This document shows, one piece after another, positions 1 to 64,000 of a stretch of 64,000 bases of DNA. How positions within the stretch are numbered: position 1 is the first letter of the stretch; every line of letters starts with the position of its first letter. Source of the stretch: Alloascoidea africana (Eukaryota > Ascomycota > Alloascoideomycetes > Alloascoideales > Alloascoideaceae); the NCBI GenBank assembly GCA_030581615.1, contig JAKTTT010000011.1, positions 1-64,000 on the forward strand, read 5' to 3'. Made by a program: the position numbers and the translations under genes. Under the pieces are notes generated by a model, which made no database searches, was not told the DNA's origin, and worked only from the letters and a program-made list of their open reading frames with translations.

Positions 1-298
1 AGGCATCAACAACATCGGAAGCATCCAACGATGGCTCATTATCAAGCTGTTTATTTTCCAATGGAGTACGCGGAAGTGCCATCATTCCTGAACGAGCAAC
101 CTCGAGAACTCCAAAGGGGGAAGCAAAGATGATTAATAGCTCCGAGCTCATATCTTTTTTTGGCAAAATAAAATCCTTATGACCCTTGAAAAATGTCAGT
201 ATAAACCGACTTGAGAAGGCCTTGTGGACCAGGATTAAAGCTGTGTAAATAGTGGCTGTGTTGGATATAAAAAGCATCAAAAAAGCATCTCGAAGCAT
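1..298 (-). CDS. Partial hypothetical membrane protein (N-terminal 99 residues)
   Basis: An open frame on the minus strand starts at the ATG at 298, directly after an in-frame stop, and runs off the left edge, so only the N-terminus is visible. It has two hydrophobic stretches, residues about 5-28 and 51-63, separated by a basic loop, which suggests a membrane protein. Around residues 62-76 it reads VLEVARSGMMALPRTPL, which I associate with the C-terminus of the acetolactate synthase regulatory subunit Ilv6. The hydrophobic N-terminal part does not fit Ilv6, so the resemblance may be chance. I do not assign a function. An upstream exon cannot be excluded. Confidence 0.45.
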   Translation of the reverse strand, partial: MLRDAFLMLFISNTATIYTALILVHKAFSSRFILTFFKGHKDFILPKKDMSSELLIIFASPFGVLEVARSGMMALPRTPLENKQLDNEPSLDASDVVDA

Positions 299-1281
299 GG
301 CATATCAGGACTAGCAGTTGAACCATTGGACGCTTCTGTAGCTGAGAATCTCCGATTCGATTTCAGGACATGCCGAAAACTTCATTCTCGATTGACTCTG
401 GAGATTTCGACATTTGGAACAAACCGACAGATGCTACTGCTATTGCCACCCTCATTGTAAGCACAAACTCTTAAAACTATGACTTTTTCAATGTAGGCAG
501 GCTTTGATGCTAAAAAGAAAATATAGTGCTGAATCAGTATTTAGTTGGGTGTTTCTATGGCTCGGGATATGTGATTAGAGACTGCAGTTAGATAAAGATT
601 TGATTAAATGATACAGGAAAGGAGACATCACACCCAGTTGAAGTAGCACATATTTTCCGCTTCAGCAGGTGCAACAGAACTTTTGCCTTCCAAAAGTAAA
701 AGCACGATTGACAAACTTGGAAGTCTACACCAGGGATTTGAACGCAGGGTCTTTTGAAATTGAGATTCGATCCCTCGTTTTAAGCAAGCCTCCAGCGTCC
801 TAAGTTCCAATCACAGAAGCTGAAACTTGTCCTCGTTTTTAATTTTGGTATTGTATTCCATGTAGATTCGTTATTCGCTTTTGAGCACACAAACTTGGGC
901 TGGCGGCGAAGACTACGGAAAGCGGCATAGAAGGAAGGCGTGCATAGTTCGTCGAAATGAAGCTATCTATCCTTGAAACATTTTTTGACACGCTGCATCA
1001 CATAGTTGACCCCTGGAAAATTATTCCATTGACAGTTTTCAAATTTCCCATCACTCCAATACCTTGCGGCTGTTGTAGTACAACTGTGTTTTTTTAGATA
1101 AATAGTGGTAAGTTGAAGGGCAGCTGCAGAAGCTGAAAATGTTCTCTGTTGATTCCCTCTTCCGCAGATCCATCCTCTATATTTTTACAACCGATTTTCC
1201 TTTTTTTTTTTGAGTCTTCTTGAAGGTCAAGTTGAGCAAGTCTGGCACTAAACTCGACCCCTTTTACGACCTCGTTACAAG
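299..1281. other. Intergenic region upstream of the NCS1 permease
   Basis: About 980 bp between divergent genes. It holds only short unconvincing ORFs. A GATAA element lies near 1096, and a pyrimidine-rich stretch precedes the permease start. It presumably carries both promoters. No RNA gene is recognised. Confidence 0.5.
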
Positions 1282-2952
1282 ATGAGATGTTTTTCGTTTG
1301 CTCCAAGTAGATTCGCCTTACCACGAGATGAAGATGAACTTCGAACTTGTACTCGACTTAGCAACCTCGACATTATACCGCTAACACCAGATCAGCGAAG
1401 ATGGGGATTAACATCTTATCTCGGATATTGGGGAACCACAAACTTTTCAATTTTAGGCTGGGCTGGGGCAACTGCGCTATTACCTGTAGGAACTCAGATG
1501 GCAAAGCTAAGCGCAGCAGATTGTATAGGCATAGTGGTGGTTGGTAACATCTTAATCACAGTGCTGAGTACCCTAACGGCTTGGCCTGGTTTGAAATGGA
1601 GAATTGGATTCGAAATGTTCCAACGATGTACTTTTGGGGTCTATGGAGCAACAATATCAAAGGTCACAAGAACAATCCTCTGTGTCCTATGGTATGGAGC
1701 ACACGCTTGGCTTGGAGGACTCAGCGTTACCTGTCTCATATCATCACTGAGCAGCGATTTTCTGTACATGGAAAACACATTGTCAGACTCTGCTTCTACA
1801 AATACAAGGGATTTAATTGGATTTGCAATTTTCCAGATCATTTCCCTACCCTTTATTTATTTACGTCCCGAGTCGAGCCAGTCTATAACAATTATTTCTT
1901 CAGTTATTTCTCTTGTCAATATGGTTGCACTGGCGGTTGCAATGATCTGTATTAATGGAGGAAATGTAGGAAGTTATATGACAGAGCCTCGCGTTGATAT
2001 GACGACCTCCGAGCTCTCTTGGTCATGGATTCTTGGTTTGACAACCCGTTATGGTTTCTACACTTTTCTAGTTATCAGTCAATCTGATTACTCCAGATTT
2101 TCTAAAAAAAGGAAACAGTTCTTGCCAGGTCTGGCAATCGGAATGATGGTTTTTGGTACGATAATACCTGTTCTTGGAATGATTGCCTATTCAGCTGCAC
2201 ACGAAAAGTACCAGCAAGATCTATGGAGCCCTCCCATGCTGATACAATATTGGCTTATGATAAACTTTACACCAGCCGTAAGAGCAGGATGCTTCTTTGC
2301 AAGCCTTAGTCTGGTAATCTCTCAACTGTCATTGAATGTTATTGACTATGCTTACACTGGAGGAATGACACTGGCTGGGTTGTTTCCAAACTATTTCAGT
2401 GTGACAAGAGGATCTCTACTAATTGCATTACTCTCTTGGGTGTGTCAGCCCTGGGTTTTCTTTAATACGGACTTTACGTTTGTCGCTTCCATGAGCTCAT
2501 TGTCCGTGTTCCTCGCCCCTCTTACTGCCATCATGATTTGCGACTTTTTTGTTTTAAGGAATAAACAGATAGTACTTTCAGATCTGTATACTTCAAACCC
2601 ATCAGGAAGTTATTACTACAACAAGGGTGTCAACCCGCGGGCAGTAATTGCATGGGTTTGTGGATTTTCCATTGGAATCCCTGGAATTGCAAATGCTCTT
2701 AATCCAGAAAAGTTTCCAATGCCAATAGGAATTATCCACTATTTTTCTGGTAATGTTATTTTTGGGTTTTTGATTTCTTTTTTTATTTACTTATTTAGTT
2801 GTCTGGTCTTCCCTTTGAGAAATAGAGGGCTCATAGATGATGCAGATTACTTTGGATCGTTCACGGTGAATGAGGCGACCAAAATGGGAATTACTCCTTA
2901 TTCTAGATATCTGCTGGAAGCTGATGAAAGACCTCAGTATGAAAAATTTTAG
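1282..2952 (+). CDS. NCS1-family nucleobase/allantoin/thiamine-type permease
   Basis: This 556-residue multispanning protein belongs to the nucleobase:cation symporter-1 family, proton symporters of the plasma membrane for uracil, uridine, allantoin, thiamine or nicotinamide riboside (Fur4, Fui1, Dal4, Thi7, Nrt1 in S. cerevisiae). Family features seen are the N-terminal NxDxxPLTPDQRRWG-like region (residues 28-42), the GYWGTTNFSILGW segment of helix 1 (residues 48-60) and about 12 hydrophobic segments with short loops. Length is slightly under the usual 560-640, with a short N-terminal tail. The start is the first ATG of the frame. Substrate cannot be fixed from sequence alone. The gene lies 0.8 kb upstream of a phosphatase gene, with no obvious functional link. 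Confidence 0.85.
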   Translation: MRCFSFAPSRFALPRDEDELRTCTRLSNLDIIPLTPDQRRWGLTSYLGYWGTTNFSILGWAGATALLPVGTQMAKLSAADCIGIVVVGNILITVLSTLTAWPGLKWRIGFEMFQRCTFGVYGATISKVTRTILCVLWYGAHAWLGGLSVTCLISSLSSDFLYMENTLSDSASTNTRDLIGFAIFQIISLPFIYLRPESSQSITIISSVISLVNMVALAVAMICINGGNVGSYMTEPRVDMTTSELSWSWILGLTTRYGFYTFLVISQSDYSRFSKKRKQFLPGLAIGMMVFGTIIPVLGMIAYSAAHEKYQQDLWSPPMLIQYWLMINFTPAVRAGCFFASLSLVISQLSLNVIDYAYTGGMTLAGLFPNYFSVTRGSLLIALLSWVCQPWVFFNTDFTFVASMSSLSVFLAPLTAIMICDFFVLRNKQIVLSDLYTSNPSGSYYYNKGVNPRAVIAWVCGFSIGIPGIANALNPEKFPMPIGIIHYFSGNVIFGFLISFFIYLFSCLVFPLRNRGLIDDADYFGSFTVNEATKMGITPYSRYLLEADERPQYEKF

Positions 2953-3650
2953 CATCTTTTAGTGTATAGCATTTTTACAAACAGGTTTCGAGTACATGTA
3001 TTTCGTTACGCAGTGTTACCGTTTGTCTCAATTCCGGAACACTTCACGCCTAGGTAATCCTACACAAATGGAATAGCCTTTGGGGGGTGAAGAAGTCGTT
3101 ACCATTGTTCATTTATAAAAGAAACGCTTGTGGCACATCTGGTTAAGAAAAGCCCATATTTGTATTCCGCTTTATAGCTAAAATCACAAGAAAAGATGAT
3201 AGGTTCTTTCACAGCGTTGTTAGGGTAGGCTCCGGAGGTTTTAACTAACTTGAAGCTTTCTCGGTGTGTAACTCGCTGTGAACCTCATTGCATTCACTGA
3301 TTTAGGGTTTTCCGCGGCTTTAGCTTTATTTCGAAGTCCTATTGTATTGAGAGCCATTATTCCTAGTCAATGTTACAGTAGAAACAACTAATGTCTAAAT
3401 GTAGAAAGTTTCATCACCATAGGGTTATCTTCTCCACATCAGTATAGATTCTTCTCTTAGTTTTACCCGTTACACTCAAGACTTTACTCTTTATAATGCC
3501 TTTACCTCATACTCCGGAATATCTGATATTATGAAAATAAACTATCAATATCATAGAAATAGGAAGTTAACCCAGTAGATTTTGGAGCCACTAAAACGAT
3601 AAAGCTGGGCTTGTGAATGAAAAACACCTTGAAATGCATGGATGGCTTCA
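2953..3650. other. Intergenic region between permease and phosphatase
   Basis: AT-rich spacer holding the permease 3' end and the upstream part of the phosphatase promoter. No ORF or RNA gene can be supported. Confidence 0.5.
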
Positions 3651-3677
3651 CACGTGTATCTTTCCTGTTGGCACGTG
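3651..3677. promoter_or_regulatory. Two CACGTG boxes, candidate Pho4-type sites
   Basis: Palindromic CACGTG occurs at 3651-3656 and 3672-3677, 21 bp apart and roughly 95-120 bp upstream of the phosphatase ATG. CACGTG is the core bound by the bHLH factor Pho4, which switches on phosphate-scavenging genes, and also by Cbf1. The paired sites in front of a phosphatase make phosphate-starvation control the simplest inference. Confidence 0.55.
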
Positions 3678-3769
3678 TGCTAAATAGAAACCATCCGTCG
3701 CTGACAAGTACCCACCTGGTGATTTAGACTCAATTAAAGAACTAAAAACCGTCAAAAGTAAATAGATTC

Positions 3770-5401
3770 ATGAAATGGAAATATAAAAGGATTGCTCAGC
3801 TATTGCCTGAATCAGATTCTCCTTTACCTTTACTTACTGTCAAAAACTGGTTTGAGAAGGTTTTAAGCTGGGCGAAAAAGAACTACATTCTGATGGCCTC
3901 AATTTCAACTTTATCACTGGTCTTGATCACCGCCGGGGCATCTCTGGTATCCGGTAGATTCATCGAAAGGTCACCAGAAGACCCCCCTTCAGCATCGGCC
4001 AATAGTAATGTATTCGGCGATATAGTGCACTATCCACCAGTTGAGTCAAACTTCAACAACTTGGACAAGGTATTTGACCCCGCGTCTGGTACAAACGGAG
4101 GAATCTACAACTCTTCAGAAGTTCCAGATGATGTTTATGGCATTTACAACTTTTGTAACATGCCCCATGTAAGGCCGACGGAGTATATCGTGCCCTCAAG
4201 TGAGTTTGAGTTGGTGTATGTCGAGTTGATACATCGTCACCACAAACGAACCCCATATGCAAGCAACATGTTCCCTAAGGAAGACATGTCCCTCTACTGT
4301 GATGATGAAGCAATGTATTACTATGCGCAACCAAAGGAGGCAGGCGATTATTCTGCTGTAAAGGTATCCTGGGATAATTATCAAGACCCTGTGAACCCTT
4401 TCAGTTTTGACAACACTGGGTACAACGGTACCTGCCAGTTTCCTCAGATTAGCAGGCCAGGATTGATGGATTCATACCAACATGGTGTTGATCTCTATGA
4501 ACTATATGGCAAAAAATTGGGATTTTTACCCGAAAAATATGATTCAAGCGTAGTCAGATACAGAACCACAAGCAACGTTATCACTTCTCAGGTAGCCAGT
4601 GCACTAATCAAAGGGATGTTTCCTGATGAAGATGACGTTCCAGTGTTGCAACAACGAACAGCATCGGACTCGCTCGAACCAAAATATGAATGCTCTTTTG
4701 CTGATGATGTTAGAAGTGCGTACCAAAGTGACGACGGTTGGCTGGAACATCTGAACAGATCCAAGGAGGTTTATGAAAAATTGGATGCAATTAGTGATAT
4801 TGACCCGAAATCTAAGGACTGGCACTCCTGGTTTGACCACTACTTTGACAACTTTGCATATAGGCTTTGCCATGGAAAGTCGCTACCTTGTAATCTTGAA
4901 AATAACACGGAGTGCATCACTCAAGAGCTAGCTGAACAGGTTTTCAGACTTGGCGATTATGAGTACAATTACATTTTCAGACAAGCTGAAAATTCAACAC
5001 TGTATGGTGCCACACATTACGGTGTATTCCTTTTGGAACTCTCTTCGCACATCAAGAACAAGATCCTTGGCGAGGAAAAGCTCATTTATAGACATAATAT
5101 TGCCCATGATGGCTCTGTTGCACCTCTTCTTGGTGCTCTCCAGATCGACTTCTTGAGATGGCCAGGAATGGGTTCCGAAGTGACTTTTGAACTTTGGAAA
5201 AAGCACAATACTGATGTCGAACAGAGGAACGGCAACAGTAATTACTATATCAGAGTACTTTATGGTGGCCAACCCTTGAAAACGACTGGACCATTAGGAA
5301 CCATTGACTTGATCAGCGTTGACACATTTTTAAGTTACATCGAGTCCTTGATTGGTAAAGATGGTGAAACACTTGTTAAACTTTGCAAAGGAGATGATTG
5401 A
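3770..5401 (+). CDS. Membrane-anchored histidine acid phosphatase (phytase-like)
   Basis: A 543-residue protein of the histidine phosphatase superfamily, clade 2 (acid phosphatase/phytase), which cleaves phosphomonoesters through a phosphohistidine. The active-site motif is RHHKRTP at residues 156-162, with His in place of the usual Gly of RHGxRxP. The distal acid motif is HD at residues 446-447. There is no cleavable signal peptide. A hydrophobic segment at about residues 39-61 after a basic N-terminus predicts a type II membrane protein with the catalytic domain in the lumen or outside the cell. Several N-glycosylation sequons support this. It differs from the soluble secreted Pho5 type. 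Two CACGTG boxes upstream suggest phosphate regulation. Whether it is active with the Gly-to-His change is unknown. Confidence 0.82.
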   Translation: MKWKYKRIAQLLPESDSPLPLLTVKNWFEKVLSWAKKNYILMASISTLSLVLITAGASLVSGRFIERSPEDPPSASANSNVFGDIVHYPPVESNFNNLDKVFDPASGTNGGIYNSSEVPDDVYGIYNFCNMPHVRPTEYIVPSSEFELVYVELIHRHHKRTPYASNMFPKEDMSLYCDDEAMYYYAQPKEAGDYSAVKVSWDNYQDPVNPFSFDNTGYNGTCQFPQISRPGLMDSYQHGVDLYELYGKKLGFLPEKYDSSVVRYRTTSNVITSQVASALIKGMFPDEDDVPVLQQRTASDSLEPKYECSFADDVRSAYQSDDGWLEHLNRSKEVYEKLDAISDIDPKSKDWHSWFDHYFDNFAYRLCHGKSLPCNLENNTECITQELAEQVFRLGDYEYNYIFRQAENSTLYGATHYGVFLLELSSHIKNKILGEEKLIYRHNIAHDGSVAPLLGALQIDFLRWPGMGSEVTFELWKKHNTDVEQRNGNSNYYIRVLYGGQPLKTTGPLGTIDLISVDTFLSYIESLIGKDGETLVKLCKGDD

Positions 5402-5664
5402 ACGAATTAATTAATTTTACCCATTCTAGACTGCCATTTATTCTTCCTTGAAGCTTCTGCGGGAAAGCTGTTTTTCAAACTTCCTTTTAATATAGGTAGA
5501 CACGACTGTAATGATTCTTCACCATTCTGTTTTTTAGACCACAATTTCAAGTGTGTTGAACGTATGATTATTGGCTCTTCTTGATCCAGTTGTAAACTAT
5601 CAACTCCGTTCTTTGCGTTTATTTTCTCCTTCCTTTTTGCTTTGTGAATTCACAAAGTGACCGG
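5402..5664. other. Phosphatase 3' flank and LINE 3' junction
   Basis: AT-rich 3' flank. A palindrome reading tttgtgaattcacaaa (5641-5656) lies directly beside the LINE A-tail and may mark the insertion target. Confidence 0.4.
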
Positions 5665-6535
5665 TTTTTTTTTTTTTTTTATCGTTGGTATTGCAGCGTC
5701 TAGGCTATTTACACTACACAACTCTAGTCCTTTTATTCGTCCGAAAGGGCGCTCTGAATCTTTAGAGAGCCTGGTGCCCACATGAGCATGCTAGGTCCTC
5801 TGGGGAGAGGAATTTCTTGAGTTTACAGTCGATGTGCTCGTGCCGCTCAACAACTGAACCAAGGCCGAGATAATGGGTTTCGGTTCGGTGAAATACTTCT
5901 GTAAGGTGACGTCGCTTTTTGTCTGTGGGATCTGGATGGTGTTGTATTTGTTCTGGACGCAAGTCGGGTTTAGCGTCTTGGATTATAACTCTTTTTCCTG
6001 TAGTTCTTTGGCATATCTTTGACATTCTTTTTTCCCCATGTGTTTTATTGGTTTAGCTGAAGGGTCTTCATCGAGGGTTAATTCTGTTTTCGTGAGGTTT
6101 ACTAGTGCTTGTTTCGTTTCGTCGATACTCTTGATCTCTCTCCGGCTGGTTCTTGCGAGCACCTCTTCAAGATGGCTGTCTCGGTATTTCTTGTTTAGTT
6201 CCTGTTATATCGCTATGGTTGCTGGATTTCCTGGGGAATGCTCAGGACGAATCGTCCCTTTTAGATCAAATTGACTTCGATTAACTTTATGTGGGCAGGG
6301 AGGCAACCACTATCGATTGTTAAAAGTGTTGTGCATGTTGGTTTAAGGAGACCTAACGCTCTTCTTAGGCATTCATTCTGGAGGACATCCATCTTTTTGT
6401 CTCTTAGGACGTATAGTGACCGACTTAGAGTGCATCAACTGCAGTATCCAATGGGCCAATGTATCCTAATTCCTAGCTGCACGGCTTAATTGAGTACCAG
6501 ACCTTATATTTCATCAGAGCTCCCTTCTATTTAAT
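5665..6535 (-). mobile_element. 5'-truncated, decayed non-LTR retrotransposon (LINE)
   Basis: Read on the minus strand, the segment ends in a 16-nt A-tail (T-run 5665-5680), the hallmark of a LINE inserted by target-primed reverse transcription. Upstream of the tail are pieces of the reverse-transcriptase C-terminal region. A peptide containing LQNECLRRALGLLKPTC is encoded at about 6391-6264 and followed by a block ending in AHIKL, a typical post-RT pattern. A later piece (6025-5762) ends in ACSCG, like the C-terminal cysteine motif of many LINE ORF2 proteins. These pieces lie in different frames with in-frame stops, so the copy is dead. Endonuclease and the RT core are missing (5' truncation). 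The exact 5' boundary is uncertain and no clear target-site duplication was found. Confidence 0.72.
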
Positions 6536-6832
6536 CAAGCCCTAATAATTTTCAGACCATAGACAACAAAAATGGCACAGTTTTAAGACAACTAGAATGT
6601 CCTCAAAATGATTCTATTGCATTGCTCAACATGTTACATACGTTCCCCTAAAGGTGAAGGTGGACTAAAACAAACAACCAATCCAGATAAATAACTAAAA
6701 CTAATTCAATAGGCCTGTACAAGTCCCACTCTTACTTCTCAATTTTAATAATGACAAAATTATTTTTTTCTTCTGTATCTAGTCCATTCACTCATTCGTC
6801 ACACAAAATGAGCGTGCCAGTTTGATATTCTC
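6536..6832. other. TUB2 3' flank
   Basis: About 300 bp of AT-rich sequence between the LINE fragment and the beta-tubulin stop codon, holding the TUB2 3' UTR. Nothing else is recognised. Confidence 0.4.
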
Positions 6833-8451
6833 TTAGAAGTTTCCTTCATCATCAATAGGACCATCTTCTATAATTTGTTCCTCGCCTTGGTTGTAGCTCT
6901 GGTCATACTCATCCAACTCGTCATCCACAGCTGCATTCTGATATTGTTGATACTCGCTAACGAGATCCTGCAGATTGCTCTCTGCCTCTGAAAATTCCAT
7001 CTCGTCCATACCTTCAGATGTGTAAGAGTGTAAGAAAGCCTTGCGTCTAAACATTAGTGAAAATTGATGGCCAACACGTGAAAACAGTTCTTGGATAGAG
7101 GTTGTGTTTGCGATGAAGGTTGCAGACATGTTCAAGCCTTGTGGTGGGACATTGCACACAGTGGTTTGAATGTTGTTGGGAATCCACTCGACAAAATAAG
7201 GCGAATATTTGTTCCTTGCGTTGTACACTGCATCTTCAACCTCTTTTGTAGACACCTTACCTCTGAAGCTGGTTGAAATTGTCAAATAACGCCCGTTAAA
7301 TGGGTTTGCTGCAGCCATAACATTCTGAGGACTAAACAATTGAGCGGTGAGCTCCGGAACAGTAAGAGATTGGAATGATTTAGCCTTGGCCTCGAAAAGA
7401 GGTGCAAATCCGACGGAGAAGAAGTGAAGTCTAGGGAATGGTACTAGATTCACGGCCATCTTCCTTAGATCTCCATTTAACTGACCGGGGAACCTTAAAG
7501 AGGTTGTGACACCAGACATAACAAGCGAGATCAAATGATTGAGGTCTGAAAAGCTTGGTTGTGCAATCTTTAGGGTATTGATGCAAATGTGGTTTAGGGC
7601 TTCGTTATCGAGGCAGAAGGTTGCATCCACATTTTCAACAAGTTGGTGTAATGAGAGAACTGTATTGTACGGTTCTGTAATTGTATCAGAAACAGAGGAT
7701 GGGAGCACAGAGTATGTTGAAAGCATACGATCAGGATACTCCTCCTTGATTCTAGTCAGCAAAAGGGTGCCAAGGCCAGATCCCGTACCACCTCCTAAAC
7801 TATGTGACAGCTGGAAGCCTTGTAAAGAGTCTGCCTGTTCTGCCTCCCTACGGATAATGTCCATGACATTTTCCATAAGCTCGGCGCCTTCTGTGTAGAA
7901 TCCTTTTGCCCATGAGTTTCCGGCCCCAGCTTCTCCCGAAACCAGATTGTCAGGTCTGAAAAGGCCAGAAAGACGACCACTACGAACCTCGTCGATAGTG
8001 GCCGGTTCTAAGTCCACAGCAATTGCACGGGGCACGTATTTCTTGTTTGATGCTTCGTTGAAAAAAACATCTAATCGAGAGTTCACATCAAAAGGAACAT
8101 TATCAGCGACCTGTCCATCGGGGTTGACGTAATGCTCTTTTGTAATTGTTTCCCAAAAAGCTGTAGCAACTTGATTACTTTAGTACAAGAACATAAAAGA
8201 GGTTTGTACCCCCCCTCAAGTCACAATCGAAAAAAGGGGGTTTAGTGGTGATATGGTTAGCATATTATTATTCAACAAGTTGGGGGGAGGAACACGCGGA
8301 ATGATTTGGTAAAACCACAATACCACCATAAACATACCCTATCCGGGAAAGAAAACAACAAAATTAGTAAGTTTAAACAGTAAGTAGGACGCAATAGGGG
8401 CGTTTGATACTAACCAGCCTGGCCACACTGAACGGACACGATCTCGCGCAT
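6833..8451 (-). CDS. TUB2: Beta-tubulin, two introns flanking a 1-nt exon
   Basis: Beta-tubulin, the GTP-binding partner of alpha-tubulin in microtubules. The main exon (8177-6833) carries the tubulin signature GGGTGSG, the VPFPRLHFF block and an acidic C-terminal tail. The first exon (8451-8415) encodes [13 protein letters not shown] up to one base of Gly13. To restore the invariant GNQ followed by AFWETI, intron 1 (8414-8339, donor GTTAGT, branch TACTAAT, acceptor ATAG), a single G at 8338, and intron 2 (8337-8178, donor GTATGT, branch TGCTAAC, acceptor AAAG) must be combined. The product is 460 residues. Sequence is rather divergent for this family (NQVAT instead of NQIGA) but all core motifs are present. 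It shares a roughly 280 bp promoter region with GPA2. Confidence 0.93.
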
Positions 8452-8733
8452 TTTGAAAACTAAACAGGTGAAAAATGTACCTTGAAGATAGGTATATGCT
8501 AGTAGAATTGCTAAGGGGAGATTAGTTTTGTTTATTGCCTTGATATGATGTGTCCGGGTAAGCAGTGATCAACTGAAATACCCCGAAAGCATTCCGTAAG
8601 TACATGGCCGAAAGTCCCGGAAACTAGATCTGGGAAGCAGGTGCCCTGCGAAGCCAAATGCATGTGCTACTAATCAAGGGAAAAAGGACATAGACCTCTG
8701 TTATCCTCTAATTGCTCTCCAAACCTGTTCACG
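8452..8733. promoter_or_regulatory. Shared TUB2/GPA2 upstream region
   Basis: 282 bp between the divergent start codons of TUB2 (8451) and GPA2 (8734). It must contain both core promoters. No specific factor site is claimed. Confidence 0.5.
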
Positions 8734-10134
8734 ATGGGGTCCTGTTTTTCTTCTCACTCTTCAGACCATGGTCCAGGGTCAATTGATGGCCATACAAGGG
8801 CTAGAACTTCGCGGAGACGCAATAGTTCCAACTCTAGGACTAATATTACGGGTGCTAGTTCGACCGTGGTTAACGACCGTTCCAGTAGTAGCAAACTACA
8901 CAACACAACGGCCCATGAGGATGCCAGCCTACCAAATAAGGAGCATACCGGGGATACTGGTACCATAAGATCGTCGATTCAAAATGGAACTGCTGTTGCT
9001 TCCAAGGAAACTAGGGGTGAGGGGAATGGGAACGATACTGATACAATAAATGGTAACACCATGAACGGGATTGATGGCAGCTCCCATATCGATAATAGAC
9101 ACGAAACAAAGGCACCAGCAAACGGGAGCAGTAAACCAAAGACAGATATCAAGATTCTATTATTAGGATCGGGGGAAAGTGGCAAGTCAACAATCATAAA
9201 ACAGATGAAAATAATCCATCAAAACGGCTTTTCGCAGAGTGAACTAATGATGTACAAACCAATAATTTACAAGAATCTAATATCTTGTGCAAAGTCAATA
9301 GTACAGGCGCTCAGAATGTTTGATATCGATCTAGAATCAAATCCAAATGAACTGAGCAAAGAAACACTAGACGAAATTGGTAATGCATTTGCACCTGAGA
9401 ACAAAGAAGAACCTAGCAGCGTCATTTTTGATAAAGGCTTGGCCCAAAATATTACCTGTCTGTGGAAAGACCCCGCGGTTAAAGGTCTACTCGATACCCA
9501 TAGGTCAGATTTCTATCTCATGGATTCCGCGACCTATTTTTTCCAGAATTTAGATCGAATTACCGATCCATCCTATATTCCGAATTCAAATGATGTTCTC
9601 CGGGCAAGGAATACCACGACGGGTATTGTGGAAACAAGCTTTGAAATGGGGAAAATAAATATCCACATGTTTGATGTTGGAGGACAAAGGAGTGAACGTC
9701 GAAAATGGATACATTGCTTTGACAATGTTACACTGATAATATTTTGTGTTGCACTAAGCGAGTACAATCAGGTCCTACTTGAGGAAAAGTCCCAGAACCG
9801 GATGGTCGAAAGTCTCATCCTATTCGAGTCTATCGTCAACAGTCGTTGGTTTATGAGAACTGGTGTCGTTTTATTTTTGAATAAGTTTGACGTATTCTCT
9901 GAAAAACTACCAAAATCGCCTCTAGAGGATTATTTCCCTGATTATACAGGTGGACAGGATGTTTATAATGCTGCAAAGTACATCCTTTGGAGGTTTACGC
10001 AGCTTAATCGGGCAAATTTAGATCTTTTTCCTCATTTGACACAAGCAACTGATACATCTAATATCAAGGTAGTCTTCAATTCAGTTCGCGAAAAGATATT
10101 AAGTAACTCTTTAAAGGACTCTGGGATTCTTTAG
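8734..10134 (+). CDS. GPA2: Heterotrimeric G-protein alpha subunit, Gpa2 type
   Basis: A 466-residue G-alpha that probably works in the glucose/nutrient cAMP-PKA pathway at the plasma membrane. MGSCFSS at the N-terminus fits N-myristoylation of Gly2 and palmitoylation of Cys4. A low-complexity Ser/Asn/Thr-rich extension (about residues 5-135) precedes the GTPase core. Motifs are GSGESGKST (145-153, P-loop), DVGGQ (314-318, switch II), NKFD (383-386) and TQATDT near the C-terminus. The last motif normally reads TCATDT, so the Cys is replaced by Gln. The long N-terminal extension and the lack of the large helical-domain insert of S. cerevisiae Gpa1 favour Gpa2 over the pheromone-pathway subunit. 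No intron. Confidence 0.88.
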
Positions 10135-11414
10135 TTTCGCTTTTACATGTTTACGTTCAACTTTTTATTCGCTTTGTATACTTCAAATTTGCATAGTTTT
10201 GTTCTAGTTTCGGTTACCTTTTATTTTTGTAGTGAATTATCTTAGATATTTTGCACAAAACGTATGGTAAGAGCATTCTTTTTATCAAACTTCGTACTGA
10301 AACAGCATTGAGATCGGATTAAAGCAACGTAGTTGTAAATAGCATTCGAAGATCAATATGCCCAACTACGGTCTCACTTATGTAAAAAATGGTTTTGCTG
10401 AGCCATTGTTATACATATATAGGCTCTTGAGTCTTAAGGAACATAGTGCGCCTACTAAGCTTAAGGATGTTGTTAAACGCATGTAAAATAAGAGATGGTG
10501 AAGACTGAATTTGAGCTTTTAAACTTGAGCTTTTGGGCAACTGCTCAACAGAAGCGATCGAAAACTTGGAACTATAATTTGAACATGGCGTTGCATCTCG
10601 CACAGCCGATTGATCATACTCATATCAACCTGAATATGCCTCTATATCCTTGGAATGAACTACAGAGGAGAACATGGGAAAAAGAACTGTTGTCACTCTT
10701 TGAGCCAAAAAATGCCTGACCCTCCAAGAGCAGGAAAGGCGCCAAGCCATATAGTCGCTACCTATGGATATGTGGGTAAGAGAGCGGCTTAGTCCGGACC
10801 GTTAAAATATTCTTATTTGGATAAATAGTTTGAATGAATTATTCACTTTGATTATCGGTTTCATGTGTATCTCTTCATGCTTTGACTCAATACTGAGAAA
10901 GTAATGGCAACTAGTCACTTTGGGTTTGAAACATCTAGCTGCTGAAAATAATGTTTACCAATTTGAACTTGACTAAGAGTTTTGAGAGAATTTACAATGC
11001 TGATTTCTATTATTAGTTGTGAACTGTATAACTTGAAGTACATGAAAGTGGACACGTATAGAGCTCTTCTTTTGTATTAGAATAGGTTTTGTCTTCAAGT
11101 CACTTAATGAAAAATTCTTGAACCACAGTTACCTTCGTGAGACCTTACAACAGGGGTTCCGTTCTCTCATTGTAAGAGTAATTTTTGAGGAGATCTTTAG
11201 CTTTTCACGCTAAAATGGTCGATGATCTTCTATTACTCTGGGAGAAACTCCCTCGTTATATATCTTTCTCGACACTGCCACTGTCCACACACACACCACT
11301 CACTCTCAGCCATCATCCGATGCTCTCCTCCTGGCCAGTCACCCAACCCAGGCGGCCTGCCGCTTACAAGATCCTCTTATTTCAATAAAACACAAGTTCG
11401 AGGTAAATGCAATT
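10135..11414. other. Intergenic region, possible further LTR debris
   Basis: No convincing gene; short ORFs near 10.5 kb show no recognisable domain. The part at about 11165-11400 has a TATATA stretch, a CT/CA-rich GC-rich tract and an AATAAA-like signal. This resembles a second old LTR, but I found no flanking duplication, so it stays unassigned. The end carries CAATT (11410-11414), the left copy of the LTR target duplication. Confidence 0.35.
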
Positions 11415-11674
11415 TGTTATAAGGTTGCTATGTGCAAGAGACTTTGAGTCACACAAAGACTACAAAGTCACTTAGCTCACAAGACTAGAACGAAAGGAAA
11501 GGTTTAGTTGCTAAGTTGCCACCAACTAGAACACAAAGGAAAGGTTTAGTTGTTAGCTACGAATATATAAGGAAGAGACTTGTCCCCTTCTAGTGAAAAG
11601 GTCAAGCTCAATTTAGACTGTTATTTGTACTATAATACAAACCAGATTCTACTTTGCAACCCAAACATATAATA
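11415..11674 (+). mobile_element. Solo LTR of a Ty-like LTR retrotransposon
   Basis: A 260-bp segment beginning TGTTATAAGG and ending ACATATAATA is flanked by a perfect 5-bp direct repeat CAATT (11410-11414 and 11675-11679), the size expected of an LTR-element target duplication. It contains a TATA box near 11566 and an internal near-duplicate around AAAGGAAAGGTTTAGTTG. No internal coding region is present, so it is a solo LTR, a fossil left by LTR-LTR recombination. Its position about 200 bp upstream of a tRNA gene matches the pol III-linked targeting known for yeast Ty elements. The near-perfect duplication suggests moderate age. Family cannot be set without a reference copy. Confidence 0.6.
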
Positions 11675-11877
11675 CAATTCAAGTGAAGTAATCCTCAATG
11701 CCTCTTTATAGAGACTTCACAAAAATACTAGTAATTAAATAGAAAAAAGGGGTTGGCTGGACAACCACGCATGAAGTATCGAGATTAAGCTGAGATTAGA
11801 AAGGAAGCCTAAAGCAAGTTGAAGTTTGAAGAAATACATTGTAGTAATAGAGAGTGATAATTTTCAATCAAAAATCA

Positions 11878-11950
11878 GCCCGCGTAGCCTAATGGTTAGG
11901 GCGTCAGACTTCTAATCTGAAGATTGTGGGTTCGAATCCCACCGTGGGTG
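11878..11950 (+). tRNA. tRNA-Arg (anticodon TCT)
   Basis: A complete cloverleaf can be drawn: acceptor GCCCGCG/CGTGGGT with G-U pairs, D arm GCCTAATGGTTAGGGC, anticodon stem TCAGA/TCTGA around loop CTTCTAA with anticodon TCT, and T arm GTGGG-TTCGAAT-CCCAC. The discriminator base is G at 11950 and there is no intron. A T-run follows at 11953, the pol III terminator. The tRNA reads AGA (and AGG by wobble). The A and B boxes are the internal promoter. Confidence 0.95.
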
Positions 11951-12539
11951 TCTTTTTTGCTTTTCATTTTTGATTCAATGATCTTTGGTTGTATCGGCAA
12001 ATGCTGCTTTGTCGATTCAAAATGGTTCTATTATTCAAAGAGCAGTAAATAAAACCTAGCCATTTGACCAACAAAAAAAGGAGACAATTTAGAATAATAG
12101 AGATCAACCACGATCATGCGGCTTTTGGCTTCAAAAATTCAAGGTATATCATCACTGTTTTCCTCGAAACATTGCACACAGTTGGTACAGTTCTAATTAA
12201 TAAATAATGTCTCTTCATGATTATGGGTATAACGTCATTTTAAATCAAGCAAGGTCTGATGGAGACAATTGACGTGTTCGGCCCAGCAAAGATTCTGTGT
12301 GCCGGGAGGGCAAGCTTTGAGCTACATGTCTCACGCACTTTGGAACCGCCAATAAACGGCCAGGATCATCATTGGCAGAAGCTCTGTGCGTAGAGAGAGA
12401 GCAAAGAAGTCGTTCATTATTTGAGGAAGTTTACTGATTGGTCTGATTTAAGGTTTGGAAGTATCTCTTCCCTTTGCACTAGAGTAGTAATCCTATTCTC
12501 TCTTTTGCTTTCTTTACCAGATTTGCTTGGAACGGAACA
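11951..12539. other. tRNA 3' flank and RDL2 upstream region
   Basis: About 590 bp with the pol III T-run terminator at its start and the RDL2 promoter at its end. No other gene is seen. Confidence 0.5.
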
Positions 12540-13374
12540 ATGTTTTTGAACAAATCAATTCCTATGATCTCGCGAATCAACAGGGATACAATTATCAAGT
12601 CAATTAGTTCCAGAGAACTTCAGTTTCTTGTTGGAAAGGGTTGTGTTGGTCAAGGCCGAGTACGACAGACTTCGAATTGGTCGCGGGGCATCTCATTTTG
12701 CCACTCGGAGCACCAGCAAACGCACAGTAAACGTCTTTATGCTGTTAGAAACAAAAATAATTTGTTGACTTCGTTGTTTGACAATGCCGAAGGATTTGGT
12801 GCCAGGTCGCTACATTGTTCCTCTATACGGAGCAGGGATGCGAAGATATATGATTATGAAATGGTATGGATAGTGTACATGGTATCACCCTGTTCGACCT
12901 GTTACTAAGTTTTTGTTTAATAACTAGGTAAAAAAGTTGTCAAGGAACCCCAAACCAGGAACATTTCTTATTGATGTTCGAGAACCAGAGGAGTACAAGC
13001 TGGGAACTATTCCAACGGCAATCAACATTCCATACAAGTCTTCACCAAATGCACTGGGATTAGATCCAGAATCTTTCGAAGAAACGTTTGGCGTTGCAAA
13101 GCCCAGTACGAATGATGAATTGGTTTTCTTCTGCCTTGGAGGTGTCAGGTCAAGTGCATCAGAGAATATCGCGTCAGACCTTGGATATGAACGAAGAGGA
13201 AACTACGTGGGTTCTTGGGGTGATTGGATTAAACGTGAACCTTTGGAGAGTGCCACTGCGAGAGCAACGGGACTGGAGAATACAGGGAAAACCGAATCTG
13301 AGGATGTTGTAGATGCCGAATTATGTTCAGTACCTGATCCCAAGACTCTCCAAAAGAAAACGACAAAAGTTTGA
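12540..13374 (+). CDS. RDL2: Mitochondrial rhodanese (thiosulfate sulfurtransferase)
   Basis: Two exons, 12540-12863 and 12928-13374, separated by a 64-nt intron (donor GTATGG, branch TTACTAAG, acceptor CTAG). They join in phase 0 to give 256 residues. The C-terminal half is a rhodanese domain: LIDVREPEEY substrate-side motif and catalytic loop CLGGVRSS with the persulfide-forming Cys. The stretch ALGLDPESFEETFGVAKP parallels S. cerevisiae Rdl2/Aim42 closely. The first roughly 105 residues are basic and Ser-rich with few acidic residues, as expected of a mitochondrial presequence, but far longer than in the 149-residue yeast protein. Sulfur transfer from thiosulfate is inferred from the family. 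Confidence 0.87.
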
Positions 13375-13919
13375 AACTTGAATAAAGTCGATGCTTATAA
13401 GCCATTCTTGTTTTTTATCATTGATTTTGGTTTTACTGGTTTGAAAAGCAGATAGTTGAGTTCAATCGTTACATTTCATTGAGGACGTATAGACGCTGGA
13501 CACCAGGCGTTTTAGTAGGTTCTGGATACATTCTTTAGTCACCCGAGTCCTGCTAGAGGTTTTACACTACATAAATAGATTCTACGTAAATGAGAAGATA
13601 ATCAAGATTCTTGTTTGCAAAACCTCGTACCTCTAGAGCCGTTGAAATATGCTGGGAATTTAGCATGGAAAGTTACTTTGAATGGAGGTCTTGTGTAGTA
13701 TGTATGTAGTACTCCTTGAGAACCATTGCAGGTTTTACATCAGTTTCCTTATGTTTCATGAATACAAGAATGCTACAAAAATTGCAATTACCAATATCTC
13801 TAACATAAAAACATAAGACAAACCAGAATAAAACAATATCTAAGATTTCATGATTAGAAAAAAAACATAAAGCTTGGCATTATACGTTGAAAGAAAAGCA
13901 CAACTCAACGGACAGAGTG
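13375..13919. other. Convergent 3' flanks
   Basis: 545 bp between the convergent RDL2 and permease stop codons. AT-rich, with no ORF or RNA gene recognised. Confidence 0.5.
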
Positions 13920-15665
13920 CTACAACTCATTTTTCAGCTTTTTATCGACTAGAACATCATCTTGGACTTCAATAGGTACCGCTGTTCCTTCAAGTGTTGT
14001 GAAAACTCGCTCATCACCTTCGTATATGACATGGTCGACTGTAAGTTTCGGACCCTTGAACCACTTACGAGCATCGATGAGGAACCAGACAAGTGCTAGG
14101 AGCATGGGGCCAAAATACACAACCACTGTCCAGTTCATTGTATCTGCAGTATTGCTTGCTCCCCTATACTGTGGAAAACACAATATGGGAACCATCAGGA
14201 CTACATAAGCAACTGCAACAATGCCGGTTATTTGCGATACCCATTTAGATCCTAAATTCCATGGTCCTGGCTTAAATTTATCCTTAGCAACAAACACCTT
14301 GATTGCAATGGGAATTGTAAAAGCGACGTATCCAGCTATAGCGCCCACTGAGAAAATTGCCCCAATTGCGATGTCTCCTGCAAATATTAGCAGCAAAAGC
14401 AATTGACCGACAAACCAATTGAGCCAAACTGCATTCACAGGCGTTTGTGTGTACCCGTTTACAAGTTTCCAATACCTGGAAAGAGGAAAACACCCGTCTC
14501 TAGCGTAAGCATAGGCAACTCTGGATGCTGCAATCATTCCCGCTTGGCCCATAAAGAAAGAAGAAACGATGGTCATAGAAGTTACCAAATAAACCAACTT
14601 CTTGTCGAGTATCTGTGACAAATAGCTGACAAATGGCTGCCCAAGTTCATCACTGTTTATGGCTGCTGAAATATCAACAACCGTATAAGCCAATGCAAGC
14701 TGGAATGCCCAACCAAGTAGGCCACCTATTGAGGATGTCATAACAATTGCCCTTGGTGCGGCGACAGAAGCATTTGAACACTCTTCGGCCAAATGAAAAG
14801 GTGAATCATATCCTGACATTGTCCAGATGATTGAGAGAAAAGACATGAGAATTGCGATACCATCAGGCCAATCTGTTTGGTTTTCTATAACGCTCCATAC
14901 TTGGTGATTAGAGTTCCACTTTGGAGAGCTTCTATTGTTTCCAGCTAAAATCACAACAAGAGAAATGAAAAGGAATATTGAGTTCAGAATACTCCCAATC
15001 GAGTTGAATAATGCAAGCCTTTTAGTGGGCATTGACGAAATCAAGGAATGCACAATCATGAATGCTGTAGTAAGGGCATAAATATGACCATTTGTCGCGG
15101 CATAAGATGGATCACTCATGGTCTTCATTGCTAAGATCATACAAGCCAAAGCATAGTCAATCGAAGGACCACTAGTGACCTGGACAAGATAGTTGCTCCA
15201 TCCCGTCAACCAGGCCGCTAAAGGGCCCCATTGAGGAGGAGCCAGGACGGCGGCAGCATAATACAGTCCACCTGATGTGGGCATACTGGAGCATAATTCA
15301 GCCATGCTATTTGCAACTGCTTGGATCCCAATCATTGCAATGAGCCATCCCCAGGTCATCCCTGCTGTTCCAGCGTAGCCCATCCCATAGTACAAGGTAG
15401 ACGCTATAGAAGGTAGGAGACCCAATAACGAGAAGGAGACTGAAAATGTTGACCAGAGACCAAATTCTCTCTTGAATTCCTGTTTGTAACCTAAAGAGAC
15501 AAGAGCTTGCTCATCCCTTGACATGTTTTCTTCGATAACTGGTTTCAAATGCCTGTTGCTCAGAACAGACGTGATGTTGTCCATATTGTCCGTTTGTTGG
15601 AGTTCAACATCGTGGTGATATCCTGGGCTTTTGAAATTGCCATTGCTTGAGATGGAAGAAGACAT
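13920..15665 (-). CDS. APC-superfamily GABA/polyamine-type permease (Uga4-like)
   Basis: A 581-residue, 12-helix amino acid permease of the ACT subfamily (Uga4 GABA permease, Hnm1 choline permease, Tpo5). Diagnostic features are the N-terminal LGYKQEFKREFGLWSTFSVS block (about residues 58-77), the SMAELCSSMPTSGGLYYAAA segment of helix 3, and the HLAEECSNASVAAPRAI loop of helix 7. The real start is the ATG at 15665; an upstream in-frame TTG is ignored. It imports a small amine, most likely GABA, across the plasma or vacuolar membrane, but the family also holds choline and polyamine carriers. GATAAG elements upstream fit nitrogen-catabolite control. Confidence 0.82.
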   Translation of the reverse strand: MSSSISSNGNFKSPGYHHDVELQQTDNMDNITSVLSNRHLKPVIEENMSRDEQALVSLGYKQEFKREFGLWSTFSVSFSLLGLLPSIASTLYYGMGYAGTAGMTWGWLIAMIGIQAVANSMAELCSSMPTSGGLYYAAAVLAPPQWGPLAAWLTGWSNYLVQVTSGPSIDYALACMILAMKTMSDPSYAATNGHIYALTTAFMIVHSLISSMPTKRLALFNSIGSILNSIFLFISLVVILAGNNRSSPKWNSNHQVWSVIENQTDWPDGIAILMSFLSIIWTMSGYDSPFHLAEECSNASVAAPRAIVMTSSIGGLLGWAFQLALAYTVVDISAAINSDELGQPFVSYLSQILDKKLVYLVTSMTIVSSFFMGQAGMIAASRVAYAYARDGCFPLSRYWKLVNGYTQTPVNAVWLNWFVGQLLLLLIFAGDIAIGAIFSVGAIAGYVAFTIPIAIKVFVAKDKFKPGPWNLGSKWVSQITGIVAVAYVVLMVPILCFPQYRGASNTADTMNWTVVVYFGPMLLALVWFLIDARKWFKGPKLTVDHVIYEGDERVFTTLEGTAVPIEVQDDVLVDKKLKNEL

Positions 15666-15806
15666 CAAATTCTACTTTCTCCTAGATTACTCGGCATTCA
15701 CGGGTATATATGACTTGTTTTTAGTTCAAAAGGACAAACTAATGGGCAAAAATGTGATGGGCAAAGGTTTTTATACCAGCGTGGTACTTTCCATATCTCG
15801 ATGCAT

Positions 15807-15873
15807 GATAAGTGGGATAGACATCTCACTTGACAAGGATGTGCGTTGATTTGTTGGTAAAGCCAACCTTATC
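15807..15873. promoter_or_regulatory. GATA-factor sites upstream of the permease
   Basis: GATAAG at 15807-15812 and its complement CTTATC at 15868-15873 lie about 140-210 bp upstream of the permease ATG. GATAAG is bound by Gln3/Gat1-type activators and Dal80-type repressors under nitrogen catabolite repression, the usual control for GABA and amino acid permeases. Confidence 0.45.
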
Positions 15874-18800
15874 GCCTTGTATAGATACGAGGCATCTCCC
15901 GAAACACGAATTACTACCCCTTCTGGAATTACCCGATTATACTGAGGAAATGGAGTTCGCATTAGCCTTCCCCAACTGGAATAAGCCCAAGATCATTGCC
16001 ACTGCATGAGATTTCCATAAGATTTGTGAGATCTCGGACATTACAGTGGAAAATTTTCAGACGACCTCCTCCAGACTGAAGTTTGGAGTATAGGTCTTTT
16101 AATGTCTACGATTCGGCTCTCCCTAGTTTAGCACAATTTATTGAGGGACGATACGGCTAAGTAAAGTTTCGAGGTGTCCAAATAATTTGGCGGCTCGCCA
16201 ATGTCACAAGGACCAGGAAAATGCACAAGCTTTACCCACTGGCATAATAACAACAAAGCTTAATCAAGTAGGTAGAAAACATCAAATTGCAAACAACTCA
16301 GGTTCTAGAGTATTAAGAAGTCCGACAAGGGGATTCATAACGCACGCAATGCCTTTATGATCGGTTCAAGCCACAGATAGAGATAATAGAAGTTTGCCCA
16401 TTGTGTTGTACGACTAGTTTATAAACATAAAGTATTGGATTCATTGATCCGTTTGTGAATCTGAAGTTCTGAAAGGTCATCTCCAAGTGTGGAGATTTTA
16501 GAGGGGACGGTCTCAGCCGATGAGGAGCCGATGAGCTTCCTTGAGAAAACAAGGAATATGTTCCTATTTGGTGGAGGTTCCTGTGCTCCATACCCATAAC
16601 TCACAAGGATGGCTTCTTATAGGTTTCACCATATGGCTCTTTAATAGAACAACAACAGACAACTTTTCTGATTCTGCTTCAGGGAACTATTATTTGCACC
16701 CCACTTTGCATTCCTGAATATTAATTAGAAGCCGCTAAGATGTGTTAGTGTGTCTAAACCTTTATATTTGCTTTTAGAGACAGATGCTGTAGCTTCCTTA
16801 TAGAGTAATTTCTAGGCTACATGCCAAAACCTTCTAAAGTATGCTTACATTACAACAATCAATTTTCAAATTTACAAGAGCACAAATCCCGATAACACAG
16901 ATAAATAACAACTCTTGGTAAAATCAAACTCAAAAATTACTGTAAAGTATTTATTTGGCTTCAATCCAAAGACACAGCAGTAGTATACATTCCTTGAAAC
17001 TTTTAGTTGGAATATGCTTACCTTTGGACAGATCTCTTCGTTTAAAGGTGGCACCAAGTAGAACAAACGACAACATCGTTTATGAATGATTACTTCTTCA
17101 CATTCAATCTATAGGTCTAATTTATAGAAGGACTTAAACAACAATTTATCATCAGTGGATAAAGGTCAAAAGAACAGTACAATATTGGTCTAAATTCTGG
17201 ATTTGGCTTCGGTGGTTTTCTAAAGTAAACATACTTCTTGTGATCATCGCTTGCCAAAAGCATTTGTCTTTCCATTTTAACAATGCTTTTTCTCTCTTGT
17301 TAAAACAACACTGGTTCTCTTTATTATAGCTTTGAACGAGATACTTGCTCTAAATGATATCGTTGGGTTCGACGTGGACAAAGATTCTGAGACTCGTGTC
17401 AAAATTCCACAACGCCAACAATCAACTGACAATGATACTAATTCGGTAAGAGTCAAAAGACAATTGAGGAGACAGGAAACATATAATTTTGCACTTCTGT
17501 GACGAAATCCCGAGAAGGGGGTTCACAGAAAGAATTAAAACTCGATTTATACTCGACTGATATAGTCAGGATAGACATAAATAGAACATATTCCCAAGAC
17601 TGAATTCATCATCTCAAATGCTAGCCAATATGACTTTGTGTATTAACCAAAAGCCGTATAGTTGATATAAAACGGCAGAAAGTAGGGAGATTTCTAATGC
17701 TACGAGACTGTACGCCCTGTTTTACCCAATAGGAATATCTTCCCTCAACCTATTTAGTTATCAATGGTTTATGATGATCCCCATGATTTAATTTAGGTTG
17801 AAACCAAAAGACAATAACGGATATTCTTTCAAGAAAATGTCTTAATAGTTATGGCTCGGTATAAAGTTCTTGCGACAATAGACAATTGTCTTCTACATCA
17901 CTGATAAGGACCAAAACCAATTTTCAGCCAAGAAGGATTAAATGAATTTTTGCCTCAAAAATACTGAACAAAAAGGTTTAAAGCGATCTAGCTTTATTCT
18001 CACATAGTCGGTTCAGCTTCTGAGTAACCGAGATTTAGGACAAGAAGTCGGTTGTGTTACGAGATAGCGTTTGGTGGTTTTTCGAGCCATATAAAAGATC
18101 GTCCGTAAGTCGGAAATAGAATATCTTGGAAGTGTCTATTATCTCGAAGTTATATGGACTTGATTTCAGCAACCAAGAATATCTAAAGAAAACAATAAGC
18201 AGCCATTCTAGACCTTGCATTTTGGCCCTTGTTGAAGAGAAATACGTTTGGCTTTTATTTTTATCATTAAAAGATTAAATTTTGTGGGGAAGTCAATCCC
18301 AAGTCTTATGCCTCAACAGCAAAGCTTTTGGGATTTAGGAGAATAATCCCAGTCAAAGAACAGATGCACAGTTAAAACACTCTACTCTGTGCCTAAATAT
18401 AGTGTTCTATTGGCTCAGGCAAGCCGTTAAACTATAATCTTCGTTCAGAATTATACTACAGGCACGGCACAAACAGTACATTCAATGAACTGATAAGCCT
18501 AACCTCCAAAAATATAATGGGTCAAGCCACAAGTACAAAATGCGAAGAATCGTGTACGTTTTTAGGGTCGAGTTAAAATTGTTCAACTGATACCTTGACG
18601 GGATGATAATACGTTGACTTTGAATTGGGTTAGTTTAGAGTTTAGCTTAAAATGTTATCCAGCATGCCATTAGATAGTTACCATATAGATTCACTTCTCC
18701 AAGTCCACAGGCCAGTTTAACAACCCGACCAATAACAAGGAATGAGAGGTTGCAGCGAATGAAGGTCGCATTTTTTCAGCCTCTTCAAAGTGACAGACTT

Positions 18801-19777
18801 GAGCGGCTCCAACTCAATAACTATAGAGGGACCAACCTACTTGCTTCCTTTCGGAGGAACCATTAACACTTGGCAGACATTATCTCGCATACGACATCAA
18901 TCGGCCCCCATTCCACCTCATTTACGTAAAAATCAGATGCCAAATTCACCCGAGAAACATTAAAATTTGCAACACCTATAACAAAAAAATTTGGCTGTTC
19001 GCAAAGACCATTCGTATTGTTAAGGGGTCAAAAAAACATGCTGGTCCAATTGGGTCAATTGACCACATCCCTAATGTACCTCCTTCTCTTCAGGTAGCTA
19101 TTGGACTCATTACTCAGGGTATATAACCCTAAGTTGCTGTCACACCCAAAGTAATTTTTTGAGATCCGTTATGCTGTGGCTTAACACTCAAAAAAGCTTA
19201 CCAAAGACAGGTTAAAGCAGTTTTCAAGGCTTTATTGGCAAAACCATAAGGCAACAACACTAAGACAAAAGGGCACTACTTGACTCGAACTTTTTCAAGA
19301 TCTGAGACACTCAACAGAGGGTGCTAGCATTCACCACATTTTAAACTCAGATGTTTCTCCATCGATTAACGCAGATTAGACTCCCACATGATCATGGCTT
19401 GAATGAAGATAATTGAACCCTGCGTGAATCCTGTTATTTCATTCAAAGCCCGGCAAGGGTAATGGGGCTATCCTCAACCTGGAAACCCTTTATGAAATGT
19501 ACCATGAACGGCATTGGGAAGATATTGCTCATCCTTTGTGAACGTTCCCATAGTTAAAACGAAAAATTTGAGAATTATGACTTGAATAACATTGATACAC
19601 CTTCAACTTTCTGTATTGCTTTGAGTCTTGCCCCATTGATGTTGGTAGTTTGTCTTAGAAATGCCACAAGGCTATGATAACTTCTATTCCTCAAAACAAT
19701 TAAAGACCAAAAACATATAAAATCTGAGAATTCCTCACTCGATTCATTTTTCAAAGCAATATTAACCAAGGTCCCAA
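15874..19777. other. 3.9-kb gene-poor stretch
   Basis: The longest gene-free interval of the window. No complete gene, tRNA or LTR is recognised on either strand. One coding-like relic lies at 17281-17502. Other ORFs are under 81 codons and look random. The last few hundred bp are presumably the protease promoter. Confidence 0.5.
17281..17502 (+). pseudogene. Possible relic of a secreted-protein prepro region
   Basis: A 73-codon open stretch without an in-frame ATG reads like the N-terminus of a secreted protein. A hydrophobic core (KTTLVLFIIALNEILAL) is followed by a polar segment and a dibasic VKRQ, the Kex2-style processing site, after which the frame closes. The order of signal peptide, GFDVDK-like block and KR resembles pro-regions of secreted aspartic proteases, and an intact gene of that family lies 2.3 kb downstream in the same direction. 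A decayed tandem copy is one explanation. It could also be an exon or chance. Confidence 0.28.
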
Positions 19778-20962
19778 ATGAAACTTGTAGCTGCTATTGC
19801 TTTATTGAAGTTGGCAACCACTGCCCTAACTCTTCCTGTGGCAGGCAACGAAGGGACGAAATTCCTTCAACTAGAAGTAGCTCAAGGTCCATCAAATGAA
19901 ACACTTCCGACCTCAATGAATAAAAGAGATCCCAAGAGTACCTCAATTGAGAATGACATTTGGAGTTACTTTGTGGAGGTGAAAGTTGGAACACCTCCTC
20001 AAAAAATCAAAGCCATCGTTGATACAGGTTCAACCGATTTATGGGTTTATAGTGACCGAGTATCCGAGGCAGATTATACCTTTGATTCTGACAAGTCTTC
20101 ATCCTATGAGAATCTGAGGTCCTCCTATAGAGTCTCTTACTATGGAAAGTCTGTTTCAGGCACTTGGGCCCGGGACACTGTATCTGTTGGTTCAGCTACG
20201 GTTCCAGAATTCAACTTTGGACTAGTAAAAGGTCCCTACACAGGCAAAAGAGGCGTATTCGGCCTTTCCTTTCCTTTTACAAGAACTCAATCCTACCCGA
20301 ATTTCCCACAAGTTCTTGCTGATAAGGGGATCATAAACAAGAACGCATACAGTCTGTACTTAAACGATGTCAACTCTCCAACCGGCAATATTTTATTTGG
20401 AGGAGTTGATAAGGCCAAATACAAAGGTCAGTTGTACTCTGTGCCCATTACTGATTCCCGTCGTCCTGAAATCTCAGTCAGTTCCGTTATCGTTGGTGAC
20501 AGTGAAGTTTATGCTGATTCGTTTGATGCGCTTATTGATAGCGGGACATCGCTCACTTACCTCCCTGAAAATGCTTTCCATGCTGTTGGAGAAGCTCTGG
20601 GTGGAGTCTATAACGATGATCAAGATGCCTACTTCTTTAATCGTATCCCAACTAAATCGCTTACCTACAGCTTCTCAGGTGCTTTTATTACTTTGTCCGG
20701 TAGCGAGTTGGTACTCAGCACCAAAGACGTCCCAACATACAGAGATTTGGGATACAAATATTTCCTTCCAATCCTTCCCTCGTCTCAATCCAGTCGTGTA
20801 GTGATTTTGGGGGCCTCTTTTTTGCGATCAGCTTATGCTGTTTTTGACTTGGAAGAGTCGGTCATCGCTCTCGCACAAGCAAAGACAGGAGTTCAGACCA
20901 CGAAAATTGTCGAAATTGGATCCAAAGGAATCCCAGGAGCCATTGCCGCGCCTGACGCATAG
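19778..20962 (+). CDS. Secreted aspartic protease (pepsin family A1, candidapepsin/yapsin-like)
   Basis: A 394-residue pepsin-like protease. A signal peptide (residues 1 to about 18, cleaved near LTLP) is followed by a propeptide ending at the dibasic MNKR (47-50), a Kex2 site. Catalytic motifs are DTGS at 82-85 and DSGT at 254-257, with the flap sequence YYGKSVSGTW after the first. The mature enzyme would be about 344 residues. There is no C-terminal hydrophobic GPI signal and no Ser/Thr-rich stalk, so it should be soluble and secreted, unlike GPI-anchored yapsins. The Asn between the lobes is in LNDVNSPTGNILFGGVDKAKY, a family hallmark. The start is the only ATG before the signal peptide. 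Confidence 0.9.
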   Translation: MKLVAAIALLKLATTALTLPVAGNEGTKFLQLEVAQGPSNETLPTSMNKRDPKSTSIENDIWSYFVEVKVGTPPQKIKAIVDTGSTDLWVYSDRVSEADYTFDSDKSSSYENLRSSYRVSYYGKSVSGTWARDTVSVGSATVPEFNFGLVKGPYTGKRGVFGLSFPFTRTQSYPNFPQVLADKGIINKNAYSLYLNDVNSPTGNILFGGVDKAKYKGQLYSVPITDSRRPEISVSSVIVGDSEVYADSFDALIDSGTSLTYLPENAFHAVGEALGGVYNDDQDAYFFNRIPTKSLTYSFSGAFITLSGSELVLSTKDVPTYRDLGYKYFLPILPSSQSSRVVILGASFLRSAYAVFDLEESVIALAQAKTGVQTTKIVEIGSKGIPGAIAAPDA

Positions 20963-21496
20963 AAAGAGAAGTATTCTTGGATTCCAGCTTTGTTTGAAAG
21001 TAGTTTCTATTTCGAAAAAGATATTCAGGTGTTTGTAATTTTATTGCCCAATATGATAGAAATATGTTGAAATCAACTATTTAGGAATATTATTCTTTCT
21101 AATTTCTTTCTTCTCAAACACTTTGGTTTATGCTTTATAAACCGTAGCCTCAAAATTTATCCGTATTCGTTCTCGATGATGGAATAAATAGCATGATGCG
21201 TGATGGTTTTTTATTGATTTTAGATCTATAGTGTCTAAGTTCCCTTCATTCTGACCACCCCTATAGGTCCACTGTTGGGCCACAACACAAGTTTTTGACC
21301 AAGAGCGATTGCTTTATCAGAACTACAAAGACCCAACTGAACTAGGGTTATTCTACTTAATCTGAAATTATTCGCTAAGCCTGCGAACCTCCTACGCGAA
21401 GCCCAACTAATAAACAAAAATTGGTATGACAACGGCTCAAAGACAAACTTTATTCTCAGATTACGTGGAATTGAATCTTCTCTTCTGCATTTTTAG
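20963..21496. other. Convergent 3' flanks of protease and ALG13
   Basis: 534 bp. A 65-codon minus-strand ORF at 21235-21432 has no recognisable domain and is not called. Confidence 0.45.
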
Positions 21497-22282
21497 TTAC
21501 ACGCGCCCAACCATAGAAGCTTCCTCTTGTAAAATTCTTCCAATAACAGCCGTATTCGCATTTGGGAATTTTTGAAATGGATAGGTCAAGCTTTTATCGA
21601 TGGCAGATATCAAGTCGCTTATAATGAAGATTAGTAAATGAAAATCGGCAAGCTGTACCTTGTTCATATTCCAAGGAGTGCATACTTTTCGTTAGGACCA
21701 CAATAAAGGAGATATCCGTCTTTTTCAAATTCTTGTGCAATATCCAGTTGATGATTATCCATCAACTCCGAATTTATCACAACGACTAAAGGTTGAGCTA
21801 CCTTGCTTGGTGATCTCAAGGCATCCATAATAGATCCAACACCTAACAAGAAATTGTTAATAAGCAACCTAGCCATCATAATTAATATGGAATCGTTTAC
21901 CTCCGTGAGAGATGACCAAATCAACCTGGCTCATTTCATTAGCCAACTCCGTAGTGTACTGAAACAAATCAATAGTGATATCAACACCTTTCAGTACGAT
22001 TGTCTTGCCTTTTCGCTTATCGCCAGAACTGGATCCTTGGGCTGTGTGTTTGGAGACAGAATCAATCAAATCGTTTCCTTCCTTCAGTTTTTCAATGCAT
22101 CTATCAACAAGCTCTACTCCTTCTTGCCCAAGGCCAAATTGAATAACCAATTTGTGAATGCCAAAGTCCTGAGTGATGTGCGCAAGAAAGCTTTGAGATA
22201 AGGCTACATCTAAAAGTTTAAGAAATGGAACCGTTCCTCCTGTCGTAATGAAAGCCGATCCGATGGAGTTCCGCCTTGACAT
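21497..22282 (-). CDS. ALG13: UDP-GlcNAc transferase catalytic subunit Alg13, three exons
   Basis: Alg13 joins membrane-bound Alg14 on the cytosolic ER face to add the second GlcNAc to dolichol-PP-GlcNAc. Exons are 22282-21901, 21842-21686 and 21617-21497. Intron 1 (GTAAAC...TTAG) joins in phase 1 to give SHGGVGSIMDALR, matching the SHAGTGSI donor-binding block with Ala to Gly and Thr to Val. Intron 2 (donor GTATGC, branch TACTAAT, acceptor TAAG) must be removed to avoid an early stop and adds the C-terminal stretch LTYPFQKFPNAN, equivalent to the end of the S. cerevisiae protein. The result is 219 residues against 202 in yeast. SELMDNHQLDIA is the other conserved block. Confidence 0.88.
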
Positions 22283-22641
22283 GCTTTGCTAACTGCATTT
22301 CCAGCTTTCAGTCCTACCAAGTTAGACGCCGAGTTACTTCAACTTACCCTGACATTCTACAGTTTAATCATGCAAACTCCAACCTTCTGAACTCATCTAA
22401 AAGTGTATAAAAAATTAACACTCTCGCTAATACTCTTTGATCAAAAGAATGCTATTTGAACACGGAACCTAAATACACGAAGCGCTATATAGCAGGGCGA
22501 TTGATAGTTGTATGCTCAGTTTATTTGCCGGATCATAGACTTCAGTAACTGTTTTGTCAACTTAATGAAAGCTCTACTGCCAGACAAAAGACAAATGATA
22601 AAGCTACATGTCTCATTACTATGTGTTTGTAAGGCCATTTA
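22283..22641. other. ALG13 upstream / EFG1 downstream spacer
   Basis: 359 bp between two minus-strand genes. No ORF or RNA gene is recognised. Confidence 0.45.
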
Positions 22642-23607
22642 TTAATTGAAAAAATCATCTTGGTTTTCATCCATCTCATTTTCCTCATTATTATTATTGT
22701 ATGCTTCGTCCTCATCAATAGGATCTGCCATTGAGTCTGCCTCCAAACCAAGATCACGACAAGTAGGGTTTTTCTGTCTTCTATTCTTGCCAGAGAAATT
22801 TTCATCATTAAGATGGGCAATGCCTGAAGCACTGGCAGGGTCAACCATAATTGGTAATTTCTCACCATTGTATAGCTCAATTATCTGATCTCGAATAATT
22901 TTCCTTTTTGCTACAGTATTGCTAGTTAATGCCGTTTGTTGCTGATTGCTTTCATCTTTTAGTCCCTCGGAATCCTTCGTCTCATCATCAGACATTTCTC
23001 CATCTGAATCATTTGAAGAGTCCGCATATAACGAGACGTACTTTTGGTCTCGAGGGAAATTGACAGTATAAGCAAGATTATACGTCAACTCTTTTAGTTC
23101 CCTCTTGTGTATTTTAATTTCCTTTGTTATCGATTTTATTTCTTTTTTATCAGTGCCACTCTCTTTTAATTTTGCCTTCTTGTCCACCAATTCATCCATT
23201 TGCTTTGCCGTCTTTTTATATTTGCGAAGAGTTTTCTTCTTTTCTATAAATCTGAGCATATGGTACTTTTGAGAATATTTCTTAACCTTGGAATTGAATT
23301 GCGCTCGGCTAAGCTCTGATTTCAGTGCTGCCAATTCTCTCTCCTTGTCTAGTAGCACTTGAGGATTCACTGATGGCCTTCTACTTGCTCCTCCATTGGT
23401 ATTTCGCGGTCCTTGGTCATGAGCCTTTTCTGCCTGGAGTTTTTTCATTCTTGCAATTAATCGTTCTAAACTTCGGATCTGCTTGTTTAGTTTTGAAACC
23501 GATGAGACTCCTTGAACATCATTATGCTGGGGAAAGTTGCGCTTTCTCCGATGTTTGTGTTTATATTGGCGAAAATTTTTTGTTTTATTATCAGTTCCCA
23601 TCTTCAT
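22642..23607 (-). CDS. EFG1: rRNA-processing protein Efg1
   Basis: A 321-residue, highly charged nucleolar protein. The N-terminal half has the Efg1 domain: SKLNKQIRSLERLIARMKKL, then LDKERELAALKSEL and KKYHMLRFIEKKKTLRK-like segments forming long basic coiled coils (residues about 38-200). The C-terminal third is acidic and low in complexity. Efg1 family members act in early 40S pre-rRNA cleavage within the SSU processome. The yeast protein is shorter (233 residues); the extra length here is the acidic tail. Basic Lys/Arg clusters at residues 8-24 look like a nuclear localisation signal. Confidence 0.85.
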   Translation of the reverse strand: MKMGTDNKTKNFRQYKHKHRRKRNFPQHNDVQGVSSVSKLNKQIRSLERLIARMKKLQAEKAHDQGPRNTNGGASRRPSVNPQVLLDKERELAALKSELSRAQFNSKVKKYSQKYHMLRFIEKKKTLRKYKKTAKQMDELVDKKAKLKESGTDKKEIKSITKEIKIHKRELKELTYNLAYTVNFPRDQKYVSLYADSSNDSDGEMSDDETKDSEGLKDESNQQQTALTSNTVAKRKIIRDQIIELYNGEKLPIMVDPASASGIAHLNDENFSGKNRRQKNPTCRDLGLEADSMADPIDEDEAYNNNNEENEMDENQDDFFN

Positions 23608-23817
23608 TAACTTTCCAGGAACGATTTATAGGGTTCAGATTCGTAAAACTTTTTTGTTTGAAAAATCAGTTGGATGCTGGCGATGGCTCTGAAAAAAATG
23701 GAACATGAGCGCTTTGGCCGGGTTACAGGAGTTCAAGACTACAAGCAAGTTCCACTTCTCATTTACTACTAATGATCTATCTTCGCAATTTGAGTACGCT
23801 CGCGACTGCTAGTACCC

Positions 23818-25233
23818 TTACAAAAGTGACCCATTCTTAGTGCGTCCAGAAATATTCTCAATGATACGCTGTGCTTCTCTTTCGCCACTGATATAAGCAC
23901 CATGGGCACAAGACGTTCCTTTATCAGTAGCATGCTCTCCAGCGAACCGTATTTTTCCATACCCCTCCATCAATCCCTTGATTGTTTTTGCAGGATCATC
24001 ACCTACTTTTGCAGTTGCGAAAGAACCTTTAGTGTATGGATTTGACCTCCATTTTGAGGTTGTTATCTGTACTGGATTTGCAACCTCAGCGCCATGCTCA
24101 TTTGTTGCAATGGTCTGGAGCATGGGCTTTAAAAAGTCCCATGCCTTTTCTGGATACTTTTCAAACAAGGGCATCAGCGGCTCTGATACAAGACAGGTTA
24201 GAAATTTCTTCCCACTTGAGATGTAATTGTTCACAAATAAGACGGGCTGGGACCATGGTTGAGGTTTAAAATCCGAAGCTGGCTCTTCTATCTTGATATC
24301 CGTTGTTGTATCGGCAACTGTGAGCCATTTCTCTAGGTTTGGCCAAAATGGTTTGATGTCGTCTGAAAATTCCAATACAACTTTTCCTAAACTGCCAATT
24401 GATTGCGAGTTGATAGCAGTAGATAAAGAAGCTGGCAATGGAGGCGTAAAAGCAAACGAGTCTGACTGAAGGACAGCCAATGGGACGGCCACTATGACAT
24501 AGTCTACTTCAAATACTGTTTCTTTTCCGGATGTCGTTAAGGCCGCTTGGACTTTAATTCTGGGTCCAGAAGTATCTATGGATTTGACTGCCGTTTCCAG
24601 TTTAATCGAGTCTTTTGGGATTGGCTTTGAGATGATTTCAAGCACTTTATCGTAACCTCCCAAAGCATAAGCATCTCGACCCAACATAGGAGAACTTCCA
24701 CCAATTGTCTTTGAGGACAAGTGATGCCAGGTTGTTCCTCCTCCAAATTCGACCCCTGTTCTTGCAATCTGTGGAGCCCATTGGATTTGCTTAGGGGTTA
24801 ACTTAGAGCCATGAACCTTTACATACTCTTGGATAATGTCATAAAAGGAAATGTCTTTGTTTGAGCCTTCTTGACTGTAATAGTGAGAAGCAAATTGGTT
24901 CAGTTCAGTGGTAACAGGCCCAATTTTATCCTTTGGGTCAAACGCTCCATCAACACTGAAAGTGTTTGACGGTCCATCGTCAAACAGGAAGTCTTGTCCA
25001 TTTGCTCTTGCTAATTCAAAGACAGGATTTCTTAAAGTATCATGGTACCATGCTCCTCCCAACTCGTAGTGTCCACCGGAAGGTGAGGATTTGCGGTCGG
25101 TGTATAGCCTTCCTCCGAGACGATCAGTTGCTTCGAGTAAGGTTACTTGGATCTTGGCTGAAGCGAGATCTGCTGCGGCTTTAAGCCCGGCTATCCCTGC
25201 TCCAACCACAACTACGGATGGTGTCGAGGTCAT
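23818..25233 (-). CDS. FMS1: FAD-dependent polyamine oxidase-like amine oxidase
   Basis: A 471-residue flavin amine oxidase. The N-terminus has the Rossmann FAD-binding motif VVVVGAGIAGL (residues 7-17) followed by the LLEATDRLGGR ribityl/adenine-binding segment. Near the C-terminus IRFAGEHATDKGTSCAHGAY forms the second FAD contact. In yeast Fms1 converts spermine to spermidine and 3-aminopropanal, feeding beta-alanine and pantothenate synthesis. The same family includes the Candida corticosteroid-binding protein. No signal peptide is obvious and there is no C-terminal peroxisomal tripeptide (ends GSLL). It is divergent from FOL2, 277 bp apart. Ortholog status is likely but not proven. Confidence 0.8.
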   Translation of the reverse strand: MTSTPSVVVVGAGIAGLKAAADLASAKIQVTLLEATDRLGGRLYTDRKSSPSGGHYELGGAWYHDTLRNPVFELARANGQDFLFDDGPSNTFSVDGAFDPKDKIGPVTTELNQFASHYYSQEGSNKDISFYDIIQEYVKVHGSKLTPKQIQWAPQIARTGVEFGGGTTWHHLSSKTIGGSSPMLGRDAYALGGYDKVLEIISKPIPKDSIKLETAVKSIDTSGPRIKVQAALTTSGKETVFEVDYVIVAVPLAVLQSDSFAFTPPLPASLSTAINSQSIGSLGKVVLEFSDDIKPFWPNLEKWLTVADTTTDIKIEEPASDFKPQPWSQPVLFVNNYISSGKKFLTCLVSEPLMPLFEKYPEKAWDFLKPMLQTIATNEHGAEVANPVQITTSKWRSNPYTKGSFATAKVGDDPAKTIKGLMEGYGKIRFAGEHATDKGTSCAHGAYISGEREAQRIIENISGRTKNGSLL

Positions 25234-25510
25234 AATGCAGCAGAAATATAGGTCTACTGGTTGGTTCTACTATGCCAGAATAGAAAAATGAACAGAGTTT
25301 TGAGTAACCTTGAGAGAAAACGAATCGCTCTCGAATTCTCGACTCCAGAGTGGGGGACACAAACAGTTCCGATTCCGTTCCGGCGACAGGTAGCAGCGTC
25401 ACGTGGGCATGCACAGCATTTTTTTTTCAAACCGCCAGGAAAAAGTCTGAAGTAATACAGCCAGGGACGGACGCAATAGTGAGTCTTGAGGACAAAAAGG
25501 TACAACAATC

Positions 25511-26626
25511 ATGAGCAAAATTGATCCACTTGCTGATTCTATAGAAAAGTTGGGGCTGAACTCTACTGAGGAGTCTTCACGCGAAAGCTTGAGTCAGCAA
25601 CAGCCAGTGACTACCTCAACATCGGACCCAGAGTATTCTCGACTCCATCCTGATCTGACTCCAACTGATGAAAATGACGAGGAAAAAGATCAGCAGGAAG
25701 ATGCCTCCATCCCGTCTAGCAAGCCGGCCCAACAGCAACAGACTTCTTCCTCTTCTTCTTCATTATCGCCTAATTTGGACCCTTATACCAACGGTCATGT
25801 TATTGCGACCGCTTTGCTGAATCATCCCAAACCCCATAACCCGCTTCAGAACCACCATCATAACCCTATAAATAATCAAAACACTGCAGTTGGCATGGGA
25901 AGCCATATACAAGGGCATAATAGACCGCCATTCTTTTCAGCGACACCTCTAGGTACCAGACCTGTATCCCCATATACTATTCTTCCTCCTATTGATTATG
26001 ATGGACTTTCTTGGCCCTCGAAAGGCGCCCGGGCCAGGGTCGAGGAGTCTGCGGATGAACTCAAAGCCCGTGAAAAGCGTATTGCAGATGCCGTGACTGT
26101 TCTTCTCACAGAGCTAGGCGAGGACAGTACACGAGAAGGACTTTTAAACACTCCAGAGCGCTATGCCCGCGCGATGCTTTTCTTCACAAAGGGCTATGAA
26201 GAAAACCTAACAGACATTGTGAATAATGCCGTGTTTGAGGAAGACCATGACGAGATGGTTATAGTCAAGGATATTGACATTTTTTCACTTTGTGAACACC
26301 ACCTGGTACCTTTTTATGGCAAAGTTCACATCGGATATATCCCAAACTCCCGAGTTCTTGGTCTCTCCAAACTGGCGCGACTTGCAGAAATGTATGCTCG
26401 CCGTTTACAGGTCCAAGAACGCTTGACGAAACAGATTGCGATGGCTCTGACCCAGATTTTGCAACCACAAGGTGTTGCTGTTGTGATCGAGGCCAGCCAC
26501 ATGTGTATGGTCATGAGAGGAGTACAAAAGCCTGGTAGTTCAACAGTAACCAGTTGCATGTTGGGAAGATTCCGCAGCGCTCAAAGGACAAGAGAGGAAT
26601 TCTTGAGTCTTTTGGGCAAGAGATGA
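25511..26626 (+). CDS. FOL2: GTP cyclohydrolase I
   Basis: This 371-residue protein ends in a full GTP cyclohydrolase I domain (about residues 180-371), the first step of folate/pterin synthesis from GTP to dihydroneopterin triphosphate. Motifs are [12 protein letters not shown], the zinc-ligand segment [42 protein letters not shown] and the second Cys site [17 protein letters not shown] polar, Gln/Ser/His-rich N-terminal extension of about 170 residues precedes the catalytic core, while yeast Fol2 is 243 residues in all. No targeting signal is recognised. It is transcribed divergently from the FMS1-like gene. Confidence 0.92.
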
Positions 26627-27242
26627 CAGATTCTATTAGAAACCAATTTTGTGTTTATTATCATGATATTACGAGAAACAAGTCAAATCTTATTGACAAA
26701 AAACTTAGAGAGGGACTTTTTTTTTACTCTTACACCCTGTTTTGATTATGGCTATTTTATTCTCTCTTTCTTTTTATGTTTTGTTTGTTTCGGTTACGTT
26801 CGGAGATTCAACATCATATTGAACATTACATTCTTTCTGAACTAATCTTTTCTCTTGCACTTTTTCTGTTGATAAATCCTGCAAAAATGTATGTTTCAAC
26901 AATCCGCATTTAGTTTGTGTACTGTATTTAGTCTTCATTTTTTACTCTTTGTCTTATTACTCTTGTCAATTTTGATAGTTGAAGCGAAGCACATGGATCT
27001 GTCAGTATACACCCATACACCTGACACATACACGTAGGTTTTTCAACCACGGTGGCTCCTTTCCCTTTCGGAACTGATTAAGAACCATCTCAAACCTTCG
27101 TTTTCTTTTTCAACCTCAGCCGCTTTTCTACGTGTCCCACATTCATCAGACACAGCACTTCAATTGAGCTCTCCTAGTGAGCACGGTTTAATTGAATAAT
27201 TCATCATAAAAGATTCTATATCTCTAAAGAATAGAACATAAA
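26627..27242. other. FOL2 3' flank and PMT1 promoter
   Basis: 616 bp with a T-rich FOL2 3' end and the upstream region of the mannosyltransferase gene. No other gene is supported. Confidence 0.5.
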
Positions 27243-30062
27243 ATGGCTCCCAAGAGGACAGCTCAGAAAAAGCTGGCAAAGAAGAGCTCTTCGCCGGCAC
27301 TTTCTGAAAAAGGCCGCCAGCACACACCACCACCATCATCATCACAGTCTCCACGACAAACGATAAAGAAGCAAAAACTCCTGGATGAAGGAGAACCGGA
27401 CCCAATTCCCGTGCCCGTGTATAAAAAGGGCGCGCTAAGGGAGTTTTGGGTCTCTACTCCACCAAAGGATCTTGCCAAGCGTAGAAAGCTACGAACTATT
27501 GACCATATTCTGGTCAGCATTGTCGGCTTTCTAGGTTTAGTTACAAGGTTTTGGAAAATTTGGCACCCGGATTCCGTTGTCTTTGACGAGGTTCATTTTG
27601 GGGGCTTTGCAAGAAAGTATTTAACAGGACGTTTCTTCATGGACGTGCATCCCCCTCTAGCAAAGTTGCTTTTTGCCGGCGTTGCATCTTTGGGCAATTA
27701 CAATGGTACTTTCGCATTCAAGAATATTGGTGACAATTATACTGAAGATGGGAACGTCCCTTATGTCCTTATGCGCTCATATCCTGCTGTACTGGGCACC
27801 TTGACAGTTGTATTGTTCTACCTAACTCTGAAAGCTAGCGGGCTGCGAACCTCTACTACTTTTGCTGCCAGTTTGTTATTTGCCTTTGAAAATTCAAACG
27901 TTACAATATCCAGATACATTTTGCTTGATGCTCCTTTAGTCTTCTTTTTATCCTTGACTGTTTATGGCTTCAAGAAATTTGAGATTCAGACTCCGTTTAC
28001 TGTGGACTGGTTCAGGTACCTTTTATTGACAGGTTTAGGTCTCGGATTTACCGTGTCTTCCAAATGGGTTGGACTTTTCACAATTGCATGGGTAGGAGTA
28101 ATGACTTTGTATCATCTATGGGAATTACTAGGTGACCTTACTATCACACCAATCACTTATGCAAAACATTTCTTTTGGCGAGCGGTCTTTCTGATAGTCG
28201 TTCCTGTCACATTTTATCTTGTCATTTTTGCCTTCCATTTCAAAGTTTTGGAAACAGATGGAGACGGATCGGCATTTTTCTCTACCGAGTTTAAAAACTC
28301 ACTGAAAGGTTCAAACCTGGTAGGAAATGTCCCTAGAGATATCGCCTATGGCAGTACCGTCTCTATAAAACATGTACACACCCGAGGAGGATATCTACAC
28401 TCCCATGACAACTTGTATGAAACTGGTTCAAAACAACAGCAGATCACTCTGTATCCTCACAGCGATACCAATAATGACTGGTTGGTCGAAAACATTACGG
28501 CTGTTCCAGACCAAGAGTTGTTTAACATGAACTTCACTACGTTGAAGCAAGGCACACAAATCAAATTGAGACATATTAACACTTTCCGAAGACTTCATTC
28601 GCATGACCATAAGCCGCCAGTGTCTGAAGTCGACTGGCAGAAAGAAGTTAGTGCCTATGGCTTTGAAGGCTTTGATGGAGATGCCAATGACATTTTCTGG
28701 ATTGATATTGATCAGAAACAGAGTGAACCTGGTTTAGCTCGTGAACAGGTTGTTGCAATCCAGACAAAATTCAGATTAGTACACCTGCTTAGTGGATGCA
28801 GACTTTTCTCGCATAATGTGAAATTACCTTCTTGGGCATTTGAACAACAAGAAGTAACCTGTGCTACTCAGGGAAAGAGAGATTTGGAGTTGTGGTATAT
28901 TGAACAGAATAGCCACCCTCAACTGGACGCCACAAGCGCAAGAGTCAACTATAAGAGACTGGGTTTTTTGGCCAAGTTCTTTGAACTAAACAAGACCATG
29001 TGGAATATCAACAAGGGGCTTACTGATCATCATCCATGGGAATCCAGACCTCTCTCCTGGCCTATTTTGCAACGTGGAATTAACTATTGGGTACGTGAAC
29101 ACACGCAGGTATATCTTTTGGGAAATGCTTTGGTTTGGTGGGCCTCTACAGCTGCCTTAGTCTTTTTTACGGCCTTCAAGGTCTTTAAAATTTTGATCTG
29201 GCAGAAGAAAGGTGGAGAGGGCCCATTTGCTACCGATCCAGAGTATGTGAATTTCGACTACTCTTTTGTCGAGTTTGTGATTGGATGGCTATTGCACTTT
29301 TTGCCCTCATTCCTCATGGTTAGACAATTGTTTCTGCATCATTACATTCCAGCCCTTTATTTTGCTATCCTGGCATTGGCTCAGAGTTGTGATCTCATAA
29401 TTACAAAGTTGTCCAAAATGGGCCCTGTGAAGAAAGCTATTGGCTGGGTTGGGTTTGGTACATTGGTGATTGCGAGTATTGGATTTTACTTTTGGTACTC
29501 TCCTCTCATTTATGCTGGTCATTGGACAAAAGGACTTTGCCAGAGTTCCAAGATTTTGAATTGGGATTTTGACTGCAATACCTTCCCTGAAACATTGGAC
29601 CAATACAAGGTCTACTCTGAAGAGGCTGCTGCTTCGAAATTGGCATCTGCCACTGCTACTTCCGATTCCTCAGAGAAAATTGAGCCTGCAGTTGAGAATG
29701 TTGTGATTGAGCAAGCTGGAGAGGTTGATGCTCAGAACGTACAAGAACAACAAGTGATTAAGGAAGAAGTAAAGCAACAGGAGCATGTGGAACCAGTCCA
29801 TAACGAACAGAAAGAGCAGCAACAGCCAATTGGCGAGTTTATTGAACCTGAAGTTCCTGAGCCAGCTGCGGAAACTCCACCAGACGAGGATGCTAATCGT
29901 GCCAAGGACCCAAATAGTAACGATGCAACAACGTTAGAGGAGGATTCCAGTGAAAGCAAGCAACACGTCGAGAAAGTAGTGATTGAAAACGCTGCTGTGG
30001 ATATTGAAACTAACCACAACGTTGACAATGAAGCTGTGGTTGATGCCAACGCCGAGACTTGA
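27243..30062 (+). CDS. PMT1: Protein O-mannosyltransferase, Pmt1 subfamily
   Basis: A 939-residue ER enzyme that moves mannose from dolichol-P-mannose to Ser/Thr of secretory proteins. PMT domain: HPDSVVFDEVHFGGFARKY with the catalytic Asp-Glu in luminal loop 1, FMDVHPPLAKLL, and SRYILLDAPL. MIR domains in the large luminal loop (about residues 365-560) include GGYLHSHDNLYETGSKQQQITLYPH. Several C-terminal helices follow, with FLMVRQLFLHHYIPALYFAILAL. VVFDEVHFGGF assigns it to the Pmt1/Pmt5 subfamily rather than Pmt2 or Pmt4. After the last helix there is an acidic Glu/Gln/Val-rich cytosolic tail of roughly 160 residues, much longer than in yeast Pmt1. Confidence 0.92.
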   Translation: MAPKRTAQKKLAKKSSSPALSEKGRQHTPPPSSSQSPRQTIKKQKLLDEGEPDPIPVPVYKKGALREFWVSTPPKDLAKRRKLRTIDHILVSIVGFLGLVTRFWKIWHPDSVVFDEVHFGGFARKYLTGRFFMDVHPPLAKLLFAGVASLGNYNGTFAFKNIGDNYTEDGNVPYVLMRSYPAVLGTLTVVLFYLTLKASGLRTSTTFAASLLFAFENSNVTISRYILLDAPLVFFLSLTVYGFKKFEIQTPFTVDWFRYLLLTGLGLGFTVSSKWVGLFTIAWVGVMTLYHLWELLGDLTITPITYAKHFFWRAVFLIVVPVTFYLVIFAFHFKVLETDGDGSAFFSTEFKNSLKGSNLVGNVPRDIAYGSTVSIKHVHTRGGYLHSHDNLYETGSKQQQITLYPHSDTNNDWLVENITAVPDQELFNMNFTTLKQGTQIKLRHINTFRRLHSHDHKPPVSEVDWQKEVSAYGFEGFDGDANDIFWIDIDQKQSEPGLAREQVVAIQTKFRLVHLLSGCRLFSHNVKLPSWAFEQQEVTCATQGKRDLELWYIEQNSHPQLDATSARVNYKRLGFLAKFFELNKTMWNINKGLTDHHPWESRPLSWPILQRGINYWVREHTQVYLLGNALVWWASTAALVFFTAFKVFKILIWQKKGGEGPFATDPEYVNFDYSFVEFVIGWLLHFLPSFLMVRQLFLHHYIPALYFAILALAQSCDLIITKLSKMGPVKKAIGWVGFGTLVIASIGFYFWYSPLIYAGHWTKGLCQSSKILNWDFDCNTFPETLDQYKVYSEEAAASKLASATATSDSSEKIEPAVENVVIEQAGEVDAQNVQEQQVIKEEVKQQEHVEPVHNEQKEQQQPIGEFIEPEVPEPAAETPPDEDANRAKDPNSNDATTLEEDSSESKQHVEKVVIENAAVDIETNHNVDNEAVVDANAET

Positions 30063-30495
30063 TCTAACTTTCTGTGGGATTTAACGATTTAAAAGTCTGG
30101 AAATACGTTGAACATAATGACAAATCTAAGGACAAGTTAATTGTCCTACTCTTTTTTTTTTTTCATTTAATCTACTCTCATATCTTAGCCAAATAGCACA
30201 TCTTTGCCATTTTGTTTTGCTCAAATCGTGTACATTTGTATGCTTTGCTCTGTCAATTATATCGACATTTATTCCCTCAATTGTGGCCTACATGCCGGTA
30301 TCGTAGCGTGAGCGTTTTCAAGCTTGCTTCTTTGGATTTTGACTTTTTTTTCAATGTTGTGTTGTTGTCCACCTGTAATTTTTGAGGGAGTGGACCATTT
30401 TTCTTTTACACTTGCAAATAATCTCCATTGAAGCAGTTCCACAACAACGCTCTTAAGTTATGATCTGGACATACTGTTAAATTCTTTTACTCAAA
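30063..30495. other. PMT1 3' flank and upstream region of the next gene
   Basis: 433 bp, T-rich, with no recognised feature beyond presumed terminator and promoter. Confidence 0.45.
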
Positions 30496-31164
30496 ATGGC
30501 GGACTTCAAGCCGAATAAAGAAAGCAAAGACGGCGAATTACGCCCATATTTACAAGACGTCATTACATGGGATATGTCATGCAAGAAAGCTCAGATGTCT
30601 AAAATAAGCGCTAATTATACAGCAGGAAAAGTAGACAACAAGAATGAACTTTCTTTGATCAAGTTGAAAGGCACTGAGATTGAAAATGTCCAAGTAAAAG
30701 ACAATGACAATGAGGCTTGGAAAGCTTCAGCAAACTGTGGTAGAAATGTGGTCTACATGGGTTCAGTGACCCCAGTTAATGAGACTATGCAGTCGCTAGC
30801 AAAGACATACAACATAAACATTCAATCTCTACACTATATGTTGGGGTTGCAAAGTTGCTTGGAAAATGTTGTGGAGGGGAGCAGTTTAAGAACTGAAGAA
30901 ATGATGCAAGAGCACCAAATCAACCATGCTTCAAGAGTGGTTGAAGGCAATGATTCGGCTAAGTATTCGCAAAGGGTGGGAAGACCAACATGCTCTCAGA
31001 AGGGCAAGAGCCCGCAGATTGACAGTGAACAGAGAGATGATAGAGATGACCTTGTACTAAACTCTGAATTTAACTGGGACATGATTGATGATGAGCACAC
31101 CGAGGAGGAAATAATGCTCCGTTATGAAGCTTGCGAGGAAAACGAAGACGAGTTTATCTGGTGA
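30496..31164 (+). CDS. Hypothetical acidic protein, 222 residues
   Basis: I do not recognise this gene. The ATG-to-stop frame encodes a hydrophilic protein without signal peptide or membrane segment. The N-terminal part is Lys-rich, the middle (residues about 85-130) is the most structured-looking, and the C-terminus is strongly acidic: WDMIDDEHTEEEIMLRYEA near residues 193-211, ending EDEFIW. The acidic, aromatic-ended tail could be a short interaction motif. It lies in tandem between PMT1 and a deubiquitinase gene. Single-exon structure and length argue for a real gene, but no function is proposed. Confidence 0.6.
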   Translation: MADFKPNKESKDGELRPYLQDVITWDMSCKKAQMSKISANYTAGKVDNKNELSLIKLKGTEIENVQVKDNDNEAWKASANCGRNVVYMGSVTPVNETMQSLAKTYNINIQSLHYMLGLQSCLENVVEGSSLRTEEMMQEHQINHASRVVEGNDSAKYSQRVGRPTCSQKGKSPQIDSEQRDDRDDLVLNSEFNWDMIDDEHTEEEIMLRYEACEENEDEFIW

Positions 31165-31590
31165 AAAAACGACTCGACCTTGGTGAACCCTTAGAAAGCA
31201 TAATTTATCAAGAAACGAAGAGAGAAAATATATTGACTGAAGGACTGGCAATATGTACAAAATCGGACATTCAACGAGCAAAATATCAAAACGCATACAA
31301 GTTGAAGAGTCGACATTGCCCCTTTGCCGAAAACACCGCTGCACTTCTATTCAAGTAACGCTGCCTAAATAACTTATCACACGAGCTAGTTGAGATAAGC
31401 ACTCAGAAAACCACGTGGGAGGTAATTCAAGGGCCGTTTGACTCACAGCTTTTCTTCTATTGCCCATTCTCGCGGTTTTCGATCGATCTTCCTAGTGCAG
31501 TAGGGTGCCTTCAACCTCCAACCACCTCCAAGGGTAGGCTTCCATTGATGGATCTCCTCTAAATTTCAGTTCCTTTGCCGTTTGGACCTG
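31165..31590. other. Upstream region of the deubiquitinase gene
   Basis: 426 bp. A short ORF (to 31358) overlaps the preceding stop and looks random. A TTTCAG at 31564-31569 could be a 5' UTR intron acceptor but no donor is clear. Confidence 0.4.
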
Positions 31591-34500
31591 ATGTCCCCTA
31601 ATGCAAATGATGCCAATATGAATAGTTCATATGCTACTACAGTTGTGGGGTCATTGTCTAAACAGGCTTCTCTCCAGGTACAATCCCCCATGACGACGCC
31701 AGCTATAAGTATGGACCTAGGTCACAGCCTGGGGAACGGCCATTCTAAGCTCCACCAAAACCTACACTCAACGTCCACGGTAGCCTCCATGGAGATCGAG
31801 GAGGACGATCCGGCATATGTCGTGAAGAAGGCAGGAAGACAGATATTTGGCATGGAGAACTTTGGAGCAACATGCTACTGCAATTCGATCCTCCAGTGTC
31901 TATACTATACCAAACCGCTTCGGGATAAGGTTCTTTCGTATCCCCACATCCGAGACTTTGAGAGGCGACCAAAAAAGTTGGAAGTGAAAGGAATAAAACA
32001 GCATATATTTGCTACCCCTTCTCTTCAAAAGAATCCCGGCTCCCCTCTTCCAAACCACGAACAAAACAGCGCTGTTGAGAAGAAGGAAAACACAAAACGG
32101 TCTTCATTTTTTGGACTGGTCGGGAACAAAGACAAGAAAGAAAAGCCAAACAAGTCTAGCAATATCACAGACAACGATGACATTGAGGTACAGCACGAAG
32201 AAGTGGCATCTACCAGTACTCCAAATGTGAATGCTTCAAGCGTAAATGGCAATGGGAACGCAAATTCACAAAAGGGCGCCCTGGGTGGAGGACCAGGAGT
32301 AACTGCGTCAACGACAACTGTAGGTTCAACTTTCCCGCCCACAAAGTCCGAATATCCCGGGTTACAAGATATAGCACTGGGTCCGAAAGTCCCAAACCAC
32401 AATACAATGATTGTAGGGATAACACAGGACCCGTTTGCATCTGTTGAAGCCAAAAAGAAGTCCGCGCTTCAAACCGGCCCAATCATTAATTTGGATTTCT
32501 CCATGCATTCCCAATATAACATGAATGAAAGCCTGTTTTCAGCACTTAAGGATGTTTTTGAGAGCATGGCAGAATCGAAATCGAGAACCGGTATAGTAAG
32601 TCCATCTAAACTGATCGACATTCTGAAAAGAGAAAATGAACTGTTTAGAAGTTCCATGCATCAGGATGCTCATGAGTTTTTGAACTTTTTGTTAAATGAC
32701 ATTATTGAAAGTATCGATTCCCACAACAGACAACTACAACTTGAAGATGGAGCGAAGAACGATGAGAATAACCAGAGGTGGCTTCACGAGCTCTTTGAAG
32801 GGTTGCTTACAAGTGAGACAAAATGTCTGACTTGTGAAACTACTTCCAGACGAGACGAGATGTTTCTTGACTTGTCAATAGATTTAGAGCAAAATGCGAG
32901 CGTCACAAGTTGTTTAAGACAGTTTAGTGCATCTGAAATGCTTTGCGAGAGGAACAAATTCTATTGTGACAAGTGTGGTGGTTTACAAGAAGCTGAAAAG
33001 AGGATGAAGATTAAGACGCTCCCAAAGATCCTCGCGTTACATTTGAAAAGGTTCAAATATACAGAGGACATGCAACGGAATGTCAAATTATTTCACAGGG
33101 TCGCGTACCCGACACTTTTGCGCCTTTTTAACACGGTTGACGAGGCTGAGGGACGGGATGCTTTGTATGAACTTTACGCTGTCGTCATCCATATTGGTGG
33201 GGGTCCTTATCATGGTCATTACGTGTCATTGGTTAAAACAGAAGAGTGTGGGTGGCTGTTATTTGACGATGAAGTTGTTGAGAGCGTAACACCCGAGTTT
33301 GTGATGAACTTTTTTGGAGATGAGAGCGGCTTGAGCAGCGCTTACGTTTTATTCTATCAGCAACTCGAGGAAACTGCACATCGCGATCATACATTGTTCC
33401 TCAATACACCTACTGATGCTACTTTGGTAAATGATAGTGAGAATTTTTTTGAGCTACATGATAATGATTCTACAAGTGTTGATGCCACATTGGATACGTC
33501 ACTAGAAAATGGAGCTGAGAAAAGCTACCCTGAAAATGTGCCTAGCATTTTGATAACAGACCCCCATAAGAAAGATGAATCAAAACCACAAGTCAACCAA
33601 AAAGTGAAAAATGGGAAGATATTAACCAAAGAAAAAGATGTGAAGAGCGGAGGATTATCGAGATTCAAATCTATCACAAGGACAATGTCCAAGGCTCGTC
33701 CCAAATCATCTAACCTTACGAGCATAGTCTCTTCCTCTGGCACTATGTTTTCCCAAAAGTCAAATTCTTCAGTACCTAGCAAAAGTCCTCCTAGTCCATC
33801 GTTGGTCTCTTCTGTTTCAGCCCCTATAACATCCTCCTCAAATTCACAAACCAAAGATGGATCTGAGAAAATTATGAATGGAAAAGAAGATAACAGAACT
33901 TCCTCAACAACTCAAAATGGAAAACTGGCACCAACATCTTCGTCACCTTTGGTGCTTACTCGCGATATCAAAGATTCAGAACCGAGCGATTTAGGCAACC
34001 AGAGCTTACACCCTGATCAAGCTGAAATCAAAGGGGAAACATTACCTGTGACCGGTCCACTCACACCAGCGGAAAGTGGAGATAGGCAGTCAAAAGACAC
34101 CAGTCGCACCACTCCCCACAGCTCTACCCCATCACAGTTACCCAGTACCAAATCAGATGAAAATGTATCCTATGGGGTTGGAAAAAATTCAAAGCTATCG
34201 GAACGTGGAACTACCTCTGTCGTGTCGAAGGCTAGCATACCAAAGAGGAGTAGTACCGTTGGACATGTGTGGGGTCATCGCGCGAGCGGCTCAACATCCT
34301 CAAGTGTGGATAAACACCGATCTACTGGATCTCCTTCCGGTAGCCCACCCCGTGAAGCTTCTGAAAACCTGATGAATGGACATGGCCACGGTAATGAACA
34401 TGGAAATGGACACAAGAGAGTCAAATCTTTTAACTTTCATCATCATTTTAGGTCTGCCAGTGGTTCCCTTTCGGAAGACTCTAAGAAGAAACATCATAAA

Positions 34501-34824
34501 GTACATATGAGACGGTCAAGTTCACATGGCTCTAATATGGCAACTCTAAGTAAAGGACAGAACGGAGACTCTGAACCGAACACATCTGCAGCACCAACCA
34601 AAGAAGGTAATAAAAAGATAGAGACAGATACTGGATTAAAGAAGAAAAGAGGAACATCTATTATTGGCTCACATCTAAAATTCTCAACAACTCCTAGCGA
34701 TGTGCCAGACGGTAATACCAGTTCCAATGTTAAGAAAAGTATGAACTCGAGTTTGGCTACAACCTCCAAGGTCAAAAGAAGAGTTTCATTTGGATTTAGG
34801 AAGAGTTGGTCAAGGAGTTCTTAA
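31591..34824 (+). CDS. Ubiquitin C-terminal hydrolase, Ubp9/Ubp13 type
   Basis: A 1077-residue USP-family cysteine deubiquitinase. The Cys box is MENFGATCYCNSILQCLY with catalytic Cys at about residue 95. The domain is split by a Lys/Ser-rich insert (about residues 130-290), resumes at LNLDFSMHSQY-like sequence and HQDAHEFLNFLLND, has a zinc-binding CLTC/CDKC pair, and closes with the His box GPYHGHYVSL (His about 543). The insert and order match yeast Ubp9/Ubp13. The C-terminal roughly 500 residues are Ser/Thr/Lys-rich and disordered-looking with no domain, much longer than in the yeast proteins. The chosen start is the first true ATG; an in-frame TTG nine bases upstream is not used. Confidence 0.87.
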   Translation: MSPNANDANMNSSYATTVVGSLSKQASLQVQSPMTTPAISMDLGHSLGNGHSKLHQNLHSTSTVASMEIEEDDPAYVVKKAGRQIFGMENFGATCYCNSILQCLYYTKPLRDKVLSYPHIRDFERRPKKLEVKGIKQHIFATPSLQKNPGSPLPNHEQNSAVEKKENTKRSSFFGLVGNKDKKEKPNKSSNITDNDDIEVQHEEVASTSTPNVNASSVNGNGNANSQKGALGGGPGVTASTTTVGSTFPPTKSEYPGLQDIALGPKVPNHNTMIVGITQDPFASVEAKKKSALQTGPIINLDFSMHSQYNMNESLFSALKDVFESMAESKSRTGIVSPSKLIDILKRENELFRSSMHQDAHEFLNFLLNDIIESIDSHNRQLQLEDGAKNDENNQRWLHELFEGLLTSETKCLTCETTSRRDEMFLDLSIDLEQNASVTSCLRQFSASEMLCERNKFYCDKCGGLQEAEKRMKIKTLPKILALHLKRFKYTEDMQRNVKLFHRVAYPTLLRLFNTVDEAEGRDALYELYAVVIHIGGGPYHGHYVSLVKTEECGWLLFDDEVVESVTPEFVMNFFGDESGLSSAYVLFYQQLEETAHRDHTLFLNTPTDATLVNDSENFFELHDNDSTSVDATLDTSLENGAEKSYPENVPSILITDPHKKDESKPQVNQKVKNGKILTKEKDVKSGGLSRFKSITRTMSKARPKSSNLTSIVSSSGTMFSQKSNSSVPSKSPPSPSLVSSVSAPITSSSNSQTKDGSEKIMNGKEDNRTSSTTQNGKLAPTSSSPLVLTRDIKDSEPSDLGNQSLHPDQAEIKGETLPVTGPLTPAESGDRQSKDTSRTTPHSSTPSQLPSTKSDENVSYGVGKNSKLSERGTTSVVSKASIPKRSSTVGHVWGHRASGSTSSSVDKHRSTGSPSGSPPREASENLMNGHGHGNEHGNGHKRVKSFNFHHHFRSASGSLSEDSKKKHHKVHMRRSSSHGSNMATLSKGQNGDSEPNTSAAPTKEGNKKIETDTGLKKKRGTSIIGSHLKFSTTPSDVPDGNTSSNVKKSMNSSLATTSKVKRRVSFGFRKSWSRSS

Positions 34825-36356
34825 ATGCTGCCAATTTGGATTCGTGGATATACAGATAAACCTTCTCAAGCAAAATAATGTAGAGTAGGTAAAGAGAAAT
34901 CAAAATCAAAAGTAAATACAATAGCATAGTTTAATGGGAAATAGTTTAAGGAATAATGAGAAAACAAACTCGTCACATACATACAGACTTTTTTGAGTAA
35001 CTCCATCGCTTCAATATTTTGGCCACATATAAGTTTGGGTGATTTAGTTTGTATGCCTGTTGTAGACGAAAAAAAGATAATCAGACTTTTATTTGCTTAT
35101 CCTCTTTTAAGTAAACACAAGCGCGGCTTTTGTAAATCAACTAACCTGAGACTACTGTTCACACGGTCTTTTGTATTCCCTATAAAACAATTTGGATTTT
35201 TGCAACATCCAGGCGTCAAATTAGTTTGGGGATAGTGGCCCAATCTACCGAAATAGCTATGTTCCGGGTTGTAGTGTGACTACTGAAAAGATCAAGCACT
35301 TTTGGGCTCCGTTTTCCTACCAGTTAAAGTGTATAACATAGAAGCTGCGCTTGTTTTAGTAAACGTTGTCCTATAATGTTTTGTTGATAATTTGTTCCTT
35401 TAGATACTTAATTAAAACGTCCCTCTCGTTTCTTTCTCATAAGAGAAGTTCCTACTTGAATGAAAGATGTAATCAACATTGAATTTGCTCAATTGATCAT
35501 GAAAATTTCAGGGAATACAAGTTGTGGGATTACTAAAGCAGAGGATACCAATGCTTTCTCAACTACAAAACAAGACTTACCGATTTGGTAAAGGCGAAAA
35601 AAACGCTGAAAGATTCCCAAGCTTTCTGACCGGTATTGTCAATAAGCTAACCTCTAACCAATTCGGAAATGATTTAAGCGCCAAAATCCTACTTCTATTT
35701 CCAGGCTAAAAGATCAGCGCTCAAATAGTCCATGACTATGTCAGATGAGTCTTCGAATCGTGTACTCCTCGGAATCTTAAAGACCAGAAATGTGTTATGC
35801 CAGATAATTAATAGACTGCAACTAGATACAAAATATGGGCATGGAAGATACCTGAAAAGAGAATGACTAAAAGGATAGTATAAGGAACAGTGAAAAAAAT
35901 GACTCCACAGGGCCTGGAAAGATATTGAGATTCACTGCCGAATTTCAAGCGAAGGGAAATGCAAATTACTAAAACCTATCACGTAAAAACTCTGCAAATG
36001 GATTGAAAAACTATTGTTCTTACTCCTCAGTTGTACCAAAAATGAGTTGGTGACCATACACACGTCTGAGATTCTAGGTTTCATCAATGGGCTCTAAGCT
36101 GGGTCCGGGACTGGCCGCTGTGCTTCTCAGGAATTGAGCATGACATAGCATCTCATGTTGAATAATTCTCACAAAAGAGCCATCTAACAAACAATAGGAG
36201 CCGCTTTGTATTATCCTTTGTTGAAGAAGAACATTGTGAGCTTGACAATTACAAACCCGAACATCCGGGTAATAACGCCATTATTTTCCTTATCGTATTA
36301 CATGAGAAGTATTTCTTCTAACAATAGATCCTCATAGTCAGCATCATGAACCAGTT
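34825..36356. other. 1.5-kb intergenic region
   Basis: AT-rich, with two small plus-strand ORFs (34993-35235, 35524-35709) that show no domain or typical codon pattern. No tRNA, LTR or repeat was seen. It holds the deubiquitinase 3' end and the promoter of the following gene. Confidence 0.45.
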
Positions 36357-37838
36357 ATGACGGAAAGAGTAGGCCTATTGTCTTTACCTGAAGAGGTCTT
36401 TGACATAATTCTTCAGCTACTCCAAGATGACGAGCAATCTATCAAATCAAAGGAGGGAAATGCCGATAAATCTAGTATTCTACAGTTATCCCTCGTTTGT
36501 GGCAGTATTAGAGAACAATTGGCCCATCGAATATTCCAGAGAATTACTTTCTCAAGGACTGAGATTGACAACAAAGATTTCTCCGTGAACTACTGGCGAG
36601 GAAATTACACTGAACGGGGAAACAAACTTATAGAAACAATTCAGCACTCACCGGATTATTTTACAAGATACACAAAGCAACTGGAAATCGTGGGAGACAT
36701 ACAAGCCCTTCAATGCCTTCATAGATTTCCCTCATTGGAGTCCCTGGCCTTACTTGGAGGACCAATGCGGGTACCGAACGAGGCCCTCCACCTTCCCATC
36801 CAAAAATCATCTTCCCGTTTGCATACGCTTTCATTTTCGTTAGGGGATGAGACCTCATTATCACTTTTAAAGAGAATTTTAGACCTGTCTTATGTCCAAG
36901 ATTTAACAGTATTTATCGATATTGCAGAGCTATTGATTTTGGCAACTGAAAACAAAAACGTATTCAAACCGTTAGAAGTCTTCTCCAAGGAATTTCCAAG
37001 TGTCAAGCGCTTACAGGTAATCACAAACGGATGCTCGTTTCCCTTTCAATGGGAGTCATTTTCACACCTACTTCTAGGACACTTGGAAAGCTTGGAATAC
37101 TTATCAACCAGAATAGTGAGATCTATTTGGTACAAAGAACCAAATTCGGAGATAGATACCCCCAGTTCTGGATTGAAAGGTTTCTTCAGCCAGATTTCGC
37201 AACTGAAAAATCTAAAGCACCTTCAAATTGATCTAAATGTTATTTTCCGGTTTACAGGAACAATAAACGATGTCTGTAGTGTAGCAAAGAGTGTTGAGGT
37301 GCTCGAGTTGGTAGAGCCTGCAATAATATGCCCTTTCAGCAGAGAACAAAATTTGAAATTTCAACAGTTCTTAAAACACTTCCCATCTGTGCATACTATT
37401 GTTTTGTATTACGGCTCGCATTCTGAAAATGTGACTTTTGATTTAGTCACTTACGGGCTGAAGGTTCTTTTAGATGGCTTGTTCTGTCCCTCCTTGAAAG
37501 AGGTAATTGTAGAGCAGACATGGAATGTCTTTGACGAGATACTGAGACATAGACTACTGGTGATTAATACTGATTTATGGATCGCATCTCCTCGATACAG
37601 AGTACCACACTTATTCAAGGTTCAGCATGGACTACTAATCACGGATGTTAATGCGTCAGAAAAGGAAAAGTACCAACTTTCAAATCTACATGACCTGTTT
37701 TGGAAACTAGAGACTCGACTGATTACAATCTCAAAGCTAGCGTTTACTCTTTCCAGCGAAGAATATGTATCTCAGAAGGAGAACATGCGCCGAAAGAGAC
37801 TTGATGAAAGATTAAAGAGACTAGGCGATAGCGGATAA
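36357..37838 (+). CDS. F-box-like protein with leucine-rich repeats
   Basis: A 493-residue protein. The N-terminal segment LLSLPEEVFDIILQLL (residues 7-22) followed by LQLSLVCGSIREQLAHRIFQRI resembles an F-box, the Skp1-binding module of SCF ubiquitin ligases. From about residue 110 onward, irregular Leu-rich units (FPSLESLALLGG, LHTLSFSLGD, FPSVKRLQV, LKNLKHLQID) look like a degenerate LRR fold that would pick substrates. The C-terminus is basic and helical (ENMRRKRLDERLKRLG). Target and ortholog are not recognised, and the F-box match is by pattern only. Confidence 0.62.
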   Translation: MTERVGLLSLPEEVFDIILQLLQDDEQSIKSKEGNADKSSILQLSLVCGSIREQLAHRIFQRITFSRTEIDNKDFSVNYWRGNYTERGNKLIETIQHSPDYFTRYTKQLEIVGDIQALQCLHRFPSLESLALLGGPMRVPNEALHLPIQKSSSRLHTLSFSLGDETSLSLLKRILDLSYVQDLTVFIDIAELLILATENKNVFKPLEVFSKEFPSVKRLQVITNGCSFPFQWESFSHLLLGHLESLEYLSTRIVRSIWYKEPNSEIDTPSSGLKGFFSQISQLKNLKHLQIDLNVIFRFTGTINDVCSVAKSVEVLELVEPAIICPFSREQNLKFQQFLKHFPSVHTIVLYYGSHSENVTFDLVTYGLKVLLDGLFCPSLKEVIVEQTWNVFDEILRHRLLVINTDLWIASPRYRVPHLFKVQHGLLITDVNASEKEKYQLSNLHDLFWKLETRLITISKLAFTLSSEEYVSQKENMRRKRLDERLKRLGDSG

Positions 37839-38213
37839 AATTTTCATGTTTTTTGTTTTTGCAAATGCTTTTTTTTTGTGTATAGTCAATTGGTTTTTGT
37901 TTTATTTCTATAGCACATTCACTATCAGATTCAGGGCCTACTAACCTGAATCTGGTTGGTAAGCTAATGAGACAGCATGTGATTTTGATCAGGATCCTTC
38001 CAAGCTTATTGGTGGAAGCTAGCTCATCGTGTAAGACTTTGAAAATAGGATCTTCCTTGTCCTACTTCTTTATGCCTAACAACGTGGAGGGATGTTTTCT
38101 CGAACGCAGACCTTTGGTGTTCCAAAACAGGGTAACCCCAACTCATCTTGGAAAAAAAAAATGTACGAAAAAAAGTCAAGAGACAAATACCTTGTTAACT
38201 GCTACTAAAGGAG
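37839..38213. other. Upstream region of KRI1
   Basis: 375 bp between tandem genes, with a T-rich 3' flank and A-rich sequence before the KRI1 ATG. Nothing else is recognised. Confidence 0.45.
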
Positions 38214-39965
38214 ATGGCCAGAAAGAAATCTGCCGCCAAAAAGGCCAGAGAGGCTGAAGCTAAACGCGCAGCTCTTGAAGCAGAAGTGAAAAAAGAAGAC
38301 AAAGTCCTTGACAACACTACAGATAATGCTCCAGACAAGAAGACTCAAGAGGATGTCAAGCCCATAGTTCAAAGCAGTCATGATTCGAGTAATAGCAGCG
38401 AAGAAAATGATTCTGGTGCTGGAGAGAGCTCTTCTGAGGATGAAGATGAGTACGGCGAATTGATAACAGAAGAAGTTGAACAAGGAATCGACAAGGTTTT
38501 GGAGGCAATAAGGAACAACGATACTTCTCTCTTCGACCCTAAAAAGCGGTTTTTTGAAGAGGCTGACGCTGCAACTAGCTCTATTTCTGTAAATCGTGGA
38601 CAAAAGCCAATGTTCTTGAAAGATTACCATCGGATGAATATATTGTCGGGAGCTGATAATGAGGAAGGAACAATCGATGGACAAAAGAGTTTTGTTACAC
38701 AGCAAAAGGAAGAACAAGAGAAGATTTTAGCTGAGATCAAAGGTCAATACGATGCTGATGAGGATGATGAAGATGAAGACGATTTTCTTCAGAAAAAGAA
38801 GGAAACACGACAAATAGAGCCACTTGCCTTACCTGATCCAGAAAAAAATGGCGAAGACTTTTTGAATGAGTTTGTTAAACAAAAGGCCTGGATTCCTCGA
38901 AAAGTTGATCCTAAAACTGGGGAGACTATAGTACCTACTTATAATGAACTTGTTGATGAAGTTGACGAAGACAACAATAATGAGGATGATGAAGATTTCG
39001 ATGATGCAGCAGATAAGTTTGAAGCAGCTTACAATTTTAGATATGAAGACCCAAATTCTGCTGATATTGTTTCTTATGCTCGTTCGCAAGCTACGCTAAG
39101 ACGATCACAGGCTGGAGGAAGGAAGAAGCAGAGAGATAAAAAGAGACAAGAAAAGCTAGAAGAAGAGGGAAAAAAGACAACTGAGTTTAACAAGCTGAAA
39201 AAGAAGAAAGTAAACGAGGTAACGGAGAAATTGAAGCAGATTAAAGAGGTTATTGGCGATGCTAAAATCGACGAAGAGCGGATAATGCAGGTGTTTGGAG
39301 ACCGACTAATTGACGGAGAATTTACTGATGCCGACTGGGATGCCAGAATGAACGAACTGTTTAACGATGACTTTTATGAGGCTGAAAGCGGCAAACCAAC
39401 TTGGGATATCAGCGATGACGAAGACGATGAAAAGCTTTCGGAAGATGATGCCGATGGCACGGAGGACACCAAGGCCAATGTGAGACTTGAAGATGTCGCA
39501 GAAGATGAGATGACCAATTCAAAGAAGGCGCAAAAGGAAGCAAAAGCAGAAAAGAAGAAAAAACAAAAAGAACATTCCACGTTGAAAGTAAAAGCCGAAA
39601 AAATAGTCGAAAAGCATGCTGACAAGCTCTATGAGGAAGTCGATAAAAAACATAAGGACGACAAAGTGGCTTTTAGGTATAGAGAAGTGTCTCCCGAAAC
39701 CTACGGACTTACGACGAGAGAAATCCTGACAGCTGATGATGGTCAACTGAATGAGTTTATCGGATTGAAAAAATTAGCGACATACAGGGATGCAGACAAG
39801 AAAAAGAAAGACAAAAGAAAGTATGCTAAAAAGAAGCGGTTAAGAGAATGGAGGAAAACTGTGTTTGAAAACAAAGATGGATTAGACGAATCCTTCAATC
39901 CTTTTGAACAAAAAGAATCATCCGACCAAAGATCTGGAGGTAGGAAGAAGAAAAGAAAGCATTGA
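38214..39965 (+). CDS. KRI1: Nucleolar 40S biogenesis protein Kri1
   Basis: A 583-residue, highly charged nucleolar protein needed for early pre-rRNA processing with Krr1. The conserved Kri1 blocks are YGELITEEVEQGIDKVLEAI with LFDPKKRFFEE and FLKDYHRMNILSG (residues about 80-140), KSFVTQQKEEQEKI, then the C-terminal domain FRYREVSPETYGLTTREILTADD and LNEFIGLKKLATYRD, ending in a Lys-rich tail (GGRKKKRKH). Acidic stretches alternate with basic coiled coils, as in the yeast protein (591 residues). The start ATG is followed by a basic cluster that would serve in nuclear import. Confidence 0.92.
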   Translation: MARKKSAAKKAREAEAKRAALEAEVKKEDKVLDNTTDNAPDKKTQEDVKPIVQSSHDSSNSSEENDSGAGESSSEDEDEYGELITEEVEQGIDKVLEAIRNNDTSLFDPKKRFFEEADAATSSISVNRGQKPMFLKDYHRMNILSGADNEEGTIDGQKSFVTQQKEEQEKILAEIKGQYDADEDDEDEDDFLQKKKETRQIEPLALPDPEKNGEDFLNEFVKQKAWIPRKVDPKTGETIVPTYNELVDEVDEDNNNEDDEDFDDAADKFEAAYNFRYEDPNSADIVSYARSQATLRRSQAGGRKKQRDKKRQEKLEEEGKKTTEFNKLKKKKVNEVTEKLKQIKEVIGDAKIDEERIMQVFGDRLIDGEFTDADWDARMNELFNDDFYEAESGKPTWDISDDEDDEKLSEDDADGTEDTKANVRLEDVAEDEMTNSKKAQKEAKAEKKKKQKEHSTLKVKAEKIVEKHADKLYEEVDKKHKDDKVAFRYREVSPETYGLTTREILTADDGQLNEFIGLKKLATYRDADKKKKDKRKYAKKKRLREWRKTVFENKDGLDESFNPFEQKESSDQRSGGRKKKRKH

Positions 39966-40231
39966 GGTTCCCTCTGAGATGATAAAACAAAAAAAGGTTT
40001 TCACAGTGGATGAACTTTTCATATTTTGTACATTGTGTTTTAAATAAAACTACTAGCTGATAGATTTGTCGAGTTTGTGCAATCTGAACAGACTAACACT
40101 AATTGTGCCATATCACAACGGGATGCCACATACAAAACATCCTTTCACCTAGTCATCGGTCTTCGCTGAGCAAAAATTCAATGCCCACTTTCAAGATATT
40201 CAGCCTTGGAGCAGATTACTGAAAAATTAGT

Positions 40232-40957
40232 ATGAAACAAATCGCAGTGGCCACTACAAAACACCTTCTAAGATTTTCAACTCGCACGGGCCCATTAAAC
40301 AAAGCTCCTGCGACGTATTCTATCCTTTCATCATTTTCGAGACGTCAGCATCTCAGCTCCAAGTCGACTGGAACAAGATGGAAGCAGAACAATGAAAACC
40401 TCTTCTGTCCTTTCTACAACAATTTGTCTCTTTCAAGGTTAAACTATCCGACTGGACGGCGTAGTTACTCAACTGCCAATGAAGGTAACAAGGGTCAAAC
40501 CAGCGCACAGATTAAAGGCGAGGCGCCATCATATTTGCTTGCCTTTACCTGCAAGAAATGTGAAACTCGATCAAGTCATAAGATTTCAAAGCAGGCTTAT
40601 CACAAAGGGACGATTCTGATTCAATGTCCAGGTTGCAAAGTGCGTCATTTGATTGCAGATCACCTCAAGATTTTTTCAGATACAAGCATTAATGTGGAAG
40701 ATATCTTGAAGGCCAAGGGTGAGAGTGTCAGCAGTGATCCCAATGATCTTGTTTTCGAGGAATTAAGCGAGGAGCTGAGAGAGGCCTTAAATTTACCATC
40801 AAATTTCAAAACCTTGATCAAAGAGCAACAGGAAGGTCAGGAATCCGAACAGGAGCTGCAACTGCCAGAGGGAAACCGGGGTGATGGAGATGATCATTCA
40901 CACTCACATTCTCATGGCGGTGGTAAATCCTGCTCTCACCCGCATTCTAAACAGTAA
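40232..40957 (+). CDS. ZIM17: Mitochondrial zinc-finger Hsp70 escort protein Zim17
   Basis: A 241-residue DNL-type zinc-finger protein that keeps mitochondrial Hsp70 (Ssc1) soluble in the matrix. The finger is [29 protein letters not shown]-type: two CxxC pairs (CKKC about residue 109-112, CPGC about 134-137) followed by RHLIADHL. The basic, Ser/Arg-rich N-terminal about 80 residues form a matrix presequence. The C-terminus is acidic, then His-rich ([19 protein letters not shown]), an unusual metal-binding-like tail absent from yeast Zim17 as I recall it. Yeast Zim17 is 174 residues, so this one is extended at both ends. Confidence 0.9.
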
Positions 40958-41193
40958 AGTTAACCCAAATCGAATCCAAACTGGCGATGATGATGCTGTC
41001 GATGACTGCGATCGTTGTTTTGAAGTGAAATTTTATGTCCAACATATGCTACTAGCAGGTGACAGGTGTACATAGCTTCCCAAAGAAATTCAATTCCTAA
41101 TTGTAAATATCTATATTATACAGGTTAAAATTTGTTTTGTTTATCATATTCTGTTGATTTTGCTATTTGAGATTTGAATAGTAACATTTTGAA

Positions 41194-41748
41194 TTAGTAC
41201 CACGAGGGTGACCACAGTATCATATTGGGCCGGTAGTAATACATTGAGAATCTCGGAGACCAGCCTGTTCTCAATGCAGGATCGGGTAGTGGTTTTCCAG
41301 TAATACTGGTGACTTGACTAGAGTGTCGAGAAGAATGAGTATAGTTCCAGCGGTTTTCGAAAATCGAATAGGGACAGCACAAAGGCTCCTGAAGCTCAGA
41401 TCGCAAGTCCATTTCATTCATTGAATGCTCATGTAATGAATTTGTAGATGCTGTTGAGTAGGCAAGAGTGGAGCTGCTGCCGCTCGATATTGATGGGCGA
41501 GATTCATGAGGCCTTATTTCCGCAGTGGAGTTTATTTCATCCAGGATGCCATCAAGAGATTGAACTTGCACAAGCTTGTATCTGTCTTCAGACGGTGGAC
41601 ATCTGTACTGAACAGAGTTTCTTCTCTCTGGTAAAGCCTTTGTACTCCTCTGCCTTTGATGTTGTCTTTTCAGTGTAGAGGAATTGCTGACAGGACTCGG
41701 CGCATTCATTGTGCTTTGTGGCCCATGCATGGATTGGTTCCTCATCAT
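41194..41748 (-). CDS. Hypothetical Ser-rich protein, 184 residues
   Basis: I do not recognise this gene. The protein starts at the first ATG (41748). It is hydrophilic and Ser/Pro/Arg-rich in the first 110 residues (PSISSGSSSTLAYSTAST), then has an aromatic C-terminal section with RFSMYYYRPNMILWSP near the end. Upstream on the minus strand TTTGTCTTTCAG directly precedes the frame and looks like a 3' splice site with a pyrimidine tract, so a short upstream exon is possible, but no convincing donor was found. It is convergent with ZIM17. Confidence 0.5.
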   Translation of the reverse strand: MMRNQSMHGPQSTMNAPSPVSNSSTLKRQHQRQRSTKALPERRNSVQYRCPPSEDRYKLVQVQSLDGILDEINSTAEIRPHESRPSISSGSSSTLAYSTASTNSLHEHSMNEMDLRSELQEPLCCPYSIFENRWNYTHSSRHSSQVTSITGKPLPDPALRTGWSPRFSMYYYRPNMILWSPSWY

Positions 41749-42527
41749 TTCAAGTACTGAAAGACAAATCAAAAAGATTAAGAGAGAGTCTAGAGGGATG
41801 AAAAAGAGAGAAACAAAACAACTATAACGAAAAATATCAATCAGTTGTGCTAGCTGACCTCCAGGTGGGAGGTCATGACTTGTGTTTTCATAGAATGTGC
41901 AACTCCCACTATGTGACTATTTACTATAATGATTGATCGATCAATGATTGTGCCACACGCCTAGTTTTAAGTCACACGCATACACAAGATGTCATGCCGA
42001 AGGTGATCTACAATCCGATGGCAGCCAAACAAGTAAGACATGTACTGTACCAGGTCATGTGTCGAGGATCATGATGAAGATAATGGAGCTACAGAATGCC
42101 ATATTCCTCTTCGTGTTCGTCCTCTTATTATTGGCATTATTATTTGTATTATTTTGTTAATGCGTCCGATCAAATCTCAGAGTGCATTAATGAAAAGAAA
42201 ACGCGATCCAAGGGGTGCTCTCATCCTTCCAAAAGTGATTAGCTATCGATAGCAGGTTTTAAGGTTAGTTAGCCCCTGTAATTTCGAGCTTTCTATGCCA
42301 GCTGGCAGAAAACAAGTGCTAGGGTGAGGAAGTAGTACAACACAATGTTACAAACTGGCTAGTCATGTACTACTATATTTTTACTACGTTTGCATTGCAT
42401 TGTGATTTATTTCTTGTTTCATTCCGCGGCTAAATAACATTTCAAAACATGAATCAATTGAACGCTGTGATCAAAGCTTGAGCGTTGCCAAGATAGGGTT
42501 CGAGGTAATACGAACGGGACCCTTGAC
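41749..42527. other. Intergenic region with a possible small membrane-protein ORF
   Basis: 779 bp. The best candidate is 42040-42252 on the plus strand: 70 codons with a single hydrophobic helix (PLIIGIIICIILLM) followed by a basic tail and a run of T-ending codons that looks coding. The same bases in another frame also give a hydrophobic stretch, a known artefact of T-rich DNA, so it is not called as a gene. Confidence 0.3.
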
Positions 42528-43622
42528 TTAGTAGTCATTGTCACGTCCATAACCACTGTTTCGACCAGATCCATAAGAGTTGTCATTGTCATCATTGTCA
42601 CGGCCATAGCTGCTAGACTTGTTACCAGAACCGTATGAATTGTCATTATCACGACCATAGCTGCTAGACTTGTTGCTAGAGCCGTATGTGTTATCATTAT
42701 CACGACCATAGCTGCTAGATTTGTTGCCAGATCCATAGGAGTTATCATTGTCATCATTGTCACGGCCGTAGCTGCTAGACTTGTTACCAGAACCGTATGA
42801 ATTGTCATTATCACGACCATAGCTGCTAGATTTGTTGCTGGATCCATAGGAGTTGTCATTGTCATCGTTCTTGCGACCATAGCTGCTGGACTTGTTGCCA
42901 GATCCGTAGGAGTTATCATTGTCATCATTGTCACGGCCGTAGCTGCTAGACTTGTTACCAGAACCGTATGAATTGTCATTATCACGACCATAGCTGCTAG
43001 ATTTGTTGCTGGATCCATAGGAGTTGTCATTGTCATCGTTCTTGCGACCATAGCTGCTGGACTTGTTGCCAGATCCGTAGGAGTTATCATTGTCATCATT
43101 GTCACGACCATAGCTGCTAGACTTCTTGCTGGATCCATAGGAATTGTCATTATCATCATTGCCACGGCCATAACTGCTGGAACCGCCATATCCTCGCTCT
43201 TTGTCTTCGTCCTTTTTACCATAGGAACTTGAACCGTAGCTAGACTTCTTGTTATCGTCATCATCTTTGCCATAGGAACTAGAACCATAGCTAGACTTCT
43301 TGTTATCATCGTCGTCTTTGCCATAAGAGCTTGAGCCATAGCTAGACTTTTTCTTGTCATCATCGTCATCATCATCACGAGTACTCAACTTTTCAAAGCC
43401 CTGCTTTAAACCACCCTTGATCTCATCGTCATAGAGACCAACACCGGCCCCAATGGCAGCACCCGCTTTAGTATGGCCAGTCAACTTTCCGGCAACACCA
43501 CCAACAGCAGCACCTACAATTGCGCCTCCAATTCCTCGCTCTCCGGAGCCCTCGTTGTCATTGTCATAGTCATCACGTCTGTTTCTGTTGTCGTCGTCGT
43601 TTCTGCCACCAAAGAGACCCAT
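42528..43622 (-). CDS. DDR48: DDR48-like stress repeat protein with glycine zipper
   Basis: A 364-residue, extremely hydrophilic protein. After MGLFGG and an Asp/Asn/Arg-rich lead comes a glycine-zipper segment (IGGAIVGAAVGGVAGKLTG... AGAAIGAGVGL, residues about 30-64). The remainder is built of repeats of SSSYGRDNDDNDNSYGSGNK type, closing with GYGRDNDY. Yeast Ddr48 has SYGSNN/SSNKKKSSYG repeats, starts MGLF and ends DDDY, so this is its counterpart, a stress-induced protein made on DNA damage, heat and osmotic shock. The glycine zipper is an addition relative to the yeast protein. Biochemical function is poorly defined. STRE-like sites lie just upstream. Confidence 0.82.
   Translation of the reverse strand: MGLFGGRNDDDNRNRRDDYDNDNEGSGERGIGGAIVGAAVGGVAGKLTGHTKAGAAIGAGVGLYDDEIKGGLKQGFEKLSTRDDDDDDDKKKSSYGSSSYGKDDDDNKKSSYGSSSYGKDDDDNKKSSYGSSSYGKKDEDKERGYGGSSSYGRGNDDNDNSYGSSKKSSSYGRDNDDNDNSYGSGNKSSSYGRKNDDNDNSYGSSNKSSSYGRDNDNSYGSGNKSSSYGRDNDDNDNSYGSGNKSSSYGRKNDDNDNSYGSSNKSSSYGRDNDNSYGSGNKSSSYGRDNDDNDNSYGSGNKSSSYGRDNDNTYGSSNKSSSYGRDNDNSYGSGNKSSSYGRDNDDNDNSYGSGRNSGYGRDNDY
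42550..43370 (-). repeat. In-gene tandem repeats of the DDR48-like gene
   Basis: Imperfect tandem units of 45-60 bp encode SSSYGRDNDNSYGSGNK-like blocks. Several units are nearly identical at the nucleotide level, for example the blocks around 42735-42910 and 42920-43095, indicating recent duplication and likely length variation between strains. Confidence 0.85.
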
Positions 43623-43726
43623 AGTTAGGAATTGATTGATAAGTTAGAGTAAAGAGATGAATGAAAAAGATGATCTAGTAATTGAACCGGAAAAAGGATG
43701 CAATTGCGGAGAAATCAAAGACAAAT

Positions 43727-43767
43727 AGGGGCAATTGATGAGTGTTTTATACCGTTCTAAAAAGGGG
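43727..43767. promoter_or_regulatory. Two stress-response elements (STRE)
   Basis: AGGGG at 43727-43731 and 43763-43767, about 105 and 140 bp upstream of the DDR48-like ATG. AGGGG/CCCCT is the Msn2/Msn4 site. The pair in front of a stress gene supports general stress induction. Confidence 0.45.
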
Positions 43768-44645
43768 GTCCCAGATGGAATGGAGTGATTAGTATGATTC
43801 GTTAGAGCTAATCGAATTTCGAATTAGAAACAAACTGCAGTTTGCGCTTGCATTGCCCATCGTCCTAATCCAGGTAAGGTCTATGAGAATAGCGCTGACG
43901 GGTTTGATTTCGGGCTGCCGATCAGATAGGCACGGAAATCATAGACTAAGGGCAGAACGTGGTTTCGTCGTTTTCGCGGGGGATACGCACATGGCCGTTG
44001 GCCGTCTCTCCAGCACTTTCCCGGGTCCACGTACAGTTGGATCGCGTTGCTGGGTTGCTTCATGTCTCGCTAGGCAATTGCCGCAGAGGCCAGATATAAT
44101 ATGCCGGGCTCCATTTTTCAAAGAGCGCGTTGCAGCGGTTCAAGGTTCAATGGAGTTGAGGAAGCTGTGGTCGGATTAGTACCATATCGAATTGGGTCTA
44201 GCTCCCAGTTTCCACAAAGCTACGCGAAACCTGTAAATTCGTTTCCGAGTCGGGTGTTCATGGAAAACGAAAAATGATCTACACAGGCTCTTTGTTCGTC
44301 TTCGTGCTGCGGCAGTGCCACTTTCTCATAGCACGAGAATATACGCTTATGCATTTCCACATTTAAGGCGAGGTGGTGGAAGGTCTAAAATTTCAATTAC
44401 CGTCACGGCTGGCAAACCTAGAGTTTGAACAGACCATTCATCCGTACATCCTCCTTTCTCAAATGTCATGTGCAGTTTTCACCGAGCCCTATCCTAAACT
44501 GTTGTCTGTGCCCTATGTCTTTCCGTATTAAGAAGTTAGCTGTCACACGCAACATCCGTAAACCCACCCTTCAGTAAAATGCATCTTTACGAAACAATTC
44601 TTTTCTTTCGCTATCTATCAACTAAAAGATAAATATACATTGGCA
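43768..44645. promoter_or_regulatory. Upstream region of RPL7 with a Rap1-like site
   Basis: About 880 bp between divergent genes. CCGTACAT at 44442-44449, inside CATCCGTACATCC, fits the core of yeast Rap1 sites (CCRYACAY), and a related CCGTAAACC lies at 44556-44564, 80-210 bp before the RPL7 ATG. The rest is fairly GC-rich for this genome, with one unsupported ORF at 43853-44179. Confidence 0.4.
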
Positions 44646-46117
44646 ATGTCCTCGTCATTGTAAGTTGGGGCAAACGACTATTAAAGATACCAACCGAGTA
44701 TAGCGGCTACCCTTTCACAACTTTCCTCTTGAGATTTATCGAGAGAGGGTCTTGAGTTCAAGATTTGGTTATTGAGGCTATCTCAATAAGATCTTTTACT
44801 TTAAAAGCAATGTGTGTGTTGGAGAGAAGAAACAATGCCTTACTTATACCCTAAGAAAAGTTGTACTTCTCTCCATTTCATGCTTTCAATTTTTTGCTTC
44901 GGCAAAGTCTTGTCATCGTCGATTGTATTCTCTTCAGGAGAATGTTGACTTTGATTAAATACATTAAGGGAAACTAATGTTTATTATGGTGTGAAGGTTG
45001 ACGAACAATTAGTTCTGCATTTCACTCCATGGCGGCTGCTACAAGTGCGCATAGCAGTAGAATGGTTTCCCACGATCTGTGTTGAATTGGAATGGATGTT
45101 ATTCACCGATTCCTCTTCTCACAGCGATATTCTATATCGGAACTAACCGAGAATTCTGATTTAGCTCAACTGTTAACAGTATTATTACTCCAGAGTCTGT
45201 GTTGAAAAAGCAGAAGGCTCAGGTTGCCAATCAGGCCAAGGTCGCTGAGGCCAAAGCTGCTTCTCAAAAAGTATGTATAAAGACAATCTTTCTGACCCAT
45301 TTCTTCTGTACCTTTTTCTCGCCACCTTGTATTGAGTGATGCATAACACCTTCATCCGACTAGCTTTGGCGATGCTGTCGATTGTTAACCATCTTTCGGG
45401 ACTGACATTACAATTCCTGGTTTCTTTTGATCTGAATTTCAGTTTGTACTCTTCTAAGAGCAAGGCACTAACATTTATTTTCACTAGGCAAGGAAAGCTG
45501 CGAGAAAGGCAATTGCTGAGAGAACTCAAAAATACCAAGAGGAGTACCAGAATGCTGATCGTGCTGTAATTGAAGCTAGACGTGAGGCCAAGGCCAACAA
45601 CTCTTACTATGTCGCTGAGGAACCTAAATTGGTATTTGTCGTTCGTATCAAAGGTATCAATAAGATTCCCCCAAAACCTAGAAAGGTGTTGCAGTTGCTC
45701 CGTCTTCTTCAGATCAACTCTGGTGTCTTTGTCCGTGTCACAAAAGCAACCTCAGAGTTGCTACGCCTGGTAGAGCCCTATGTTGCTTATGGATACCCGA
45801 ATCTCGCTTCTGTTCGCAAGTTGATTTACAAGCGTGGATATGGAAAGGTTAGACAGCAAAGAATTCCATTGTCAGACAATGCTATCATTGCTGAGGCTCT
45901 TGGAAAATACGGAATTGAGTCTATTGAAGATTTGATTCATGAGATTTACACAGTGGGACCAAACTTCAAACAGGCAAACAATTTTCTGTGGCCATTCAAG
46001 CTTTCCAATCCTTCTGGTGGCTGGGGTGTCCCAAGAAAATTCAAGCATTTCATTGAAGGAGGCTCCACTGGTAATAGAGAGGAGTTTATCAACCAGTTGA
46101 TTAAGTCGATGAACTAG
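44646..46117 (+). CDS. RPL7: 60S ribosomal protein L7 (uL30), three exons
   Basis: Exons 44646-44659, 45180-45270 and 45488-46117 join to a 244-residue protein, the same length as yeast Rpl7. Intron 1 is 520 nt (GTAAGT, branch ACTAAC, acceptor ACAG) and intron 2 is 217 nt (GTATGT, branch CACTAAC, acceptor CTAG). Exon 3 carries the L7 core: [47 protein letters not shown] and [22 protein letters not shown]. The tiny first exon (MSSS plus two bases) is the least certain part; it is chosen because its donor and phase fit. Yeast RPL7A/B also carry two introns, which host snoRNAs, and intron 2 here holds a box C/D candidate. Rap1-like sites lie upstream. Confidence 0.9.
45327..45413 (+). ncRNA. Intronic box C/D snoRNA candidate in RPL7 intron 2
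   Basis: Within intron 2, box C GTGATGC (45336-45342, one change from RTGATGA) and box D CTGA (45402-45405) are closed by a terminal stem TTGTATTG (45327-45334) with CATTACAA (45406-45413), seven of eight pairs. Directly upstream of box D the sequence ACCATCTTTCGGG (45388-45400) is complementary over 13 nt to the conserved large-subunit rRNA stretch CCCGAAAGAUGGU as I remember it. One unpaired A separates the guide from box D. By the box D plus five rule the methylated base would be the G of CCCGAAAG. Yeast RPL7 introns host snR39 and snR59, supporting an intronic snoRNA here, though this guide differs. Confidence 0.6.
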
Positions 46118-46257
46118 TTTAATTTCCTTTTCTGTATTTAGTGGGGTTTAATGTAAAGACTTTGTATTATGCAAAAAACTGCAAGTTGTAAAGATAAGAA
46201 TTGTAAAGATAAGAAATGAGTTACAAACAAAAGCAGCATTCTAACTAGTTTATACTT

Positions 46258-47397
46258 TTACAGGTTCACAGGATCTGTATTCTTCGATAGCTTCTCTTCA
46301 TCCTCAATCCCTATCTCTTTACCTTTTACATTTCTCTCAATGAACTGTACTGAACTTCGCAAAAGCCTGTGATCTCTTTCATCTCCAATAATGCTGATTG
46401 TGTTCAGCTGGACGCCCATGTGTGGGTAAGATCCAAGCTTAACAGGTTTCTGAACCTCTCCTTTTGCAACTCTTTCATCCAATTCTTTCTGAAACTTTGA
46501 GAGAAATGGCGCAAATACCGACTCTGGTAAGGGTGTCAAAACATAATACCTCAGCAGTGTGGTAGGCGCGATCGAGGCTGCCAGAGAATTTAGCAGAGTA
46601 GAGAGCAATTTCTCAAACAATCTAGAGAGAACAGAATTAGTTGCCGCACTTGGTTTGTGAGATAAACACTGGAACATACTGAGGCACTCCTGGAAGAATA
46701 TGCACTTTCCCTGCGACTCTCACGACAGGAACCCATAGATCGTCGCAAACGAACAAGTGTTTAACAAGTGGGCCTGATGGAAGCGTTGCCATTCTCAACT
46801 GGGCCTTTTTTGCCTCGTCATTCATCGTATCGATTGGTATATGTCTAAGCTCTTTCATTCGACCAACTGTATATTCGTCAAGTTCCAAAGGGCAACCAAA
46901 TGCTTTTGCGACTGTTGTTTATCGATTAGCTAGAATCTATGAGACACACTCTCGAAAAAGCTTACTTGTATCATAAGTGATATCGTCATGCGTAGGTCCA
47001 ATACCTTTTACGAGTCAACAAATGTTAGATTTTGGTTTCTTGTTTTAAAAAGTGGATCAACAATAATACTGTTGGCTTACCTCCAGAAGTGACTACAAAG
47101 TCGTACTTGTCGGCCAAGGCTTGTACTGATTCAATAATATCTTCTTCATCATCTCCAACTACTACAATTTTCCTTAACTCAAGCCCACTTTTAAAACAGC
47201 AATCTGCAAAAAATTTGGAATTTGTGTCTGTGATTTTGCCATTCAGAACCTCATCTCCAATGATCTGATAATTGTTAGTAGTCTGATACTCCGACTTTGA
47301 TAAAACGGCTGGGGACAAAATACACGTGGGGAATAGAAACATACCAAAACAGCAGCTGTTGTTAAAACATTAGGAGGGTCACCAGAATAACCCATAG
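46258..47397 (-). CDS. Molybdopterin-binding (MoCF/CinA-like) domain protein, five exons
   Basis: Five exons, 47397-47347, 47264-47081, 47004-46966, 46911-46680 and 46621-46258, join in frame to 289 residues. Splice sites are conventional (GTATGT or GTAAGC donors, a perfect TACTAAC branch in intron 1). The product has the MoCF/CinA fold: TTAAVLIIGDEVLNGKITDTNS at the start, [24 protein letters not shown] in the middle and VHILPGVPQLFEKLL after it. This domain is the N-terminal part of human FAD synthase FLAD1, where it hydrolyses FAD. The PAPS-reductase-like FAD synthase domain is absent here. Baker's yeast does not make molybdenum cofactor, so a flavin or nucleotide pyrophosphatase role is more likely. 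Substrate is inference. Confidence 0.85.
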
Positions 47398-47624
47398 CTA
47401 AAAGTTATATTTTTTTTAAAAAACAACAATATCAGTAAAAGTCGAGGATATCGAATTCTGGCAAATCAGCGTTTCTCGAACCAGGACAGAACGGCGATCA
47501 CATGATCTTTTTTATGGGAGGAGGATGAAGTCGAGACATCCATTCACCCGCACATCCATCCAATTTATCTTACTTTCACAAAAATATTCTGACCGTTTCT
47601 TGACAAAATCTGTTGATCGCAAAG

Positions 47625-48278
47625 ATGGCCACTAAATTTGACGCTGAGCAGGCGGAGAACTTGGAAGATGTATGATGTGCTTGAGCTCAAGTTGAGGAAC
47701 TGGATTTCACAATGGTTTGTGTCTAATACGATTTGTGGTTTTCAACATAGATTGAGAAGCAATTCGCCGTGAAAGCTGTTACGCAGGCTGGTATGTTTCT
47801 ATTAATTTTGGAGTTTTGAAATAGTACTAACTTTTGAATCTTATAGAAACGTATTGGAACATTTTGAAAAAAGTTCCAGGTGATAAGCTAAAGCTTACAA
47901 AGTACGGTATTCACTTTTAGACCATGCAGGATGTTCATACATCGGTTTCTAACCAAAAGACGATAAACGGATAGGTACGATGATGAAATTTATGAGACGT
48001 TTTTAGAAGACTTTCCAGAGTTCAAGATTGAAGAAAGCGTCCGTGAGATCACAGAGGCAGACATGAAAAGTGTACAGGGCAAAGAACGTTGGAGAAAATT
48101 TCTCAAAAAGTTTGAGGATAAAATTGCAGACTACAACTTTGGAACTCTGTTGAGAATCAAAAGTAGCGATGAATATGATCAGCATACAACCATATTTGCA
48201 CTTAGGCTACAGTTTTATGCTATTGAGATTGCAAGAAATAAGCTAGGCCTTAATAACTGGGTCTCAGAAAGCAAATAG
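47625..48278 (+). CDS. CHP1: PBDC1-family eEF1A folding chaperone, four exons
   Basis: Exons 47625-47669, 47751-47790, 47847-47901 and 47975-48278 give 147 residues, nearly the length of S. cerevisiae YPL225W (146). Each junction restores conserved sequence: NLEDIEKQFAVKAV, QAETYWNILKKVPG and LTKYDDEIYETFLEDFPE. The C-terminal exon carries GKERWRKFLKKFEDKIADYNFGTLLR and LRLQFYAIEIARNKLGLNNW, the family signature. YPL225W (Chp1) binds nascent eEF1A and helps its GTP-binding domain fold in the cytosol. Donors are GTATGA, GTATGT and GTACGG. The gene is divergent from the molybdopterin-domain gene with about 230 bp between starts. Confidence 0.9.
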
Positions 48279-48501
48279 GAAAGCTTGAAACAGTATAATA
48301 AAATGATTCGAATGAACTGTTTTTGTTTTAATGAATAAGCATAGTCTATGGTGCGATAACAAGAAGAGGAACAATCGTGCCATAGAAACGAAATTATAAG
48401 AAAATGTATATTGTCTAAAAAAAAAATAAGAAAAAGTAGCTTTTGTTAACTACATACACCCCTGAAAAGGCAACAATAATGAACGATATCAGGATCTAAT
48501 T

Positions 48502-49989
48502 TCAAAGGCTATGTTTATCCTCTTGGCTTTGCTCCTCTAACTCAATCTCAACTGTGGCATTTCTCAACCCATATACCCCATCAGATAGATCCGATTTAAT
48601 CTGACGTGAAATTTCCTCGACAGCTTTTGCTGTCAAAACGTTTGCAGCTTTGGAAGAAGTTGAGCAAGGCAGCAACACTTCAATGTTTGTAACAATGTTT
48701 GGTCCAGAACCAAATACAACAATGTTCTTAAGCAAAATCTCTTGTTTCTCCCGATGACTTATATTTTCGATCGATTGGTTCAATACCGTAGAAACATTCT
48801 GGAATCGGTCATCATTAGGGTCCAATGCTCTGTCAATGATTTCTCTGAACGATGTTTTTAGCCCTCCTGCTCCGGCTTGAATGACAAGCGTAGAGACAAT
48901 TAAACCGCCAACTGCATCTAACCAATTTGCCCCAAGGAAATAACTTCCGGATATCGTTAGGACTGCCACCACTGCCGTCAAACTGTCAACTCTGTGGTGC
49001 CAAGCATTTGCAACCAAAATGCTAGACCTCGTTTCCTGCCCAATCTTGAGGGTTTGCTTAAACAATAGCTCTTTTACAAATATTGACCCCAGAGCTATCC
49101 AGGCAGCATTGAGATCGACAGAAGCGACAGCAACTTCTTGAGCCTCTTGAATATGCGTATGAGAGTGAGCTTGAAAGATCGATAAAAATGTATCGAGTAA
49201 ACCATGAGGAAGAAAATAACCAATAATTGTTATCAGGCTGCTGTAACCGATTCCAAGCCCTGCAGCCACCAACAAGCCCGAAACGCAAATAGCTCCAAGG
49301 GACTCAAATTTGCCGAAGCCATTTGGATATTTTTCTGTTCTCGCCTTTGTAGAGATTTTCACTGTGGACAGGGTCAGAATATCTGAAAATAGATCCGATG
49401 CCGAGTGAATTGCATCCGCAACCAGAGCCTGCGAATGAAATATGATGCCTCCCACTCCTTTGGCGGCAACCATTCCCACATTGACAAATAAGCCGATCCA
49501 TGTAATTCGCATTCCTGCTTTATTCCCAGCGGTCTCCTTTGCCAATTGGGCGCTCGCCGTAGAATGTGAGTGAGAGTGCCCAAAGAGAGAGTGACTATGT
49601 TCGTGGGAATGCGAATGTGAATTGACATGCTCCTCTTTGCTTATTTCATTGGGAGCAGATGTGTCTGTGTTCTTTTTCTCGACATCTCTGGATCTCGACT
49701 GAGTTGAAAAGTACGTTCGCCGTTGTCCAGATAAAGAGCCTAATTGTCTTGGATGTGGAATAGCGATCCCTGATAGTGAAGAAGATGCAATGGTATTTCT
49801 ATCGCCAAGAAGGAATAGTCGATCGTTCTTTATATCAGTTGTCAACCTAAAGTTTGTAGATGTCAATTTATGTCTCAATGAGATGGAAGAACTATTCTTG
49901 ACAAGAAACAAGGGTATCGCCAAGGTACCCCCAAACTTGTGCAGAGCTGGACGTCGTGCCAGCAAAGCTATTGATATTGTCCCTGCCAT
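48502..49989 (-). CDS. Mitochondrial cation diffusion facilitator (Mmt1/2-type iron transporter)
   Basis: A 495-residue cation diffusion facilitator. A basic, Ser-rich N-terminus (residues 1-100) looks like a mitochondrial presequence. A His-rich stretch (HSHSHEHSHSLFGHSHSHS, about 124-142) probably binds metal. Membrane domain: ALVADAIHSASDLFSDI (metal-site HxxxD) in helix 2, later NAWHHRVDSLTAVVAV with the second HxxxD in helix 5, and a cytoplasmic-type C-terminal domain. This order matches yeast Mmt1/Mmt2, which export iron from mitochondria. A second His-rich loop, HSHTHIQEAQEV, follows helix 4. Which of MMT1 or MMT2 it represents cannot be told. Confidence 0.87.
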   Translation of the reverse strand: MAGTISIALLARRPALHKFGGTLAIPLFLVKNSSSISLRHKLTSTNFRLTTDIKNDRLFLLGDRNTIASSSLSGIAIPHPRQLGSLSGQRRTYFSTQSRSRDVEKKNTDTSAPNEISKEEHVNSHSHSHEHSHSLFGHSHSHSTASAQLAKETAGNKAGMRITWIGLFVNVGMVAAKGVGGIIFHSQALVADAIHSASDLFSDILTLSTVKISTKARTEKYPNGFGKFESLGAICVSGLLVAAGLGIGYSSLITIIGYFLPHGLLDTFLSIFQAHSHTHIQEAQEVAVASVDLNAAWIALGSIFVKELLFKQTLKIGQETRSSILVANAWHHRVDSLTAVVAVLTISGSYFLGANWLDAVGGLIVSTLVIQAGAGGLKTSFREIIDRALDPNDDRFQNVSTVLNQSIENISHREKQEILLKNIVVFGSGPNIVTNIEVLLPCSTSSKAANVLTAKAVEEISRQIKSDLSDGVYGLRNATVEIELEEQSQEDKHSL

Positions 49990-50941
49990 GATAAAGATGT
50001 GCCGATTGTCACCCCCAAAAGAGCCTAGAAAGCTTGAGCAAGAAGATGAAGAAGTAACTCTTTGATAGAGAAAACCTTGTAGCAGCGAAACTCAAAACAG
50101 AGGAGAGTTTAGTCTTGGTGGCGACGTGAAATTCCAGCAGGCTTGTTTCAACAGCTTTGCATGAATCAACCCCCGGAAACTGAGGGTCTGTGAACAAGAT
50201 GGAGTAGAAGTGCTGGTTAGAAGAGTAAAGAAGATGGATCAGATAATAATGGAGAAATCGGGGGCTCTCGGAGTTTACTCGCTCTCGTCGTTTCCGATCA
50301 CGTGTGCCACATATGCCCAAACCACTTTGTCTAAGCTTCACTTTTCGTCGCTTCTACTACAATTTGGGTTTGGAAGAGGCTTGTTTGGTTTGTTTGGGCA
50401 AATAGGAAGATGATGAGTTTAAGTGGGGCGGTTAGATCCTCTTAGCTTTTTCTTCCCGGTTTGCTTGGGTTCCCGGAATTCAGACAAGAGATTAGAACTT
50501 GGTGTCAGCAAAGACGATTATTCAAGCCTTCAAGGCGAACATTATATGAAACTAGTAGAAAGGCCGAGAAACTGCTCTCGCTCAGCTCGGGTTTCCTTTC
50601 CTGAGTGTTGCGAAATAGAGCATTATAAGTAGTCTTCTCAGACAAGACCTGTTAGCTTCCAGCGTAGTCCGTCCTGCTACTATTCCTTCCTTTGCTCCAG
50701 AATTCACTTCCAACTCCCGAAATAATAAAAAATAGAACAAAAATATAGGCTCCATGACAACTGTTTGCTGGTTGTTTGCGTCGCACACCTAACTTGCCAG
50801 CTCATTTTGGCTGGCCGTAAACGCCAGCAAACAGGTGAAAAAGAGTACCTCCACAGCACACTCCTCCTATATCTCAACCTCATCCCGATCCTTCTTTCAT
50901 TCTTTAATCTTCCTCTCAAAGCATGACCACAAAGGTCGACA
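49990..50941. promoter_or_regulatory. Divergent promoter region of MMT-type gene and GPI13
   Basis: 952 bp between start codons. It includes a CACGTG box at 50299-50304. Short ORFs here show no domain. No RNA gene is recognised. Confidence 0.4.
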
Positions 50942-53900
50942 ATGGCAGCCTCGGATGAACATACTGATAATATACCCGAATCTCTACAACCGCCAAAGCT
51001 AACCTCTTCCTTAATGTCAAACCTGGCCCTTGAGGAAAAGCGCGTGCCAATGCTACGACTCCAAAACATAAGACATCGAAAGTTTAGAAACGTTCTTTGG
51101 AGCTATGCGGCTTTCCTATTCTACATAGTTGTACTTCATGCTATTGGAATCGCGTTTTTCTCTAAAGGTTTCCTTCTTTCACGACCGGTTCTTTCTAATA
51201 TTTCTTCATGCTCAGATTATGATGTGCGCCTGGATAACTCCCACGTCGAAATGCCAGAAGTTGACGAGCCCATTTCAGCCGGTGGAGCTACTGGATGTTG
51301 GACAGACTCTACTTTTGAAAAAGCTGTGGTTGTTGTGATCGATGCTCTCAGGTTTGATTTTGCAATACCAGTGGAGGGCTCCAAGGTTCCCTATCATAAC
51401 AGTTTCCCTACGCTATACTCTCTGGCCAAAAACAATCCAGAGCAGTCAGTACTCCTCAAGTTCATCGCTGATCCGCCTACGACTACTTTGCAAAGGCTCA
51501 AGGGCCTAACAACAGGATCTTTGCCAACTTTTATCGATGCTGGTTCGAATTTTGCCGGAACGGTCATAGACGAGGACAACTTCATATTGCAACTTTACAG
51601 CCAAGACAGGCCCATAGTGTTTGTGGGCGATGATACATGGGATGCTCTATTTAACCCTTATCTGCATCCAAACTTATCAATCCCGTACGAATCGCTAAAC
51701 GTTTGGGATCTCCACACAGTTGATAATGGTGTTATTGAACATCTTCTTCCTTACCTCAGAAACAACAAGGCCGATTGGGATTTACTTGTAGGCCATCTTC
51801 TAGGTGTGGACCATGTAGGACACAAGCATGGACCTGAACATCCTGTGATCCGCGAGAAACTTGGCCAAATGGATGATTTTCTAAAAGAGATAATCGAATC
51901 TTTGGATGAGGACACCTTACTTATCGTAATGGGAGATCACGGCATGGATAGACGTGGCGATCATGGTGGTGAATCGCGTTTAGAACTGGACTCGACACTG
52001 TTTTTTTACTCGAAAAGGCCCCATTTCAACCCTGATCCATTTCCTGGCCAAAGCTATGACGCGGTTTACAACCTGACCGAGGAAGGACTTGACTATAGAT
52101 CTGTTAACCAAATCGACCTCGTCCCAACAATATCCTTACTACTGGGCATCCCAATCCCTTTTAACAATTTGGGACTGCCTATTCGCGAAGTATTTGCAAC
52201 CGAGAAGAAGCTCGGTATTGCAAATTTCTTGACTGTATCTCAAATTCATAGGTATAGAGAAGTGTCACACATGCAAAGTCAGAGTCTAGCGAGTCTCTTT
52301 AAGAATATTGTCTCTCTGTACAATGACCTCTCATCGGGAAGAAGCACAAACTGGAGAGACCTGATTGCTTTGACAACAGAGTATCAAACAACTTCACTAG
52401 ACCAATGCCGAAGCCTGTGGGTCAAATTTGACTTGGTTTCTATATACATTGGCTTAACAATTATAGCTCTGTCAATAGTATTGGTTTGCATTTATTCATT
52501 GTGCTTTGAAACAATACATTTGGCTCAACTGTGTCAAGATTTTATGGGTACATTCGCCAGCTCTATGATTTATTCGATTGCATGCATTGGCCTTATCCGA
52601 TATCTTACTGGGTATGACTTGTTATGGAGCTCACTTTTAAGCGTAGCAATGGGGCTGTTATACCGATTCATCATTATCATTCCATTTAAGAAGATTGAAA
52701 TACCACGTTGGGCAGAATTCAACACATGGAATCTTCTGGCATTCATCAGCCTTCTTATTCATTTTCTTCTGTTTTCTTCAAATTCGTTTACAATTTGGGA
52801 GGACAAGATTTTGTTTTATCTCTTGTCTTCATTTGGCATGTTGGCTCTTATAAAATCAGCTAGAATAACAAACGACAAAACGCGACGAACATTGGGAGTT
52901 TATCATTCCATACTTTTTCTTTTGATTGGGAGAATATCTTCCATGTCTCGGATTTGCCGAGAGGAACAGTATCCTTATTGTACATCTACATTCTACGGCT
53001 CAGAAAATTCAACTTCGTCCTCTATCTGGAGCATCATGATGATGCTAGTCGCTGCCTTTGTGTTCCCAGCAATCTTCAAGACCTTCTACGATCACACACA
53101 ATCCTATCAAGCAATGGCACCAATGTGGATGAAGGCTGTTCGAATAGTCATGCTTTTTTCCTTTATGTACTGGCTATTTGACTATTTTGACTCTACCGGT
53201 TTCCCGGAGATTGAACTTTTCCGCTCGGTTTTTACTATTGATATCAGCGACTTTAGCACAATAAAGCTCACTCTTTCTCGGCTCGTCGCAGGAATTTCTT
53301 TGATTGTTTTAAATTTGGCATGGTACTTGAGTCCTTCCTGTCTGGGATTGCAAAATGCAACTATTCTTGGACTAGGCAACATTTATGGTTCAGATTATTT
53401 CCTCCTCATCTTGAACTTTTTCGCAATTAGTTTCCTTGTTTCTAAACCGATTGGTGGAATAGCGCTTGGATTGCTAGCATATCAACTACTCACACTCTCA
53501 GAGCTCGTTGACATTCTAAATCTGAAAGATTCATTTATAACCGCTGTCACTGCTGGCCTGCTGGCAATGTTTGGCTTCTTTACTACAGGCCACCAGGCAA
53601 GTTTGGCTTCGATTCAATGGGATACGGGATTCATAATGGCCAGAAGTATTCAATTTCCCCTAACGCATTTGCCAATCTTCCTCAACACATTTGCGCCATT
53701 CGTCATTACAACCTTGGCCGTGGTGCTGATTACAGTTTGGAACCTAAGACCCGCAAAAAAGCCAATCCGACTGTTATCCGATGTTTTGCAAAAACTCCTC
53801 CAATTGATATTTTACCAGAGTCTGGTCTCGTTAAGTGCGTGCTTCTTTGCCTTTTTTTTCAGAAGGCATTTGATGGTTTGGAAAATCTTTGCACCTAGAT

Positions 53901-54010
53901 ATATGGTGGCCGGGCTAATTCTCCTGGTCATCGACGTTTTTGCGTTATTGGGATTACTGACAGTAGGAATGGTCATACAGAAGGTTGAGCATTTGATGAC
54001 ATTATCTTGA
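50942..54010 (+). CDS. GPI13: GPI ethanolamine-phosphate transferase Gpi13 (PIG-O)
   Basis: A 1022-residue ER membrane enzyme that adds ethanolamine phosphate to the third mannose of the GPI precursor, the link later joined to protein. One N-terminal helix (about residues 57-80) anchors a luminal alkaline-phosphatase-like domain: VVVVIDALRFDFA with metal-binding Asp, PPTTTLQRLKGLTTGSLPTFID with the catalytic Thr, LLGVDHVGHKHGPEHP, and MGDHGMDRRGDHGG. A long set of C-terminal helices (about residue 500 onward) follows. Length matches yeast Gpi13 (1017) and TTTLQRLKGLTTG is characteristic of this member against Mcd4 and Gpi7. Confidence 0.93.
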   Translation: MAASDEHTDNIPESLQPPKLTSSLMSNLALEEKRVPMLRLQNIRHRKFRNVLWSYAAFLFYIVVLHAIGIAFFSKGFLLSRPVLSNISSCSDYDVRLDNSHVEMPEVDEPISAGGATGCWTDSTFEKAVVVVIDALRFDFAIPVEGSKVPYHNSFPTLYSLAKNNPEQSVLLKFIADPPTTTLQRLKGLTTGSLPTFIDAGSNFAGTVIDEDNFILQLYSQDRPIVFVGDDTWDALFNPYLHPNLSIPYESLNVWDLHTVDNGVIEHLLPYLRNNKADWDLLVGHLLGVDHVGHKHGPEHPVIREKLGQMDDFLKEIIESLDEDTLLIVMGDHGMDRRGDHGGESRLELDSTLFFYSKRPHFNPDPFPGQSYDAVYNLTEEGLDYRSVNQIDLVPTISLLLGIPIPFNNLGLPIREVFATEKKLGIANFLTVSQIHRYREVSHMQSQSLASLFKNIVSLYNDLSSGRSTNWRDLIALTTEYQTTSLDQCRSLWVKFDLVSIYIGLTIIALSIVLVCIYSLCFETIHLAQLCQDFMGTFASSMIYSIACIGLIRYLTGYDLLWSSLLSVAMGLLYRFIIIIPFKKIEIPRWAEFNTWNLLAFISLLIHFLLFSSNSFTIWEDKILFYLLSSFGMLALIKSARITNDKTRRTLGVYHSILFLLIGRISSMSRICREEQYPYCTSTFYGSENSTSSSIWSIMMMLVAAFVFPAIFKTFYDHTQSYQAMAPMWMKAVRIVMLFSFMYWLFDYFDSTGFPEIELFRSVFTIDISDFSTIKLTLSRLVAGISLIVLNLAWYLSPSCLGLQNATILGLGNIYGSDYFLLILNFFAISFLVSKPIGGIALGLLAYQLLTLSELVDILNLKDSFITAVTAGLLAMFGFFTTGHQASLASIQWDTGFIMARSIQFPLTHLPIFLNTFAPFVITTLAVVLITVWNLRPAKKPIRLLSDVLQKLLQLIFYQSLVSLSACFFAFFFRRHLMVWKIFAPRYMVAGLILLVIDVFALLGLLTVGMVIQKVEHLMTLS

Positions 54011-54576
54011 AACGATACATGCGATGAAGAACTCTCTCTTTGCACTTGAACCGGATTGGAGCAAGCTTCCTACTCTTCTCTCTTCCATAGAATTTCTTAC
54101 TATTTTCCATATTTATCTAGATATCTTGTACTATAACTAATTCGAACACTCTTCTCAGAGGCAATAAAAACTACTAGACCTGGAAAAGGTTTTGACTATT
54201 CTAGCTTTTCCCATATTTGGAAACTTTAGCATCACAAATAGTAAATATTCACCGTATTGCAAGAAAATTCACTCCGTTTCTCATCCAATGCCAGATTCAT
54301 GTTAAACTTTTGGAAATATTTGTGCTCTTTAGAGTAATAGCTAATGTCCCAAGAAAATATCAATGCCGTAGTATCAAACTAGTCCAGTTTTCGTTCCTAA
54401 GGCTGTAAGATACGAACTTTTTGTACTAAGCAATTTCTTCCTGGACCACACATATCCAACTGTGAGTGATTAGAAGTAACAGCTTTCACTATCGATAAAG
54501 CACAAGCTCCTGTAATTTAAAAGAATTGTAGTTTTCAAAAACCTGCTAAACCTAATATTTCCCATACGAACAAAGA
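54011..54576. other. Convergent 3' flanks of GPI13 and kinase gene
   Basis: 566 bp, AT-rich. A 63-codon plus ORF (54217-54408) has no domain and is not called. Confidence 0.45.
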
Positions 54577-56859
54577 TCAACTTTGCGCAAAATCATCATT
54601 AAATTCATTCACAAAAGAAAAACCAGCAAAATGCTCTCTTCTCCCGCGCTCCCCCATTTTTAACTCTGTAAATTCGTCCACGATTTTGAACTGGTTCGCT
54701 GTGTTGTGCTGCTGCTTTATGAACTCAGCAACAATTCCAGCATCTATGTTAGCCGTGTTGCTTCTGTTATATCTCTTGGATGCCTGAAGTCGCCCAGGCA
54801 CGGGCAAGGTTTGATTATCAACAGCTTTCCAATCGACGGGCTTCAAATATATGTGGCGCTTTAACTCTGTTGCACCCCGTTTGAACCCAATTCTAGTAGA
54901 AGGATCTTTATCCAAGGTGTCAACCACAAAAGCTATAGCTTCATTTGAAACACGCCTTGATGGTGACACTGGGACAGGACCATTTTCCGAATTAAAAAAC
55001 ATATTATTCTCTGAGTTGTTTTCCGCTGTTGCTATTCCATTAGTCTCGAGAAACTCTCGAGGAAACCTGACAGGGTCTCGGAGAATTTTGTCAAACAATA
55101 CTGCAATATCAGGGTCAGAAAATGGAGTTCTGCCACATAGCATTTCATAAAACACCACTCCGAGAGACCATATATCAATCGAATATCGGTACCCAGGACG
55201 TCTGCCATAATAGGCATCTATCATCTCTGGCGCAAGGTATTCAGACGTTCCGCACATTGAACTGGTCCGTTGATCATTATTAAAACTGATTCCAGACTTG
55301 GACAGACCCAAATCGCATATCTTGATATGGCCATTGCTTGTGATCAGGATGTTCTCCGGTTTAAGATCCCGGAAGATGATTCCCGATAGGTGCAAAACCT
55401 CTAAACCAGATATCAGCTCCACCAAGTAGAACTTGGCTACTTCCTCGCTAAGACAGCCAAACTTTTTCAAAAAGTAGTGTAAATCGCCACCCCCTGCATA
55501 GTCCAAGCCCATGTAGCAGTTGTTATTAGTTTGAAAAGCAAATTGAATATTGACCAGAAATGAAGACATTTTCCCCCTTTTGGCACACAGTACAAGATTG
55601 TTGCGTTCTTTCAGGCACAGAGGTAAGTCCCGATCATTCACCTCCTGGTTAAAACGAAACGCTTTTGAGAGCTTTTTCACAGCATACAAATTTCCTGTTC
55701 GTTTGTGCTCCATCAATTCAACCACTCCTGATGCCCCTATGCCCAAGTGCCTTTTCAGTACAAGATCGTCAAGATGTAAATTGCGTTGCATTGGCCGTAG
55801 ACTATACTGAATACACACGCTTTTTCCAGAAGGAAGACTGTTCCCATTTTGAATATCGTGCCATTTCCGGTGAACCACGTTTTCTTCCAGGTCTTCTCCA
55901 GAGTACTCTATACCTCCAATGTATCTCCAATCTCCCTTTTGCAGTTCAAAACTTTGCGAATTACTTTGCATACTGGAACCAGTGTTTATCGAGCCTTGAT
56001 CCATATAAAGAAAGTAAAACTTTACTACTAGACGGAACCTGCGTCTGATCTTAAAGTGTCGAATAGCTGGAGCTCCTTTGTGAGACCAGGTAATAGATCC
56101 AGAGGTGTTTTCAGCGAGAGATGCTGGCCTACACTCTATAAACTGCCCCTTTTGAGTGTCACTTTCATTGCCATTTTCATCGGTAGAAGTAACTGAAAGT
56201 TTGGCACACATCTGTTTGCTGTGCATGTATTCAGCCATCATTCCTGATGTTTTCACCAGAGAAAACGTCAAAATATTGCGGGTTTCGGCAGTTTTTTCTG
56301 GGCGCTGTGTCTTCTTCCCTCGGCTATCTAGACTTTCTCTTGGTGATAATACAGGAGGTGATAATAATTGCGGTGGGCTTGAATGAAATACATCAGAGGG
56401 AAGCAAATGAAGTGAGTTTCTGGCCGATTGAACTCCCAGTAAAAATTGATCCACATCAAACAGCTTTTCACTTTTCCCATTTTGCTCCTTCTGAAGGCCA
56501 GGGTCCAGGGTCAATAAATTAGCCCAGTTATCCCGGGTAGAATCATCTGTAAATGAGTCTCTTAGTCGTTTGGTAAGGGCTGTAGTCTCTAAGCTTTTGG
56601 AATCTGTTGTCCTACTTTCCACATCCGACGCTAGCCCCAATTCTTCTGATGATGGCGAGCGCGATTTCAGAAAGTCATCGGGATTGCGTCCACTTTTAGT
56701 GCGAAATCTATGAAGAGAAAAATGTCGAGAAAATCGTCGAGAAAAACCCCTTATTTTATTCAAGTGTTCGCCATGATTAAGATTTGGGTGAGTTGGATAG
56801 AAATCGTTTCTATCTGCCTTCTTGCGATTTCCCAGGTGCTTGGTAAGGTTGGAGAGCAT
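54577..56859 (-). CDS. AGC-family Ser/Thr kinase (Sch9/Sck-like) with DLG motif
   Basis: A 760-residue kinase starting at the first ATG (56859). The N-terminal part is basic and Ser-rich; residues about 190-350 could be a C2-like domain but are weakly conserved. The kinase domain has GIGASGVVEL, AVKKL, RDLKPENIL (catalytic Asp 498), DLG at 516-518 instead of DFG, activation segment SSMCGTSEYLAPE, and an AGC C-tail ending in the hydrophobic motif FAGFSF (744-749). FAGFTFVDE is the corresponding motif in Sch9, so a nutrient-signalling kinase of the Sch9/Sck group is the best guess. It could be a lineage-specific paralog beside a true Sch9. Confidence 0.75.
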   Translation of the reverse strand: MLSNLTKHLGNRKKADRNDFYPTHPNLNHGEHLNKIRGFSRRFSRHFSLHRFRTKSGRNPDDFLKSRSPSSEELGLASDVESRTTDSKSLETTALTKRLRDSFTDDSTRDNWANLLTLDPGLQKEQNGKSEKLFDVDQFLLGVQSARNSLHLLPSDVFHSSPPQLLSPPVLSPRESLDSRGKKTQRPEKTAETRNILTFSLVKTSGMMAEYMHSKQMCAKLSVTSTDENGNESDTQKGQFIECRPASLAENTSGSITWSHKGAPAIRHFKIRRRFRLVVKFYFLYMDQGSINTGSSMQSNSQSFELQKGDWRYIGGIEYSGEDLEENVVHRKWHDIQNGNSLPSGKSVCIQYSLRPMQRNLHLDDLVLKRHLGIGASGVVELMEHKRTGNLYAVKKLSKAFRFNQEVNDRDLPLCLKERNNLVLCAKRGKMSSFLVNIQFAFQTNNNCYMGLDYAGGGDLHYFLKKFGCLSEEVAKFYLVELISGLEVLHLSGIIFRDLKPENILITSNGHIKICDLGLSKSGISFNNDQRTSSMCGTSEYLAPEMIDAYYGRRPGYRYSIDIWSLGVVFYEMLCGRTPFSDPDIAVLFDKILRDPVRFPREFLETNGIATAENNSENNMFFNSENGPVPVSPSRRVSNEAIAFVVDTLDKDPSTRIGFKRGATELKRHIYLKPVDWKAVDNQTLPVPGRLQASKRYNRSNTANIDAGIVAEFIKQQHNTANQFKIVDEFTELKMGERGRREHFAGFSFVNEFNDDFAQS

Positions 56860-57516
56860 TGCTGACACAAAAGAAAACCAAAAACATTTTCAATGTCATA
56901 GGAAAAGAGCATTCATATAAAGACAGGGACTAGCGGTGGCAACGAGTCCCAGTCATGAAGCAGCCTCATACCGATATTAAGGACAATTATTATTAATATC
57001 AGAAAAGAGCGTGGCCTGGATTAATGCTATTGCAGGTGACGGAATGTTGAAGGTTTTCAGTTCTCATCGCTTTTTGATCTCTCCGCAATTTTTTTCTCAG
57101 CCTTTTCTTGTCTCAGGAGAAGAGATATTCCTACTGACGTTTCGCCATTTAAAATTCCCTGGTGCAGCTAGTTTCACATAAAAAGCTCGTATTTTTGATC
57201 AAATTCTTTCTAAAATTCTTTCTAATCTATTTGGAAAACAGCCACATGCTTATGCTCCTTTAAAAAGAACAATCTACGCATATCAAACTTTTTCTCTTGT
57301 AATTATCTGTTCCTAGTTGTAGGAGAGACAGGAATGGGCTGTGTGACCCACCAAACCTCCCCTTAGTTGAAGGTGACAAATCCGGGTAATAATATCAAAC
57401 GCTGGCACCGGGTAACCATTTTTGATCTTTCACTTTTGCTTCACACCCTCCGAACCAGTGGTGCTCTTTCTCAGGTGTGTGTGCTTCCACTTCAATCATA
57501 ACAAACGCCGTTTGAA
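56860..57516. promoter_or_regulatory. Divergent promoter region of kinase gene and RPB2
   Basis: 657 bp between divergent start codons, AT-rich. The last 150 bp before the RPB2 ATG hold a short antisense ORF judged to be chance. Confidence 0.45.
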
Positions 57517-60500
57517 ATGTCTGCTGGTATGTCATAAATTGATTTTGAGAATTCCCAATTGTTTGCTGTAGATGGACACGAATGAACGCCCAGCAAGCTT
57601 TGCAGGATGTATAGCTTTTTTGTTGTTTTTTCTGCATTGACTAATCATCGGACTGGTTAGACTATCCTGAGGATCCCTATGGATATGAGGAATCTGAAAT
57701 TACATCAGAAGACTGTTGGACTGTAATCTCTTCGTTTTTTCAAGAAAGAGGTTTAGTCGCCCAACAGCTCGACTCGTTTGATGAGTTTATCGAAACGACT
57801 ATTCAGGAAATAGTTAACGAAGACCCAAATTTGATTCTAGACCAGCCAGCGCAACACACCACACCAGAAGATGATATCAACAAAAGATATGTAATTACTT
57901 TTGGAAAGATTTATCTGTCGAGACCCACCATGACGGAAGCAGATGGTACTACACACCCAATGTTCCCCCAGGAAGCGCGACTCAGAAATCTGACATACTC
58001 ATCACCACTTTATGTTGACATGAAAAAGAAAGTAATGTATTCACGGGATGACGAGTCAATACCAAGCAGTGAGGTTGTTTGGGAAACAGACCCAAACGAA
58101 GAAGAGGAGCCAGAGTCACAAGTATACATCGGAAAGGTTCCTATCATGCTGAGGTCAAAGTTTTGCATGCTTCGCGACTTGTCAGAACACGAATTTTATG
58201 AACTCAAAGAATGTCCCTATGATATGGGGGGTTATTTTGTTATCAATGGTTCTGAGAAAGTATTGATTGCCCAAGAAAGAAGTGCTGCAAACATTGTACA
58301 GGTGTTTAAAAAGTCTGCTCCATCTCCTGTCAGCCATATTGCCGAAATTAGAAGTGCAGTCGAAGGTGGTTCTAGACTTATTTCTAGTATGCAAATTAAG
58401 CTATATGGTCGGGGAGGAAAAGCAACTGGGTCTGGAGGGACCTTGAAAGCCACATTACCATACATTCGAGAAGATATTCCGATTGTTATTCTTTTCCGAG
58501 CCCTTGGTATCGTTCCAGATGGTGATATCTTGGAACATATTTGCTATGACGAAAATGACTGGCAAATGCTGGAAATGCTGAAGCCATGTGTGGAAGAAGC
58601 ATTTGTTATTCAGGATAGAGAGGTTGCACTGGATTTTATCGGCCGTCGTGGAAGTGCCCAAAACATCCGCAAAGAAAAGCGTATTCAATACGCACGAGAC
58701 ATCTTACAGAAAGAATTATTACCCCATATCACCCAACAAGAAGGATTTGAATCTAGAAAAGCTTTTTTCTTGGGTTATATGATTCACCGGCTTTTACTTT
58801 GCGCCTTAGAACGAAAAGAACAGGACGACAGAGATCATTTTGGCAAGAAGCGACTTGATTTGGCAGGGCCACTACTTGCCAATCTTTTCCGAATATTATT
58901 CAAAAAGCTGTCTAAGGATATCTTCCGATATATGCAAAAGTGTGTTGAAACCAACAAAGACTTTAATTTGACCTTAGCTGTGAAGTCCACCACAATTACA
59001 AGCGGTTTGAAGTATTCACTTGCCACTGGTAACTGGGGAGAACAGAAGAAAGCCATGTCATCCAGGGCAGGTGTGTCTCAGGTGTTGAACCGTTACACTT
59101 ACTCATCAACACTATCACATCTGCGACGAACCAATACACCAATTGGACGAGATGGAAAGATTGCCAAACCTCGACAGCTGCATAATACACATTGGGGATT
59201 GGTCTGTCCAGCAGAAACCCCCGAAGGACAAGCATGTGGTCTTGTGAAGAACTTGTCTCTCATGTCTTGTATATCAGTTGGTAGCCCATCCGACCCAATT
59301 TCTTACTTTTTGGAAGAGTGGGGAATGGAGCCCTTGGAAGACTATGTTCCTCATGCTGCTCCAGATGCTACAAGAATCTTTGTCAATGGTGTCTGGATTG
59401 GTATCCATAGGTCCCCCACTGCTCTGGTCGAAACTATGCGCTCTCTGAGACGAAAAGGCGATATAAGCCCGGAAGTCAGCATTATCCGCGATATTCGAGA
59501 AAAGGAATTTAGAATATTCACAGATGCTGGTCGTGTTTTCAGACCATTGTTTGTAGTGGACAATGATGAATCCAGCGATAGAAAAGGAGAGCTAAAACTT
59601 CAAAAGGAGCATGTTCATAGGCTTACTAACAGTGAGTATAATGGAGACGAAGAATACGGGTGGACTTCATTAGTGGCGGATGGTGTAATTGAGTATATCG
59701 ATGCAGAAGAAGAGGAGACCGTTATGATTGCAATGACTCCAGAAGATTTGGAAATGTCTAGGCAAATGCAAGCGGGAGCGGATATTCAAGACGATGAAAT
59801 AGATCCTGCCAAACGTGTCAAGCCAGCATACAACCCGAGTGCCCACACATGGACTCATTGTGAGATTCACCCCAGTATGATTCTTGGCGTTGCTGCGAGC
59901 ATTATTCCTTTTCCAGATCATAACCAATCTCCTCGTAACACCTACCAATCTGCTATGGGTAAGCAAGCAATGGGTGTTTTCCTTACGAATTATAGCGTGA
60001 GAATGGATACAATGGCAAACATTCTTTACTATCCTCAGAAGCCGCTGGCAACTACAAGATCGATGGAATATTTGAAGTTCAGAGAGCTCCCAGCTGGTCA
60101 GAATGCAATTGTAGCTATTGCCTGTTACAGTGGTTACAATCAAGAAGACTCTGTTATCATGAACCAAAGCAGCATTGATAGAGGGTTGTTTAGAAGTCTC
60201 TTTTTCAGGTCATATATGGACCAGGAACGAAGAGTTGGAATGTCAGTGGTTGAAGAATTTGAAAAACCCCTCCGCAGTAACACTCTCCGCTTGAAACATG
60301 GAACTTATGAGAAGTTGGACGAGGACGGATTAATTGCGCCTGGTGTACGCGTGTCCGGTGAGGATATTATCATCGGTAAAACAACACCTATTCCTCCGGA
60401 TAATGCAGAATTGGGTCAAAGAACAAAGTTTCATACAAAAAGAGACGCTTCTACGCCACTGCGAAGTACAGAAAATGGTATTGTGGACCAGGTGCTTTTA

Positions 60501-61313
60501 ACAACAAACCAAGAAGGTCTCAAGTTTGTTAAAGTTCGTATGAGAACTACCAAAGTCCCGCAAATTGGAGATAAATTCGCTTCTCGCCACGGTCAGAAAG
60601 GTACAATTGGTGTCACTTATAGGCACGAAGACGTTCCATTTTCAGCAGAGGGAATATGCCCAGATTTAGTTATCAATCCTCATGCTATTCCCTCACGAAT
60701 GACAGTTGCACATTTGGTCGAATGCCTACTTAGTAAAGTGTCTTCTCTGTCCGGTTTGGAAGGTGACGCTAGTCCTTTCACAGATGTTACTGTTGATGCG
60801 GTTTCAAACTTGCTACGTCAGCATGGCTATCATTCCCGAGGGTTTGAAGTGTTATACAACGGCCATACCGGTAAGAAGCTAATGGCGCAGGTCTTTTTCG
60901 GGCCTACATATTATCAACGTTTGAGGCATATGGTTGATGACAAGATTCATGCCAGGGCAAGAGGACCTGTACAGATCTTAACAAGACAGCCCGTTGAAGG
61001 TAGATCTCGAGATGGCGGTCTACGTTTCGGAGAGATGGAACGTGATTGTATGATAGCCCATGGTGCCGCCGCATTTTTGAAAGAGCGTTTGATGGAAGCC
61101 TCGGATGCTTTCCGTATCCACGTTTGTGGTGTTTGTGGTCTCATGTGCGTTATTGCAAACTTGAAAAAGAATCAGTTTGAGTGCCGAGCATGCAAGAACA
61201 AGACCAAGATTTATCAAATTCATATTCCTTACGCCGCAAAATTGCTGTTCCAGGAATTGATGGCAATGAATATTGGCATTCGGTTGTTTACGGATCGAGC
61301 TGGATCAACGTAA
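57517..61313 (+). CDS. RPB2: RNA polymerase II second-largest subunit Rpb2
   Basis: Two exons: a 10-nt first exon (57517-57526, MSA plus one base) and 57661-61313, separated by a 134-nt intron (GTATGT, branch GACTAATC, acceptor TTAG). Together they encode 1220 residues against 1224 in yeast. Splicing restores the acidic N-terminus [11 protein letters not shown] and [15 protein letters not shown]. Hallmarks are [41 protein letters not shown], the active-site region [14 protein letters not shown], the [10 protein letters not shown] loop, [15 protein letters not shown], and a C-terminal zinc site CGVCGL...CRAC. Catalytic core subunit of Pol II in the nucleus. Confidence 0.97.
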
Positions 61314-61465
61314 TGCGGGTCAAAACATTTCCAAGATGTATATCTAGTAGTTTTCAAGAGAATCTTTAAATATGTTATTTTTTTATTTTACTTTGCTGTT
61401 CTGTGAACCAACAAAAGTAAACGCAGTAGTCTATCTATTTACAAAGCGTATCCATCACTATGTCT

Positions 61466-62080
61466 TCATTTTCGGCCATTTTTCTTTGCTTCCAATTCTG
61501 CCAGCTTTTGAAGAACCAGAGGCTGTTCATCTTGGAAAGCCACAAGATTTTGCTTGTAGGGATGCTCAGAGCCATCAAAAATCTTCAATCTTTCCATCCT
61601 CCATTTTCGTAGTTTGTTCTTGGGGAGCATTCCCGAAACAGCCTTTCGTATAACCTCTCCATAGCCTTTTGTTTCTATCAGGGTTTCCATATTGGTAAGC
61701 TTCAGGTGTCCTGGCCTTCGCGAATGTCGCCAGTAGTTTTTCTGTTCCATTTTCTTGCCGGTAACTTTAAGATGACGGCAGTTCGATACAACCACATAGT
61801 CTCCACAATCAACTAACATAAAATAACGTGTTAAGATTTGCTTTATAGATCTCCACTTAATATTCACACATACCACCGGGGTTGTAGATTGGTTTATGCT
61901 TTCCCATCAAAGTCAGTGCAATGGAACTGGCAAGTCGTCCTACTGTTCGTTTATCAGCAGCGACATCGACATGGTGCCATGTTCTAGCATAGGCTAGTGA
62001 TGTCTTTCAATAGCAGTTAGTTAACAAGATTCAAATTCTTTTAGGGTGTGTTTGCTTACCCTTCCAAAGTTTTGCGACAT
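61466..62080 (-). CDS. MRPL23: Mitochondrial ribosomal protein uL13m, three exons
   Basis: Exons 62080-62060, 62003-61874 and 61812-61466 join to 165 residues (yeast Mrpl23 has 163). Exon 1 gives MSQNFGR, exon 2 [41 protein letters not shown] and exon 3 [37 protein letters not shown] and the [14 protein letters not shown] motif, the order of the uL13 family. Donors are GTAAGC and GTATGT, acceptors AAAG and TTAG. It is part of the large mitoribosomal subunit. The ATG at 62080 faces NCB2 at 62306, so the two genes share a 225-bp promoter. Confidence 0.93.
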
Positions 62081-62305
62081 TGCACTTGGTCTTCCTTCAA
62101 TCTGGGTGCTGGAAAAAGCTGGTTAATAGGAAGGTGGATTTCGTAAAAGCATAACCACGCAAACGCTGTCACGCCTATGCTTGGGCATCGCGCATCGAAC
62201 CGTCGCCATCAACAACACCACAATCAACTTTGTACCAGCTTGGTTCAATCACTTTTTTGCTCAAGGGACCGGCTCCGTTTTAAAAGGAAACAACTAGACC
62301 GAAAA
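62081..62305. promoter_or_regulatory. Bidirectional MRPL23/NCB2 promoter
   Basis: 225 bp between divergent start codons with GC-rich patches. Both transcripts must start here. No factor site is assigned. Confidence 0.5.
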
Positions 62306-62859
62306 ATGGCTGATTTTGGCGCAAGTGGCAATGCTTCAGATGATTTATCTCTTCCAAAAGGTATGTTAACGATATTATTGATATTAAAGCAATTCGAGTT
62401 TGTAGTATCAAAAGTGCTAACGCTGTTAAATTAGCAACTGTTCAAAAGATAATCAGTGAAATCATTCCTTCTGACTTTATCTTTTCGAAAGAGGCAAGAG
62501 AAGTGCTGATCAAATGTTGTGTCGAATTTATAATGATCGTGGCGACTGAATCGAACGACATTGCAGAGAAAAATTCGAAGAAAACAATAGGGACAGAACA
62601 TGTGATGAAAGCTCTTGAGGACCTTGGGTTCCAAGAGTATCTGGAACCAATTCAAGAGGTTCTAGAGGAACACCGACGAGTCGCACAGAAAGGCCGTGAG
62701 AAGAGAGTGAACAAGTTTCAGAATTCGGGATTAACTGAGGAAGAACTGCTACGGAAGCAGGAGGAACTTTTTGGCTTAGCGAGATCTAAACTGACCAGCC
62801 AGGGAAACACAACCGCAGCAGCTACATCGTCGTTACCGTCCCAAGAACAAAAGTCTTGA
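62306..62859 (+). CDS. NCB2: Negative cofactor 2 beta subunit (Dr1)
   Basis: Exons 62306-62360 and 62435-62859 (74-nt intron, GTATGT, branch TGCTAAC, acceptor TTAG) give 159 residues. The protein has a histone fold: LSLPKATVQKIISEIIP, then FSKEAREVLIKCCVEFIMIVATESNDIAEKNSKKTIGTEHVMKALEDLGF. The helix after it contains EYLEPIQEVLEEHRR, typical of Dr1/NC2-beta. With NC2-alpha (Bur6) it binds TBP on the TATA box and blocks TFIIA/TFIIB in the nucleus. A Gln/Ser/Thr tail ends the protein. Confidence 0.94.
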
Positions 62860-63104
62860 ATGCGTGTAGCTATCTACTGTATAAGAGAAATGCTATAAAA
62901 GTGTATTTTATGTTTTTGACTAAATCGAGACGGGTTAAGACTGACCTGATGGCACCAAATGGTGGTAGAAAGTCCTCGTGCAAAAAGGGAGTTTCTTTAC
63001 TTGTTGTTTTATCATTTCGAATGTTTGTCATTTTACAAATCTACTGGAGGACAATCCTTCAAGCGATCAGGTAAATTAGATAAAAAGAAAGACACAGACA
63101 GGCA

Positions 63105-64000
63105 TTACTTATAGAAATCGAATTTATCCACGTCGCTTCCACTCTTGACTTGAGAACTGTAGGCTTCCTCCAAATCTGATTGTAAAATAACATATCTGTT
63201 TTTCCGAACAGCTCTTAGACCAGCTTCTTGCATAATGGCAGCAATCACCGCTCCAGATAGAGGATCGTTTCTCACAATCAGAGAATCGAGGTCAACTTCG
63301 GGGGCCAAGGACATTTTAGAGGCTATGGTGGAGAAAATCAGTCGGCGTTCTCTTCGATCTCTCAGAGAGGGGAACTCAATCTTTCTGTCTAGACGACCGG
63401 GACGAAGCAATGCTGGATCAAGTGTATCTGCTCTGTTGGTAGCCATGATAACCTTGACATTTGAGGTCTGGTCAAAACCATCCATCTGGTTCAAAAGTTC
63501 CAGAAGAATACGCTGAACTTCACGATCAGCACCGGTTTGTGCATCGAAACGTTTTGTGGCGATTGCGTCAATTTCATCGATGAAAATAATAGAAGGTGAG
63601 TTCTCCCGTGCAAGCCTGAACACGTCTCTCACCATTCTGGGTCCTTCACCCAAATACTTTTGGACAAACTCAGATCCGACAACACGGATAAACGAAGCAG
63701 TGGAGCTATTGGCAACTGCTTTCACCAGCATAGTTTTCCCTGTACCTGGAGGTCCATATAGAAGAACTCCTCTAGGCGGGTCAATTCCAATTTGCTTGTA
63801 CAAGTCTGCCTGGACCAAGGGTAGCTCCACAGCCTCTCTAATTTCCTGCTTTTGCATATCTAGCCCACCAACATCAGCATAAGTAACGTCGGGCTTCTCA
63901 TCTGCCTGCAATATAGAGATGCTAGAATCGGCTTCTGGGGGTAATATATCGACCAAAGCATTCGAATGGCGATGAAGAGCAACAGATGAGGATGGTTTCA
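63105..64000 (-). CDS. RPT3: 26S proteasome ATPase subunit Rpt3 (5' part outside window)
   Basis: The frame stays open to the right edge, so the N-terminal coiled coil and start lie beyond it; about 298 C-terminal residues are present. AAA features: [21 protein letters not shown], Walker A GPPGTGKT, Walker [15 protein letters not shown], arginine finger region [12 protein letters not shown], and sensor [10 protein letters not shown]. The protein ends VDKFDFYK, with the C-terminal hydrophobic-Tyr-X motif (FYK) that docks into the 20S alpha ring and opens the gate. It is near-identical to yeast Rpt3 in this region. Confidence 0.96.

Follow-up and report, generated by a model that had tools for sequence, protein, structure and literature searches.

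One-nucleotide exons have been reported from several kinds of genes, and the closest counterpart of the locus analyzed here is the Fusarium gene CYP621A, in which a single-G exon within the sequence AGGGT, documented by RNA reads, contributes the central position of a glycine codon (PMC12940212). The authors of that study suggest that a base close to an intron edge was lost within a conserved motif and that a cryptic G exon rescued the gene, and the paper presents itself as the second example of a protein-coding one-nucleotide exon (PMC12940212). In Arabidopsis APC11, a single-A exon was proved by cDNA together with reporter constructs (PMC4674806), while RNA-seq of the Candida parapsilosis group is reported to reveal single-base exons in the non-coding hosts of snoRNAs (PMC5033589). 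Further reports concern plant micro-exons (PMC8831610, PMC12409088) and mitochondrial cases (PMC5436844, PMC12308204). The preliminary description of the present locus had named plants as the place where one-base exons are known, a scope that is widened by the RNA evidence reported for Fusarium CYP621A (PMC12940212) and for the Candida snoRNA hosts (PMC5033589). A literature search conducted mostly on titles and abstracts found no other protein-coding one-nucleotide exon in budding yeast, and the literature on yeast tubulin paralogs and tubulin micro-exons provided nothing decisive.

The stretch of DNA analyzed here, referred to as the window, comprises 64,000 nucleotides of the Alloascoidea africana genome (contig JAKTTT010000011.1, positions 1 to 64,000) and carries on its minus strand a diverged beta-tubulin gene, with the ATG at 8451 and the stop ending at 6833. 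Judging from the sequence, we consider it probable, at roughly three chances in four, that this gene holds a true one-nucleotide exon, the G at 8338, between two spliceosomal introns. The underlying elements were all confirmed as first described, namely a 76-nt intron (8414-8339), the G at 8338 and a 160-nt intron (8337-8178), and they are given below with their signals and the predicted mRNA junctions.

8415..8451, minus strand: exon 1, with the ATG, codons 1-12 and the first base (G) of codon 13.
8339..8414, minus strand: intron 1 (76 nt, phase 1), with GTTAGT, TACTAAT (branch A at 8364, 25 nt before the end) and ATAG.
8410..8412, minus strand: TAG stop at codon 14 if intron 1 is kept, from the translation of unspliced forms.
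8338..8338, minus strand: proposed one-nucleotide exon G, the middle base of the glycine-13 codon (G-G-T).
8178..8337, minus strand: intron 2 (160 nt, phase 2), from GTATGT to AAAG.
8256..8262, minus strand: TGCTAAC, the motif of intron 2 that best matches a branch point when judged on sequence (branch A at 8257; the acceptor follows after 79 nt).
8182..8240, minus strand: a predicted pair of neighbouring hairpins (8240-8211 and 8210-8182) that separates TGCTAAC from AAAG.
8179..8185, minus strand: TACTAAA, a second branch-like motif in intron 2, 2 nt before AAAG and 19 nt before ACAG (8161).
6833..8177, minus strand: exon 3, with the last base of codon 13 (T), codons 14-460 and the stop.
Predicted junction of the mature mRNA with the one-base exon: CAGGCTGGTAATCAAGTT.
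Predicted junction without the single G: GCTGTAATC / CAGGCTGTAATC.
Predicted junction if the 8410 donor is used (extra codon, GGT-TAT-AAT): GGTTATAATCAA.

Exactly one base lies between a complete acceptor and a complete donor (ATAG-G-GTATGT, 8342-8332), and the G of exon 1, the G at 8338 and the T at 8177 together restore the codon for glycine 13. Exon 3 opens with T-AAT-CAA-GTT-GCT-ACA-GCT-TTT-TGG after AAAG, in a frame that is open to 6833, and the sole AG between the in-frame TAA (8182-8180) and the NQVAT stretch ends at 8178. The pre-mRNA would accordingly be read as two complete spliceosomal introns with the one-nucleotide exon G8338 between them. Since two spliceosomes cannot sit one base apart, we infer that the introns are spliced out one after the other, in either order. 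Removal of intron 1 first would join G8415 to G8338 and leave GCTGG/GTATGT, while removal of intron 2 first would leave ATAG/GT-AAT; both orders would yield GCT-GGT-AAT (Ala12-Gly13-Asn14), with no indel in the GTP-binding N-terminus. The AAAG acceptor would be reached from the distant TGCTAAC branch point, possibly helped by folding of the sequence in between.

As in Fusarium CYP621A, the proposed exon is a single G in the context AG-G-GT, forming the second position of a glycine codon that is divided among exons within a conserved motif, with phase 1 before it and phase 2 after it, in a fungal protein-coding gene. CYP621A, however, is a different and unrelated gene in a different lineage, and its exon is reported from 20 orthologs and is backed by 18 RNA reads (PMC12940212). 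With Arabidopsis APC11 the tubulin locus shares a protein-coding one-base exon required for the reading frame, whereas the APC11 base is an A, the gene is a plant gene, and the proof comes from cDNA and reporters (PMC4674806). The Candida parapsilosis group likewise offers one-base exons between introns in ascomycete yeasts, such as a G that separates introns 2 and 3 in the snR57-55-61 transcript, but these host transcripts are non-coding and no reading frame is at stake (PMC5033589). A resemblance also exists to [D1,2] stwintrons, in which two introns occupy practically one position and leave in consecutive reactions (PMC9024468, PMC12403724, PMC5639578). A [D1,2] stwintron was considered for the tubulin gene and discarded, given that GTATGT (8337-8332), the second donor, is whole and contiguous and is not split by intron 1; one exonic base separates the two introns, and the sole AG able to close intron 1 there ends at 8339.

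The frame open from 8176 runs for 447 codons with no internal stop or frameshift and has beta-tubulin sequence throughout, and splicing with the one-base exon would yield a beta-tubulin of 460 residues. The Tubulin GTPase domain (Pfam PF00091) matches the N-terminal part of this protein with 211.1 bits. In phmmer searches, the best solved matches were named beta chains, aligned over residues 1-441 of the 447, and the frame beginning with the asparagine at 8176 starts at residue 14 in 56 of the 60 solved beta-tubulin chains shown, and at residue 13 in the other 4. An alignment start at residue 14 leaves only codon 13 to be completed at the junction, and this codon encodes glycine in both conventional beta-tubulins of the same genome.

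A search for tubulins across the genome (23.18 Mb in 138 contigs) identified six loci, which were assigned by eye from their sequences to the alpha, beta or gamma class: the window gene, two conventional beta-tubulins, two alpha-tubulins and one gamma-tubulin. The product of the window gene shows 66.4 and 66.6% identity to the two conventional beta-tubulins, as against 93.7% between that pair. Relative to the solved chain 5w3f_B, which we take to be the S. cerevisiae beta-tubulin, its identity is 66.2%, compared with 83.4 and 82.2% for the conventional genes. Because its identity to these two closely similar genes is only about 66%, the window gene is, by sequence comparison, a diverged additional beta-tubulin and not the standard TUB2 of the genome, so that its initial designation as TUB2, a housekeeping gene, was too strong. 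A divergently oriented open frame of 466 codons (window positions 8734-10134, plus strand) lies upstream of the tubulin gene, with 282 bases between it and the ATG, and resembles a G-protein alpha subunit on the basis of motifs recognised by eye.

To define the possible gene structures, introns of the GT-AG type, with GC-AAGT also admitted, were enumerated from the ATG at 8451, with a minimum intron length of 40 nt and one or two introns per structure. The full enumeration returned 65 structures that preserve the frame, 7 of them with a single intron, and the earlier statement that the one-base exon was the only frame-preserving solution therefore does not hold. The in-frame single introns include 8410-8178, which adds a tyrosine after G13, 8414-8170, which removes GNQ, and 8414-8161, which removes GNQVAT. 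The one-nucleotide exon nevertheless emerged as the best-supported gene model: its tubulin score of 77 is the highest of the 65, followed by 66 for the extra-tyrosine form, with 56 for the GNQ-less form, and the Pfam Tubulin bits of the N-terminal parts of four spliced forms fall from 211.1 for the one-base exon to 203.4 with the tyrosine, 194.2 without GNQ and 187.0 without GNQVAT. It is also the only form that keeps the GQxGNQ stretch without an indel. In summed splice-signal score, which carries no penalty for a second intron or a tiny exon, it reaches 15.7 and ranks second, just behind a form (15.8) in which exon 1 is largely deleted.

Six of the ten translated forms end early. Retention of intron 1, either in the unspliced form or with intron 2 removed alone, gives 13 residues; retention of intron 2 alone leads to a stop after 35 residues and skipping of the single G to a stop after 43, while splicing of intron 2 to CAAG or ACAG leads to a stop after 34 or 31 residues, respectively. 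Long proteins result from the one-base-exon, 8410-8178, 8414-8170 and 8414-8161 junctions.

Splice signals were scored against a reference set of 52 introns, comprising 23 tubulin introns (20 placed by a spliced aligner and 3 gamma-tubulin introns placed by eye) and 29 introns picked by eye from 90 candidates, 21 of which were repeats of the same genes, the remainder being dropped as variable-region or spurious-looking. Hand-picking of these 29 can favour canonical signals, a choice that is avoided by a model built from the tubulin introns only; this model gave the same donor order as the 52-intron model and likewise placed AAAG below ACAG. The 52 introns were scored by models built from themselves, and leave-one-out floors were taken from the 23-tubulin model alone. 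Among the 52 reference introns, donor position +3 is always A or G and position +5 always G or A; the acceptors comprise 30 TAG, 18 CAG and 4 AAG, and the branch points, sought as motifs within 60 nt, lie 10-36 nt before the acceptor.

On this scale, the second donor (GTATGT) is strong, outscoring 46 of the 52 reference donors and 18 of the 23 tubulin donors, and the first acceptor, on the ATAG side, falls within range (16/52 and 2/23). The first donor (GTTAGT) is weak, since it outscores 1/52 reference and 0/23 tubulin donors, and T at +3 occurs in 0/52. The second acceptor (AAAG), when judged by linear branch-point distance, outscores none of the 52 and none of the 23, and it is poorly placed, with branch motifs 2 nt and, for the canonical one, 79 nt before it, as against 10-36 nt in the reference introns. 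Leave-one-out scoring of the 23 tubulin introns placed four donors below the first donor (0.5, 0.6, 0.9 and 1.2 vs 1.28) and one acceptor below AAAG (3.8 vs 3.96), so that both signals lie at the edge of the range and not outside it. The weak AAAG acceptor is the main point against the one-base-exon model, and it is common to the models that invoke an extra tyrosine or an assembly error.

Rescue of this acceptor by RNA folding is only a possibility, and in the predicted structures it does not rise above chance. Two predicted hairpins would reduce the distance from TGCTAAC to AAAG from 79 to 24 nt, and one of them would hide an earlier GAG; an equally short distance was obtained in 453 of 1000 shuffles, and an equally stable fold in 54 of 1000. 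Since so many shuffled sequences shorten the distance as much, the prediction suggests that AAAG can be reached and is not evidence of a selected structure. Intron 2 as a whole folds better than its shuffles (z -2.67, with 2 of 200 shuffles as good), and the corresponding values for the 79 nt after the branch point are z -1.41 and 19 of 200. In the whole-intron fold the TGCTAAC motif is partly paired, and the second hairpin rearranges once exon 3 joins the fold. Nothing decisive was found in the literature on 3' splice-site folding.

The alternative to which we would give the most room, while still regarding it as unlikely, is a single intron at 8410-8178 with the donor GTATCA, which would insert an extra tyrosine between Gly13 and Asn14. 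It preserves the frame with one GT-AG intron, and it was the structure chosen for this gene by the spliced aligner, which accepts GT/GC-AG introns at a flat intron cost. The aligner cannot represent a codon split by two introns and thus could not have picked the one-base exon. The GTATCA donor scores -4.78, below every reference (0/52 outscored) and tubulin (0/23) donor, and C at +5 occurs in 0/52. The additional residue would break up the GQxG[NC]Q stretch, intact in all five other tubulins of the genome, at a cost of 7.7 Pfam bits. Moreover, this structure would make TACTAAT, ATAG and GTATGT all coincidences, while depending on the same weak AAAG acceptor.

Next in rank, and equally to be viewed with doubt, are single introns from 8414 to CAAG (8170) or to ACAG (8161), yielding a tubulin without GNQ or GNQVAT as a main or minor alternative form. 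Both are in frame, and ACAG has an ordinary branch-point context, with TACTAAA at 19 nt, and outscores 14/52 reference and 2/23 tubulin acceptors; CAAG, on the other hand, scores below all reference acceptors (0/52 and 0/23). Such forms would delete residues that presumably belong to the nucleotide-binding loop and the first helix, and they score 17 to 24 Pfam bits lower. The codons that these acceptors would cut away, wholly or in part, still read NQVAT after AAAG, for which the chance of NQ[IVL] at that composition is ~1.5e-4 and the chance of a score at least as good is 2.5e-4 if the stretch is non-coding, which argues that the stretch after AAAG is coding.

An assembly or sequencing error at an exon edge, with a single 237-nt intron (8414-8178) as the real structure, comes third and seems improbable. 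A single wrong base would account for the phase mismatch, and the sequence comes from one assembly only; however, the exon edges lie outside any long homopolymer, and an intron of 237 nt would exceed 48 of the 52 reference introns in length. In the case of an error, chance would also have to supply a one-G exon flanked by an ordinary branch point and acceptor on one side and a strong donor on the other. When the two exon edges were kept and the gap was shuffled 20,000 times, AG-G-GT appeared at a usable place in 1105/20,000 and 1095/20,000 shuffles (about 5.5%), and a one-G exon with flanking signals above the floor appeared in 20/20,000 under the 52-intron model (with the floor put at the lowest acceptor side and the second-lowest donor) and in 63/20,000 under the model of 23 tubulin introns (floor: lowest leave-one-out values, which are laxer). 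A one-G exon as strong as the observed one arose once in 20,000 shuffles under the former model and twice under the latter.

Finally, a decaying pseudogene whose first introns are no longer properly spliced would fit an extra, faster-evolving beta-tubulin (66% identity, against 94% between the conventional pair) with one weak donor and one weak acceptor, but it is very unlikely, given 447 codons of beta-tubulin sequence open to the stop without a stop or frameshift, and this long stop-free frame, 66% identical to its relatives, argues for a working gene.

The tubulin genes of this genome are intron-rich, with 20 introns assigned by the spliced aligner to the two alpha and two conventional beta genes. 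In each of the latter two, introns follow codons 4, 16 and 52 and interrupt codons 21 and 35, and in the spliced alignments an intron in codon 13 is absent from both of them. Intron positions are shared between these two beta genes, and intron lengths differ. Tiny exons occur in all four, measuring 14 nt in both beta genes and 9 nt in both alpha genes, where the 9-nt exon sits between two phase-1 introns at a V-G-Q-A junction near the N-terminus:

L005:1338-1346, plus strand: alpha-tubulin 9-nt exon, TCGGCCAAG.
L006:931-939, reverse strand: alpha-tubulin 9-nt exon, TTGGCCAGG.

One alpha-tubulin intron has a GC donor (GCAAGT; L006, reverse strand, 1460-1522). Several genes are present as pairs, namely beta-tubulin (L003, L004), alpha-tubulin (L005, L006) and actin (L007, L008), while the diverged beta-tubulin and the gamma-tubulin were each found once; the doubling of beta, alpha and actin genes could stem from an ancient duplication of the genome, from a hybrid origin or from a mixed assembly. 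Geotrichum candidum is reported to be rich in introns (PMC4479816), which is a resemblance to the intron-rich tubulin genes described here and no more. Judged by titles and abstracts, no literature on the structure of the beta-tubulin genes of Geotrichum candidum was found. Two diverged beta-tubulin genes were reportedly described in G. candidum in 1991.

Genome-wide scans revealed no excess of comparable arrangements. The pattern CTAAC..YAG-N-GTATGT gave 4 matches, against 13 for the backwards pattern, and its two-base version gave 4 against 10; CTAAY..YAG-G-GTRNGT gave 8 against 21, one of the 8 being the tubulin locus. The one-base scans led to 11 distinct places, and open frames were mapped around 10 of them, including the diverged beta-tubulin; the remaining place, L062, corresponds to the 9-nt exon of alpha-tubulin. 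Besides the tubulin locus, one place, L066, where open frames flank the match, was read closely and rejected as a one-base exon, since the upstream frame stops before the match, which sits between genes. More one-base exons may occur elsewhere in the genome. Searches of two collections (viral_contigs and genome_contigs) yielded no fungal relative, and none sharing this gene structure; the former returned 0 loci, and the latter 5 loci in bacterial assemblies, 3 of which are matches of 28-34 residues. One stretch, L056:30-621, is 48% identical to query residues 202-414 and lies on a contig binned as an uncultured Mollicutes bacterium, where it is perhaps a eukaryotic contaminant.

If the one-nucleotide exon of the diverged beta-tubulin is real, it would join a very small group of protein-coding one-nucleotide exons in nuclear genes, of which the literature searched yielded two others, those of Arabidopsis APC11 and Fusarium CYP621A, and it would reproduce in a different gene the AGGGT arrangement at a glycine codon that Fusarium shows. 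A single-G exon of the AG-G-GT type in a split glycine codon might even be a recurrent way out when intron edges within an invariant motif lose their phase, reached independently by CYP621A and by this tubulin, although we hold this generalization only tentatively and think it rather doubtful. A bolder idea is that, by choosing among the acceptors at 8178, 8170 and 8161, the cell might make either a complete tubulin or forms that lack the nucleotide-binding segment. Automatic annotation at this locus would probably lose the first exon or insert a wrong residue. A true exon of one base here would illustrate how small exons can become in an organism with short introns.
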